DNA of 43,553 bases from Bacteroidaceae bacterium. GTDB taxonomy: Bacteria > Bacteroidota > Bacteroidia > Bacteroidales > Bacteroidaceae. How positions within the stretch are numbered: position 1 is the first letter of the stretch; the number at the start of each line of letters is the position of its first letter. Position numbers and translations under genes: made by a program. Below, piece after piece: positions 1 through 43,553 of the stretch. Below the pieces are notes generated by a model. The model made no database searches. It was not told the origin of the DNA and worked only from the letters and a program-made list of their open reading frames with translations. The DNA is taken from the NCBI GenBank assembly GCA_017503235.1, contig JAFVTL010000127.1, positions 1 through 43,553 on the forward strand, read 5' to 3'.

Positions 1-2016
1 CATGACCATCCACAGGTGATTGAAATCTGGAACCTCATGTTCATGCAGTTCAACCGCAAGGCTGACGGTTCGCTCGAAGGTCTTCCAGCCAAGGTGATTG
101 ATACCGGTATGGGCTTCGAACGCTTGTGTATGGCTATGCAGGGCAAGACATCGAACTACGACACCGACGTGTTCCAACCGATGATCAAGGCTATCGCTGC
201 GATGGCCGGCACTGAATATGGCAAGGATGCCCAACAAGACGTGGCTATGCGTGTGATTGCCGACCACATCCGTACCATCGCCTTCTCCATCACCGACGGT
301 CAGTTGCCTAGCAACGCCAAGGCCGGTTACGTGATTCGTCGTATCCTCCGTCGTGCCGTTCGTTACGGTTATACGTTCCTCGGTCAGAAGCAGGCATTCA
401 TGTACAAGTTGTTGCCGGTGTTGATTGACAATATGGGCGAAGCTTATCCGGAATTGAAGGCTCAGCAGACATTGATTGAAAAGGTGATTAAGGAAGAAGA
501 AGATTCGTTCCTCCGTACCCTCGAAACCGGTATCCGCTTGCTCGAAAAGACCATGAACGAAGCCAAGGCAGCCGGCAAGAAGGAAATCAGCGGTGTAGAT
601 GGCTTTACCTTATATGATACATTCGGCTTCCCGCTCGACTTGACCGAACTGATTCTCCGTGAAAACGGCATGACCGTGAACGAAGAAGAATTCAAGGCCG
701 AAATGCAGAAGCAGAAGGAACGTGCCCGCAATGCAGCAGCCGTAGAAACCGGCGACTGGATTGTATTGAACGAAGGCGAAACCAACTTCGTGGGTTATGA
801 CTATACAGAATATGAAACCTCTATCCTCCGCTACCGTCAGGTAAAGCAGAAGAACCAGACACTCTACCAAATCGTGTTGAGCGACACTCCGTTCTATGCC
901 GAAAGCGGTGGTCAGGTAGGTGATACCGGTGTGATCTGCAGTGAATTCGAAACCATCGAAATCATCGATACCAAGAAGGAAAACAACCTTCCTATCCACA
1001 TTGCCAAGAAGTTGCCCGAACATCCGGATGCACCTATGATGGCTTGTGTGGATACCGAAAAGCGTGCCGCTTGTGCCGCCAACCACTCTTGTACTCACTT
1101 GTTGGACGAAGCGCTCCGCGAAGTGCTCGGTACTCACGTGGAACAGAAAGGTTCGTTGGTATCTCCGGAATCGTTGCGTTTCGACTTCTCTCACTTCCAG
1201 AAGGTGACCGACGAAGAAATCCGTCAGGTAGAACATTTGGTGAATGCCAAGATTCGCGAAAACGTGCCTTTGCAAGAATACCGCAACTTGCCGATTGAAA
1301 AGGCCAAGGAACTCGGTGCTATCGCCCTCTTCGGCGAAAAGTACGGCGATGAAGTACGTGTTATCCAGTTCGGCAATTCCATTGAATTCTGTGGCGGTAC
1401 CCACGTACAGGCTACCGGTAAGATTGGTATGGTACGCATCCTCAGCGAAAGCTCGGTAGCAGCCGGTGTCCGTCGTATCGAAGCCATCACCGGCGAAAAG
1501 GTGGAAATGATGATTGACAAGTTCCAGGATACCATGGCCGACTTGAAGGCATTGTTCAATAACGTGCCCGACTTGAAGTCTGCCATCCGCAAGGCCATCG
1601 ACGAAAATGCTGGCTTGAAGAAGCAACTGGAAGAATTCATGAAGGAAAAGGCTGCCTCATTGAAGGCCGACCTGATAGCCAATGCCAAGGAAATGGGTGG
1701 TGTAAAGGTCATCAAGACCGTTGCTCCTATCAGCGCCGATGTAGCCAAGGACATCGCCTTCCAATTGAAGGGCGAAGTAGCAGGTAGCTTGTTGGTAGTT
1801 ATCGGTAGCGTAGAAAACGGCAAGCCGATGCTGACCGTGATGTTGAGCGAAGACCTCGTGAAGGGCGGCTTGAAGGCCGGTAACCTTGTGAAGGAAGCTG
1901 CCAAGCTGATTCAAGGTGGTGGCGGTGGTGCTCCTCACTTCGCAACAGCTGGTGGCAAGAACCCCGAAGGTTTGCTCTCTGCCGTTGACAAGGTGATTGA
2001 ATTGGCAGGATTGTAA
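1..2016 (+). CDS. alaS: Alanine--tRNA ligase, C-terminal 671 residues (5' end outside window)
   Basis: Charges tRNA-Ala with alanine in the cytoplasm. The frame is open from base 1 ([11 protein letters not shown]), so the start lies upstream and the GTG at 16 is not the start. The visible part holds the end of the class II aminoacylation domain, the tRNA-recognition region, the editing domain with its zinc-site HxxxH (bases 1084-1098) and CGGTH (bases 1390-1404), and the C-terminal coiled-coil/C-Ala domain with a glycine-rich [15 protein letters not shown] stretch near the end. Full-length bacterial AlaRS is about 870 residues, so roughly 200 residues are missing. It converges on the helicase gene, and an inverted repeat separates the two. 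Nothing suggests a defect. Confidence 0.97.
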
Positions 2017-2026
2017 TCTTTATATA

Positions 2027-2100
2027 TAGGCACGGATTACACGGATATCACGGAAAAAGTTTATGAAAACATATACTAAAACCGTGTTAATCCGTGCCTA
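2027..2100. repeat. Inverted repeat between convergent alaS and helicase genes
   Basis: The left arm TAGGCACGGATTACACGG (2027-2044) is the reverse complement of the right arm 2082-2100 apart from one inserted T, with a 37-nt AT-rich spacer. The position between two convergent stop codons suits a bidirectional terminator or RNA-stabilising hairpin. The sequence style (cacggattacacgg) resembles dispersed intergenic repeats of Bacteroidetes genomes; that part is recollection, not shown here. Confidence 0.6.
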
Positions 2101-2126
2101 ATAATATTATCACACGCATTCTTTTT

Positions 2127-3545
2127 TCATTCCGTCTGCTCCTTCGGCCAATTCACCAAATAGAGTGTTTCCGTGGCACGGGTAAAGGCCGTATACAGCC
2201 AACGGAAGTAGTCGGGCGAAAGCATCTCCTCCGTCATGTAGCCCTGGTCGAGGAATACCCGTTTCCATTGTCCGCCTTGTGCCTTGTGACAAGTTACGGC
2301 ATAGGCATACTTCACTTGAAGGGCATTGTACTGAGGGTCAGCCTTCAGTTTCTTCATCCGTTCACGCTTGATGGTAATGTCGGCATAATCCTCCATTACA
2401 GACTGATAAAGCCGGTCGCCCATCTCCTTCGGAAGGGCAGGCGTATCGGTGTGAAGGGTGTCGAGCAGGAGTTTCACTTCCAGTTCCAGGTCGTTGTAAT
2501 CGGGGAAACGAAGCAGCACATCGGCAAACCGGAAACCATACAACTCGCGCTCGCGACGAAAACGGCGCACCACGGCAATGTCCCCATTGGCGATGAAATC
2601 AGTCTCCTTGCCCTGCTCCGTCCAGAAGTAATTGTTCTTGGCCACCATCAGCATATCGCCCGGTTCGAGTTCCTCCTCGCGGAAAAGGATGCGGTTGCGT
2701 ATACCATTATTATATATGTTCGCCCGCTTGTTGGAACGGCATATCACCATCGTTTCATCCATACCCACCTCGTCGTAACTTTGACTCAGGAGGTCAATCA
2801 GTTCGTCACCCCCGATGACTTTTACATCGGGAAAGCCGACGGTACGTATGGTGGGCAAGGCAAGGAAATTCTCTTCAGAAATGTACTGGCGCAGGGCAGT
2901 CGCATTCCACAGGATGCCCGATTCCTGCATCTGTCTGACCACTTCCGTGAGGTGGGCTTCATGCACCTGCATCTCATAGCCACGCAAAGCGTCCGCACTC
3001 AAAGCAGGACTCTGCTCCTCGCCTACGGGAGGCAGCTGGGCCGTATCACCAATCAGCATCAAGCGGCATCCCTGGCCGGAATAGACATACTGTATCAGGT
3101 CATCCAACAGGCGTCCGGTGCCGAACATTCCCCCGGACAGGCCTTCGTTGGCTATCATCGAAGCCTCATCGACCAGAAAGAGAGTGTGCTGGTGGAGGTT
3201 GTTGTCCAAGGAAAAGTTGTCCAGTTCATTCGAAAAGCTCCGTTGGCGATATATCTTCTTGTGGATGGTATAGGCGGTGTGACCTGCATAGTGCGAAAAG
3301 ACTTTGGCGGCACGACCGGTCGGCGCCAGCAGCACGCACTTCTGTTGAAGGGCATCCATGGTCTTGACCAAAGCCCCTACCAACGACGTCTTTCCCGTAC
3401 CCGCATAACCTTTCAACAGGAAAATTTCCCCCGATATGGTGGAAAATAGAAAATCCGACAACTTTTTTATTGCATTTTCCTGCTCGATTGTTGGTTTATA
3501 TGGAAAATTTGTCTTAATTTGCTGCACCAAATAACTTTTAATCAT
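2127..3545 (-). CDS. RecD-like ATP-dependent DNA helicase (SF1B)
   Basis: A 472-aa stand-alone SF1B helicase expected to unwind DNA 5'-3' during repair or recombination. Seen in order: a Q-like motif (PTIEQENAI, about 18-26), Walker A GYAGTGKTS (46-54), Walker B LFLVDEASM, motif III LLIGDTAQLPPVG, a UvrD_C_2-type C-terminal region with AYAVTCHKAQGGQW, and motif VI LYTAFTRATETLYLV. It is shorter than RecD of RecBCD and lacks RecBC partners here, as is usual for the Bacteroidetes stand-alone family. Its start lies about 100 bp from the divergent membrane-protein gene at 3642, so the two share an upstream region. Confidence 0.88.
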   Translation of the reverse strand: MIKSYLVQQIKTNFPYKPTIEQENAIKKLSDFLFSTISGEIFLLKGYAGTGKTSLVGALVKTMDALQQKCVLLAPTGRAAKVFSHYAGHTAYTIHKKIYRQRSFSNELDNFSLDNNLHQHTLFLVDEASMIANEGLSGGMFGTGRLLDDLIQYVYSGQGCRLMLIGDTAQLPPVGEEQSPALSADALRGYEMQVHEAHLTEVVRQMQESGILWNATALRQYISEENFLALPTIRTVGFPDVKVIGGDELIDLLSQSYDEVGMDETMVICRSNKRANIYNNGIRNRILFREEELEPGDMLMVAKNNYFWTEQGKETDFIANGDIAVVRRFRRERELYGFRFADVLLRFPDYNDLELEVKLLLDTLHTDTPALPKEMGDRLYQSVMEDYADITIKRERMKKLKADPQYNALQVKYAYAVTCHKAQGGQWKRVFLDQGYMTEEMLSPDYFRWLYTAFTRATETLYLVNWPKEQTE

Positions 3546-3597
3546 AATTATGCATTAAAAAGTCCTAATAACTGTGGGTTATTAGATTTATTTATTT

Positions 3598-3605
3598 TAA
3601 TTTTG
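3598..3605 (+). promoter_or_regulatory. Bacteroidetes -7 promoter box
   Basis: TAATTTTG matches TAnnTTTG and sits 36 nt before the ATG at 3642. No clear TTG is seen at the -33 position. Placement in the divergent intergenic region supports it as the promoter of the 3642-5664 gene row. Confidence 0.5.
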
Positions 3606-3641
3606 CGATGCGAATATAAACTAAAAAAAACACATATTATC

Positions 3642-4328
3642 ATGAAAACAGTTATTAATATCGTTTTGGCCCTTTGTGCAATCGGACTGATATACGTATG
3701 CTACGGCAGTATCATGGGTCCTATCAACTTTGAAAACACTAAAAAGGCAAGAGAAAAGGAAGTTATCGCACGTTTGATCAACATCCGTAAGGCTCAGCAG
3801 GAATTCCGTACAGTAAACGAAGGTAAGTACACTGCAAGTTTCGACACATTGATTGATTTCGTTAAGAATGGCAAGCTTCCGCTCGTACGCAAGGAAGGTT
3901 CTTTGACTGACGCTCAGCTCGAAGCTGGTATGACTGAAAAGAAGGCTATGAAGCTTATCGAAAAGGCCAAGAAGACTGGTAACTGGAAAGAAGTAGAAAA
4001 GGAAGGTTTGATGAACTTCAAGCGTGACACTATGTGGATTGCTGTATTGGACACTATCTTCCCGAAGGGATTCAACGCAGACTCTTTGAGATATGTACCT
4101 TTCGGCAACGGTACTGAATTTGAAATGGTAACACGCAGCGACACAACCAAGTCAGGTGCTCCTTTGAACTTGTTCCAAGCTCAGACTCCGTACGAAACTT
4201 ACATTGGCGACTTGGATCACCAACAACTCGTAAACTTGAAGGACGTTCAAACTAAGTTGGGCAAGTACTGCGGTTTGAGAGTATGTGACATCGAAACACC
4301 GAACAACAACGCCGGTAACTGGGAATAA
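3642..4328 (+). CDS. Conserved Bacteroidales membrane-anchored protein of unknown function
   Basis: A 228-aa protein with one N-terminal hydrophobic segment (about residues 3-25) followed by a soluble, lysine-rich domain. ATG 3642 was chosen because it follows a TAnnTTTG box and begins with the hydrophobic segment; the frame is open further upstream to 3519, but that would add 41 residues overlapping the divergent gene's start. No catalytic motif is recognised. Its stop is 2 nt before the DUF3822 gene, so it likely leads a transcript with DUF3822 and rsmD. The even codon use and strong translation-like context (AT-rich leader) suggest a well-expressed housekeeping protein; that is inference. 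Confidence 0.8.
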   Translation: MKTVINIVLALCAIGLIYVCYGSIMGPINFENTKKAREKEVIARLINIRKAQQEFRTVNEGKYTASFDTLIDFVKNGKLPLVRKEGSLTDAQLEAGMTEKKAMKLIEKAKKTGNWKEVEKEGLMNFKRDTMWIAVLDTIFPKGFNADSLRYVPFGNGTEFEMVTRSDTTKSGAPLNLFQAQTPYETYIGDLDHQQLVNLKDVQTKLGKYCGLRVCDIETPNNNAGNWE

Positions 4329-4330
4329 GA

Positions 4331-5116
4331 ATGACCGGATTCGATTTTACAAAATCTGAACAATACACATTATCCATCCGCCTGAGCGCGGATGGATTTT
4401 CTTTTTCCATCTGCCACCCACAAGTGGAAGATGACAGACACCTTGTATCCTTCCCCATCAACGCGGCCACCTCGATGACCGCCAACCTCAAGGAAATGAT
4501 GGCTGCTTCCGAAGCCTTGAAACACAAGTACCGGAAGACAAACATCCTCATAGACACACCACGGTTCACACCCATCCCGTTCGACTTGTACGAGGATGAA
4601 CACTTGGACACGCTGTTCTATCACAACTTCCCCCAGAAGGACAACGAAACCATCCTTTGCAACATATTGGGGAAAAGCAATGCTGTCATCCTTTTCGGGA
4701 TGGACAAGCATGCACACCAGCTTTTGAGCGAACATTTCCCTGACGCAAGGATATTCTCCTCCGTCAGCCCCCTCATCGAGCATTTCGTTTCCCTAAGTCG
4801 GAAAGAACAGAACCGGAGCATCTATGTCCACCTCAAGAACGGAAAGATGGAGGCTTTCGCCTTCGACCGGGGCAAGCTGTTGCTGGCCAACTCCTACGAA
4901 TGCAAGCAGGTGAACGACCAGACGTACTATCTGCTCTACCTCTGGCAGCAGTTGGGTTTCAGCCAGGAAAACGACCATCTGTACCTGACGGGAGACATAG
5001 CCCCGACAGACGAACTGCCCGGCGAGCTCCAGAAATTCCTACGCCACACGGACATCCTCCCAAGCACCTGGGAAGGCTTCCCTTATGACATGCAAACCTT
5101 ATTGATATGCGAGTAA
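4331..5116 (+). CDS. DUF3822 family protein
   Basis: A 261-aa protein matching, from memory, the Bacteroidetes-restricted DUF3822 family, which has an actin/hexokinase-like (ASKHA) fold flavour but no established reaction. The sequence shows an N-terminal half with SIRLSADGFSFSI and a C-terminal half with VHLKNGKMEAFAFDRGKLLLAN, the kind of internal duplication expected of such folds. It starts 2 nt after the preceding gene and overlaps the rsmD start by 10 nt, so translation is probably coupled to rsmD. DUF3822 next to rsmD is a recurring Bacteroidetes arrangement. Function remains unknown. Confidence 0.8.
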   Translation: MTGFDFTKSEQYTLSIRLSADGFSFSICHPQVEDDRHLVSFPINAATSMTANLKEMMAASEALKHKYRKTNILIDTPRFTPIPFDLYEDEHLDTLFYHNFPQKDNETILCNILGKSNAVILFGMDKHAHQLLSEHFPDARIFSSVSPLIEHFVSLSRKEQNRSIYVHLKNGKMEAFAFDRGKLLLANSYECKQVNDQTYYLLYLWQQLGFSQENDHLYLTGDIAPTDELPGELQKFLRHTDILPSTWEGFPYDMQTLLICE

Positions 5117-5664
5117 TCAGCGGAATATACAAACGGCGCCGATTTGACGTGCCAAATTCATTCAAGGCACGTCCTACCACCGACTTCGCCAAGGAGAACC
5201 TGTTCAATGTATTGTGCAACAACTACATCGACTTTGAAGATGGAGTGACGGCACTCGACCTGTTTGCCGGCACCGGAAGCATCAGCATCGAACTGGTATC
5301 GCGCGGATGTGACAGAGTCATCTCCATCGAAAAGGACCCGCAACACCTGGCCTTCATCAACCACGTCATGAAGGAAGTGAAGACGGACAAATGCTTCCCC
5401 ATGCGTGCCGATGTATTCAAGTATATCGAGAAATGCCACGAACAATTCGACTTCATCTTTGCCGACCCTCCCTATGCCTTGAAAGACCTCGAAAGCATTC
5501 CTGACCGAATCTTCGAAAACGGGTTGTTGAAAGAAGACGGAATTTTGGTGCTGGAGCATGGCAAGGACAATCATTTTGAAGACCATCCGCACTTCATCGA
5601 ACGACGCATATACGGTAGCGTCAACTTCTCGTTTTTCAGAGCAGGGGAGCAAAAAGACGAATGA
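5107..5664 (+). CDS. rsmD: 16S rRNA (guanine(966)-N2)-methyltransferase RsmD
   Basis: Methylates N2 of G966 of 16S rRNA on the assembling 30S subunit, using S-adenosylmethionine. The 185-aa length is normal. It shows the family N-terminus (MRVISGIYKRRRF), the SAM-binding loop DLFAGTGSISIEL (51-63), the acidic end of strand 2 (SIEKD) and the catalytic DPPY (120-123). The start overlaps the DUF3822 gene by 10 nt. The 3' end overlaps the convergent cardiolipin synthase gene by 29 nt, so the two mRNAs are complementary there. Confidence 0.93.
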   Translation: MRVISGIYKRRRFDVPNSFKARPTTDFAKENLFNVLCNNYIDFEDGVTALDLFAGTGSISIELVSRGCDRVISIEKDPQHLAFINHVMKEVKTDKCFPMRADVFKYIEKCHEQFDFIFADPPYALKDLESIPDRIFENGLLKEDGILVLEHGKDNHFEDHPHFIERRIYGSVNFSFFRAGEQKDE

Positions 5665-7078
5665 CAGACTCCAGGACTTTCTGATACCATGGACGCTTGT
5701 TCCACGACTTCGGATGCAACAAGGAAGCGTCCCGTTGGTCGCGAAGGAACAATTCCTTCAGCACCAAGGCCGGCTCACGTCCATAAAGGAAAGCATTCAC
5801 TTCAAAATTATGCTCAAAGCTACGGAAATCGATGTTGGTAGAGCCAACCGTAGACAAGAAATCATCGCTGACCAGCATCTTGGCATGAAGGAAACCCTTT
5901 TCATACAGATAAATCTTGACACCTGCCTCCATCAATTCCGACAAATAGGAAAGAGAGCCCAAATGGGTGATGACGGAATCGGCCCGCGAAGGAATCATAA
6001 TACGTACATCTACGCCGGCTAAAGCAACGGTTTTCAATGCCAAAAGCACCGGTTCATTCGGCAAAAGATAAGGCGTCTGGATATACAGATAGCGCTTGGA
6101 CGAGGTAATCATCAGCAACAATCCCTGCATAATGTCCCTCCATTCTCCAATGGGGTCGGAAGTAGCCACCTGCAACATGACACTGCCCTTTGATTCCATC
6201 TCGGGGAAATAGGCGGAAGAGGTTATCAACGAACGGTCGGCAGCATACCAATCGGTGAGGAAAGACGTCTGCAAGCCATACACACCCTTCCCCTCTATCT
6301 TCATGTGTAGGTCCTTCCAAATACCCCACTTCACGCCTTTCAGATAACGGGAAGCTATGTTCATGCCTCCTACAAAGCCGATGCGCCCATCCACCACCAC
6401 GACCTTCCGGTGGTTGCGATAGTTCACTTTGCCCGTAAAACGTGGGAAACGGACCTTCAAGAAGGCACGTGTCTCAATCCCGGTGCCTCGCAATTCTTCC
6501 ACCCACTCATTGGGCAGCTTCCAACTCCCCACATCATCGTATAGGAAGCGCACTTCCACCCCTTCACGGGCTTTCTTCATCAAGGCTTCACACACCTTCT
6601 TCCCCAGTTCATCGGCCTCGAAAATATAGAATTGGATATGAATATGATGCTTTGCACCGGCTATAGCCTCCAGCAAAGCTTCAATCATGGTTTCACCGCT
6701 GGTATAGAAAGCCACGTCATTACCATCGAAGGGGAGCGAGTCGTTCACATTCCGAAAATACTGCATGACGGCATGCTGGTTCTCCTGCACGACAAGAGCC
6801 TGTTGCTGCTGGTATTCGGCCATGGGTCTGCGTGTCAGTCGGGCAAAACCTTTCTTCCCTATCAGCTTCTCCTTACGGGTGTCGCGTCCGAAGAAGAAAT
6901 AAAGCACCAAACCCACCATGGGCAGGAAGGAAAGCACCAATACCCACGACAAGGTCTTTACCGGATTACGATTATCCAGTATCACCACCACAATCGTTGT
7001 TATGACCACGCCCAAATAAAGAACGCCAACGGCGGAGGAGAACAAGGAACCCCAACTTTCAACTCCAAACATATTCAT
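5636..7078 (-). CDS. cls: Cardiolipin synthase (phospholipase D family)
   Basis: A membrane enzyme that condenses phosphatidylglycerol into cardiolipin. From ATG 7078 the protein is 480 aa: two N-terminal transmembrane helices (PLDc_N type, containing ILDNRNPVKTLSWVL), then two PLD domains each with an HKD motif, HRKVVVVD (223-230) and HAKMLVSD (398-405). Both catalytic His/Lys pairs are intact and the length is typical. An upstream in-frame ATG at 7117 would add 13 residues but lies in the terminator/leader region, so 7078 is preferred. It is convergent with rsmD and the genes overlap by 29 nt. Confidence 0.93.
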   Translation of the reverse strand: MNMFGVESWGSLFSSAVGVLYLGVVITTIVVVILDNRNPVKTLSWVLVLSFLPMVGLVLYFFFGRDTRKEKLIGKKGFARLTRRPMAEYQQQQALVVQENQHAVMQYFRNVNDSLPFDGNDVAFYTSGETMIEALLEAIAGAKHHIHIQFYIFEADELGKKVCEALMKKAREGVEVRFLYDDVGSWKLPNEWVEELRGTGIETRAFLKVRFPRFTGKVNYRNHRKVVVVDGRIGFVGGMNIASRYLKGVKWGIWKDLHMKIEGKGVYGLQTSFLTDWYAADRSLITSSAYFPEMESKGSVMLQVATSDPIGEWRDIMQGLLLMITSSKRYLYIQTPYLLPNEPVLLALKTVALAGVDVRIMIPSRADSVITHLGSLSYLSELMEAGVKIYLYEKGFLHAKMLVSDDFLSTVGSTNIDFRSFEHNFEVNAFLYGREPALVLKELFLRDQRDASLLHPKSWNKRPWYQKVLESVIRLFAPLL

Positions 7079-7102
7079 ACGAACTAACGTCCGACAAACA
7101 TA

Positions 7103-7142
7103 TAAAAAAAATCCCAACCTATAACAATACAGATTGGGATTT
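7103..7142 (-). terminator. Rho-independent terminator of the outer-membrane protein gene
   Basis: On the minus strand AAATCCCAA (7134-7142) pairs with TTGGGATTT (7109-7117), followed by a run of T (the A-run at 7103-7111 on the plus strand). It lies 24 nt beyond the stop of the gene at 7166-10108 and just before the cardiolipin synthase start. Confidence 0.85.
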
Positions 7143-7165
7143 TGATTTATAAGTAGGGTTGGTTT

Positions 7166-10108
7166 TTAGAAGCGTCTTCCACCTCCCATGCCGCCCATGC
7201 CACCGCGCATGCCGCCGCCCATGCCACCACCAGGCATACCCATACCTGGGCCACCCATGCCCGGACCACCGAAGCCACCGCGAGCATTTCTGCGTGAGCT
7301 CTTGTCACCGAAGATGTTCAAACGATAAGTGAAGCGGAGCATAACGTAGCTGTTCACGCCATTGTAAGTGTATACGGAACGACCGCTGGATGTCAAGCTA
7401 CGAGTAATGTTGCTCTGTTCCTTCAGGATGTCATACAATTCAAGGCTGAGGATAGCCGAGCCCTTCAAGAAGCTCTGTTGGATAGAAGCATTCCAAATCA
7501 ATTCATTACGGTTCATGCTGCTGTCTCTATATCCGCGACGAGCCTGATTGGTAAGGTTTGTAGTGATGGTCATGTTCCACGGAGTGTACACCTGGAAGTT
7601 ACCACCATAAGAGAATGTATAAGGTTCCTGGTTGTTCTGTGGGTTCAACTTGTCCTTTTCGAAGGTGTAATTGAAAGAACCGTTCAATTCAATCCACAAC
7701 CAATCGTTACGGAAGGCACCGCCCAAACGTTCGCCAATCATCAAGTTAGTGGTGGTATTCTTCACAGCGTCCTTCATGTCGCCCTTGGTCAAATAACCCA
7801 CATTGTTGGTATACATAGCAAATGTATTGGTATTGATAGTGAACTTGCGGTTCTTCAAAGCGGTATTCATACCGAACATAGCATTCGCATTCCAGTTACC
7901 ATTGATGTTTTCAGGCATGGTAGTCCAAGCACCTTCCGATTCATTATACTGACGGATTTGGCTGATGGAATTCTGAGTGAACGAACCGCCCAAGCTTGAG
8001 AAGATACCACGTTGGGTGTCCATATCGTAAGTATTGTAGTTCAAGTTGATGTTGTGCGAGAATGAAGGCTTCAAGCCCGGGTTACCAATACGGATATTCA
8101 ACGGGTTAGAGTCATCACGGATAGGCAACAAGTTTTCCATGCTTGGTTCGCTGCTACGTCCGCGATAAGAGAAGCGCAACTGAGTCTGTCTTTCCGGTTG
8201 GTAGCGGAAGTCGATTTCCGGAGAGAAGTTGAATACGTTACGAGTTGTATCGTTCACTTCATAACCTCTACCCTTGTATGACAACTTGGTAGTCTGTGGA
8301 CGGAAAGATACACCGGCCGACAAGCGCCATGTTTCACGGTTGATACGCAAAGTAACGCGGGCATCGTGAATGTAGTTCTTATATTCAGAGTAAGTACTCA
8401 AATACTCATCCTTGTAATCCTGATATCCGTTCGGCAACATCTGTCCCAAGTTCCAATCGAATGTACCCAAATCGTAGGTTGAGTTGTCACTTTCGTTATA
8501 GCGATAAGTGAATTGGTAGCTGAACTGCAAGTAGGTCTTTTCAGCAATCGGTTCGCTGTAAGTCAACTGTCCACCCAAAGAATAATTGTTGGTCGGAGTT
8601 GTCACATAACGCTTGATGACATTGTCATTCATGTTGTTGTTGAAGAATTCAGTCAAGTTGTCCGAATAGCGGTCGCTGTCATTTTCACCATAGCTACCAG
8701 TACCACGGAAAGTGATGTTACGTCCATCATCGCTGAGTCGACGGTTAATCTGCAAAGAAGCATTTCCAGACAAGGAATTACCATCTGACAACGAACGGTT
8801 GGTAGAAGTATTGACACGGATAGCTTCCAAATCAGCTAACTGAGTATTGGTTAAAGCATCTGACATCGGGTCGAAACCGAATGCATACGGGTCAGAATTG
8901 AAGGTTTCTGACTTGGAATCAGACAAGCTGTAAGAATCACCCCATGAGCCATTGGCACGAAGCAAGATGTTGGTCACTGAGTCAGGTCTCCATTCCAAAC
9001 GGAAGTCACCACGAATATTCTTGTTCTTGCTTCTGCTTGCACTGTTTGAATTAGCAAAGGAGCTGTTGCCGGTGAGCAAGAAGTTTTCTACCTGGCCGAT
9101 GCTCTTCGAGTCGTTGTCTCTATAAGTGTATTGCACACTACCGCCCACTTCCAACTTTTCAGTTTCAGATGCAAAGCTCATACCCAAACGCTTGTCAGAA
9201 GTCAAACCGTTGTTCATTCTGAAGCCACCGCCGCCACCGCCACTGAAGCGCATACTACCAACGTTGTTGGCACCACCAATCATGGTCAACTGATAGCTGC
9301 TTTCATCGGTTGTATTGAAACGGTTGATGGTTGCATTCGAAGAATAGCGGTCTTCAGTACCCATACCACCGTCGATGTTACCGAACCATCCCTTGTTCAT
9401 ACCTTTCTTTACAGTCAGGTCGAGCACGGTTTCTTCTTCGCCGTCATCGATACCGGTTACACGAGCCATATCGGATTGTCTGTCGTAAGCGCTGATCTTT
9501 TCAATCATGTCTACCGGCAAGTTCTGCAAACCAGTCTGTACGTCACCACCGAAGAATTCCTTACCATCCACCATAATCTTGGAAATGGACTTACCGTTGA
9601 TCTTCACATTACCACTTTCGTCCACTTCTGCACCCGGAAGCTTGCGCACCAGTTCTTCAAGCATGGCACCTTCTGGAGTACGATAAGCCGAAGGAGTAAA
9701 GCCCAATGTATCACCCGAAACAGTTACCTGAGGTGCTTCTGCGGTTACTACGGCTTCGCTCAACATAATGGCATCCGAAGCCAAAGAAATCTTACCCACA
9801 TTCAATGTCGGCTTGGAAGAAGTAAGCTGTACATTCTGAATATGGCTGAGATAGCCCACGAATGACACCTTCAATGCATACTTGCCCGGCTTGGCCGAGA
9901 TGCTGAAGGCACCGTCATTGTCTGTTACATTACCCACCACCATGGTGCTATCTGGCAAATTAAGCAACTGTACGGTAGCCTGCATCACTGGAGAACCGTC
10001 TTCCTTATCCACAACCGAACCCTTTACGGTAACATTGCCACTGTTCTGGGCAAATGAAAATGCTGAACTAATACCTATCAGCAACGTCAATAAAGCAAAT
10101 CTTTTCAT
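7166..10108 (-). CDS. Outer-membrane beta-barrel protein (TonB-receptor-like) with Gly/Met-rich C-terminal tail
   Basis: A 980-aa protein with a cleavable signal peptide (MKRFALLTLLIGISSAFSFAQ), a CarboxypepD_reg-like beta-sandwich (about 27-115), a plug-like domain (about 130-240, with INGKSISKIMVDGKEFFGGD) and a large OMP_b-brl_3-type barrel. It resembles TonB-dependent receptors but has no obvious TonB box and no SusD partner, so the cargo is unknown. The barrel seems to end near MLRFTYRLNIFGD; about 46 residues follow, dominated by Gly, Met, Pro and Arg, ending GGGRRF. Such a tail is unusual because barrel proteins normally end at the last strand. It stands alone with its own promoter and terminator. 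Confidence 0.85.
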   Translation of the reverse strand: MKRFALLTLLIGISSAFSFAQNSGNVTVKGSVVDKEDGSPVMQATVQLLNLPDSTMVVGNVTDNDGAFSISAKPGKYALKVSFVGYLSHIQNVQLTSSKPTLNVGKISLASDAIMLSEAVVTAEAPQVTVSGDTLGFTPSAYRTPEGAMLEELVRKLPGAEVDESGNVKINGKSISKIMVDGKEFFGGDVQTGLQNLPVDMIEKISAYDRQSDMARVTGIDDGEEETVLDLTVKKGMNKGWFGNIDGGMGTEDRYSSNATINRFNTTDESSYQLTMIGGANNVGSMRFSGGGGGGFRMNNGLTSDKRLGMSFASETEKLEVGGSVQYTYRDNDSKSIGQVENFLLTGNSSFANSNSASRSKNKNIRGDFRLEWRPDSVTNILLRANGSWGDSYSLSDSKSETFNSDPYAFGFDPMSDALTNTQLADLEAIRVNTSTNRSLSDGNSLSGNASLQINRRLSDDGRNITFRGTGSYGENDSDRYSDNLTEFFNNNMNDNVIKRYVTTPTNNYSLGGQLTYSEPIAEKTYLQFSYQFTYRYNESDNSTYDLGTFDWNLGQMLPNGYQDYKDEYLSTYSEYKNYIHDARVTLRINRETWRLSAGVSFRPQTTKLSYKGRGYEVNDTTRNVFNFSPEIDFRYQPERQTQLRFSYRGRSSEPSMENLLPIRDDSNPLNIRIGNPGLKPSFSHNINLNYNTYDMDTQRGIFSSLGGSFTQNSISQIRQYNESEGAWTTMPENINGNWNANAMFGMNTALKNRKFTINTNTFAMYTNNVGYLTKGDMKDAVKNTTTNLMIGERLGGAFRNDWLWIELNGSFNYTFEKDKLNPQNNQEPYTFSYGGNFQVYTPWNMTITTNLTNQARRGYRDSSMNRNELIWNASIQQSFLKGSAILSLELYDILKEQSNITRSLTSSGRSVYTYNGVNSYVMLRFTYRLNIFGDKSSRRNARGGFGGPGMGGPGMGMPGGGMGGGMRGGMGGMGGGRRF

Positions 10109-10219
10109 TGATACTATTTAATTTTATCTATTTTTTCAATTTATAAAAGCAACGTTTGTTGGACACTTCCAGTTGTAAAAGGTTTAAAAAAACATCCTAT
10201 TTTCTTTGAAAGAATCGAC

Positions 10220-10246
10220 GAATCGGCCGATTTTGTCGACAAAAGT
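10220..10246 (-). promoter_or_regulatory. Promoter with overlapping palindromic operator for the outer-membrane protein gene
   Basis: CAAAAGTA at 10239-10246 reads TACTTTTG (TAnnTTTG) on the minus strand, giving a leader of about 120 nt before the start at 10108. Two perfect palindromes touch it: AATCGGCCGATT (10220-10231) and TTTTGTCGACAAAA (10230-10243); the second covers most of the -7 box. A dimeric regulator bound there would block transcription. The box is seen; regulation is inferred. Confidence 0.55.
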
Positions 10247-10290
10247 ACTCAATTATTAACAAACGGGGACCATCATACTTGGATTTTTCC

Positions 10291-10298
10291 TAACTTTG
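10291..10298 (+). promoter_or_regulatory. -7 promoter box of aroB
   Basis: TAACTTTG matches TAnnTTTG 25 nt before the aroB ATG at 10323, leaving a leader of under 20 nt. The TTG inside the box is in frame with aroB but is part of the promoter, not a start codon. Confidence 0.65.
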
Positions 10299-10322
10299 CC
10301 GCAAATACATACAGACATTCTT

Positions 10323-11384
10323 ATGAAAAAGCAGGAAGTGATTATTTGCCGTAATCTAAGCGAAGACTTGAGCCAGGCAATTTCCAACAATCCGCACGAC
10401 AAGTTGTTCCTATTGGTCGACGAACATACATCCACCCTCTGCAAGCCCCTCATCGACAATCTGCCATGCATGCAGGGCGCCATTGAAATAAAGATAGGTG
10501 CCGAGGATGTCCACAAGACATTGGAAACGTTGGCATACGTATGGAAATCGTTGAGCGACCAAGGCGCCACCCGCCATTCATTGATGATAAACTTAGGCGG
10601 CGGTATGGTAACCGACTTAGGAGGATTTGCCGCATCCACCTTCAAGCGTGGCATTTCATACATCAATATACCGACCACCCTTCTGGCCATGGTCGACGCC
10701 TCAGTAGGTGGCAAAACCGGCATCAACTTCAACGGATTGAAGAATGAAATCGGCGTATTCTCACCCGCCGAGTCAGTTCTGATTGATGCTGAATTCTTGA
10801 AGTCGCTCGACTCAGCCAACCTTTTGTCGGGGTATGCCGAAATGCTGAAACACGGTCTCATCAGCACTACGGCTCACTGGGCGGAACTGTTGAACTTCGA
10901 CATGAACCGCATTGACTACAAGGCACTGCAAGCACTCGTAGCACAATCCGTACAAATCAAGGAAAACATTGTAGAGCAAGACCCGTTTGAAAAAGGCATC
11001 CGCAAGGCTCTGAACCTGGGACATACCGTAGGCCATGCTTTTGAAAGTCTGGCATTGGAAACGAACCGTCCGGTTCTGCACGGCTATGCCGTTGCATGGG
11101 GAATGGTTTGCGAACTCTACTTCTCCCACCTCAAAGTCGGTTTCCCCAAGGACAAGTTACGCCAAACCATCCAATTCATTAAGGAACACTATGGGGTGAT
11201 GACTTTCGACTGCAAGCAATATGACCGCCTGTATGAATTCATGACACACGACAAGAAAAACAATGCAGGCATCATCAACTTCACGTTGCTGGGCGAAATC
11301 GGCGACATCCGCATCAACCAGTCGGCCACCAAAGAAGAGATATTTGAAATGCTCGACTTCTATCGCGAAGCCATGGGCTGCTGA
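10323..11384 (+). CDS. aroB: 3-dehydroquinate synthase
   Basis: Second step of the shikimate pathway: converts DAHP to 3-dehydroquinate with NAD and a divalent metal. The 353-aa protein shows the NAD-binding GGGMVTDLGGFAA, the phosphate-binding IPTTLLAMVDASVGGKTGIN, GYAEMLKHGL with a metal-ligand Glu, NLGHTVGHAFE and LHGYAVAWGM with the metal-ligand His residues. ATG 10323 is preferred over the in-frame TTG at 10296, because that TTG is inside the promoter. Another shikimate gene, aroA, is 30 kb away in this window, so the pathway is not an operon here. A bidirectional terminator follows. Confidence 0.95.
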   Translation: MKKQEVIICRNLSEDLSQAISNNPHDKLFLLVDEHTSTLCKPLIDNLPCMQGAIEIKIGAEDVHKTLETLAYVWKSLSDQGATRHSLMINLGGGMVTDLGGFAASTFKRGISYINIPTTLLAMVDASVGGKTGINFNGLKNEIGVFSPAESVLIDAEFLKSLDSANLLSGYAEMLKHGLISTTAHWAELLNFDMNRIDYKALQALVAQSVQIKENIVEQDPFEKGIRKALNLGHTVGHAFESLALETNRPVLHGYAVAWGMVCELYFSHLKVGFPKDKLRQTIQFIKEHYGVMTFDCKQYDRLYEFMTHDKKNNAGIINFTLLGEIGDIRINQSATKEEIFEMLDFYREAMGC

Positions 11385-11444
11385 CACACATTATATATAA
11401 TAAAAGGGAAAAGAACGAGTGTCATAAAGATATTTCAGGCGCCT

Positions 11445-11486
11445 AAAAAAATAGTGGATGTGCATTTCGGCACACCCACTTTTTTA
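11445..11486. terminator. Bidirectional terminator between aroB and the activase gene
   Basis: AGTGGATGTGC (11453-11463) pairs with GCACACCCACT (11470-11480) with one mismatch; loop ATTTCG. An A-run precedes it and a T-run follows, so it can terminate both convergent genes. Confidence 0.8.
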
Positions 11487-11489
11487 TTA

Positions 11490-12395
11490 TTAACCTCCTA
11501 TCTTTGAATCCAAACCATAGGATTTGAATATCTCCACACAATGTTCCTGCCATTCCTGCGAAGGGGTACTCATCACCAGTTCGTCGGGATTGTAATCAGA
11601 GCCCAAGCGTTTATGCTTGCCAATACCGATGTCGTGGTAAGGCAATATGTTCACGATTTCAGGTCTTGTGGGCAGCTCCTTCAAGAACTCAGCACAACGG
11701 ATGATGTTCGCCTCGTCGGCATTGACACCTTCAATCAACGGAATACGAATCCAATAACGGATACCCTTTTCCGCAATCAGACGAATGTTCCGCAAAATCG
11801 GTTCGTTGGGCACACCCGTATATTTACGGTGCTTGTCGCTATCCATATGCTTCAAGTCTACCATGAAGAGGTCGGCATGAGGAATAACCTTTTCGAGGGT
11901 CGCTTCCGAAGCATAAAGCGTCGTATCAACCGTACGATGAAGGCCTCTTCGTCCCAATTCTTCCAAGATTTCCACCAAAGCTTCAGGATGCATCAACGGT
12001 TCACCACCGCACAGGGTCACCCCTCCTCCACTGGTTTCCATCACCACCCGATCCTTTTCCACCAAGTTCATCAGTTCGGACAAAGAATATTCCTTTCCGG
12101 CCATTTCCAAAGCCAAAGTAGGACATTCTTCCACGCAAGTACCGCAAAGGGTACATTCCACCCCTGTCGACTGGATGCCATCACGTGTCAGGACCAAGCC
12201 TCCACGAGGACAAGCCTCCACACAACTTCGGCAACCGATGCATTTCTTCTTTACATACATCTTCTGCCGGTTGGGGTTCAATCCTTCGGGGTTATGACAC
12301 CACACGCAACGGAGCGGACACCCTTTCATGAACAGAGTGACACGGATGCCCGGCCCGTCGTTAATGGCAAATCGTTTGATATCAAAGATATACAT
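11490..12395 (-). CDS. Glycyl-radical enzyme activase (radical SAM)
   Basis: Installs the glycyl radical on its partner enzyme by reductive cleavage of SAM. In 301 aa it has the radical-SAM cluster motif CPLRCVWC (C26, C30, C33), an inserted double ferredoxin domain (CIGCRSCVEACP and CTLCGTCVEECP) that places it with the longer activases rather than with short PflA, and a SAM-binding GGGVTLCGGEP. It begins 5 nt after the stop of the glycyl-radical enzyme on the same strand, so that enzyme is almost certainly its substrate. If the partner is hydroxyproline dehydratase, this is the matching activase. Confidence 0.9.
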   Translation of the reverse strand: MYIFDIKRFAINDGPGIRVTLFMKGCPLRCVWCHNPEGLNPNRQKMYVKKKCIGCRSCVEACPRGGLVLTRDGIQSTGVECTLCGTCVEECPTLALEMAGKEYSLSELMNLVEKDRVVMETSGGGVTLCGGEPLMHPEALVEILEELGRRGLHRTVDTTLYASEATLEKVIPHADLFMVDLKHMDSDKHRKYTGVPNEPILRNIRLIAEKGIRYWIRIPLIEGVNADEANIIRCAEFLKELPTRPEIVNILPYHDIGIGKHKRLGSDYNPDELVMSTPSQEWQEHCVEIFKSYGLDSKIGG

Positions 12396-12400
12396 ATTCT

Positions 12401-14842
12401 TTAGAATTCTTCGTTTTCTGTACGAGCGATGATTTCATTCTGCAACTGCTCGGTCATGTCATTGAAATAGTCCGAATAACCGGCTACACGAACCAGCAAG
12501 TCCTTATAGTCTTCCGGCTTCTTCTGTGCATCGAGCAAAGTCTGTGTATCAACAATGTTGAACTGCACATGGTGACCGCCCATCTTGAAGTAAGCACGAA
12601 TCAGTGACACCAACTTGTCAAGGTCTTCTTCACGCTTGAGCAATGCAGGGATGAAACGCATGTTCAACAAAGTACCACCCGATTGAGTCTGGTCAAGTTT
12701 ACCCAATGACTTGATAACCGAAGTAGGTCCGTTGGTATCAGCGCCATGAGCCGGAGAAGTACCGTCGGAGATAGCGAAGTGTGCCAAACGTCCGTTCGGA
12801 GTAGCATGACAAACGCTACCGAAGTAGTTGTGACAAGTTGTTGACAACATGTTCAACTGAGTTTCACCGCCACGGGTATTGGGGTGTCCCTTGATAGCCT
12901 TCACCAAGTCTTCATATACCTTCACGGCAATGGTATCGGCATATTCATCGTCGTTACCAAAGAACGGAGTGCGGTTCATGATGTACTGACGCATCTTTTC
13001 ATGGCCTTCAAAGTTGGCAGCTACAGCGGTCAGCAATTCATCCATGGTGTATCGCTTGTCTTCGAACACATGCTTCTTGATGGTAGCGAAGCAGTCGGTA
13101 GTAGTACCCAAACCGGTACATTGGATGTAAGTCGTGTTATAACGTGCACCACCGTTATAGTAGTCCTTACCCTTGGTGATACAGTCGTCGATGAAGAGTG
13201 ACAAGAATGTGGCCGGTGCATAAAGCGCGAACATACGTTCAATGTAGTTGTTTACCGACAACTTCAAGTTCACAAAGTGCAGCATCTGCTTGTGATAAGC
13301 TTCATACAACTGTTCGTATGAAGTGAATGTACGTGGGTCACCTGTTTCCAAACCGAGTTTCTTGCCAGAGTTCGGGTCCCATCCGTTATTCAAAGTGATT
13401 TCGAGAATCTTCGGAGTATTCAAGTAACCGGTCAGCACATAAGCTTCCTTACCGAATGCACCTACTTCGATACAACCCGAGCAACCGCCTTCGCGGGCAT
13501 CTTCCAGGCTCTTGCCTTGGTTTACCAATTCCTGTACATAGCAATCGGGGTTGAACACTGAAGGATAACCGTGTCCCTGACGGATAACACGACAACCGGC
13601 CTTTACAAATTCATCCGGTGTCACTTCGGCTACGTGGATAGACAAGCCCGGCTGCAATTCGTGCAATTCTTCTTGAATTTCAAGAATGATGAACGACAGT
13701 TCGTTGCTACCGTCCTTACCGTCACGAGTCACACCACCGATATTGATGTTGGTAAAGTCATTGTAAGTACCCGATTCGAGGGCAGTAATACCCACCTTCG
13801 GAGGAGCCGGCTGGTTGTTGAACTTAATCCACAGACAAGACAACAGTTCCTTTGCCTTTTCGCGAGTCAATGTACCATCGGCAATGCCCTTCTGATAGAA
13901 CGGCCACAAGTGCTGGTCAATGTGTCCCGGGTTCATACTGTCCCAACCGTTCAGTTCGGTCACAGTACCCAAGTGTACGAACCAATACATCTGGATGGCT
14001 TCGTGCAAGTCGCGCGGAGCATGAGCTGGCACCCAACGACATACGTCAGCAATCTTTTCCAATTCAGCCTTGCGTTGCGGATTGGTTTCTTCTGCAGCCA
14101 TCTTTTCAGCCAATTCTGCATGGCGTTCTGCAAAGATGATGGCGGCGTCACAAGAGATATCCATCGCACGGAGTTCTTCCTGCTTGTCTGTAGCTTCGGG
14201 GTCGTTGATGAAATCCAACTTATCCAATTGTTCTTGAATCAACTTCTTCACATCCAGCAAGCCACGAACATAGAGCTTTCCGTCCATCGTAGTATGTCCG
14301 GCTGCACGCTGTTCCATAAACTCAGTGAACACACCGGCGTGATAAGCTTCGCGCCATTCTTCCGACACGTGATTGAAGATACGTTCACGCTGAGTACGGC
14401 CTTCCCAGTAAGGGATAACTTCGCGTTCGTAAGTATCAATGTCTTCCTGAGAAATCAGATAAGGCTGCAATTCGCGAGTGTTCAGCGTATGCAAGTCTTC
14501 CACGGTGTGACAAGTCAGTTCCGGGAAGGTAGGCACAGCCTTGGGTTTCGGACCTCTTTCGGCTACAATCAGTTCGTCGTCACCGATATAGATAGTCTTC
14601 TTCTTGCAGATTTCAAGGAAATTCATGGCACGCAACACGGCGTTGGGATATTTGCCATAGTTTTCCTTGTAGAAAGCGGTTTCGATAAGCGCACGTTCAA
14701 TGGTCAATGTGGTTGGAGTTTCCACACTCTGCTTGCGCAAACGCTTGATACGATCATTCATACCCCCGTCATTTTCAGGGTAAAGCAAAGCAAAATTCAT
14801 CTTGCTGTTGGCGGCCCGATGGGCAGTCTTGATTTCTTCCAT
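12401..14842 (-). CDS. hypD: Glycyl-radical enzyme, probable trans-4-hydroxy-L-proline dehydratase
   Basis: An 813-aa glycyl-radical enzyme. The catalytic loop GGCSGCIEVG holds the thiyl-radical Cys457 followed by Glu459 (the CxE arrangement of dehydratases), and the glycyl radical site is Gly788 in RVAGYSDYF near the C-terminus. Stretches such as GKDYYNGGARYNT and NMLSTTCHNYFG match, from memory, HypD of Clostridioides difficile more closely than pyruvate formate-lyase. HypD turns trans-4-hydroxyproline into pyrroline-5-carboxylate, which ProC reduces to proline. No proC lies beside it. Glycerol or propanediol dehydratase is the main alternative. It is cotranscribed with the activase. Confidence 0.82.
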   Translation of the reverse strand: MEEIKTAHRAANSKMNFALLYPENDGGMNDRIKRLRKQSVETPTTLTIERALIETAFYKENYGKYPNAVLRAMNFLEICKKKTIYIGDDELIVAERGPKPKAVPTFPELTCHTVEDLHTLNTRELQPYLISQEDIDTYEREVIPYWEGRTQRERIFNHVSEEWREAYHAGVFTEFMEQRAAGHTTMDGKLYVRGLLDVKKLIQEQLDKLDFINDPEATDKQEELRAMDISCDAAIIFAERHAELAEKMAAEETNPQRKAELEKIADVCRWVPAHAPRDLHEAIQMYWFVHLGTVTELNGWDSMNPGHIDQHLWPFYQKGIADGTLTREKAKELLSCLWIKFNNQPAPPKVGITALESGTYNDFTNINIGGVTRDGKDGSNELSFIILEIQEELHELQPGLSIHVAEVTPDEFVKAGCRVIRQGHGYPSVFNPDCYVQELVNQGKSLEDAREGGCSGCIEVGAFGKEAYVLTGYLNTPKILEITLNNGWDPNSGKKLGLETGDPRTFTSYEQLYEAYHKQMLHFVNLKLSVNNYIERMFALYAPATFLSLFIDDCITKGKDYYNGGARYNTTYIQCTGLGTTTDCFATIKKHVFEDKRYTMDELLTAVAANFEGHEKMRQYIMNRTPFFGNDDEYADTIAVKVYEDLVKAIKGHPNTRGGETQLNMLSTTCHNYFGSVCHATPNGRLAHFAISDGTSPAHGADTNGPTSVIKSLGKLDQTQSGGTLLNMRFIPALLKREEDLDKLVSLIRAYFKMGGHHVQFNIVDTQTLLDAQKKPEDYKDLLVRVAGYSDYFNDMTEQLQNEIIARTENEEF

Positions 14843-14887
14843 ATAGAGTCACGTTTAAGTTAACAAATTCTGTTATTTATAACCATG

Positions 14888-14895
14888 CAAATATA
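14888..14895 (-). promoter_or_regulatory. -7 promoter box of the glycyl-radical operon
   Basis: CAAATATA on the plus strand reads TATATTTG (TAnnTTTG) on the minus strand, 46 nt before the start at 14842. No clear -33 TTG is seen. Confidence 0.5.
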
Positions 14896-14968
14896 AAATT
14901 AAATTGCCGTATTATCTATATAAATTTGTAATAATATCATCCAATCAACATAAAAATCGTCCAAAGTA

Positions 14969-14998
14969 TTGTCGGATTAAAATAAAAGTGTACCTTTG
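14969..14998 (+). promoter_or_regulatory. Promoter of tRNA-Pro
   Basis: TTG at 14969-14971 and TACCTTTG at 14991-14998 are 19 nt apart, an excellent match to the Bacteroidetes -33/-7 promoter. The tRNA begins 12 nt after the -7 box. Confidence 0.8.
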
Positions 14999-15009
14999 CA
15001 CTCGCAATT

Positions 15010-15084
15010 CGGGATGTAGCTCAGTCCGGTTAGAGTACACGTCTGGGGGGCGCGAGGTCGCTGGTTCGAATCCAGTCATCCCGA
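15010..15084 (+). tRNA. tRNA-Pro (anticodon GGG)
   Basis: The cloverleaf can be drawn by hand: acceptor CGGGATG/CATCCCG, D-stem GCTC/GAGT, anticodon stem CACGT/GCGCG around loop CTGGGGG (anticodon GGG at 15045-15047), T-stem GCTGG/CCAGT around TTCGAAT, discriminator A84. CCA is not encoded. The anticodon stem contains one A-C apposition (15039/15053). The 3' half from base 15041 is duplicated exactly at 30581, which marks this gene as the attachment site of the island. The intact copy is on the integrase side. Confidence 0.93.
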
Positions 15085-15086
15085 CA
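15041..15086 (+). repeat. attL: 46-bp direct repeat within tRNA-Pro
   Basis: Identical to 30581-30626. It starts in the anticodon stem, includes the whole T arm and acceptor 3' strand, and ends 2 nt past the discriminator base. The flanking bases differ on both sides (15040/30580 and 15087/30627). Confidence 0.93.
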
Positions 15087-15092
15087 GAAGGA

Positions 15093-15130
15093 AAAGCATT
15101 GATAATCTGGTGATTATCAATGCTTTTTTT
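15093..15130 (+). terminator. tRNA-Pro terminator supplied by the island
   Basis: A 15-bp perfect stem, AAAGCATTGATAATC (15093-15107) with its complement 15112-15126, loop TGGT, then seven T. It lies inside the island 9 nt after the tRNA. It differs from the terminator beyond attR (30634-30674) by only two compensated pairs. Confidence 0.9.
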
Positions 15131-15159
15131 GTTTTTTGCCTTTTTCATCGAATATTTTC

Positions 15160-15206
15160 GGTTTAATTGGTGGTTTAATCGATGGAATTAAACCGAGAAT
15201 TAAACC
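15160..15206. promoter_or_regulatory. Putative integrase arm-type binding sites, left end
   Basis: Four copies of the octamer GGTTTAAT/ATTAAACC: 15160-15167 and 15172-15179 in one orientation, 15187-15194 and 15199-15206 in the other, evenly spaced at 12 bp within each pair. Related copies occur near attR (30498-30517). The position next to the integrase start and both element ends fits arm-type sites for the integrase N-terminal domain, and could also allow autoregulation. Confidence 0.6.
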
Positions 15207-15214
15207 AAGAATTT

Positions 15215-16435
15215 ATGGATGCTACTATTTCGGTCATTTGTTACAAGAGTAAAACACTTAGTAATGGAGAACACCCACTAATGCTACGGATAGCACAAAA
15301 CGGAAAGAGTAAATACAAAAGTCTTAAAATATCCGTTGCTGCTAAACATTGGGACTTCGACAGAAATGTCCCCAAATCTAATTGTCCGAGTAAAGACCTT
15401 ATCAACAAAATTATCCTAAAGACCAAGCTTGAATATCAGCAAAAGGTTTTGGAGAAGAAAGCAAACGAAGAAGAGTTCACAGCCTCATCACTAATCCATG
15501 AACAAAAGGACGAAATCAAGGCTATGACTGTAGATGATTTCTACAAACAGCTTATCAACGAACTTAAAGAGAAAGGGCAGATAGGCAATAGTTATGCTTA
15601 TCTAAGTTCTTATGACAATTTAAAGAACTTCAATAAAGGCAGGAAGTTAAACTACACATTCAGCCATATTGATGTTGTTTTCTGCAAGAAGTTTGAAGAT
15701 TGGATGCGTAGAAAAGGCAACAAGGACACAACTATCAGTTTTCAATTCAGAACATTAAGAGCCGTTTTCAATCGTGCCATTTCAGCCAAAGCAGTAAGTA
15801 AAGACAAGAATCCTTTTGCCGAGTTCAAGCTAAGTCACCTCAACACCAAGACCATGAAGCGAGCATTGTCAAAAACAGACATTCTCAAAATAATGGATGC
15901 AGATTGCCACGACAAAAGCGAATTAAGTCAACTTGCACATGACTTATTCTGCTTCTCTTATCTTTGTGGTGGAATCTCATTAGTTGACATGGCTAATCTG
16001 ACACCTCTTAATATCATTGAAGGTCGATTAATATATCAACGTCAGAAGACACATGGCAACATCAATCTTCAATTATCGGATAGAGCCTTGCAGATAATCA
16101 ACAAATACAGCGATTACCAAAAGAAAGCTTACTACTTCTTCCCTATTCTGCACAGCAAGCGACATATCACACCGATGCAGAAACATAATCGTGTCCGAAA
16201 ATATTGCTTGCACATCAATCACGAATTGAAGCTATTGGCAAAAGAGCTGAACATCACAGCTAACGTAACAACATACGTTGCTCGTCACTCTTTTGCTACA
16301 ATTCTTAAAAAGTCTGGAGTAAATATCGGCATTATATCACAAGCATTAGGACACCAAGACATCAAGACTACTCAAATCTATTTAAGTAAGTTTGATAATG
16401 AACAAGTAGATGAAGCTATGAAGAATCTGCTTTAA
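15215..16435 (+). CDS. Site-specific tyrosine integrase (IntDOT-like)
   Basis: Catalyses integration and excision of the island at tRNA-Pro. It is 406 aa from ATG 15215, the start typical of this family (MDATISVICYKSKTL); the earlier ATG at 15182 would translate the arm-site repeats. Domains: N-terminal arm-binding domain (about 1-90), SAM-like core-binding domain (about 110-210), catalytic domain. Catalytic residues seen: Lys in QKTHGN, Arg357 in YVARHSFAT, His380 in LGHQD, Tyr389 nucleophile. The usual first Arg is Gly here (CGGISLVDM), and the His of HxxR is replaced. Bacteroidetes integrases such as IntDOT also lack the first Arg and are active, so this is not evidence of inactivity. Confidence 0.93.
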   Translation: MDATISVICYKSKTLSNGEHPLMLRIAQNGKSKYKSLKISVAAKHWDFDRNVPKSNCPSKDLINKIILKTKLEYQQKVLEKKANEEEFTASSLIHEQKDEIKAMTVDDFYKQLINELKEKGQIGNSYAYLSSYDNLKNFNKGRKLNYTFSHIDVVFCKKFEDWMRRKGNKDTTISFQFRTLRAVFNRAISAKAVSKDKNPFAEFKLSHLNTKTMKRALSKTDILKIMDADCHDKSELSQLAHDLFCFSYLCGGISLVDMANLTPLNIIEGRLIYQRQKTHGNINLQLSDRALQIINKYSDYQKKAYYFFPILHSKRHITPMQKHNRVRKYCLHINHELKLLAKELNITANVTTYVARHSFATILKKSGVNIGIISQALGHQDIKTTQIYLSKFDNEQVDEAMKNLL

Positions 16436-16443
16436 CCTCAAAT

Positions 16444-16480
16444 AATCTCACTTGTAGCTAATGCAGGTGAGATTTTCTAT
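16444..16480 (+). terminator. Integrase terminator
   Basis: AATCTCAC (16444-16451) pairs with GTGAGATT (16467-16474), followed by TTCTATTT. It starts 8 nt after the integrase stop; the T-run is interrupted. Confidence 0.55.
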
Positions 16481-16481
16481 T

Positions 16482-16489
16482 TAACTTTG
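16482..16489 (+). promoter_or_regulatory. -7 promoter box of the 16509 gene
   Basis: TAACTTTG matches TAnnTTTG 19 nt before the ATG at 16509; this would give a very short leader. Confidence 0.5.
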
Positions 16490-16508
16490 TATGCAAATAA
16501 GTTGAAGT

Positions 16509-17375
16509 ATGATAGATAAACTGAAATGTGATGTCCCGTCCATGAAACTGATGGACTATATAGGTGTAGTTGAATCTTTATACCTATCTGACCCTACCCT
16601 CATTGATGAACCTTACCATATAACGGACAGAGAACCAACCGAAGAAGAATTGGAAGAAATCAGAAATTGTCCCTTCGGATTTACTATGTGTATGGGCATA
16701 TTTAAAGAGAGGTACAACAATGATATTATTACCAATCGCTTTACATACAACGATTACATAAAGAATAAGGAAATTCAAGAACTTGTCAATTATCTAGAAT
16801 TGGACGTAGATAAGTTCTGGTTGCTCATTCTGTTTATCTTCGACTATTGTACAAGCCGATTCTACCAAGGCATAACAATGAAACTTACTCCATTGGAACA
16901 GCTTACCCATCTTCTTGAACTTATTTCTCTTTCCGGAAACGAAACAACATTCAATATCAAATTTGGAAAGTTGAAGCTGGAAATAGATAATGCCGATACA
17001 ATAAACTTCATGGCAGAAGCAATAGCCAAGCATCTGAATGAATCCGATATACAAACATTGCGTAGTCTGAACGGCAAAGAACAAGAAGATGAATCAATAA
17101 TCATCAAGGAATCTCCGTTCATAGCCTACTTTGCCAATATGTTTCTCCGTTTTTTCTCCACACAATCATATATCAGAGATAAGCGGAAAGCAGGTGCAAA
17201 CCATTCTAAGAAAGAAATGGAACTTGTATCATTACTTGTCTATTTCACCAGACTATCTAAAAATGAAAGTTGGTTCTGCCCCGAAGAAAAATATCTGAAA
17301 GCATACCTTAAACAATACAAAGGCTATAAATACCCGAACAACATCAGCAACGTCTATCCAGAGTTCTATTATTAA
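16509..17375 (+). CDS. Hypothetical protein, island-associated
   Basis: A 288-aa protein I do not recognise. It is acidic in the N-terminal third (TDREPTEEELEEI) and predicted helical. One moderately hydrophobic stretch (FWLLILFIFDYC, about 98-109) is too short and charged around its edges to call a membrane helix with confidence. There are no signal peptide, cysteine cluster or nucleotide-binding motifs. It has its own -7 box and a strong terminator, so it is a single-gene unit beside the integrase. This is a position where excision or regulatory proteins are sometimes found, but at 288 aa it is far larger than a typical excisionase. Confidence 0.7.
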   Translation: MIDKLKCDVPSMKLMDYIGVVESLYLSDPTLIDEPYHITDREPTEEELEEIRNCPFGFTMCMGIFKERYNNDIITNRFTYNDYIKNKEIQELVNYLELDVDKFWLLILFIFDYCTSRFYQGITMKLTPLEQLTHLLELISLSGNETTFNIKFGKLKLEIDNADTINFMAEAIAKHLNESDIQTLRSLNGKEQEDESIIIKESPFIAYFANMFLRFFSTQSYIRDKRKAGANHSKKEMELVSLLVYFTRLSKNESWFCPEEKYLKAYLKQYKGYKYPNNISNVYPEFYY

Positions 17376-17402
17376 GTAACCAACCATAGCAATATAGTTA
17401 AT

Positions 17403-17448
17403 TCCGTTATTCTGTTCCTCACAAGGGGAATTGAATAGCGGATTTTTT
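17403..17448 (+). terminator. Terminator of the 16509 gene
   Basis: TCCGTTATTC (17403-17412) pairs with GAATAGCGGA (17433-17442) with one G-T pair, followed by TTTTTT. Confidence 0.8.
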
Positions 17449-17827
17449 ATTCCCCTAAATCGCTTTTTATTCCCTATATCTTCGCAGCATCAAAGGAAAA
17501 GAGTTCATTACTTGATGCAAGGGGGATAAGAACCGTCAAAAATTTATTCCCCTAAATTGAATAAGAAAACTCCGACTTTTGCAATGTCAAAGGACAAGAG
17601 GTCATTGAGTAGTTGAGAGGGGAAACGATTCATTCCGTACAGCAGACATCTAATATCGGTAGTCAAGGAAGTTCCCTCCGAAGAATAGTAAGGGGGAATA
17701 GAAATCGACAAAATTTTATTCCCCTAAACTAAGTAAAGAAACTCCGACCTTTGCATCATCAATCAACGACATGGGCGCCCGTTGAAGATTGGTAAACTTA
17801 GTAATAACCATTTAAAGATTAAGACTT
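17449..17827 (+). repeat. Intergenic triplicated ATTCCCCTAAA / hairpin / promoter-like repeats
   Basis: No gene is seen here. ATTCCCCTAAA occurs near 17449, 17547 and 17719. The last two copies close hairpins whose left arms are GGGGGATAA (17521) and GGGGGAATA (17692). Each is followed about 15-20 nt later by ACTCCGAC(C/T)TTTGCA (about 17570 and 17741), similar to the TAnnTTTG box but with GA for TA. Such a hairpin-plus-box unit, repeated upstream of the 17828 gene, may be tandem regulated promoters or protein-binding sites. Confidence 0.6.
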
Positions 17828-18361
17828 ATGACATTAGATTTTTTAAAGACCGCTGCTGCTAACAACAATGAAGTAATGATTAACGCTGCTTTCGTAGAAG
17901 GTATCAAGGAAACTTTGAAGAAGGATTCAACCTCGGTAGATTTGAGTATCATGAACAAGAACAACATGCTCGGTCTGAAAGTAAAGGTTTCCAATGCGAA
18001 CCAATTCCCACGAGTGTTTGAATCTGGTATCGATTCTGCTTTTTTGGATGCAATTTTGAGCGCAACCGTAGGTGATATGGAAGCTTTGCAAGCCTACGAC
18101 CCTGCCAAGCACCGTATTGAAATGGGTAAGAACTTCAAGAATGAAATACTTCACATGTTCTTGGGTACAACACTGCCCGTACAGGCTCATACACGATTCT
18201 CCGATGATGGTTCTCCTCTTTTGGAAGTGACTTTCCAACTCGGATACTGCCGTAAATTACGAATCTATTTCAAGGGTGACGATGCTGCCGCCAAGTATGA
18301 GCTTGAGCAAGCAGGTGTAATCAAGCCAGAAGTAAAAGCAGAAGAGAAAACGGAAGAGTAA
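17828..18361 (+). CDS. Hypothetical protein, island-associated
   Basis: A 177-aa soluble protein I do not recognise. It has no signal peptide or membrane segment, a central region with VKVSNANQFPRVFESGIDSAF, and a charged tail rich in Glu and Lys (KPEVKAEEKTEE). Codon use is closer to host-like, highly expressed genes than its neighbours (aagaac, ggtatc, cgtaaa), hinting at high expression. It follows 450 bp of repeated promoter-like sequence and precedes a stable hairpin, so it may be the abundant first product of a transcript that continues at lower level into the 18415 and helicase genes. Function unknown; a DNA- or RNA-binding accessory is only a guess. Confidence 0.7.
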   Translation: MTLDFLKTAAANNNEVMINAAFVEGIKETLKKDSTSVDLSIMNKNNMLGLKVKVSNANQFPRVFESGIDSAFLDAILSATVGDMEALQAYDPAKHRIEMGKNFKNEILHMFLGTTLPVQAHTRFSDDGSPLLEVTFQLGYCRKLRIYFKGDDAAAKYELEQAGVIKPEVKAEEKTEE

Positions 18362-18374
18362 TTACTAACCATAA

Positions 18375-18397
18375 GGGGATGGCAAGTTCCATCCCCT
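18375..18397 (+). terminator. Intercistronic hairpin (attenuator or mRNA 3'-end stabiliser)
   Basis: GGGGATGG (18375-18382) pairs perfectly with CCATCCCC around a CAAGTT loop. It starts 14 nt after the 17828 gene's stop and has no T-run, so partial termination or RNA processing is more likely than full termination. It covers the ATG at 18379, which argues for the later start at 18415. Confidence 0.6.
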
Positions 18398-18414
18398 ACC
18401 AAATCTACTACAAG

Positions 18415-18825
18415 ATGTTTACCATTAACAACGATATAGCCCACAGAGAAATAAAGACATTGATGAAGCAAGGCAAGAACCTTGATATTCACATCGATGA
18501 TTCATTTGCACTAATCAGTACCCATGCAGTTACAGGACTTCAATACATGCTAACTCCCGATAATTGGAAATGGTTACTGAAGTACTTACGGACTGGTGAC
18601 TATGAAGACTTCGGCATATTCCCGTCTGACACCTCAAATGCTTTTACCGCTTTGGAACATTTGAAAGAACTAATCGAAAGTCGATGCAATATCGCACGCA
18701 TACCTTTCCTTAGAGAAACACAGGCTTTCGTAAAGTTGAGAGGATTATTCAAATTCGGCAAGCTGTTTTTCAGCATCAGAAGAACCGATGATTTTATGGA
18801 CTACTTAAATGAAAATGGATTATGA
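18415..18825 (+). CDS. Hypothetical protein, island-associated
   Basis: A 136-aa protein from ATG 18415 (an in-frame ATG at 18379 falls inside a hairpin and is disfavoured). It is soluble with no recognised motif; the sequence has YMLTPDNWKWLLKYLRTGDYEDFGIF in pieces and a C-terminal basic region. Its stop overlaps the helicase start by 4 nt (ATGA), so translation is coupled and the protein may act with the helicase. Not recognised as any named family. Confidence 0.68.
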   Translation: MFTINNDIAHREIKTLMKQGKNLDIHIDDSFALISTHAVTGLQYMLTPDNWKWLLKYLRTGDYEDFGIFPSDTSNAFTALEHLKELIESRCNIARIPFLRETQAFVKLRGLFKFGKLFFSIRRTDDFMDYLNENGL

Positions 18826-20561
18826 TAACATTAAAAGAAGGACAATACTTATCAGACGTAATGAATGAAATTCCATCTAATTGCATCTTGTCAAAGAGAA
18901 TACCAGGCTGTGGTGCTACTACATTGGAGCTTGACACAAACAGAAGCTCCATTATCGTAGTACCTAACGTTCCTGTAATCGTAAGCAAGTGCAACAAGTA
19001 CGATAACCTGTTAGGTGTTTATGAGGGTGTAAATCAAAGTCAGATTATCGAATACCTAAGAGAGAATCGCATCCGTAAGATTATGACCACTCCAGAAAGC
19101 TTTAGCAAAGTGAAATCAGCTTGTGAGAAATGCGGAATCAATGTCTATTCCGATTTCTTCTTGTTAATGGACGAGTGTCACCAACTAATTAAAGATGTGG
19201 ATTACAGAATCGACATAGTTATGCCGATGAATGACTTCTTCCTGTTTAATCGTAAGGCATTGGTGTCCGCTACTCCAATCGGATTCAGCGACCCACGATT
19301 TGAAGAAAACCGTTTTGAGATTATAGAAATTACTGCCGATTACGATTATCGACAGGATATAACCGTAACCCATACCTATAATATAGCTAAAGCGGTTGGT
19401 CAATATCTGGAGAGCCATAATGAAACAGTCTGTTTCTTCGTTAATTCAGTGGTTGAAATCTACTCGATAATGAATCAGTTCGGCTTATTGGAACATTCAG
19501 CCGTTTATTGCGCTCCGAAAAGTCGCAATAAGCTGAAATCTGAATATGGCTTTACTAATGCTTATACTGAATGGAGTGCAGAAACCATGAAGAAATACAA
19601 CTTCTTCACAGGTCGTTTCTACACTGCATTTGACTTGGAGCTACCATATCAACCAGACTTGGTAATAATTACTGACCCATACAATGCCGAATATACCATG
19701 CTTGACATTGATACAGACTGCATACAGATATGTGGTCGTTTTCGTAATGGCATAAATTCGGCTACTCATATTTATAGAGTGAATCCCGAAATCATAGCTA
19801 AGAGCAGGGAACAAATCGAATGGGAAATCTCGGCTCATGAGTTTGCATACACCACGATCCAAACTCTTTATAATAGTGCGGAGAATAAAGAAAGTCGTTT
19901 TGCGTTTGGTGCTGTTCTGGAAACTTTGCCATTCCGCAAGTTCCAATATCCAGACTTTACTAAGAATTGGTTCGCCATAGATAATGAGATTAACGAAGTG
20001 TTGGTTCAAAGCCAATACCAATCTGACATACTAATAATGGAATGGTACAAGGACTGCCATTTTTTCAATCCAACATTCACTAAATGCAGCTATGACGAAA
20101 ATGACGAAAAGATGAAGATTATTAGAGCCGCACGTTCAGTAAAGGACAAACGCAGAAAAATGGTGAAACTTCTTTCTGAAATCGAAGAACCATTCTCGGA
20201 ATATGCGTTAGACTTTATAAATGACATGCGCAAGATTGACCCGTTTATTGTGGATGCTTGGGAAGTCTTGGGAGCAGAAAGATTAGAAGAACTGAAATAC
20301 AATCAGAAAGACCTGAACGAGGAAATGATATTGGCTCAACGTAAAGGGAACAAGGTTGTCAAGTTAATTAAGAATACATTCAAGATTGGAAGCAGATATT
20401 CCAATGAATTTATTGTTAATGAATTGACCCGAATCTTTGACTTGATGAACATACACCCAGAAAAAGAAATCACACCGAAGATTATCAAGGATTACTTTCA
20501 AGCAGTGAATTGTTGGGTTGGTAAGAAGAAAGGTTATCAGTTGGTAAGTGCATTAGTTTAG
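18822..20561 (+). CDS. DEAD/DEAH-like SF2 helicase, Walker A degenerate
   Basis: A 579-aa protein with SF2 helicase landmarks: a P-loop-like GCGATT (29-34), DECH box (117-120), SAT motif III in ALVSATPI (149-151), and motif VI QICGRFRNG. The canonical Walker A lysine (GKT) is replaced by Ala (GCGATT). A related GCG(A/G)TT signature appears, as I recall, in Bacteroidetes phage and island helicases, so it may be a family trait rather than decay. The C-terminal 250 residues carry no known domain. It is coupled to the 18415 gene. A role in element replication or DNA processing is inferred from context. Confidence 0.75.
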   Translation: MITLKEGQYLSDVMNEIPSNCILSKRIPGCGATTLELDTNRSSIIVVPNVPVIVSKCNKYDNLLGVYEGVNQSQIIEYLRENRIRKIMTTPESFSKVKSACEKCGINVYSDFFLLMDECHQLIKDVDYRIDIVMPMNDFFLFNRKALVSATPIGFSDPRFEENRFEIIEITADYDYRQDITVTHTYNIAKAVGQYLESHNETVCFFVNSVVEIYSIMNQFGLLEHSAVYCAPKSRNKLKSEYGFTNAYTEWSAETMKKYNFFTGRFYTAFDLELPYQPDLVIITDPYNAEYTMLDIDTDCIQICGRFRNGINSATHIYRVNPEIIAKSREQIEWEISAHEFAYTTIQTLYNSAENKESRFAFGAVLETLPFRKFQYPDFTKNWFAIDNEINEVLVQSQYQSDILIMEWYKDCHFFNPTFTKCSYDENDEKMKIIRAARSVKDKRRKMVKLLSEIEEPFSEYALDFINDMRKIDPFIVDAWEVLGAERLEELKYNQKDLNEEMILAQRKGNKVVKLIKNTFKIGSRYSNEFIVNELTRIFDLMNIHPEKEITPKIIKDYFQAVNCWVGKKKGYQLVSALV

Positions 20562-20566
20562 TTAAT

Positions 20567-20630
20567 ACCTACCTTTTTATCAATTCTTGTCTCTACTATA
20601 CCCGAAACAGAAATTTGCGAAAAGGTTGGT
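20567..20630 (+). repeat. 64-nt structured repeat, copy A
   Basis: First of four related elements (others at 24662, 25571, 26701). It begins 5 nt after the helicase stop. Outer stem ACCTACCTTTT with AAAAGGTTGGT (one T-T mismatch), inner stem about positions 17-24 with 41-48, and an apical loop holding ATACC at positions 32-36. It lacks the downstream T-run of a terminator. Confidence 0.8.
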
Positions 20631-20700
20631 CGTACCCTAACTAATCATCAAAATCGCTTCATAATCTTCATAACTAATGATTCTGATTTTTTAACTTGGA

Positions 20701-20892
20701 ACTTTTTCGGAATATAAATACAATAGCATAGATAGGAAATCAGACATGGAATCACTTCCGAAAAAATTTCAAAAATCAGATTTCTAACGTCCGAAAAAGT
20801 GGTGTTCAAATAAGCAGGTGCGAGGTGTTCATTTTAGCAGGTCTACTTACTAATACCTATATACTAATACCTATTACATCAAACTTTTTCGG
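20701..20892. repeat. Iteron-like repeat cluster, candidate origin or operator array
   Basis: The 20631-20951 gap has no recognised gene but dense repeats. ACTTTTTCGG occurs at 20701 and 20883; its inverse CCGAAAAAGT at 20791 and a variant at about 20758. Two 19-mers, GGTGTTCAAATAAGCAGGT (20801-20819) and GGTGTTCATTTTAGCAGGT (20824-20842), lie 23 bp apart. TACTAATACCTAT is tandemly repeated at 20848 and 20862. Nested direct and inverted repeats in AT-rich DNA upstream of a winged-helix gene resemble a replication origin (iterons) or a multi-site operator. Confidence 0.65.
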
Positions 20893-20951
20893 GAAGATAC
20901 TCAAACAGACTTTCAGATTCTTACTAACAAATAAATTAACTATTTAATCCG

Positions 20952-21113
20952 ATGATTATTCACCTACCAACGGGAAAGACATTTATTACTCAGAAGGATG
21001 CCAAACTTTACTTTGGTAATCACTATTACAGAAGATTGGTCAAGAAAGGAGATATTTATTTCACTAACTATAATTCCAAGGTTGCTAATGACCCAATACA
21101 GAAAAATAACTAA
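20952..21113 (+). CDS. Small basic hypothetical protein
   Basis: A 53-aa ORF from ATG 20952 to TAA 21111, too short for routine ORF lists. The product starts MIIHLPTGKTFITQKDAKLY and continues with a basic, aromatic-rich stretch (YYRRLVKKGDIYF). Codon pattern and amino-acid composition look genuine, and its end overlaps the start of the winged-helix gene (ATG 21088) by 26 nt, suggesting translational coupling. No function is recognised; a small DNA-binding or regulatory partner of the next protein is possible. Confidence 0.5.
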   Translation: MIIHLPTGKTFITQKDAKLYFGNHYYRRLVKKGDIYFTNYNSKVANDPIQKNN

Positions 21114-21702
21114 AAACATGGCAGGCAAATTAAAGCCGAAAGAAGCATACCTATTCTATTGTCTGGCTCTCAAATCTGATTTTATTACTTATGAATCAAA
21201 TATTGAGCAGGAAAGTTTAGCTAAAGAATACGGAATAGAAGATACTGACCAGATTAGTGATTGGCTATACAAGTTCCAATCTTATGGATTACTAAGAATA
21301 ATCAAACTCAACATCAAAGGACAATATGGGAAATTTCAAAAATGCCGATACCTATTAAATACAGATAATTATGTTTTCATTTCCGATTTATTGAAAGATG
21401 AGCCGATAAGCAGACAACTGAAAGGATTCTTGATATTGCTAAAATGTAAGTGTTTGAGTGGAACAAACACAACATTATATAGCCAAAACCAATTAGCTAA
21501 AGAATTGGGCATAGGTAAAAGCACTATTTCTAATTACATGAAAGAAGCCGAAGAAAAAGGATATATTACTAAGGACGAGAAAGGAATCCATTTAATCAGA
21601 GAAGATATTTTCTATTTAGTTAATATGCCAAAACCAGATTCCCGAAAAAAGAAAAACAAGTCCGAGAAGTCCAAAGAGATACTAACTATTATATTAGACT
21701 GA
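21088..21702 (+). CDS. Winged-helix DNA-binding protein (replication initiator or regulator candidate)
   Basis: A 204-aa protein from ATG 21088; the frame is open back to 20998 but the added residues read like noise and overlap the small ORF in another frame. Two helix-turn-helix-like segments are visible: ESLAKEYGIEDTDQISDWLY (about 46-65) and NQLAKELGIGKSTISNYMKE (about 137-156), the second a good winged-helix recognition region. The C-terminus is strongly basic (RKKKNKSEKSKE). Tandem winged helices next to iteron-like repeats are the layout of Rep-type initiators, but a repressor of the same region is equally consistent. Confidence 0.72.
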   Translation: MTQYRKITKNMAGKLKPKEAYLFYCLALKSDFITYESNIEQESLAKEYGIEDTDQISDWLYKFQSYGLLRIIKLNIKGQYGKFQKCRYLLNTDNYVFISDLLKDEPISRQLKGFLILLKCKCLSGTNTTLYSQNQLAKELGIGKSTISNYMKEAEEKGYITKDEKGIHLIREDIFYLVNMPKPDSRKKKNKSEKSKEILTIILD

Positions 21703-22123
21703 TACAGAGCCGTAGGTAAACTTTTACTTATGGCTCTTACTATTTAATGGGCAGACAAATCCAAAGCCTATAAAAGTCCGAATCAGATTTTTTAATGAGT
21801 TCGGCTGAAATCAGAGATATTATAGCATATACTCCAGAATCAGCACCACACTATTATTATCATTAAAAAGACTAACTAATGAAGAAAAAGCCAGATTCAA
21901 GTTTAGCTAAAATTCAAGAAAATGAGAAATAGGATTCCTTTATTTAAGCCCCCTCCCTATTAGGTTTCCGAGGTCAAAATTTATAAGAGTTAGTCACATG
22001 AGAGTTCACCAATATTAATACCCCTCCCATACTTATATCTGGGAAAATAGATATTAAATAGCCGTATAATATCCGTAACATAATTATAGAAATAATAGAG
22101 TATCAACTAATAATAATTTTCTT
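21703..22123. other. Intergenic region without a convincing gene
   Basis: About 420 bp of AT-rich DNA. Only tiny ORFs occur, for example 23 codons at about 21797 and 17 codons at about 21880; neither is supported. Two C-rich patches (AGCCCCCTCCCTATTAGG near 21947 and AATACCCCTCCCATA near 22018) stand out from the AT background. No -7 box is seen for the DUF3871 gene. Confidence 0.5.
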
Positions 22124-23146
22124 ATGAACGAACTAATTATGTTACCTACTACGAGTAGGAGAAGCCTAAATTTAGGTGAGTACGCAGAAGAAGCTATCGT
22201 TGTTGACGAACCAATCATTACAAGAGCTTTCAAGAGTTTGCATTTCATTGAAGCGAACACCAACGAAGTAGATTTGCATCACCTCAAAACGGATTGCATT
22301 ACTCCTGTTTTTGCAAAGGACAATGAACTGACAATCAATCATGCTCAATTCATTGAAACAATCCAAGATGCAGTAAAGGATTACTTTAGAGGGGAAATCG
22401 TAGATGATGCAGCTATCAGAGTAAGCCATATTATTAAAGGTAGAATCCCCGAAGCGATTCACAAGCCTGCCAATCAGTTGTTGGAATCTGATAAAACGCT
22501 TTACTATGAGCGTTGTGCATTTTCTATTGATGTGCCAAGCATTTATCAAGATGTGAACGGTAATCGTTTGAATCTTTCCATCGTGGGTGTTCGTGCATAC
22601 AACTTGCAATCCTTGTACACCAAGAAATCACCAGAACTTTTCAAATTGGCTATTGGATTCAAGAATCAAGTTTGCTGTAACATGTGCATCTTTACAGATG
22701 GTTACAAGGAAGATTTGAGGGTGTGTAGCACGAATGGACTTTACAAGGCCGCAATGGAATTGTTCAACAACTTCAATCCTGCCAAGCAACTTCACTTGAT
22801 GCAGCAACTTAGCAATACTTCAATGTCAGAACACCAATTCTGTACATTCTTGGGTAAGTCCAGACTATATCAATGTTTGTCAACCAACAGACAGAAGCAT
22901 TTGCCAAGATTGTTGCTGACTGATACGCAAATCAATCTTGCTGCAAAAGCATATATCAAGGATGAAAACTTTGGTGGAACAGGTGGTGAACTCAATATGT
23001 GGAATTTCTACAACCTTTTGACAGGTGCAAACAAAAGTAGCTATATTGATAGCTTCTTGGATAGAAGTTTGAACGCGTCAGAGATTGCAATGGGCATAAA
23101 CGCAGCTTTGCATGGTGATGAGAAATACAAATGGTTCATTGATTGA
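22124..23146 (+). CDS. DUF3871 family protein
   Basis: A 340-aa protein matching the Bacteroidetes DUF3871 family by recollection of strings such as VSHIIKGRIPEAIHKPA, LLESDKTLYYER, GFKNQVCCNMC and GANKSSYIDSFLDRSLNA. The family is carried on mobile elements and lacks an assigned reaction; its logic resembles DUF932-type plasmid proteins. It is soluble and cytoplasmic, with a Cys pair (CCNMC, about 186-190) conserved in the family. A hairpin terminator follows. Abundance-type codon use suggests decent expression. Role in the island unknown. Confidence 0.85.
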   Translation: MNELIMLPTTSRRSLNLGEYAEEAIVVDEPIITRAFKSLHFIEANTNEVDLHHLKTDCITPVFAKDNELTINHAQFIETIQDAVKDYFRGEIVDDAAIRVSHIIKGRIPEAIHKPANQLLESDKTLYYERCAFSIDVPSIYQDVNGNRLNLSIVGVRAYNLQSLYTKKSPELFKLAIGFKNQVCCNMCIFTDGYKEDLRVCSTNGLYKAAMELFNNFNPAKQLHLMQQLSNTSMSEHQFCTFLGKSRLYQCLSTNRQKHLPRLLLTDTQINLAAKAYIKDENFGGTGGELNMWNFYNLLTGANKSSYIDSFLDRSLNASEIAMGINAALHGDEKYKWFID

Positions 23147-23170
23147 TGGGCTAATATTGATTGGAAGGAG

Positions 23171-23204
23171 AAAGGGCATCCGTTTTGGGTGTCCTTTCTT
23201 TATT
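23171..23204 (+). terminator. Terminator of the DUF3871 gene
   Basis: AAAGGGCATCC (23171-23181) pairs with GGTGTCCTTT (23188-23197) with one bulge and a G-T pair, followed by CTTTATTTATT. Confidence 0.7.
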
Positions 23205-23229
23205 TATTAACTAATAAATTATAAAACAA

Positions 23230-23682
23230 ATGAATACAGATTATAGAGTAGCAGAAGTTGGACTTACATACAGAAATAGAGTTCCAAAGAAAGATAGAAA
23301 ACAGATTCTTGATTCACATTCAGCATACAACATTCTCCGAGAAAACTTTTCGGACGATACGATAGATTACAGAGAAACTTTCAAGGTTCTCTATATGAAT
23401 CAAGGTTGTCAAGTTCTTGGATGCTCCACTATTTCAGAGGGTGGAATAACTAATACATTGGCAGATGTGAGAATGATTCTTCAAGGTGCTTTATTGACTA
23501 ATGCAACAGCAATGGTTTTGGCACACAATCATCCAAGCGGTAGCACAAGACCAAGCAGACAAGATGATGAATTAACCCGTAAAGTTGTAGATGCTGCAAG
23601 ACTTCTTGATATAAAAGTCGCAGACCATATCATTTTGACAAGTGAGGATTTTTACAGCTATAATGACGAAGGACGCATCTAA
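23230..23682 (+). CDS. RadC-like JAB/MPN domain protein
   Basis: A 150-aa RadC-type JAB domain protein. The JAMM metal-site signature AHNHPSGSTRPSRQDD is intact (His99, His101, Asp112), together with the family end VADHIILTSEDFYSY. The N-terminal helix-hairpin-helix of full-length RadC is absent, as is normal for the short versions on plasmids and islands. The predicted role is a metal-dependent hydrolase or nuclease-like function in DNA handling, though no RadC activity is firmly established. It has no -7 box of its own. Confidence 0.9.
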   Translation: MNTDYRVAEVGLTYRNRVPKKDRKQILDSHSAYNILRENFSDDTIDYRETFKVLYMNQGCQVLGCSTISEGGITNTLADVRMILQGALLTNATAMVLAHNHPSGSTRPSRQDDELTRKVVDAARLLDIKVADHIILTSEDFYSYNDEGRI

Positions 23683-23695
23683 TACCTTATTATAT

Positions 23696-23896
23696 ATGAA
23701 AGCAAATTTCTTGATATTACTTGATTGTTCCGTAGGCGAACTAATCAAGATACGTTTGAGTGAAGAAGAAAAGATAGAATCTGAAAGCTATGAAGATTTT
23801 GAGGAATTTATCTGCACTTTGGAAGATAAGTACAATTTCAGACTTAGCGACTGTTCTTGGATGAGTTGCGATGTTCTGAGCGAACGCAGTTACTAA
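23696..23896 (+). CDS. Small hypothetical protein downstream of radC-like gene
   Basis: A 66-aa protein from ATG 23696 (MKANFLILLDCSVGEL), 13 nt after the RadC stop. The frame is open upstream to 23642 but that part overlaps RadC. It is strongly acidic (EEEKIESESYEDFEEF) with two Trp/Cys in the C-terminal part (DCSWMSCDV). It is likely cotranscribed with the RadC-like gene. Function not recognised. Confidence 0.65.
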   Translation: MKANFLILLDCSVGELIKIRLSEEEKIESESYEDFEEFICTLEDKYNFRLSDCSWMSCDVLSERSY

Positions 23897-23918
23897 CAAA
23901 TTACACACTTTTATCATT

Positions 23919-23978
23919 AGTGAACATATCTATGAAATTCAACTACTTACAAATTGGGCTTCATGGATAATGTTCACT
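23919..23978. repeat. 60-bp imperfect palindrome upstream of the small recombinase
   Basis: AGTGAACATATCTATGAA (23919-23936) pairs with TTCATGGATAATGTTCACT (23960-23978): a perfect 9-bp outer arm AGTGAACAT/ATGTTCACT and an inner 8-9 bp arm with one mismatch and one bulged A. It ends 31 nt before the recombinase ATG. It could be an operator or a recombinase core site with two inverted binding arms. Confidence 0.7.
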
Positions 23979-24009
23979 TTTATTGTTTAACTACTAAAAC
24001 CGAACATTT

Positions 24010-24597
24010 ATGAGCCAGAAATATTCTACTACAACTGCCGATTTCCTTGTTTGGAGTGATGCAATGAATCTTATCCGAAAATTGGCGAAAGATAATAACT
24101 ACAAAATGTCGCTTCTTGTAGCACTTGGTTGTTTTACAGGATTGCGAATATCTGATATTCTCGCTTTGAGGTGGAATCAGATACTTGGTGTTTCCGAATT
24201 TACCATAATTGAGAAGAAGACAGGTAAGAAAAGAACACTAAGACTGAATCCGCAATTGCAGAAACATATACAGGAATGTTACGAACATATCCAACCTATC
24301 GGAGTGAAAGCACCGATTTTGGTAAGTCAGAAAGGTACAATCTTCACTATCCAAGCTATAAACAGGATATTGAAGGACATTAAGAAGAAGTACAAGGTCA
24401 AGATTAAGAATTTCTCATGCCACTCTCTCCGTAAGACATTTGGCAGACAAGTTTACAACATGAATAGTGAAAACTCGGAGTTGGCATTAGTCAAACTCAT
24501 GGAATTATTCAATCATAGTAGTGTTTCTATCACTAAACGATACCTTGGTTTAAGGCAAGAAGAAATATTAGAAACTTATGATTGTCTAAGCTTCTAA
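24010..24597 (+). CDS. Small tyrosine recombinase (catalytic domain only)
   Basis: A 195-aa protein containing only a tyrosine-recombinase catalytic domain. All residues are present: Arg46 in TGLRISDIL, Lys70 in the KKTGKK turn, His138-x-x-Arg141 in CHSLRKTF, His169 in FNHSS, and Tyr178 in TKRYLGL. A core-binding SAM-like domain is missing, so DNA recognition must come from the short N-terminus or a partner. Unlike the 15215 integrase, its active site is canonical. A large palindrome lies upstream and a 63-nt structured repeat downstream, either of which could be its substrate. Invertase, resolvase or cassette recombinase are all possible. Confidence 0.85.
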   Translation: MSQKYSTTTADFLVWSDAMNLIRKLAKDNNYKMSLLVALGCFTGLRISDILALRWNQILGVSEFTIIEKKTGKKRTLRLNPQLQKHIQECYEHIQPIGVKAPILVSQKGTIFTIQAINRILKDIKKKYKVKIKNFSCHSLRKTFGRQVYNMNSENSELALVKLMELFNHSSVSITKRYLGLRQEEILETYDCLSF

Positions 24598-24607
24598 TTC
24601 TTGGTTC

Positions 24608-24660
24608 GGTAGATTTTTCGAAAATTTTCCTCTTTAATGGGGAGATTCTGAAAATCTACC
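24608..24660 (+). terminator. Long-loop hairpin after the small recombinase
   Basis: GGTAGATTTT (24608-24617) pairs perfectly with AAAATCTACC (24651-24660), loop 33 nt. It starts 10 nt after the stop and runs directly into the structured repeat at 24662. Terminator function is uncertain because no T-run follows immediately. Confidence 0.5.
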
Positions 24661-24661
24661 A

Positions 24662-24724
24662 ACCAACCTTTTTGATGATTTATTTATCACCATACCCATT
24701 GCAATAAATGAAGAAAAGGTAGGC
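24662..24724 (+). repeat. 63-nt structured repeat, copy B
   Basis: Same architecture as copies A, C and D. The outer stem has an A-A mismatch at position 4 (ACCAACC against GGTAGGC). The inner stem is ATTTATT with AATAAAT: positions 21/44 are A-T and 23/42 T-A here, against T-G or C-G and G-C in the others. The loop keeps ATACC. Confidence 0.8.
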
Positions 24725-24837
24725 TTATAATACCATTCAAAGAAAGTAGAGAAATCTCTGTAAAATAATTTTTGAATTATGCAAATATTTATAATTCACT
24801 GATTTTCAATTGATTTTAATAATTCAAATTTTATACA

Positions 24838-24845
24838 TAGCTTTG
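24838..24845 (+). promoter_or_regulatory. -7 promoter box of the 24907 gene
   Basis: TAGCTTTG matches TAnnTTTG, 61 nt before the ATG at 24907. The 24725-24837 stretch holds no gene. Confidence 0.6.
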
Positions 24846-24906
24846 CACCAACGAAATCGATTCCGCTAAAACAATCCAATTATTTAATCTTTAAAACTTA
24901 TCTGTT

Positions 24907-25542
24907 ATGAGTAATTTAAGAACTTACTTCAAGAATGTTGTGTCCGTATGTAAGAAAGGTTTTGCTTATGTGAGAGCTATCTCAGTTCTTGTTAAAGCTA
25001 CATATCAAAGAATGGTTGGTAATGGAATCTATAATGTTTCATTCATCAAGATTGGTAGAAAATGGTATTGTGAAGTGCCTGGATTCCCGAAAGAATTATT
25101 TGAGCATACACTAATGGTTGGTGGTGCAGCAAAGCTTCTTGACTACCATGCTAGAAGTGGAAAAAGAATTGCTATGAAAGTAAAGATTACCAATGAAGAA
25201 AATGGTAATATGGGATTAGTAAAAAATAGTTCCACCTCAACAGGTGGTGCATTTTACAATGACCTTAGTGGTTCTGTAAATGAAGAAATCTGGTTGTGTC
25301 CTGTAACCTTATTTGTGTTAGGCAAATATCCGAAGAATATTCAGATTCTTGAAGTGTGTGGTTGTATGCCATCAAAAGAGCAACTTGAACATATACTCTA
25401 CAATGCTATCGAATATTGTCTGAAAGATACAAGAAAATATATTGAAGAAAACATTGTTGCGGAGTTTAAGAAGGCAAAATCAATCCATCATCAGCTTGAT
25501 ATAGTTGAAGGTTTTGCAGAAGGAATAGGATATAAATATTAA
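24907..25542 (+). CDS. Hypothetical protein, single-gene module
   Basis: A 211-aa soluble protein I do not recognise. The N-terminal 40 residues are basic (RTYFKNVVSVCKKGFAYVR). A central segment, KWYCEVPGFPKELFEHTLMV, contains the pattern W-Y-x-(V/L)-P followed by a hydrophobic-Gly-Gly turn. The C-terminal half is helical and charged. There is no signal peptide or catalytic motif. The gene has its own promoter upstream and a 64-nt structured repeat 28 nt after the stop, so it is an independent unit like the next gene. AT-rich codon use suggests recent transfer. Confidence 0.7.
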   Translation: MSNLRTYFKNVVSVCKKGFAYVRAISVLVKATYQRMVGNGIYNVSFIKIGRKWYCEVPGFPKELFEHTLMVGGAAKLLDYHARSGKRIAMKVKITNEENGNMGLVKNSSTSTGGAFYNDLSGSVNEEIWLCPVTLFVLGKYPKNIQILEVCGCMPSKEQLEHILYNAIEYCLKDTRKYIEENIVAEFKKAKSIHHQLDIVEGFAEGIGYKY

Positions 25543-25570
25543 ATATCTCAATTAATTAAATCATTCAGAC

Positions 25571-25634
25571 ACCTACCTTTTTGATGATTTTTGTTCTTAC
25601 CATACCAATTACAGAAATTGAAGAAAAGGTAGGT
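25571..25634 (+). repeat. 64-nt structured repeat, copy C
   Basis: The best-formed copy. Outer stem ACCTACCTTTT with AAAAGGTAGGT has no mismatch; inner stem ATTTTTGT (17-24) with ACAGAAAT (41-48) is complete with one T-G pair; ATACC is in the loop. Confidence 0.82.
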
Positions 25635-25683
25635 TGAATATGAGATTATAATATATAGACTAATCTGACTTTATAATATTTTG

Positions 25684-25691
25684 TAATTTTG
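25684..25691 (+). promoter_or_regulatory. -7 promoter box of the 25721 gene
   Basis: TAATTTTG matches TAnnTTTG, 29 nt before the ATG at 25721. Confidence 0.6.
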
Positions 25692-25720
25692 TTGTTGTAA
25701 AGAATTTAACAGAAAAATAT

Positions 25721-26683
25721 ATGGCAGAAATAAAAAGATGCCCTGTACATTTTATAGATTTAGGGCTATCCGTAAGATGGAATGATCGAAACATCTGTGC
25801 CAACTATCTTGGAACAGGAAAGTATGTATCCTTTGGAGGAAATTTTAGGGAAACTCAAGATGGATACTTATTTGCAAAAGGTAATTATAAATCTCCTAAA
25901 GGTGAATATGCAGGATTTGGACAACAAACGATTGTTCTAACCTCAAATGATTCTGCACACAGCTATAATCTTAGGATGCCAACATACAATGAAGTCGAAG
26001 AATTAACCTTAAGTGATAATATTGAATGGTTTGTTGCATTTCGATTGGTAGAAAAAAACATAACCAATGGAATTATAAATAACAACAACCCTTGCATCAG
26101 CTTTTATCATGATAAGGATAGCAATTTTTTGTGTCGTGTTTATAAAGAGATTCGTGTTTTTCTCGGGAAAGAACCTTTCGCTTGTGAACTTAACGGCATA
26201 GATTATAGGCTGTTTCTTAAATCTCGTTCTATAGGAACAAATGATGGCGAAGTCGTGTTTTGGGAATCAGCAAATGAAATAGAACCTTTTTATCTTGGTG
26301 CTTGCAGGAAGAACACAAAAAATATATACCGATATTATTGTGAGAGCAAAGAGGAAATTACAGTTAATAGATGGTATGACAATATATTAACAATACCTTT
26401 TTCTGGCATTATGAAATACAATACCATAAGAAGAACAAATAATATAGACAGAGGTATCCTAAAAAATGGGCTTAGAAAATGGGATGCATGTTTCCCTTGT
26501 GGAAGCATAGACCAAAAATATGCTTTTTATAACATAGCATTATTCAATTATGTAGTGTCTCATGATGGTGATAAATTTAATTTTGACTCTCGCCCATATA
26601 TTGCTTTTTCAAAAACCCCTTGGGATGGAATGAATGTTAGAGCCGTAGAAAATACTCCAGATAGCCCACCACGGTATTATTAA
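25721..26683 (+). CDS. Protein with FIDLGLSVRW / RMPT domain (Fibrobacter-type paralogous domain-like)
   Basis: A 320-aa protein. The N-terminus HFIDLGLSVRWNDRNICANYLG and the later LRMPTYNEVEEL follow the pattern VDLGLSVKWA.CNVGA ... RLPT..E..EL of a domain that is widespread in secreted Bacteroidetes and Fibrobacter proteins. Unlike those, no signal peptide is visible, so it appears cytoplasmic. The central and C-terminal parts are rich in aromatic residues and Cys. It is a single-gene unit with its own promoter and a structured repeat 17 nt after its stop. Function unknown; surface or ligand-binding roles of the secreted relatives may not apply. Confidence 0.7.
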   Translation: MAEIKRCPVHFIDLGLSVRWNDRNICANYLGTGKYVSFGGNFRETQDGYLFAKGNYKSPKGEYAGFGQQTIVLTSNDSAHSYNLRMPTYNEVEELTLSDNIEWFVAFRLVEKNITNGIINNNNPCISFYHDKDSNFLCRVYKEIRVFLGKEPFACELNGIDYRLFLKSRSIGTNDGEVVFWESANEIEPFYLGACRKNTKNIYRYYCESKEEITVNRWYDNILTIPFSGIMKYNTIRRTNNIDRGILKNGLRKWDACFPCGSIDQKYAFYNIALFNYVVSHDGDKFNFDSRPYIAFSKTPWDGMNVRAVENTPDSPPRYY

Positions 26684-26700
26684 AAATACAATAAATCTAT

Positions 26701-26764
26701 ACCTACCTTCTTGCATTTTTCTGTAACGATAATACCAAATACAGAATTTTTCAAAAAGGTAGGT
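26701..26764 (+). repeat. 64-nt structured repeat, copy D
   Basis: Outer stem ACCTACCTTCTT with AAAAAGGTAGGT has one mismatch. In the inner stem positions 21/44 are C-G where copies A and C have T-G and copy B has A-T, a compensatory change. ATACC is at positions 32-36. Confidence 0.8.
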
Positions 26765-26883
26765 ATTTATTTTGTACATATAAAAATAGCCTGTATAATC
26801 CAAAACATATATTTAGAGAAATATATTTCAATTGCTCATCGAAAATTATCCAATTTCATACGGCAAATTTATACGCTTTTTAC

Positions 26884-26891
26884 TAACTTTG
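26884..26891 (+). promoter_or_regulatory. -7 promoter box of the structured RNA / cargo operon leader
   Basis: TAACTTTG matches TAnnTTTG. Transcription would start near 26898, about 80 nt before the first hairpin elements and 290 nt before the gene at 27188. Confidence 0.55.
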
Positions 26892-26897
26892 TTGCAA

Positions 26898-27140
26898 TTC
26901 TGATAGCATTAGCTGTTAGAAGGACATATTTAGTAAGAGCGTTTGACATTATCTTAGTTCAGAAAATCGCCAATTTTTATGAACAACTCTAAGATGATAG
27001 GCAAGACGCTCACGCATAGTTTATACTCACCAACTCAGGTGAACTATATCCTCATGCGTGGGCTATTGCTGTTTATCTGAGTTGTGGGTGTTTGGCGATA
27101 CCTCTGGACGGATATAGGCAATAGTTCCCACGCTTCTTTT
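26898..27140 (+). ncRNA. Structured leader RNA or small RNA with pseudoknot and terminator
   Basis: Hairpin H1: CACGCAT (27011-27017) with ATGCGTG (27054-27060), then AGTT/AACT and CACC/GGTG around hexaloop AACTCA. CAACTCAG (27031-27038), which includes that loop, is fully complementary to CTGAGTTG (27077-27084), giving a pseudoknot. ATCGCCAA (26966-26973) pairs with TTGGCGAT (27092-27099). A terminator-like stem GCGTGGGCTATTGC (27056-27069) with GCAATAGTTCCCACGC (27118-27133) precedes TTCTTTTAT and shares bases with H1, so the two exclude each other. Either a free small RNA or an attenuating leader of the 27188 operon. No known family is assigned. Confidence 0.65.
26979..27080 (+). CDS. Possible leader peptide inside the structured RNA
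   Basis: A 33-codon ORF, ATG 26979 to TGA 27078, covering hairpin H1 and ending exactly in the pseudoknot-pairing strand. The product ends in the hydrophobic RGLLLFI. A ribosome on this ORF would disrupt H1 and free the terminator strand. Short ORFs occur by chance, so this is tentative. Confidence 0.3.
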   Translation: MNNSKMIGKTLTHSLYSPTQVNYILMRGLLLFI

Positions 27141-27187
27141 ATAATCTGCTTACTTCTGGGAATTGGTTTGCAATAATATAAAACATT

Positions 27188-27625
27188 ATGGGATTATTCA
27201 GTTATTTTCTTAATAAAAATCAAGCGACAGAATTAGAAGATACAATAGTCGCTTGTTGGAATAAAATACAAAATTACAAGAAAAGTAATATTGAAGGAGA
27301 TAGAATGTCGCACTTTGGTACTCTATTTTTCTCTGGTATGCGTGAAAGGTCTAAATTACAAGAGCCAGACCCAATTGATTATTCTAATCATGGCTTAGAT
27401 TTATCTTACATCAATAACTACAAACAATATGTTCTTATTGCAACCGTAGGACAATTTCGCACACTAAACATGCAATGTAGCGAACTTGCTACAAAAATCA
27501 ACGAATATTGTCAATTAGCAAATAAAATGGGAATAAATATTTCGCAGAATGTATCAGTTGTTAGAAAGGATTTATATAGACTTGTTTTAGAACTTAAATA
27601 CAGCTATAAATATGTGGTGGAATAG
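27188..27625 (+). CDS. Hypothetical protein, first gene of cargo operon
   Basis: A 145-aa soluble, helical protein I do not recognise, beginning MGLFSYFLNKNQ. The N-terminal amphipathic start resembles a membrane-surface helix, but no true transmembrane segment is present. Its 3' end overlaps the next gene by 14 nt, indicating coupled translation. The gene pair (about 145 and 125 aa) starts the only clear multi-gene cargo operon of the island, downstream of a structured leader. A and T at third codon positions are much more frequent than in the chromosomal backbone. Confidence 0.72.
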   Translation: MGLFSYFLNKNQATELEDTIVACWNKIQNYKKSNIEGDRMSHFGTLFFSGMRERSKLQEPDPIDYSNHGLDLSYINNYKQYVLIATVGQFRTLNMQCSELATKINEYCQLANKMGINISQNVSVVRKDLYRLVLELKYSYKYVVE

Positions 27626-27989
27626 GATAATAGAATGGTTTACTAATAATAAAGAAAGAAACAGCTTTATACAGGACTTTAATAAGTCTGCAAAAGAAGC
27701 TTTCATTTCAAATTTAGCTCCTGTTTACCTAAAAGCAGAATCTTCATTTGGTAACAATTCATACAAACATCAATTTTCAAGTTTCTTGTATCATGGATTT
27801 AAGATTCGTACTATGACAGGTCTATTTTTAGATGATAGTCAATTTATTGCCATTGGTAATATGTTAGCTTCAAATCAAACATTAACAAGACAGCTTGTAA
27901 CATTGGGCTATGATACATTAGAAATAACCAACAATAATGGGAATGTTGTGAAACAATGGAGACTTTCTGCACTATTAGAACTAACATAA
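27612..27989 (+). CDS. Hypothetical protein, second gene of cargo operon
   Basis: A 125-aa soluble protein beginning MWWNRIIEWFTNNKERN, an amphipathic Trp-rich start similar in style to that of the preceding protein. It has no recognised motif; the C-terminal half reads GYDTLEITNNNGNVVKQWRL, a beta-rich end. Start ATG 27612 overlaps the 27188 gene by 14 nt. It is followed 12 nt later by the lipoprotein gene. I have a vague memory of similar 120-130 aa proteins in Prevotella and Bacteroides islands but cannot name a family. Confidence 0.7.
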   Translation: MWWNRIIEWFTNNKERNSFIQDFNKSAKEAFISNLAPVYLKAESSFGNNSYKHQFSSFLYHGFKIRTMTGLFLDDSQFIAIGNMLASNQTLTRQLVTLGYDTLEITNNNGNVVKQWRLSALLELT

Positions 27990-28001
27990 ATTGAGATGTT
28001 T

Positions 28002-29018
28002 ATGAAAAAATTATTGCTTTCTTGTTTCATTACTACAATGATAGCTTGCACACCAACCAAACAATCAACAATAGATACCACCTTACAAACTAAGGTAGAT
28101 TCTATCTTACATAACAAGATGTCCGAAATCAATGCCATTTCTGGGCAAGCTATAGTAATGGAAGTTCATACAGGCGAGATTAAGGCTATGGTAGGTAATG
28201 ATGTTAGTCAAGAATCTGGCTTAATCCGTACTGCATCTTTATTGGCTGCATTGGAAACAGGCAAAGTAAAATTGTCTGATACGGTAGATGTTGGTGAGGG
28301 TGTCTATATGGTACATGATAGACCTTTGCTCGACCATAATTGGCATAGAGGTGGCTATGGCTTAATTGACGGATTGAAAACGATAATGGTCAATTCGCAT
28401 ATTGGTAACTATAAACTTACAAAAAGAGCATTTGAAGAAGAACAAGCTTATTTTGATATGCTTGACAAAATGAGCTATGGTCAACCCGAAAACATAGAGG
28501 GACTTGATAGCTTGGAAGCTGCATACTTCGTTACTCCGAAAGATAGCAGTTGGAGTAATACTGCATTGGCTTGGTTCTGCATCGGATATAACCAACAGAT
28601 TTCACCTATTCAAATTCTTACTTTCTATAATGCTATTGCGAATGAGGGTAAAATGGTGAAACCATTACTTTACAAAGGCGAAACAGAGGTAATCAATCCG
28701 CAAATAGCAAGCAAAGCCAACATTGATAGCTTACAAATGGCATTAATAAAGGTGATAAATGAGGGATTGGGCAAACCTGCACAATCTGAAAAAGTACAAG
28801 TAGCAGGTGTCAGCGGTGGTTGTCAACTCTCAACCGAAGAAGATGATTCGGAAGGTAGAGTAAACACCATGTATGCAGTAGAATTTTGTGGCTACTTCCC
28901 TGCCGATGCCCCTAAGTATTCTATCATAGTGAGAATGAATAAAAAGGGATTGCCTGCAAGCGGTAGTTTAATGGCAGGTAGTGTGTTTAAAGAAATTGTA
29001 GATTATATGAACAATTAA
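28002..29018 (+). CDS. Penicillin-binding-protein-like lipoprotein lacking catalytic motifs
   Basis: A 338-aa protein from ATG 28002 (a second ATG at 27996 adds two residues). The signal peptide ends in lipobox MIAC with acylated Cys16. The rest aligns by eye to the transpeptidase domain of class B PBPs: GQAIVMEVHTGEIKAMVG, then IGYNQQISPIQILTFYNAIA, which matches the GQG-x-TP-Q-L-AYA-IAN block. All three active-site motifs are lost: the EPGSTFK region is ESGLIRT, SxN is NSH, and KTGT is VSGG. It therefore cannot acylate and is a pseudoenzyme, perhaps binding peptidoglycan or PBPs in the periplasm. It sits between unknown cargo genes and a Sel1 protein. Confidence 0.8.
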   Translation: MKKLLLSCFITTMIACTPTKQSTIDTTLQTKVDSILHNKMSEINAISGQAIVMEVHTGEIKAMVGNDVSQESGLIRTASLLAALETGKVKLSDTVDVGEGVYMVHDRPLLDHNWHRGGYGLIDGLKTIMVNSHIGNYKLTKRAFEEEQAYFDMLDKMSYGQPENIEGLDSLEAAYFVTPKDSSWSNTALAWFCIGYNQQISPIQILTFYNAIANEGKMVKPLLYKGETEVINPQIASKANIDSLQMALIKVINEGLGKPAQSEKVQVAGVSGGCQLSTEEDDSEGRVNTMYAVEFCGYFPADAPKYSIIVRMNKKGLPASGSLMAGSVFKEIVDYMNN

Positions 29019-29029
29019 ATTTGAATATT

Positions 29030-29743
29030 ATGAATACTGTAACCGTAAATGTATCTCCTGTTATCGAAGAATATCACAAAGGAGTAGCATATTTTCATGG
29101 AGAAGAACATCCTTGGTATAATCCTTCTGGAATACAAGATTATGAAAAAGCATTAAACTACTTTATGTCAGCAATAGAAAACAAGAGTTCCGGTGAAGAA
29201 ATCGCAGAAGCTTACAATTACATTGGAATCATTTTTCAGAATGGCCTTGGCGTAAATGAGGATAAAAAGAAAGCTTTTGAATATTTTCAAACGGCAGCAG
29301 AAATGGGTTCATGGCGAGGTGCTGAACATTTAGCTTTAAAATATTATTGGGGAGAGTGTGGAGTTGAGAAAAATATTGAAAAAGCTATGATGTGGTTTTA
29401 TATGGCTTGGCAGAAAGGTTCTTCACAAGACTGCATTGACCTTGTAAAAGAAGAGGCGGCAAAAGGTAACAGAGATGCACAATGGTGCTTGGGTGAAATT
29501 ATTTATTCTTCATACCATAGTTCCATTCCCGATAATGACCTTTTCACCGCAATTAGATTATTATTGTTTTGGTACACTATTCCAGAAATAAAAGAATCTG
29601 TAAAGCTATTGCAGAGTTCAGCTGAACAAGGACAAAAATTTGCACTGAAATTCTATCAATCACTGAATATCACTAAACGAACTGTTTATTCTGTCATGAT
29701 ATTGATAGTCATATTGGTTGCAATCTTATTTTTCTTAATTTAA
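29030..29743 (+). CDS. Sel1-repeat protein with C-terminal transmembrane anchor
   Basis: A 237-aa protein from ATG 29030 (the TTG nine bases earlier is less likely). It holds Sel1/TPR-like helical repeats: AEAYNYIGIIFQNGLGVNED then KAFEYFQTAAEMGSWRGAEHLA, and WGECGVEKNIEKAMMWFYMA. The last 20 residues (YSVMILIVILVAILFFLI) form a single transmembrane helix, so the repeats face the cytoplasm as in tail-anchored proteins. Sel1 repeats mediate protein-protein contacts. It starts 11 nt after the lipoprotein gene. A signalling pair across the membrane with the PBP-like lipoprotein is a reasonable but untested idea. Confidence 0.8.
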   Translation: MNTVTVNVSPVIEEYHKGVAYFHGEEHPWYNPSGIQDYEKALNYFMSAIENKSSGEEIAEAYNYIGIIFQNGLGVNEDKKKAFEYFQTAAEMGSWRGAEHLALKYYWGECGVEKNIEKAMMWFYMAWQKGSSQDCIDLVKEEAAKGNRDAQWCLGEIIYSSYHSSIPDNDLFTAIRLLLFWYTIPEIKESVKLLQSSAEQGQKFALKFYQSLNITKRTVYSVMILIVILVAILFFLI

Positions 29744-29758
29744 AAACAGTTTTAGTCA

Positions 29759-29980
29759 ATGGATTTCAAGCAATTAGCACAAGGAGCATTATTTCTTACA
29801 AAGTTACCTGCCAATTTAATGTGGGATTCTTCTGATATTCCAATCAGAACAGAATGTTCATGGGAAGAAGAAAAGGATGATATACTTGAACGAGCTAATT
29901 GGCTATGCGAGAAAATCATTGTAAAGCTGAAGCAGGAAACAATAATGGCTCTAAAAAGAAAGGCTGCATGGGTGTGTTAG
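29759..29980 (+). CDS. Small hypothetical protein, cargo operon
   Basis: A 73-aa protein starting 15 nt after the Sel1 gene. It is acidic in the middle (CSWEEEKDDILERANWLCEK) and predicted helical, with two Cys and four Trp. The last 25 codons overlap a second small ORF in another frame (29905-30024), so its C-terminus may not be conserved. Function unknown. Confidence 0.55.
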   Translation: MDFKQLAQGALFLTKLPANLMWDSSDIPIRTECSWEEEKDDILERANWLCEKIIVKLKQETIMALKRKAAWVC

Positions 29981-30024
29981 CCATACCGTTAATCTTGGGC
30001 ATAATCATTTCATGTTTATTGTAA
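29905..30024 (+). CDS. Very small membrane protein overlapping the cargo operon end
   Basis: A 39-aa ORF from ATG 29905 to TAA 30022, not long enough for standard calling. The N-terminus is hydrophilic with SKKKGC, then a single membrane helix GVLAIPLILGIIISCLL ends the protein. This basic-then-hydrophobic ending is typical of real small membrane proteins and unlikely in random sequence. It overlaps the 29759 gene by 76 nt in a different frame. It precedes the operon's terminator. Confidence 0.5.
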   Translation: MRENHCKAEAGNNNGSKKKGCMGVLAIPLILGIIISCLL

Positions 30025-30049
30025 CAAAGAGCAAAAGCATAAACGAACG

Positions 30050-30090
30050 AAAGCCAACCTACCTCTATTATGAGATAAGTTGGCTTTTAA
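30050..30090 (+). terminator. Terminator of the cargo operon
   Basis: AAAGCCAAC (30050-30058) pairs perfectly with GTTGGCTTT (30079-30087), then TTAACTTACTTACTTTTC. It ends the last plus-strand transcript of the island. From here to attR (30581) no gene is supported. Confidence 0.7.
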
Positions 30091-30497
30091 CTTACTTACT
30101 TTTCTTATTCAATCTTGAATCTGAAACTTTGCCTACTAATGGCTTTCTTGGTGTGGGTTTGGTCTATACTAACCCATGAATCCCTGCAAAATACTTTTTC
30201 ATAAAATCATTCATAGCTATAAATATTTAAAATTAGACATATATACAAGGATATATAAAGGGCAAGAATAGTACAAACGAATTGAATGATACTTGATATA
30301 TTCGAAGTAGAAATAGTGATAATCTCCGAATTTTGAGCGATTGGAAAGCTACAATATGCAGGAATATATGGTAAGTTGAAACATAGAAATAAGTTATGAA
30401 CAAACGGTAAACTCATCTATAATAATCTTGATGATAAAGTAGATTATAGTTATCTTTGTGGTGGTAATAACATGTTGAACTATCTCTGTTTATCCTG

Positions 30498-30540
30498 TTT
30501 AAACCATGAATTAAACCATAAAGAAAGGGCAGATAGGCAT
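30498..30540. promoter_or_regulatory. Right-end integrase arm-type sites and integrase-like remnant
   Basis: TTTAAACC (30498-30505) and ATTAAACC (30510-30517), spaced 12 bp like the left arm sites. Immediately after, AGAAAGGGCAGATAGGCA (30522-30539) is identical to 18 bp inside the integrase gene (15570-15587), and weaker similarity continues to about 30575. This may be the decayed remnant of a second integrase copy. Confidence 0.5.
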
Positions 30541-30580
30541 TAAGCTGATAATCAAGATTATAATGACTTTAATAATAAGA

Positions 30581-30626
30581 GTCTGGGGGGCGCGAGGTCG
30601 CTGGTTCGAATCCAGTCATCCCGACA
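30581..30626 (+). repeat. attR: 46-bp copy of the tRNA-Pro 3' half
   Basis: Identical to 15041-15086. The 5' half of a tRNA is absent upstream, so this is not a functional tRNA gene. Its own terminator follows, showing that this junction is the original chromosomal right flank. Confidence 0.93.
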
Positions 30627-30633
30627 AGCAAGC

Positions 30634-30674
30634 AAAGCATCGACAATCATTTGGATTGTCGATGCTTTTTTTTT
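30634..30674 (+). terminator. Original tRNA-Pro terminator, now beyond attR
   Basis: A perfect 15-bp stem AAAGCATCGACAATC (30634-30648) with 30654-30668, then a long T-run. Same stem length and 13 of 15 identical bases compared with the island's 15093-15130 terminator. Confidence 0.88.
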
Positions 30675-30737
30675 ATTCAATTCCATCAAATACACCAACC
30701 AAGAGATTAAAGAACTGCTTACCAGCAGAAGCCTCTC

Positions 30738-30813
30738 CTCCGACCAGCGTAGGCTTCTCCTGGTAGCAAGAAAGGCCTATGCTCCAAACAAGACAAGCCT
30801 GCGCTGGTCGGAG
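30738..30813. repeat. 19-bp inverted repeat with 38-nt loop
   Basis: CTCCGACCAGCGTAGGCTT (30738-30756) and AAGCCTGCGCTGGTCGGAG (30795-30813) are complementary with a single G-T pair. The GC-rich stem is striking in AT-rich surroundings and no gene adjoins it. It could be a dispersed palindromic element or the end of a lost mobile element. Confidence 0.6.
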
Positions 30814-31018
30814 TATGTTCAAAAAAGGCAGGGAACGTTAGAAACACTTATTTCATCTTCTTTCAACTGTATCAGCCACTGTTAAACTTTTCTATTTCCG
30901 TTAAAAATACGTAAAGCAAGGCTTTTGCAAATGAGTATAGATTTCAGCCCAAAGTTGTGTAAATTGAATCATTATTCCCTATGATGCAACTTTATTTTAA
31001 TATATTTGAGTATATGTA

Positions 31019-31056
31019 TTATATATAAGGAAAAAGACTTTATTCCTTATATATAA
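31019..31056. repeat. 14-bp AT-rich inverted repeat
   Basis: TTATATATAAGGAA (31019-31032) and TTCCTTATATATAA (31043-31056) are perfectly complementary. A smaller one, AAAATATTG/CAATATTTT, lies at 31178-31200. The 30814-31255 stretch otherwise shows nothing I can name. Confidence 0.5.
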
Positions 31057-31255
31057 AATAAGATTGAACATCCTAATATTAAAATGTGAGCAACTCGCTA
31101 AATGGTTAAATTCAAAAATGGCATAAAATAGATAAAAGTGAATTTCTACTTTGTACCATTTGAGGGGATATTGAATCAAAATATTGAATATCAATATTTT
31201 ATATCATTTCCAAATATTCACTACTGATTATTAGTGAATATAATCCTTGTTTTAT

Positions 31256-31286
31256 TTTGCCTATTCCTAAAATCTCTGTAACTTTG
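31256..31286 (+). promoter_or_regulatory. Promoter of the 31315 gene
   Basis: TTTG at 31256-31259 and TAACTTTG at 31279-31286 are spaced 19 nt, a full Bacteroidetes -33/-7 match, 29 nt before the ATG. Confidence 0.7.
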
Positions 31287-31314
31287 TTGATAATACACAT
31301 TAAATATAACCATT

Positions 31315-32016
31315 ATGAGAAGATTTTTCATTCTTATTATTTTAATTACTACATTGTTTAATGCTTCTTATGCCCAAAATGATGTTACTACTTTTTTAGG
31401 CATACCAGTTGACGGCTATAAAAATGAAATGAAGCAAAAACTAATAAACAAAGGTTTTGTTTATGATAGTAACAATGACTGCTTTGATGGAGAATTTAAT
31501 GGCTATGATGTATCTCTATATATAGCAACCAATAACAATAAAGTTTGGAGAATTATGCTTGCTGATAAACATCAAGTAAATGAAACTGATATTAAAATCA
31601 GATTCAACAAACTTTGTAGTCAATTTTCTAACAACAAAAAATATACCGCAGCAAACTTTATGGATTTTACCATACCTTCTGACGAAAATATTAGTTATGA
31701 AATGTTGGTAAACAAAAAAAGATATGAAGCGGCATTTTGCCAAGAGCCAAATATGGAAATGGTTGATACGATAGCATTACAACAAAAAATAAAGGATGCT
31801 GTTTTTGAAAAGTTCACAAAGGAACAGATTGATAATCCAACAGAAGAAGAAAAGAATGAAATTGAAGTTGCAGCAAGAGCTGCAGCATTATTATATTCTT
31901 GGGAGTTGATGGAGAAAAAATCCGTATGGTTTATGATAAACGAAATATATGGTAAATATTATATATCAATGTTTTATGACAATGAATATAATAGGGCAAA
32001 TGGTGAAGATTTATAA
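31315..32016 (+). CDS. Exported hypothetical protein
   Basis: A 233-aa protein with a signal peptide (MRRFFILIILITTLFNASYA, cleavage before QND). The mature part opens with FLGIPVDGYKNEMKQKLINK and GEFNGYDVSLYI, a pattern I recall from small periplasmic Bacteroidetes proteins of unknown function. It is strongly AT-rich compared with the chromosomal genes. The next gene begins 9 nt after its stop, forming a two-gene unit with its own promoter and terminator, just outside the island's attR. This could be cargo of an older insertion at the same tRNA site. Confidence 0.75.
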   Translation: MRRFFILIILITTLFNASYAQNDVTTFLGIPVDGYKNEMKQKLINKGFVYDSNNDCFDGEFNGYDVSLYIATNNNKVWRIMLADKHQVNETDIKIRFNKLCSQFSNNKKYTAANFMDFTIPSDENISYEMLVNKKRYEAAFCQEPNMEMVDTIALQQKIKDAVFEKFTKEQIDNPTEEEKNEIEVAARAAALLYSWELMEKKSVWFMINEIYGKYYISMFYDNEYNRANGEDL

Positions 32017-32025
32017 AATATAAAT

Positions 32026-32262
32026 ATGGAAGAATTAAGCATTAAATGTGGAAAAGTAACAGATAGCCTTGAAGTATTGAAGTCTATTTGTATGGAAAAA
32101 TCCGAAGAATTGACAACACAAATTGAAGTGTCTAATCAATCTGCAACAACTGTTGCTTTTTGGACAGAGGATTTTCCTGAGTTAATTTGTGTCGCAAGAT
32201 TCAATAAAAATGATGAAGGTAAGATTGTTTACGAATTAGATTTTTCAGAATCTACATTGTAA
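32026..32262 (+). CDS. Small hypothetical protein paired with the exported protein
   Basis: A 78-aa acidic soluble protein with no signal peptide and no recognised motif (MEELSIKCGKVTDSLEV). It lies 9 nt downstream of the exported-protein gene and before a strong terminator. A secreted protein plus small cytosolic partner could suggest effector and immunity, but there is no toxin-like feature to support that. Confidence 0.6.
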   Translation: MEELSIKCGKVTDSLEVLKSICMEKSEELTTQIEVSNQSATTVAFWTEDFPELICVARFNKNDEGKIVYELDFSESTL

Positions 32263-32275
32263 TATTAGTCTATAT

Positions 32276-32307
32276 AAAATCAGATGGTTTCAATCATCTG
32301 ATTTTAT
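32276..32307 (+). terminator. Terminator of the 31315-32262 unit
   Basis: An 11-bp perfect stem, AAAATCAGATG (32276-32286) with CATCTGATTTT (32295-32305), symmetric enough to work on both strands. Confidence 0.75.
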
Positions 32308-32409
32308 TGTCTAATATTAAAAATCTAATAAATCATAGCATCTTAACAACTCTTCTCTTCTTAGCCCTAGATATCTTTTTGTAACACTAATATTGGAATT
32401 TATAAACGT

Positions 32410-32701
32410 TGCAAAAACATCCTTCAGATGAATCAGCGCCCCTTAACTAACTGATTCACAATATCAAATCCTGACTTTTTAGGCTGATTAATTGGATTTC
32501 AAAAAATCAGTGCGGCAATCGCCATAAAGACATTAGAAAGCTATGTTTTACACCTAATAAAGCATAGTTTTACGCTTGCTAAACCGTCACTTTCCAAAGG
32601 CTGACTTTTTCAAACATTAAAAATCAGGCAAAAAAGTCAGGAATCGGCATTGACAATCAATGTGTTATATACACCTGATTCATCTGAAGGATATTTTCGC
32701 A
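32410..32701. mobile_element. MITE-like element with 27-bp terminal inverted repeats
   Basis: The core ATCCTTCAGATGAATCAG at 32419-32436 is perfectly inverted at 32675-32692; extending outward gives 27-bp ends matching at 25 positions. The 292-bp unit has no coding capacity but contains internal hairpins such as CTGACTTTTT/AAAAAGTCAG. No target-site duplication is obvious. This has the form of a miniature inverted-repeat element mobilised in trans; the parent transposon is not in the window. It accounts for most of the gene-free 32308-32765 stretch. Confidence 0.6.
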
Positions 32702-32767
32702 TCTTTATTTTAGGGAAGTGTAACCGAGACTCTTCGCTCCGCTCTGAGTAACAATTGTCATAAACAA

Positions 32768-32804
32768 AAAAGCACCGGCAATCACTTGGGCGCCGGTGCT
32801 TTTC
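32768..32804. terminator. Terminator-like hairpin
   Basis: AAAAGCACCGGC (32768-32779) pairs with GCCGGTGCTTTT (32792-32803). On the minus strand it follows the truncated hydrolase gene and is preceded by an A-run that reads as T. Confidence 0.8.
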
Positions 32805-32821
32805 ATTATAGGTCTTATTAT

Positions 32822-33211
32822 TTATTGCAATGCCTCAGGGTCATTATAGCGTATATATACGCCATAGTCGTAGATGTAGCGGTTCAAGCCCGAGGTATTG
32901 TTCTCAAGCCCCTGACGCTTGCCCGAGAGCACTTCTTCGGACATTTTCTTCTCGTCGAGGATGCGCTGAAGCGTCTCCGGATTGTTCTGATAATGACCGG
33001 GATAGAGTTTCTCAATGCCATGCTGCTGCATGTATTCGGCCGTGCGGGTAGTCGTTTCAATCAGTTGTTTGAAAGTACCGGTAAAGAGCAACAGGTTGGT
33101 AGAGCCGAAAGCATCGCCACTGAATCCGTAATGACGGGCCTTGTCAAAGAAGGTGGTAGAACCGGGAGTATGTCCGGGAGTATACAAAAACAGGAGAATT
33201 GTTTTTCTCAT
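32822..33211 (-). pseudogene. Metallo-beta-lactamase-fold hydrolase, C-terminal fragment
   Basis: 129 aa containing only the C-terminal half of an MBL-fold hydrolase: LYTPGHTPGSTTFF (third zinc-ligand region) and the later GDAFGS and LYPGHYQNN, which supply His/Asp ligands. The first half with the HxHxDH metal motif is missing. The frame is open upstream into the 3' end of the outer-membrane protein gene, so the ATG at 33211 is accidental. The gene was probably cut by the rearrangement that brought in the 33235-36883 pair. Its original terminator is retained. Confidence 0.8.
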
Positions 33212-33234
33212 AATGTCTCGATAATTAAATATGG

Positions 33235-35598
33235 TTACATTCTGTTCTTAGCCGATTCGCCTGCACCTGTTCCCTTGTATTTGTTCTGGGCGCTGTTGAA
33301 ATGGTATGATACTCTCAGCGTAAGTGCAGACGAATAATATCTGTTGTCCTGATTTACATAACAGCTGCCAAAATCTGAAATGACATACTCATGCTTGGTA
33401 TTGAAAACATCGCTCCATGAAAGCTTGAAAGAGAGTGCATCGTTCTTAAGAAACGACTTGCCAACAGAGACATCCAACCCATGGATAGGAGAATCGAAGT
33501 TATATATCAGTTTGTCGAAGGGACTGATGTACTGATAGTCGAGGTCGATGATCCAACTCTTCTTCAGTCGGAATGAGTTATAGGCCTGCAACAGATACAT
33601 AGGCTTGCCTAAGCTGATGCGACGCATGTCATTCGCAGCGCGAGGGTCAATGACATCGGTCTCAAAGAATTGTTTCTGTATGCCTACCGTATAACGAGGA
33701 TACCACACTCCGAAAGAAGGAGCGGTTGTGAGGTAAGCGCTCAACTTATGGACGGGATCGGCAGCATTTGTGTACTGAATCATTGCCACCCCCTCGTCAT
33801 TGTAGGGATAGCCACGTCGGAACACCTTGTTATCGACACGCTCGTAGTTGCCGCTGAAACTAATCCATTTCCACTGTGCCATGAGCGAGAGAGTGCGCTG
33901 AATCTCATTCTTCATTAACGGGTCGCCTGTCTGATAAGTGAATTTGTTGTCGTAGCTGATCTCTTTCGACATAGTTTCGAATCGAGGTCTGATGGTCTTG
34001 CCTGTATAGCTAAGACTGAGCCTCACCTGCTTTAGCTTGGTTGAGAAGCTGATAGATGGAAACCAACTGTCGTTGCTGCGATGCACATTGTTGTCTGTAT
34101 TAATGTGATCTGCATAATCGAACTTGGCATGCTCGTAACGCAGACCTGCACTGAACTGACCGAAGGGAAGAGCGACCGAATATTGGGCAAAACCAGCAAG
34201 GGTATTCTCCTCCATTGAGGCATCCGAATTTGGAATCGGGGTAAAGTTGATGGCGTATGTCTCGTCTGCAGACACATAGGTCTCTTCCATACCCATCTGC
34301 AGTTCTCCTTTCCATACGGGATACGACAGCACCAGTTTGGCTGCTGTCATAGCCGTAACAGCTTCGGTATTACTCTGCATTGATGCCTTTCCTGTCCAAC
34401 TCGTTTCGCTGATGTCGGTTACCCCACCTGTCTTACGACGCACATAATCGGCATTGAAGTTGATGTGCAGCTTATCGACAGTACCATCATAATAAAGGTT
34501 GCCATTCAGATTATGGTTTGTGGGTTGGTGCGAGTCATTGATGGCATGGAGATGATCTATCAGTTCTTCATTTCTTAATACGTCCTCATCCATCAGCATT
34601 TGGGTTTTACCGATGGTGTTGTCTGACCATTCCGTTCGGAATCCCAACGAATGCTTTTCATTGATTTGCCAGTTGGCGCCACCCATATACTGCCATCCAC
34701 CATTGTGCCTGCGATAGTCAATGATACCCACTTGACGGTTGTCGAGAATCTTGTCTCCCACCTTAGTGATGGTTCCACCATCGAGATTGGAAATCTGATA
34801 ATCGCGCTGGTTCCAATAGACCACCTTACCGAAGAGGTCCCAACCCTTCCAGCGGTAATTAAGGTCGAGGACAGACCACGAAGGTTCCTTGTCATGACAG
34901 TCGTAAATATACTGCTTTGCCTGGCTGGTCAATGCATAACTGAAACCCTCGCCTTGACGCTTTACAGTACGGATGCGCACCACGCAACGCACCTCCCCAC
35001 CATATTCCGCACCAGGATTGCTGATGACGTCAATGCTCTTGATATCTTCAGACATAAGGTTGCGAAGCTCAGCGTTGTCAGTAACCTTTCGTCCGTTGAC
35101 ATAATAGAGTGGAGCACCGCGGCCAATGACCTCGAGATTGCCTCCCATCGATATCATGCCTGGCACCTTGCCCAGCACATCCAGCGCATTGCCTTCGTGC
35201 TCGAGTACGGAGCCTGCAATGTCTGTTACCAGGGCATTGCCTTTGAGTGAGGTCTTAGGCAATGTGCCTTTCACCACCACCTCGTCGAGCGTGTTCGAAA
35301 GGCTGAACATTGTTACAAGCGCCTCTTCTTTGAAATGTGACACAGGTAAGGTCTGTTTCTGATAACCTATCATTGATAACTGCACAATATCGCCTTTTCC
35401 TTCCAACTCAAAGCATCCATCGCTTGAGGTGATTGTACCTGTCACGAACGTTGAGTCGGGAAGCATACGCATCACAACGTTTACGAACTCGAGAGGGTTG
35501 TTATTCTCGTCGACAACCCTTCCCTTGATACCTTGTGCCTGCAAGCTACAGCAGATGATGAACAGCGCAGTGGCTGTTGAAATAAGATGTTTAATCAT
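33235..35598 (-). CDS. Outer-membrane beta-barrel protein (CarboxypepD_reg / TonB-receptor-like)
   Basis: A 787-aa protein with a signal peptide (MIKHLISTATALFIICCSLQAQ), a CarboxypepD_reg-like domain (KGRVVDENNNPLEFVNVV, about 24-110), a plug-like domain (VLGKVPGMISMGGNLEVIG, YYVNGRKVTDNAELRNL) and an OMP_b-brl_3-type barrel. No SusD, ABC or peptidase partner follows. It is divergent from the LytTR regulator gene with 367 bp between starts. In Bacteroidetes such barrels are often controlled by the neighbouring LytTR protein, so control by 35966-36883 is likely. The 3' end runs into a truncated hydrolase gene, marking a rearrangement junction. Confidence 0.85.
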   Translation of the reverse strand: MIKHLISTATALFIICCSLQAQGIKGRVVDENNNPLEFVNVVMRMLPDSTFVTGTITSSDGCFELEGKGDIVQLSMIGYQKQTLPVSHFKEEALVTMFSLSNTLDEVVVKGTLPKTSLKGNALVTDIAGSVLEHEGNALDVLGKVPGMISMGGNLEVIGRGAPLYYVNGRKVTDNAELRNLMSEDIKSIDVISNPGAEYGGEVRCVVRIRTVKRQGEGFSYALTSQAKQYIYDCHDKEPSWSVLDLNYRWKGWDLFGKVVYWNQRDYQISNLDGGTITKVGDKILDNRQVGIIDYRRHNGGWQYMGGANWQINEKHSLGFRTEWSDNTIGKTQMLMDEDVLRNEELIDHLHAINDSHQPTNHNLNGNLYYDGTVDKLHINFNADYVRRKTGGVTDISETSWTGKASMQSNTEAVTAMTAAKLVLSYPVWKGELQMGMEETYVSADETYAINFTPIPNSDASMEENTLAGFAQYSVALPFGQFSAGLRYEHAKFDYADHINTDNNVHRSNDSWFPSISFSTKLKQVRLSLSYTGKTIRPRFETMSKEISYDNKFTYQTGDPLMKNEIQRTLSLMAQWKWISFSGNYERVDNKVFRRGYPYNDEGVAMIQYTNAADPVHKLSAYLTTAPSFGVWYPRYTVGIQKQFFETDVIDPRAANDMRRISLGKPMYLLQAYNSFRLKKSWIIDLDYQYISPFDKLIYNFDSPIHGLDVSVGKSFLKNDALSFKLSWSDVFNTKHEYVISDFGSCYVNQDNRYYSSALTLRVSYHFNSAQNKYKGTGAGESAKNRM

Positions 35599-35712
35599 AA
35601 CTTTTTATAATGTATATTTAGTGATATCTTATCGATGCCAACATTTTGATGGCAATCTTCCATCGCAATTTCGCTGCAAAGAAAGATGTCTTTTTGTCTG
35701 CCTCCAAATAAG

Positions 35713-35758
35713 TGGGACAACTGCCAAGATATAGGGATATTTAGCCAATGTGGGACAA
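35713..35758. promoter_or_regulatory. Paired TGGGACAA repeats, candidate LytTR operator
   Basis: TGGGACAA occurs at 35713-35720 and 35751-35758 in direct orientation, 38 bp apart, within the divergent intergenic region. LytTR domains typically bind spaced direct repeats. The rest of the 35599-35894 gap is AT-rich and without a gene. Confidence 0.4.
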
Positions 35759-35894
35759 AAAACAAAGGATGACATGTCACGATAAATACACGAATTGAAA
35801 CGTAACAATATCTTTCAATCCGACAACATCCCCTTTCCATTCATCATCAAATCCTTTCCAAATATCCCTAATATGCTTGTTTTCAGTTGGATTG

Positions 35895-35926
35895 TTTGTG
35901 TATAAGAAAGAAATCAACTATCTTTG
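35895..35926 (+). promoter_or_regulatory. Promoter of the LytTR regulator gene
   Basis: TTTG at 35895-35898 and TATCTTTG at 35919-35926, spacing 20 nt; the ATG at 35966 follows 40 nt later. Confidence 0.7.
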
Positions 35927-35965
35927 AACGAAATATTGATCATTTCACTCCTCCCAAAAGAAAGA

Positions 35966-36883
35966 ATGAAAAGAATACCTAATCAACTAATAAAAGACTA
36001 TCTAATAGTAGAATGCGCGTGGATGTGCATAACGTTTTTGGCGCATCCCATGTTACTGACTCCAGACCAAAGAGCTGTCCCTCTTCCAGTATTTAAGATT
36101 GTGCATGGCTCTTTCTTTCTGCTGACGTTGGTGTTGAGTGAAATTATTGTGACTTATATCTTCCAAAACAGTTTCACATACTCTGCAGGTTTCTGGGGAC
36201 GGTTGAAACATTTCGCACTTTGTGCTGTTATCGGAGTTCCCATCTTCAATATTTTCCTCAATCAATCGAACACCATAATGATGTGGGACTTCTCAAGATA
36301 TTACTATGCGTGGATTGATATAGACGGGACATTTACATTGAAGTGGTACATGAAGACAATAAATTTATGTGCTATGCTTTCCGTAATATTGATAATAGCC
36401 ATGATGGCAATAACCAGAGTCAGAAATATAGAGCACACCCTTCTGGAATTGGCTTCAATCAACAGAATGTTAGAAACAGAACAAACCAAGCTGCGTTCAC
36501 GCCTGCCAAAAGATAATGTGACAGACAAAATCGTCATTCATGGCGATAGCCACGAATCATTGACTGTGAATCCTCTTGACGTCATATACGTGGAGTCGGT
36601 GGGCAATTATCTCAACATTGTTTATCTCAACGATTCCGAACTGTGTCAGAAGCGACTTCGCAGTTCACTGAAGGAAGTTGAGGAGACACTTGAGGCTTAT
36701 CCATTCTTGGTACACACCCATCGTGCCTTCCTCGTCAATATCAACTTTATCACGCAGGTGTCCGGCAATTCAGCAGGCTATAAGATCAGTATGTTCAGTA
36801 CAGACCGGGTGTTGCCTGTTTCAAAAGCCAATGTACCCTTGTTCAGAGAAAAAATCATAGAACTTGGAAAGAACTTAGAATAG
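35966..36883 (+). CDS. Membrane-bound LytTR-family transcriptional regulator
   Basis: A 305-aa protein from ATG 35966; the TTG at 35924 lies in the promoter. Four transmembrane helices occupy about residues 10-165 (for example FFLLTLVLSEIIVTYIF and INLCAMLSVILIIAMMAI). A short coiled linker (ELASINRMLETEQTKLRSRL) leads to a C-terminal LytTR DNA-binding domain with IYVESVGNYLNIVYL and FLVHTHRAFLVNINFI. There is no receiver domain, so the signal is probably sensed in the membrane. Divergent placement suggests control of the 33235-35598 barrel protein. Confidence 0.9.
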   Translation: MKRIPNQLIKDYLIVECAWMCITFLAHPMLLTPDQRAVPLPVFKIVHGSFFLLTLVLSEIIVTYIFQNSFTYSAGFWGRLKHFALCAVIGVPIFNIFLNQSNTIMMWDFSRYYYAWIDIDGTFTLKWYMKTINLCAMLSVILIIAMMAITRVRNIEHTLLELASINRMLETEQTKLRSRLPKDNVTDKIVIHGDSHESLTVNPLDVIYVESVGNYLNIVYLNDSELCQKRLRSSLKEVEETLEAYPFLVHTHRAFLVNINFITQVSGNSAGYKISMFSTDRVLPVSKANVPLFREKIIELGKNLE

Positions 36884-36885
36884 TA

Positions 36886-37203
36886 TTACATACCACGACC
36901 TTTCCGTTTCGTTGGGACGTAACGTGATGCCTTTACAGTCTTGGCTGCTTGTAGCCAGCAGCGGAGTCGGAAGTTCTGGTCCTCCTCATTCTTCTTGCGA
37001 CCATCCCAGCCAGTCTCACTACTGACAGAGCCACCACCAGCGCAAGGGATATTGACATAGTGACCATCAATGAGGACAATGGCTACCTCGCGTACAAGTT
37101 TGGCGGTGTCGGGCTTCTCAAAGAGAGGATAGCAAACCTGCAACATCCGATGACTGTTGCTGACGGAGATATTTTTCGCGACGAAGGTTATCTCCAAGTT
37201 CAC
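36886..37203 (-). pseudogene. Gene fragment of unknown family
   Basis: 105 codons open on the minus strand, beginning at a GTG directly after an in-frame stop. The stretch HRMLQVCYPLFEKPDTAKLV through GHYVNIPCAGGGS and GWDGRKKNEED reads as genuine protein, with a basic end (PTKRKGRGM). It resembles in style the C-terminal tails of Bacteroidetes mobilization proteins, which I cannot confirm. It overlaps the 37118-37504 frame by 86 nt. The most likely explanation is a frameshifted or truncated remnant. It ends 3 nt from the convergent LytTR gene. Confidence 0.4.
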
Positions 37204-37504
37204 TCATATCATTCTGCTGCTTCAGATATAGCTTCCTCTCGCTGACGATGCAGTTCTGCGCAGTTGTCATGACTCTCTTACCATAGGTATCAAATGTCTT
37301 ATCGAAGTATTCTTTGATGTTTGTATTCTGAACTTTCATCCATTCATCGATGTTTCCAAAACGAGGAGGACGCTCAGTAATCTTTGGAGCTTTTATGTCA
37401 TTCTGTACAGCCTCATCAGCACTATTGTTCAGCAACATACCGACAACACAGAACACGACAAGAACAATCACCGCAATGATTAAAAGGAAACGCTTGTTCA
37501 TCAT
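37118..37504 (-). CDS. Small membrane-anchored hypothetical protein
   Basis: A 128-aa protein: an N-terminal transmembrane helix (RFLLIIAVIVLVVFCVVGMLL, given in part) followed by a periplasmic or cytosolic helical, charged domain (YLKQQNDMSELGDNLRREKY). The last 28 codons overlap the fragment in the other frame, so the natural C-terminus may be altered. It has no recognised family. It lies 18 nt downstream of the DUF4380 gene on the same strand. Confidence 0.55.
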   Translation of the reverse strand: MMNKRFLLIIAVIVLVVFCVVGMLLNNSADEAVQNDIKAPKITERPPRFGNIDEWMKVQNTNIKEYFDKTFDTYGKRVMTTAQNCIVSERKLYLKQQNDMSELGDNLRREKYLRQQQSSDVAGLLSSL

Positions 37505-37522
37505 CCAACGTATTTAAAATGA

Positions 37523-38407
37523 TTATTTCACAACAGAACGGGCCTTCTTCAAAAGCGCCTTGGAAGGTTCAGCAGGAAGGTCGGTCGGCATCAGATACCA
37601 ACGGACGGTCCAGTTCAATTCTTCACCCGGCTGCAAGGTAGTATAGGCACCTTGTTCTTCAATTTCCACAAATGTCTTTCCCGGATTGGCGTAAATCTGA
37701 ATTTCCGCTTCTGCAGGTGCCGGTTCAGCAGGCTTCAAGTCGGGGAACTTCTTCACGAAAAGCAGTCCTTTGTCGCAGAAAGCCAACCACCCCTTACCGT
37801 CGGCGTTGATCTTACGATTGACACGGTCTTCATCCAACACATACCAAGCTACCTTCTTTTCATACACAAACGGAAGGCCCGCCATGTTGTTGGCCGGAGT
37901 CACTTCCTTCGCATCGAAGAAAAGAATACCTCCATTGGGGACTCTGGAGATTTCCCAAGGAGCCACCTTGCGTGTCTCGCCCGATTCATTGACAAGGGTA
38001 TAGGTAATGACAATCGCATTATCCTTGGTATCGGCCACAAACTCCTTGCGTACCTTATAGCCAAAGCGCTTTGACTTTTCTCCTGTGAGTACCAGTTTGC
38101 CGTCAGTCACCTCGGCATCGAAGGGCTTGGTATCATATTCGGGTACAGGAGGCCAATTCCATTCCGACTGAGGACTGGTCCAAAATGTACTTCCAAAGGA
38201 ATTGGGCATTCGGGTTTGAGAAAGGATTTCCGTATCCTTATACTTGTACGACACAATTTTACCTCCTCGCGAGGCATCCACCGTCAAGGTTACATCGCCC
38301 ACACTAAGGCTGTACTTTCCATTTTCAAGACTATTGACAGTCTGGGCAGAGAGGGTAAAACCTCCCATAGAAGCTGCTACAAGCAGCAAAAGAACAATTC
38401 TCTTCAT
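37523..38407 (-). CDS. DUF4380 family exported protein
   Basis: A 294-aa secreted protein with signal peptide (MKRIVLLLLVAASMGGFTLSA, cleavage before QTV). The mature domain matches DUF4380 by memory: DASRGGKIVSYKYKDTEIL, FGSTFWTSPQSEWNWPP and a late ELNWTVRWYLM. The fold is galactose-mutarotase-like in appearance, suggesting binding of a carbohydrate, but no activity is established. It is a single gene with high GC and host-like codon use. The start is clear from the signal peptide; no -7 box was found upstream. Confidence 0.85.
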   Translation of the reverse strand: MKRIVLLLLVAASMGGFTLSAQTVNSLENGKYSLSVGDVTLTVDASRGGKIVSYKYKDTEILSQTRMPNSFGSTFWTSPQSEWNWPPVPEYDTKPFDAEVTDGKLVLTGEKSKRFGYKVRKEFVADTKDNAIVITYTLVNESGETRKVAPWEISRVPNGGILFFDAKEVTPANNMAGLPFVYEKKVAWYVLDEDRVNRKINADGKGWLAFCDKGLLFVKKFPDLKPAEPAPAEAEIQIYANPGKTFVEIEEQGAYTTLQPGEELNWTVRWYLMPTDLPAEPSKALLKKARSVVK

Positions 38408-38540
38408 GTTTTATTGTATTTAGTTTCCGCAAAAATGCTCAATTATTGGCAGACTTGCAAATTTCAGTAAACAAATCTTACCCCAACTGTACATAAGGAC
38501 AGACAAAAGCCCTACAAACAATGCATTTTTCCACACAATA

Positions 38541-38573
38541 AAAAAGTGGCTGCACTCGAAAGCACAGCCACCG
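38541..38573 (-). terminator. Terminator of the OmpA-family gene
   Basis: GTGGCTG (38546-38552) pairs with CAGCCAC (38565-38571), preceded by an A-run that is a T-run on the minus strand. Confidence 0.75.
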
Positions 38574-38598
38574 GCAGATATATAATAACGGAGAGAGG

Positions 38599-39744
38599 CT
38601 ATTCAGCTCCGTTGATTATACAGATACTCAATCGGTTCCAGTCGGGTTGTTGAGGGAAGATGTCACCAATGCCCTTACCTTCAGCGGTAATGCGGTCGGC
38701 ACTGATATTATATTGCTGCATCAGGATACTCTTCACCGTATCCGCACGCTTTTGCGAAAGTTGCTGGTTGAACTCAAGGCTACCTTCCGGCGATGCATAA
38801 CCGGTTATCAAAATCTTTGCCGACGGATTGTCCTTCAAGTAACCGGCTACACGTTCCACATCGGGCAACTGCAAGTTTTCAACCACAGCACTTCCCTGGC
38901 GGAAGGTAATGATGGTTTCAGGCATCGGAGCGATTGTCACACTTTCGCTGACTACGACTTCCTGATTTTCCTGACAATCGGCCAATTGCTTCTGCAAGCT
39001 TTCAATGTTCTGTGCAGCAGAAACCAATTCAGCGTCACGCTCTGCCACTACCAGTCGCAAGGCATTGATGTCCGCATTGATGGCGTCCATAGAAAGCGGA
39101 TCGATGACCGGCAACAAAGGCATATAGTGTTCGCCATACGAATTGGGCAAGTGATAGGTAAAGCCCACCAGAATTTCCATGTTGGCACGGTTGATGTCAA
39201 AGCCCAGCTTCTTGGCCGGATAGTTACCGGTCAGGTTGTAGACCATAGCAGGCTTTATGGAAAGTGTCCATGCCTTGCTTTCACCCAAATTGAAGTTCAG
39301 GCTCAAACCTGTACGGGCTGTCAAGTCATTGGTATCGCTGGCACCCGATACATAGTGATGCAACCATCCCAAACCGGTTACGGTTTCGATTTCAAAGAAA
39401 GAGGGTTCTCCCGTGTATTCTCCGAAAAGATTCATCAGATTCATCTTTCCGATGAGGCTCACATCCGTTGCATCGATAGCTGTCGAGCTGTTTGTTGTAT
39501 TGATATAAGCAAGTCCCTGCACTTCGGTAGCCATGACCGGAGTCCACTGTTTGCCCACTGTAAGGCCAAAGATGGGACGGGCGCTTTTGAAGAAGCCGGC
39601 ATTCTTCAGCTTCATCACTGCTCCCATATTGCTTCCCAAATACCAATTGTCAAAAAAGCTGCCACTGGGAACAGCCGTGGTTTGCGCAGTCATTGTCAAT
39701 GTTCCCACTAAGGCGAATACTGATAACAGAATAATTTTCTTCAT
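38599..39744 (-). CDS. OmpA-family outer-membrane protein
   Basis: A 381-aa protein. Signal peptide (MKKIILLSVFALVGTLTMTA), an N-terminal beta-barrel (about 25-215), a short coiled coil (INALRLVVAERDAELVSA, about 225-265), and a C-terminal OmpA peptidoglycan-binding domain with ITFRQGSAVVE, ILITGYASPEGSLEFN and LSQKRADTVKSIL. It tethers the outer membrane to peptidoglycan and is typically abundant. The host-like codon use agrees. It is divergent from dinB. Confidence 0.9.
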   Translation of the reverse strand: MKKIILLSVFALVGTLTMTAQTTAVPSGSFFDNWYLGSNMGAVMKLKNAGFFKSARPIFGLTVGKQWTPVMATEVQGLAYINTTNSSTAIDATDVSLIGKMNLMNLFGEYTGEPSFFEIETVTGLGWLHHYVSGASDTNDLTARTGLSLNFNLGESKAWTLSIKPAMVYNLTGNYPAKKLGFDINRANMEILVGFTYHLPNSYGEHYMPLLPVIDPLSMDAINADINALRLVVAERDAELVSAAQNIESLQKQLADCQENQEVVVSESVTIAPMPETIITFRQGSAVVENLQLPDVERVAGYLKDNPSAKILITGYASPEGSLEFNQQLSQKRADTVKSILMQQYNISADRITAEGKGIGDIFPQQPDWNRLSICIINGAE

Positions 39745-39837
39745 AAGATGTCTAATTTAGTTAATATGATTCCAAACTAATTTTACTACATAACAAGCCA
39801 AGATGCATTAAGTTCACCGCTTCCGAAAAATAAATGC

Positions 39838-39845
39838 TATCTTTG
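39838..39845 (+). promoter_or_regulatory. -7 promoter box of dinB
   Basis: TATCTTTG matches TAnnTTTG. The first ATG (39857) is only 11 nt after it, which would make the message nearly leaderless; the second in-frame ATG (39869) is the better fit to the promoter. Confidence 0.6.
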
Positions 39846-39856
39846 TACGGCATCTA

Positions 39857-40957
39857 ATGCCATCTTTCATGGACGGACGGAAAATCATACATATAGATAT
39901 GGATGCCTTTTATGCATCGGTGGAGCAACGCGACCATCCCGAATTGCGAGGGAAGCCCATCGCTGTTGGCCATGCCGAAAAGCGGGGTGTAGTAGCTGCC
40001 GCCAGCTATGAAGCGCGCAAATTTGGCGTTCATTCGGCCATGTCGTCACAAAAAGCCATCCAAGTATGTCCGCAACTGATATTCGTGCCGGGACGTATGG
40101 ACGTCTACAAGGAGGTTTCCGCACAAATCCATTCCATTTTTCACCGCTATACGGACATCATCGAGCCACTTGCATTGGACGAAGCCTTTCTGGATGTCAC
40201 CGAGAACAAGCCTGGCATCCCATTGGCCGTTGACATAGCCCGTGAGATTAAAGATGCCATCCGCAACGAGCTGAATCTGATAGCATCGGCCGGAGTGTCG
40301 TACAACAAATTCCTGGCCAAGATAGCTTCCGACTATCGAAAGCCCAACGGATTGTGCACCATCCATCCCGACCAGGCGTTGGAGTTCATATCCCGTCTGT
40401 CCATCGAATCATTTTGGGGTGTAGGACCGGTCACGGCACAAAAGATGCATTCGGTAGGCATACACAAAGGGAGCGACCTCCAACAATGCAGTCTGGAAAT
40501 GCTGACACGCCTCTTCGGGAAGGCAGGCAGCTTGTACTACGATTTCGCCCGAGGAATTGACCTACGCCCGGTAGAGCCGGAGCGTATCCGCAAATCGGTA
40601 GGATGCGAGCATACGCTCGAAAAGGACATTCATACTCGGTCGGCGGTTATCGTTGAACTCTATCACACAGCAACCGACCTATGCGGGCGTCTCGAACGGA
40701 GCTGTTTCAGCGGAAACACACTGACCTTGAAAATCAAGTTCTACGACTTCACGCAAATCACCCGTAGCCTTACCCAGGAAAAAGAACTGCGGACGATGAA
40801 GGACATACTCCCCTTGGCCAAGCAGCTGTTGAAAGGAATCGATTACAGCATGAGACCTATCCGCTTGATAGGTCTGACCGTATCAAACCCGAAAGAAGAA
40901 CATGGGAACCACCAAGAATGGCGACAATTGGAAATAGAATTTGCTCAACATCGCTAA
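39857..40957 (+). CDS. dinB: DNA polymerase IV
   Basis: A Y-family translesion polymerase of 366 aa (362 if ATG 39869 is used). Palm/finger motifs with the metal-binding acidic residues are intact: IHIDMDAFYASVEQ and PLALDEAFLDVT. Further family marks are AGVSYNKFLAKIASD, the helix-hairpin-helix-like FWGVGPVTAQKMHSVGI, and a little-finger domain near the end. A clear beta-clamp-binding peptide is not seen; the C-terminus QLEIEFAQHR may serve. It is followed by aroA, with the aroA promoter 6 nt after the dinB stop, so the two are separately controlled. Confidence 0.95.
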   Translation: MPSFMDGRKIIHIDMDAFYASVEQRDHPELRGKPIAVGHAEKRGVVAAASYEARKFGVHSAMSSQKAIQVCPQLIFVPGRMDVYKEVSAQIHSIFHRYTDIIEPLALDEAFLDVTENKPGIPLAVDIAREIKDAIRNELNLIASAGVSYNKFLAKIASDYRKPNGLCTIHPDQALEFISRLSIESFWGVGPVTAQKMHSVGIHKGSDLQQCSLEMLTRLFGKAGSLYYDFARGIDLRPVEPERIRKSVGCEHTLEKDIHTRSAVIVELYHTATDLCGRLERSCFSGNTLTLKIKFYDFTQITRSLTQEKELRTMKDILPLAKQLLKGIDYSMRPIRLIGLTVSNPKEEHGNHQEWRQLEIEFAQHR

Positions 40958-40971
40958 TTGTATTATTTTTG
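40941..40971 (+). promoter_or_regulatory. Promoter of aroA
   Basis: TTG at 40941-40943 (inside dinB) and TATTTTTG at 40964-40971 are 20 nt apart, a full -33/-7 match. The ATG at 40997 is 25 nt downstream. Confidence 0.75.
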
Positions 40972-40996
40972 CACCTCTATTTATAGCTATCAAAAG

Positions 40997-42223
40997 ATGA
41001 AAATAAGAATCACCCCTCCACAACGCATCGGTGTCACCATCCAGTTGCCTGCTTCCAAGAGCATCAGTAACCGGGCTTTGGTCATCAATGCATTGGCAAA
41101 GGGGAACCAACATCCTGAAAATCTTTCAACTTGTGACGACACATTCGTCATGGTTAGAGCCTTGGAAGGAGATGCCACCGGCACCATCGATATCATGGCC
41201 GCCGGAACTGCCATGCGCTTCCTCACCGCCTATCTGTCGGTCACTCCCGGAAGCCGGATTATCACAGGAACCCAACGGATGCAACAACGTCCCATTCAAA
41301 TACTGGTCAATGCCTTACGCGAATTGGGAGCCGACATCGAGTATGTCAACAACGAAGGATTTCCACCCCTGCGCATACACGGACGCGAATTGCAGAAAGA
41401 CCACATCAGCCTCCCCGGCAATGTGAGTTCACAATACATCTCAGCTTTGTTGATGATTGGTCCATCCCTGAAGAATGGATTGAAAGTTACCCTGACGGGC
41501 GACATCATCTCAAAGCCTTACATCAACCTGACGCTACAACTGATGACCGACTTCGGTGCCAAAGCATCGTGGACGAACGAACATGAACTGCAAGTCGAGC
41601 CTCAACCCTACCAATCCACTCCTTATTATATAGAGAGTGACTGGAGCGCCGCTTCGTACTGGTATCAGATAGCGGCATTGAGTAAAGAAGCGACCATTAC
41701 GCTTCCCGGCTTGTTCCAAAACAGTTATCAAGGCGACAGCAAGGTGGCTGACATTTTCCGTTCCTTAGGTGTCGAAACAATTTTCAACGACAAGACCGTC
41801 ACCTTGCAAAAGACAGGAGAATGCGTAGAGCGGTTGGACTACAATTTCATCAACCAGCCCGACTTGGCCCAGACGTTTGTCGTAACTTGCGCCCTGCTGG
41901 ACATTCCTTTCCGTTTCAGCGGTCTTCAGAGCCTGAAAATCAAAGAGACCGACCGTATGGCGGCACTCATCTGCGAAATGAAGAAGTTAGGATATGTATT
42001 GCAAGAAAGCGACGGTTCTGTCCTGTCCTGGGAAGGCGAACGGTGCGAACGGAACGGCGAAGCCATCGACACCTACGAAGACCACCGTATGGCCATGGCC
42101 TTTGCACCGGCTGCACTGGTGCTTCCTGAATTATTCATCAACGATCCGCAAGTAGTAAGCAAATCATACCCGCACTATTGGGAGGATTTGCGGAAAGCAG
42201 GATTCACCATCAAGGAGGAATAA
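40997..42223 (+). CDS. aroA: 3-phosphoshikimate 1-carboxyvinyltransferase (EPSP synthase)
   Basis: Sixth step of the shikimate pathway: transfers enolpyruvyl from PEP to shikimate-3-phosphate. The 408-aa protein, from ATG 40997, shows LPASKSISNRALV (the substrate-binding Lys/Ser/Arg), AGTAMRFLTAYL, the SSQYISALLM segment, YIESDWSAASYW and the catalytic-loop KETDRMAAL. In the glyphosate-sensitivity loop it has AGTAMR, where many class I enzymes read GNAGTAMRPL, so the preceding residues differ (MAAGTAMR). The TTG at 40958 lies upstream of the -7 box and is not a start. The next gene begins 6 nt after its stop. Confidence 0.95.
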   Translation: MKIRITPPQRIGVTIQLPASKSISNRALVINALAKGNQHPENLSTCDDTFVMVRALEGDATGTIDIMAAGTAMRFLTAYLSVTPGSRIITGTQRMQQRPIQILVNALRELGADIEYVNNEGFPPLRIHGRELQKDHISLPGNVSSQYISALLMIGPSLKNGLKVTLTGDIISKPYINLTLQLMTDFGAKASWTNEHELQVEPQPYQSTPYYIESDWSAASYWYQIAALSKEATITLPGLFQNSYQGDSKVADIFRSLGVETIFNDKTVTLQKTGECVERLDYNFINQPDLAQTFVVTCALLDIPFRFSGLQSLKIKETDRMAALICEMKKLGYVLQESDGSVLSWEGERCERNGEAIDTYEDHRMAMAFAPAALVLPELFINDPQVVSKSYPHYWEDLRKAGFTIKEE

Positions 42224-42229
42224 AACATT

Positions 42230-42652
42230 ATGTGGATACTGATTGTTGGACTGATAGCGCTGACCCTAATCGCCATGATTATCGGGAAGTGGTACTACTA
42301 CCGCATCAATAAGAAGATTGAAAAGGGTGAATTGCAAGAGGCCCCTGCTGTGGTGGAAGTGGACGACGAATGTTGCGGCCAGCATGAAGTTTGCGAAAAA
42401 GACAGTCTGTTGGCTGCCGTAAGCAAAGGGATTGAATATTACGACGATGAAGAACTTGACCGCTTCCGTGGGCGTGCTTCGGACGATTATACGGACGAAG
42501 AAGTGGAAGAGTTCCGCGAAGTGATGTTCACTTGTAAGGACGACGAGGTAGCCGGTTGGTGCCGGAGCCTGCAATTGCGAGGCATCGAACTGCCCGATGA
42601 ATTGAAAGACGAGCTGTTCCTGATTATCGGCGAACGACGGACGGGACACTAA
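42230..42652 (+). CDS. Conserved Bacteroidales small membrane protein
   Basis: A 140-aa protein with one N-terminal transmembrane helix (LIVGLIALTLIAMIIGKWYYY, given in part) and an acidic cytosolic domain. A distinctive Cys/His patch DECCGQHEVCEKDSLL (about 46-61) could bind metal or a cluster. The C-terminal half is helical (DEEVEEFREVMF). It is placed 6 nt after aroA and before a metal ABC permease. The function is unknown; some databases may carry a phospholipase label for it that the sequence does not support. Confidence 0.75.
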   Translation: MWILIVGLIALTLIAMIIGKWYYYRINKKIEKGELQEAPAVVEVDDECCGQHEVCEKDSLLAAVSKGIEYYDDEELDRFRGRASDDYTDEEVEEFREVMFTCKDDEVAGWCRSLQLRGIELPDELKDELFLIIGERRTGH

Positions 42653-42896
42653 TTTTTGGAAGGGAGATAATAAGGAGATAAAGCATTTTTAGTAGTCAAA
42701 GAAGTTATCACTCCGCTGCGCTCAGTCAGGAGTTAAAGCCAAATGTATTTGTGGATGTTTACTTCAGACGAAGCTATCGGCTAACAGGCGAAGCCTGTGA
42801 TAACTACTAAGTCCGAAGGACTGATAACTACTTTAACTACTTTAACTACTTTAACTACTAAAATTAAGCTTGCGAAAGATAAAATAAAATATAAAG
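42653..42896 (+). repeat. Intergenic hairpins with GAA loops and a 9-bp tandem repeat
   Basis: ACAGGC-gaa-GCCTGT (42784-42798) and AGTCC-gaa-GGACT (42810-42822) are tight hairpins with identical triloops. They are followed by four copies of TAACTACT(T/A) (42825-42860). A similar looking GTTATCACTCCG motif lies near 42703. The layout suggests a dispersed intergenic repeat with a length-variable tract just upstream of the permease start. Confidence 0.6.
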
Positions 42897-43553
42897 ATGA
42901 AGGAATTCACCGAATTGCTACACTACACCTTTTTCCAACATGCACTGTTGGGAAGTCTGCTGGCAAGTATTATTTGCGGAATCATCGGTACGTACATCGT
43001 AACCCGCCGACTGGTGTTCATCAGTGGGGGCATTACCCATGCCTCATTCGGAGGTATCGGCATCGGGCTATACACGGGAATCTCTCCCCTACTCTCCGCA
43101 GCCATCTTTGCTGTATTGTCTGCATTCGGAGTTGAATGGCTCAGCAAGCGGAAGGATATGCGTGAAGATTCAGCCATTGCCGTGTTCTGGACTTTCGGCA
43201 TGGCCATCGGTATCATATTCAGTTTTTTGGCGCCAGGCTTTGCGCCCGATTTATCGGCATACCTGTTCGGAAACATTCTAACCATCACCCCAACGGACCT
43301 TTGGATGCTGGCAGGACTATCCGTCTTGTTGGGTGCTTTCTTCATTTGCTTCCTGAACCCCATTGTCTACATTGCTTTCGACAGGGAGTATGCCCGGTCA
43401 CGACAAATCCCGGTCACGCTGTTTGAATACATTCTGATGATGTTCATCGCTCTCACCATTGTGGCCTGTCTTCGCATGGTGGGTATCGTATTGGTTATCT
43501 CGCTGCTCACATTGCCACAGATGACCGCCAACCTTTTCACACAAAGCTTCAAG
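42897..43553 (+). CDS. Metal ABC transporter permease (ZnuB/MntB, ABC-3 family), 3' end outside window
   Basis: An integral membrane permease of the ABC-3 family that imports zinc or manganese. It is open from ATG 42897 (MKEFTELLHYTFFQHALLG) to the end of the window, 219 codons of a usual 260-280. At least six hydrophobic helices are visible. Family marks are GTYIVTRRLVFISGGITHASFGGIG (given in part: the GGITHASFGG turn) and MVGIVLVISLLTLP. The matching ATPase and binding protein must lie outside. Metal identity cannot be read from the permease alone. Confidence 0.88.
   Translation, partial: MKEFTELLHYTFFQHALLGSLLASIICGIIGTYIVTRRLVFISGGITHASFGGIGIGLYTGISPLLSAAIFAVLSAFGVEWLSKRKDMREDSAIAVFWTFGMAIGIIFSFLAPGFAPDLSAYLFGNILTITPTDLWMLAGLSVLLGAFFICFLNPIVYIAFDREYARSRQIPVTLFEYILMMFIALTIVACLRMVGIVLVISLLTLPQMTANLFTQSFK

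Follow-up and report, generated by a model that had tools for sequence, protein, structure and literature searches.

The window, a 43,553-nucleotide stretch of DNA, carries a mobile DNA island of a gut Bacteroidaceae bacterium in which genes are set apart by matching hairpins, beside a small recombinase. A 46-nt repeat bounds the island: the left copy (15041..15086, plus strand) overlaps a tRNA gene's 3' end, and the right copy lies at 30581..30626 (plus strand). Its main integrase (15182..16435, plus strand) contains arm-binding, SAM-like and catalytic domains. The tRNA-repeat bounds and the arm-binding integrase are shared with Bacteroidales integrative mobilizable elements, whose IntCTnDOT/NBU-type integrase accounts for the movement of a whole island, but not for the internal genes bounded by hairpins.

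Four hairpins of 63-64 nt, all on the plus strand and all downstream of genes, are found within the island, as the earlier note had described. Copy A (20567..20630) begins 5 nt past the stop of a helicase-like ORF (18822-20561), copy B (24662..24724) 64 nt past the stop of the small recombinase (ORF end 24597), copy C (25571..25634) 28 nt past the stop of a DUF6717 gene (ORF end 25542), and copy D (26701..26764) 17 nt past the stop of ORF 25721-26683. Copy A is composed of an 11-bp outer stem with one mismatch, unpaired spacers of about 5 nt, an inner stem, and a 16-nt loop containing ATACC; over 64 nt, its identity is 73% with copy C and 69% with copy D. Compared with dinucleotide shuffles, the four copies fold with z-scores of -2.7 (A), -2.3 (B), -5.5 (C) and -7.0 (D), and 5 of 200 shuffles folded at least as well as copy B, none as well as A, C or D. 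Within the window's own 2.6-Mb assembly, which is 84% complete, a search with the element pattern matched at these four places only, and the same holds for a covariance model with E no higher than 0.01 (seven matches, strands counted). A scan of 20400-27200 for terminator-like sites listed six, against 3.2 in shuffles, and none of them is one of the four copies, which bears out the view that they are not ordinary terminators. No Rfam 15 family matched copies A-D at E up to 1, and no Rfam match was found to the hairpins of a closely related island, L112.

The recombinase gene is followed by T1, a further hairpin described below, and then by copy B as the first site of the array; a single gene separates B from C, and another single gene separates C from D. 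The gene between B and C (24907..25542, plus strand) encodes a DUF6717 protein of 211 aa, and its upstream sequence is common to homologs elsewhere without such hairpins; at the homologs in L204, L205 and L210-L212 the hairpin was not found. The gene between C and D (25721..26683, plus strand) encodes a protein of 320 aa with no Pfam or NCBIfam match, and at E 1e-8 it had no relatives outside the window's own genome in 30 selected genomes. Searches of IMG/VR confirmed no relatives of either gene.

The recombinase (24010..24597, plus strand) is a tyrosine recombinase of 195 aa comprising the catalytic domain only, and Phage_integrase (PF00589) is its sole credible Pfam domain. Residues R46, K70, H138, R141, H169 and Y178, which from their pattern we take to be the catalytic set, are all present and are invariant in 42 homologs. 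The nearest solved relative is the catalytic part of XerA (5hxy residues 138-310, E 9e-8); the protein thus resembles the Xer/XerA single recombinases in this part, and differs from them in its length of 195 aa, the missing N-terminal half and its location in mobile islands. A structure predicted from five sequences had a mean pLDDT of 65, falling under 50 in the C-terminal part. Of 399 genomes of the family, 38 contain homologs. Matches among 359 plasmid and 139 phage records all fall below 60% identity; the best, to a Bacteroides phage, has about 41% and spans almost the entire protein.

Two further regions flank the recombinase gene. T1, between its stop and copy B (24608..24660, plus strand), is a hairpin with the arms GGTAGATTTT...AAAATCTACC and a candidate part of an attI-like region. 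A strong inverted repeat directly past the recombinase stop is present in 28 of the 44 loci examined, against about 2 expected, and in five of the 44 (L132, L172, L177, L178, L183) a terminator-like stem was seen by eye at the T1 place. In the T0 region upstream of the gene (23903..23978, plus strand), inspection by eye suggests two half-sites, ACACACTTT and AGTGAACAT, set 7 nt apart, and a third putative half-site that forms a hairpin at 23919-23978. A half-site common to T0 (AGTGAANNTT) and to the T1 outer stems was also looked for, and the likeness is too weak to claim.

A lack of further copies outside this element would, by the earlier note, have refuted its reading; copies were found in nine other genomes among the 399 searched. 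A full recombinase is present somewhere in the genome in six of the ten hairpin genomes, compared with 38 of 399 overall (P 8e-5), or in 5/9 when the window's genome is left out (P 5e-4), although these P values do not describe independent events, since there are few relatives and they are close to one another. The recombinase adjoins a hairpin in only four of the ten (G000, G080, G379, G053); in G293 and G371 it sits elsewhere. At E 1e-4, 32 of the 38 recombinase genomes had no match to the hairpin type of the window, and many such genomes have the T1 type. Pattern matches numbered 102 stretches in genome contigs and 17 in viral contigs, with convincing palindromic copies only in L029, L093 and L112. 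L028, L115 and L123 passed a simple stem filter and were judged to be chance matches; the remaining stretches failed the filter.

Selection on a folded form had been proposed from compensatory changes at pairs 21/44 and 23/42 of the four copies, which proved to rest largely on copy B being read one base out of register. When nine copies were aligned by sequence, no pair of the named structure was changed on both sides and nothing rose above shuffles, while the structure that RNAalifold itself derived from the aligned copies had two pairs changed on both sides and an unfavourable covariation term; covariation within the window copies was accordingly dropped as evidence. Selection on the folded form, weakly indicated by the four copies, finds its support in relatives with other outer stems, and judged from the alignments covariation becomes clear once these are added. 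Among 12 copies including such relatives, the covariation score and the number of cells changed on both sides were reached by 0 of 500 shuffles. The count of pairs changed on both sides (six) was reached by 60 of 500, and five such pairs were still obtained after sliding the copies by one column. For the orthologs of copy A, both sides have changed in four pairs, a number that 92 of 500 shuffles reach, and 2 of 500 reach the covariation score.

In the orthologs of copy A the inner loop is kept, and the outer stems differ yet stay complementary. Copy A follows the helicase-like gene in 7 of 7 islands looked at, namely that of the window and six relatives with the closer helicase homologs; the difference therefore lies in the stems and not in the presence of the hairpin. 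In SIG136 and G379 the outer stem of copy A differs from that of the other copies in the same island, so the idea that each island has a single outer-stem sequence fitted to its recombinase was rejected.

Around these hairpins, islands differ naturally in the genes they carry. L112, whose recombinase is 99% identical, aligns with 23968-25634 of the window and resumes at 26779-27173; it therefore lacks one gene (ORF 25721) together with one hairpin and is otherwise colinear. L268 has T1 and one hairpin, after which the sequence resembles the D flank (alignment score 36; 200 shuffles reached at most 27); it is not like the flank of C (score 16) and is marginally like that of L112 (34 against 33). 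Between the same landmarks, related islands thus form a series of 0, 1 and 2 genes, the largest array seen having two cassettes, and different genes follow T1 and a hairpin in L093, L029/L200 and L130. The 14-34 nt beside the hairpins vary among islands, so that a cassette-gain crossover can be placed only approximately.

The recombinase unit itself also varies. In G080 the order is a 75-aa gene, T0 with the recombinase, and a hairpin, whereas in G293, G371 and G261 the 75-aa gene is followed by the hairpin and the recombinase gene is absent, the left T0 half-site being joined to the 5' arm of the hairpin. Identity in the flanks of this difference is 97-98.5% on the upstream side and about 90-92% on the downstream side. 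This junction recurs in G232; there the DUF6717 gene is missing as well, and the right end has no hairpin. The DUF6717 gene is also missing from G379, where the ends lie about 190 nt and about 95 nt from the two nearest strong hairpins. The one well-mapped junction, that of the recombinase-unit absence, coincides with the 5' edge of a hairpin.

Of the two options raised by the earlier note, folded recombination sites or 3'-UTR elements bound by an island protein, we somewhat favour the first, on the grounds of the adjacent recombinase, the single gene between successive copies and the differences in gene content. The hairpins would be folded single-stranded recombination sites bounding cassettes beside a catalytic-domain-only recombinase, with genes gained and lost in an integron-like way. 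The outer and inner stems of a hairpin, parted by the short unpaired spacers, would serve as binding places for the recombinase, strand exchange would occur at the hairpin edge, and one gene with one hairpin would be gained, lost or replaced as a unit downstream of the recombinase gene. We infer three things: the sites are acted on by this recombinase, the substrate is single-stranded, and the cut falls at the 5' edge of the hairpin.

The second option, which makes the hairpins RNA elements of mRNA 3' ends, serving stability, processing or protein binding and unrelated to recombination, appears unlikely. It agrees with their position 5-64 nt past stops, always in gene orientation, with the constancy of copy A after the helicase-like gene, and with T1 occupying a place where some relatives have terminator-like stems. 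It is at odds with the terminator scan, with the DUF6717 homologs that lack the hairpin, with the persistence of hairpins while the genes between them differ or vanish, and with a recombinase-unit difference that stops at a hairpin edge. A dedicated enzyme would be superfluous if the hairpins were long inverted repeats causing deletion by replication slippage, or by homologous recombination between similar hairpins, as the identity of C and D to A and the gene losses ending away from hairpins would allow; we regard this as quite improbable, since it leaves unexplained how one place comes to hold different genes, the association with the recombinase, the conserved loop bases and a recombinase-unit junction between two unlike sites. 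A dispersed REP- or MITE-like repeat inserting after genes would also be palindromic, intergenic and present in several copies in one island, but is very improbable given copy A at its orthologous place with differing outer stems and the lack of copies elsewhere in the 84%-complete assembly by pattern and covariance model.

To our knowledge, integrons are the known case of gene capture through recombination of folded single-stranded DNA, and the full core motif of their attC sites is RYYYAAC/GTTRRRY. The window resembles them in its tandem, same-direction genes with one two-stem hairpin each (B-gene-C-gene-D, two genes only), in the recombinase adjoining the array, and in stems that vary in sequence while the structure, two stems with a spacer and a variable tip, is kept. 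The short spacers parting the stems also recall attC, for which one study describes R and L boxes and, in VCR, a UCS of 5 nt per arm, 3 of them unpaired (PMC2727003). Hairpin copies without an intact recombinase resemble CALIN elements as outlined in another report (PMC8618304). The differences are that the window recombinase has no core-binding domain and scores 24.2 bits against the integron integrase profile TIGR02249 (cut-off 265), over residues 23-93 only; that the attC core is found at the edges of none of the four copies, one chance-like GTTRRRY overlapping the 3' edge of copy C; that the recombinase gene faces the array and has the first site at its 3' end; and that the sole well-mapped junction falls at a hairpin 5' edge. 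Lacking a match to the integrase profile at its cut-off, a core-binding domain and the attC core, the system is not classed as an integron.

An integron-like gene capture in gut Bacteroidaceae of an origin independent of integrons, with a catalytic-domain-only recombinase that shuffles the hairpin-bounded genes, sites read by shape whose outer stems vary even within one orthologous site, and mobilizable islands as carriers, is a tentative proposal that we hold a little short of probable. Among the matches listed from the open-licence PMC literature, no integron-like arrays in Bacteroides and no such hairpins were described. If the proposal is true, gene capture at folded sites is not unique to integrons, a very small recombinase can serve for folded-site recombination, and a route is identified for cargo change in the mobile islands of gut bacteria. 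In the related island L130, a gene begins right after such a hairpin, and its start, of which the contig holds 41 residues only, may belong to a nucleotidyltransferase of the lincosamide-resistance type.

The earlier note had placed four hairpins just downstream of genes, and the four were found there: copies A (20567–20630), B (24662–24724), C (25571–25634) and D (26701–26764), all on the plus strand, start 5, 64, 28 and 17 nt past a stop codon, with folding z-scores against shuffles of −2.7, −2.3, −5.5 and −7.0, respectively. Each is composed of an 11-bp outer stem and an inner stem of 7–8 bp, set apart by about five unpaired bases on either side, and a loop with ATACC. In the assembly (2.6 Mb, 84% complete), they are the sole matches of the element pattern and of R1, the covariance model of the hairpin. 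All four are carried by an island of about 15.5 kb, which has its own integrase (15182–16435) and is delimited by a 46-nt repeat overlapping a tRNA gene 3′ end. The stretch 21823–21868, 3′ of copy A, resembles the 3′ end of ORF 25721–26683 (72% over 46 nt) and is perhaps a decayed cassette. A 70-nt repeat is present in two copies, 79% identical (17521–17590 and 17693–17762), with an inverted repeat like GGGGAATA..TATTCCCC at the start of each.

The gene upstream of copy B, ORF 24010–24597, encodes a tyrosine recombinase of 195 aa that consists of the catalytic domain alone (PF00589), and its closest solved structure by sequence is XerA, over residues 138–310 only. R46, K70, H138, R141, H169 and Y178, which by the pattern usual for tyrosine recombinases would be its catalytic set, are invariant among 42 homologs; at E up to 1e-45, homologs were detected in 38 of 399 family genomes. 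Simple tyrosine recombinases are described as combining a core-binding and a catalytic domain, whereas the family found here has only the latter (PMC8138268). In related loci the gene is cut down to its last 23–26 codons (L093 and L029) or its last 100 (L268), remnants reminiscent of integron arrays that lost their integrase. L268 is an internal deletion derivative: at 1014–1437, beside a similar 3′ tRNA end, codons 2–61 from the start of the main integrase run directly into codons 96–195, the 3′ portion of the small recombinase.

Further inverted repeats lie on both sides of the recombinase gene, namely the region T0, 5′ of it, and T1, a second hairpin type (24608–24660 in the window) whose tip is often TTTATA-like. 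A strong inverted repeat of 45–74 nt lies within 100 nt of the recombinase stop in 28 of 44 loci (the set after dropping one duplicate row), among which L172 and L177 resemble ordinary terminators and L190 is doubtful; 100 shuffles of the 44 loci gave a mean of 2.06 and a maximum of 7, and 45 of 880 stretches of 100 nt drawn at random from these loci contained one. In L164, L179, L189 and L194 the recombinase is followed by a tandem row of at least two T1-type hairpins, about 5–200 nt apart and with no genes between them.

With R1 at E up to 1e-4, the hairpin was found in 10 of the 399 family genomes, one of them the window's genome, and a full recombinase is encoded somewhere in six of these ten versus 38 of all 399 (P 8e-5; 5/9 and P 5e-4 excluding the window's genome), P values to be read with the fact that hairpin genomes carry related islands and are not independent draws. 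The full gene adjoins the hairpin in four (G000, G080, G379, G053) and lies elsewhere in G293 and G371; the remaining four have recombinase remnants beside the hairpin (G261, G151, G358) or a recombinase-less junction (G232). The reverse link is loose, as 32 of the 38 recombinase genomes have no R1-type hairpin at that threshold. Within the genus, at E up to 0.01, R1 matched in 8 of 61 genomes, counting the window's own and the doubtful G416.

The recombinase unit itself is present or absent at one well-mapped junction. The order in G080 is a 75-aa gene, T0, recombinase and hairpin; in G293, G371 and G261 this 75-aa gene and this hairpin are both present, but the right half of T0 and the recombinase are missing, with flanks 97–98.5% identical upstream and about 90–92% downstream. 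The junction, identical in G232 of another genus, falls between the T0 left half-site (TTACACTTT) and the hairpin 5′ arm (GAATGGGACAAAG), with a 7-nt spacer. All four junctions probably represent one shared event, which fits loss or gain alike.

Gene content also varies between hairpins. In L112, from the Bacteroides MAG SIG136, a recombinase 99% identical is followed by T1, a hairpin, the DUF6717 gene (24907–25542 in the window), a hairpin and the downstream flank. The alignment with the window runs to 25634 and resumes from 26779, and therefore the window has one extra gene and one extra hairpin. L268, from G261, contains the recombinase 3′ part, T1 and one hairpin, followed by sequence similar to the D flank (score 36; shuffle maximum 27), unlike the C flank (score 16) and marginally like the L112 flank (score 34; shuffle maximum 33). 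L268, L112 and the window thus line up as zero, one and two genes in series. Different genes follow T1 and the hairpin in L093, L029/L200 and L130.

The compensatory changes that the earlier note had also claimed are thin among the window copies, but covariation is clear once relatives are added. In nine sequence-aligned copies, no pair of the named structure changed on both sides and shuffles were not exceeded; RNAalifold's own fold gave two such pairs, with an unfavourable covariation term. The copies that follow the recombinase of G080 and of G379, together with the one at the corresponding place in G293, keep the loop CATACC..CAGAAAT, and their outer stem pairs GGGACAAAGTT with AACTTTGTCCC or AATTTTGTCCC. 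With these added, 18 cells changed on both sides, and cell number and covariation score were each reached by 0 of 500 shuffles; the number of pairs changed on both sides, six, was matched or exceeded in 60 of the 500, and a one-column slide still yields five. The three genomes are close relatives, so their covariation amounts to little more than one event. At the orthologous copy-A site, directly 3′ of the helicase-like gene (18822–20561), loop CTATACCC and arm CAGAAATT are conserved and the stem differs by island: the window has ACCTACC/GGTTGGT, SIG136 shares GGGACA/TGTCCC with G080 and its relatives, and G379 has TACCAACA/TGTTGGTA. Its four distinct rows have four pairs changed on both sides (covariation score reached by 2 of 500 shuffles, pair number by 92), and copy A is present in all seven islands examined (the window's, SIG136, G379, G080, G293, G261, G371), a count that covers islands with the closer helicase homologs.

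These findings are explained most economically by an integron-like array, in which hairpin sites would be recognised by shape by the neighbouring recombinase and genes would be gained or lost singly. The mobile unit may be a hairpin plus the gene after it, because the one well-mapped junction sits at a hairpin 5′ edge. In integron sites, inversion of the extrahelical bases moves recombination away from R′ and over to R″ (PMC2727003), so that a cut at this edge would by analogy be mechanistically possible. Several observations count against the integron-like reading: outer stems are unlike one another within SIG136 and within G379, and T1 is replaced, by eye, by terminator-like stems in L132, L172, L177, L178 and L183. 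Against hairpin-bounded loss, the DUF6717 gene is absent from G232, where the right end has no hairpin, and from G379, where about 190 nt and 95 nt separate the two ends from the closest strong hairpins. Integrons are reported from Bacteroidota (PMC8618304). The system is kept apart from them because the window's recombinase and hairpins failed on integrase profile, domain layout and core motif. Among the matches listed in the open-licence PMC literature, no title concerned such a system.

Some 250 conserved nucleotides with several paired arms (26890–27141) recur 3′ of the recombinase in islands such as L112, L131, L132 and L268. This segment has no match in Rfam, is presumably preceded by a Bacteroides-type promoter, and could represent a novel structured leader RNA. 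In L132 (8001–15112), a contig of a viral collection, the cargo end directly adjoins, by eye, an arm-type integrase together with an ORF that resembles 16509–17375 of the window, a layout such as a circular or tandem island would show. A related island in G151 has a copy of the 3′ end of one chromosomal gene at either side (L029 4602–5612; L200 12164–12328), and one end of L130 (665–850) bears the same gene end; therefore, this island type also inserts at that gene.
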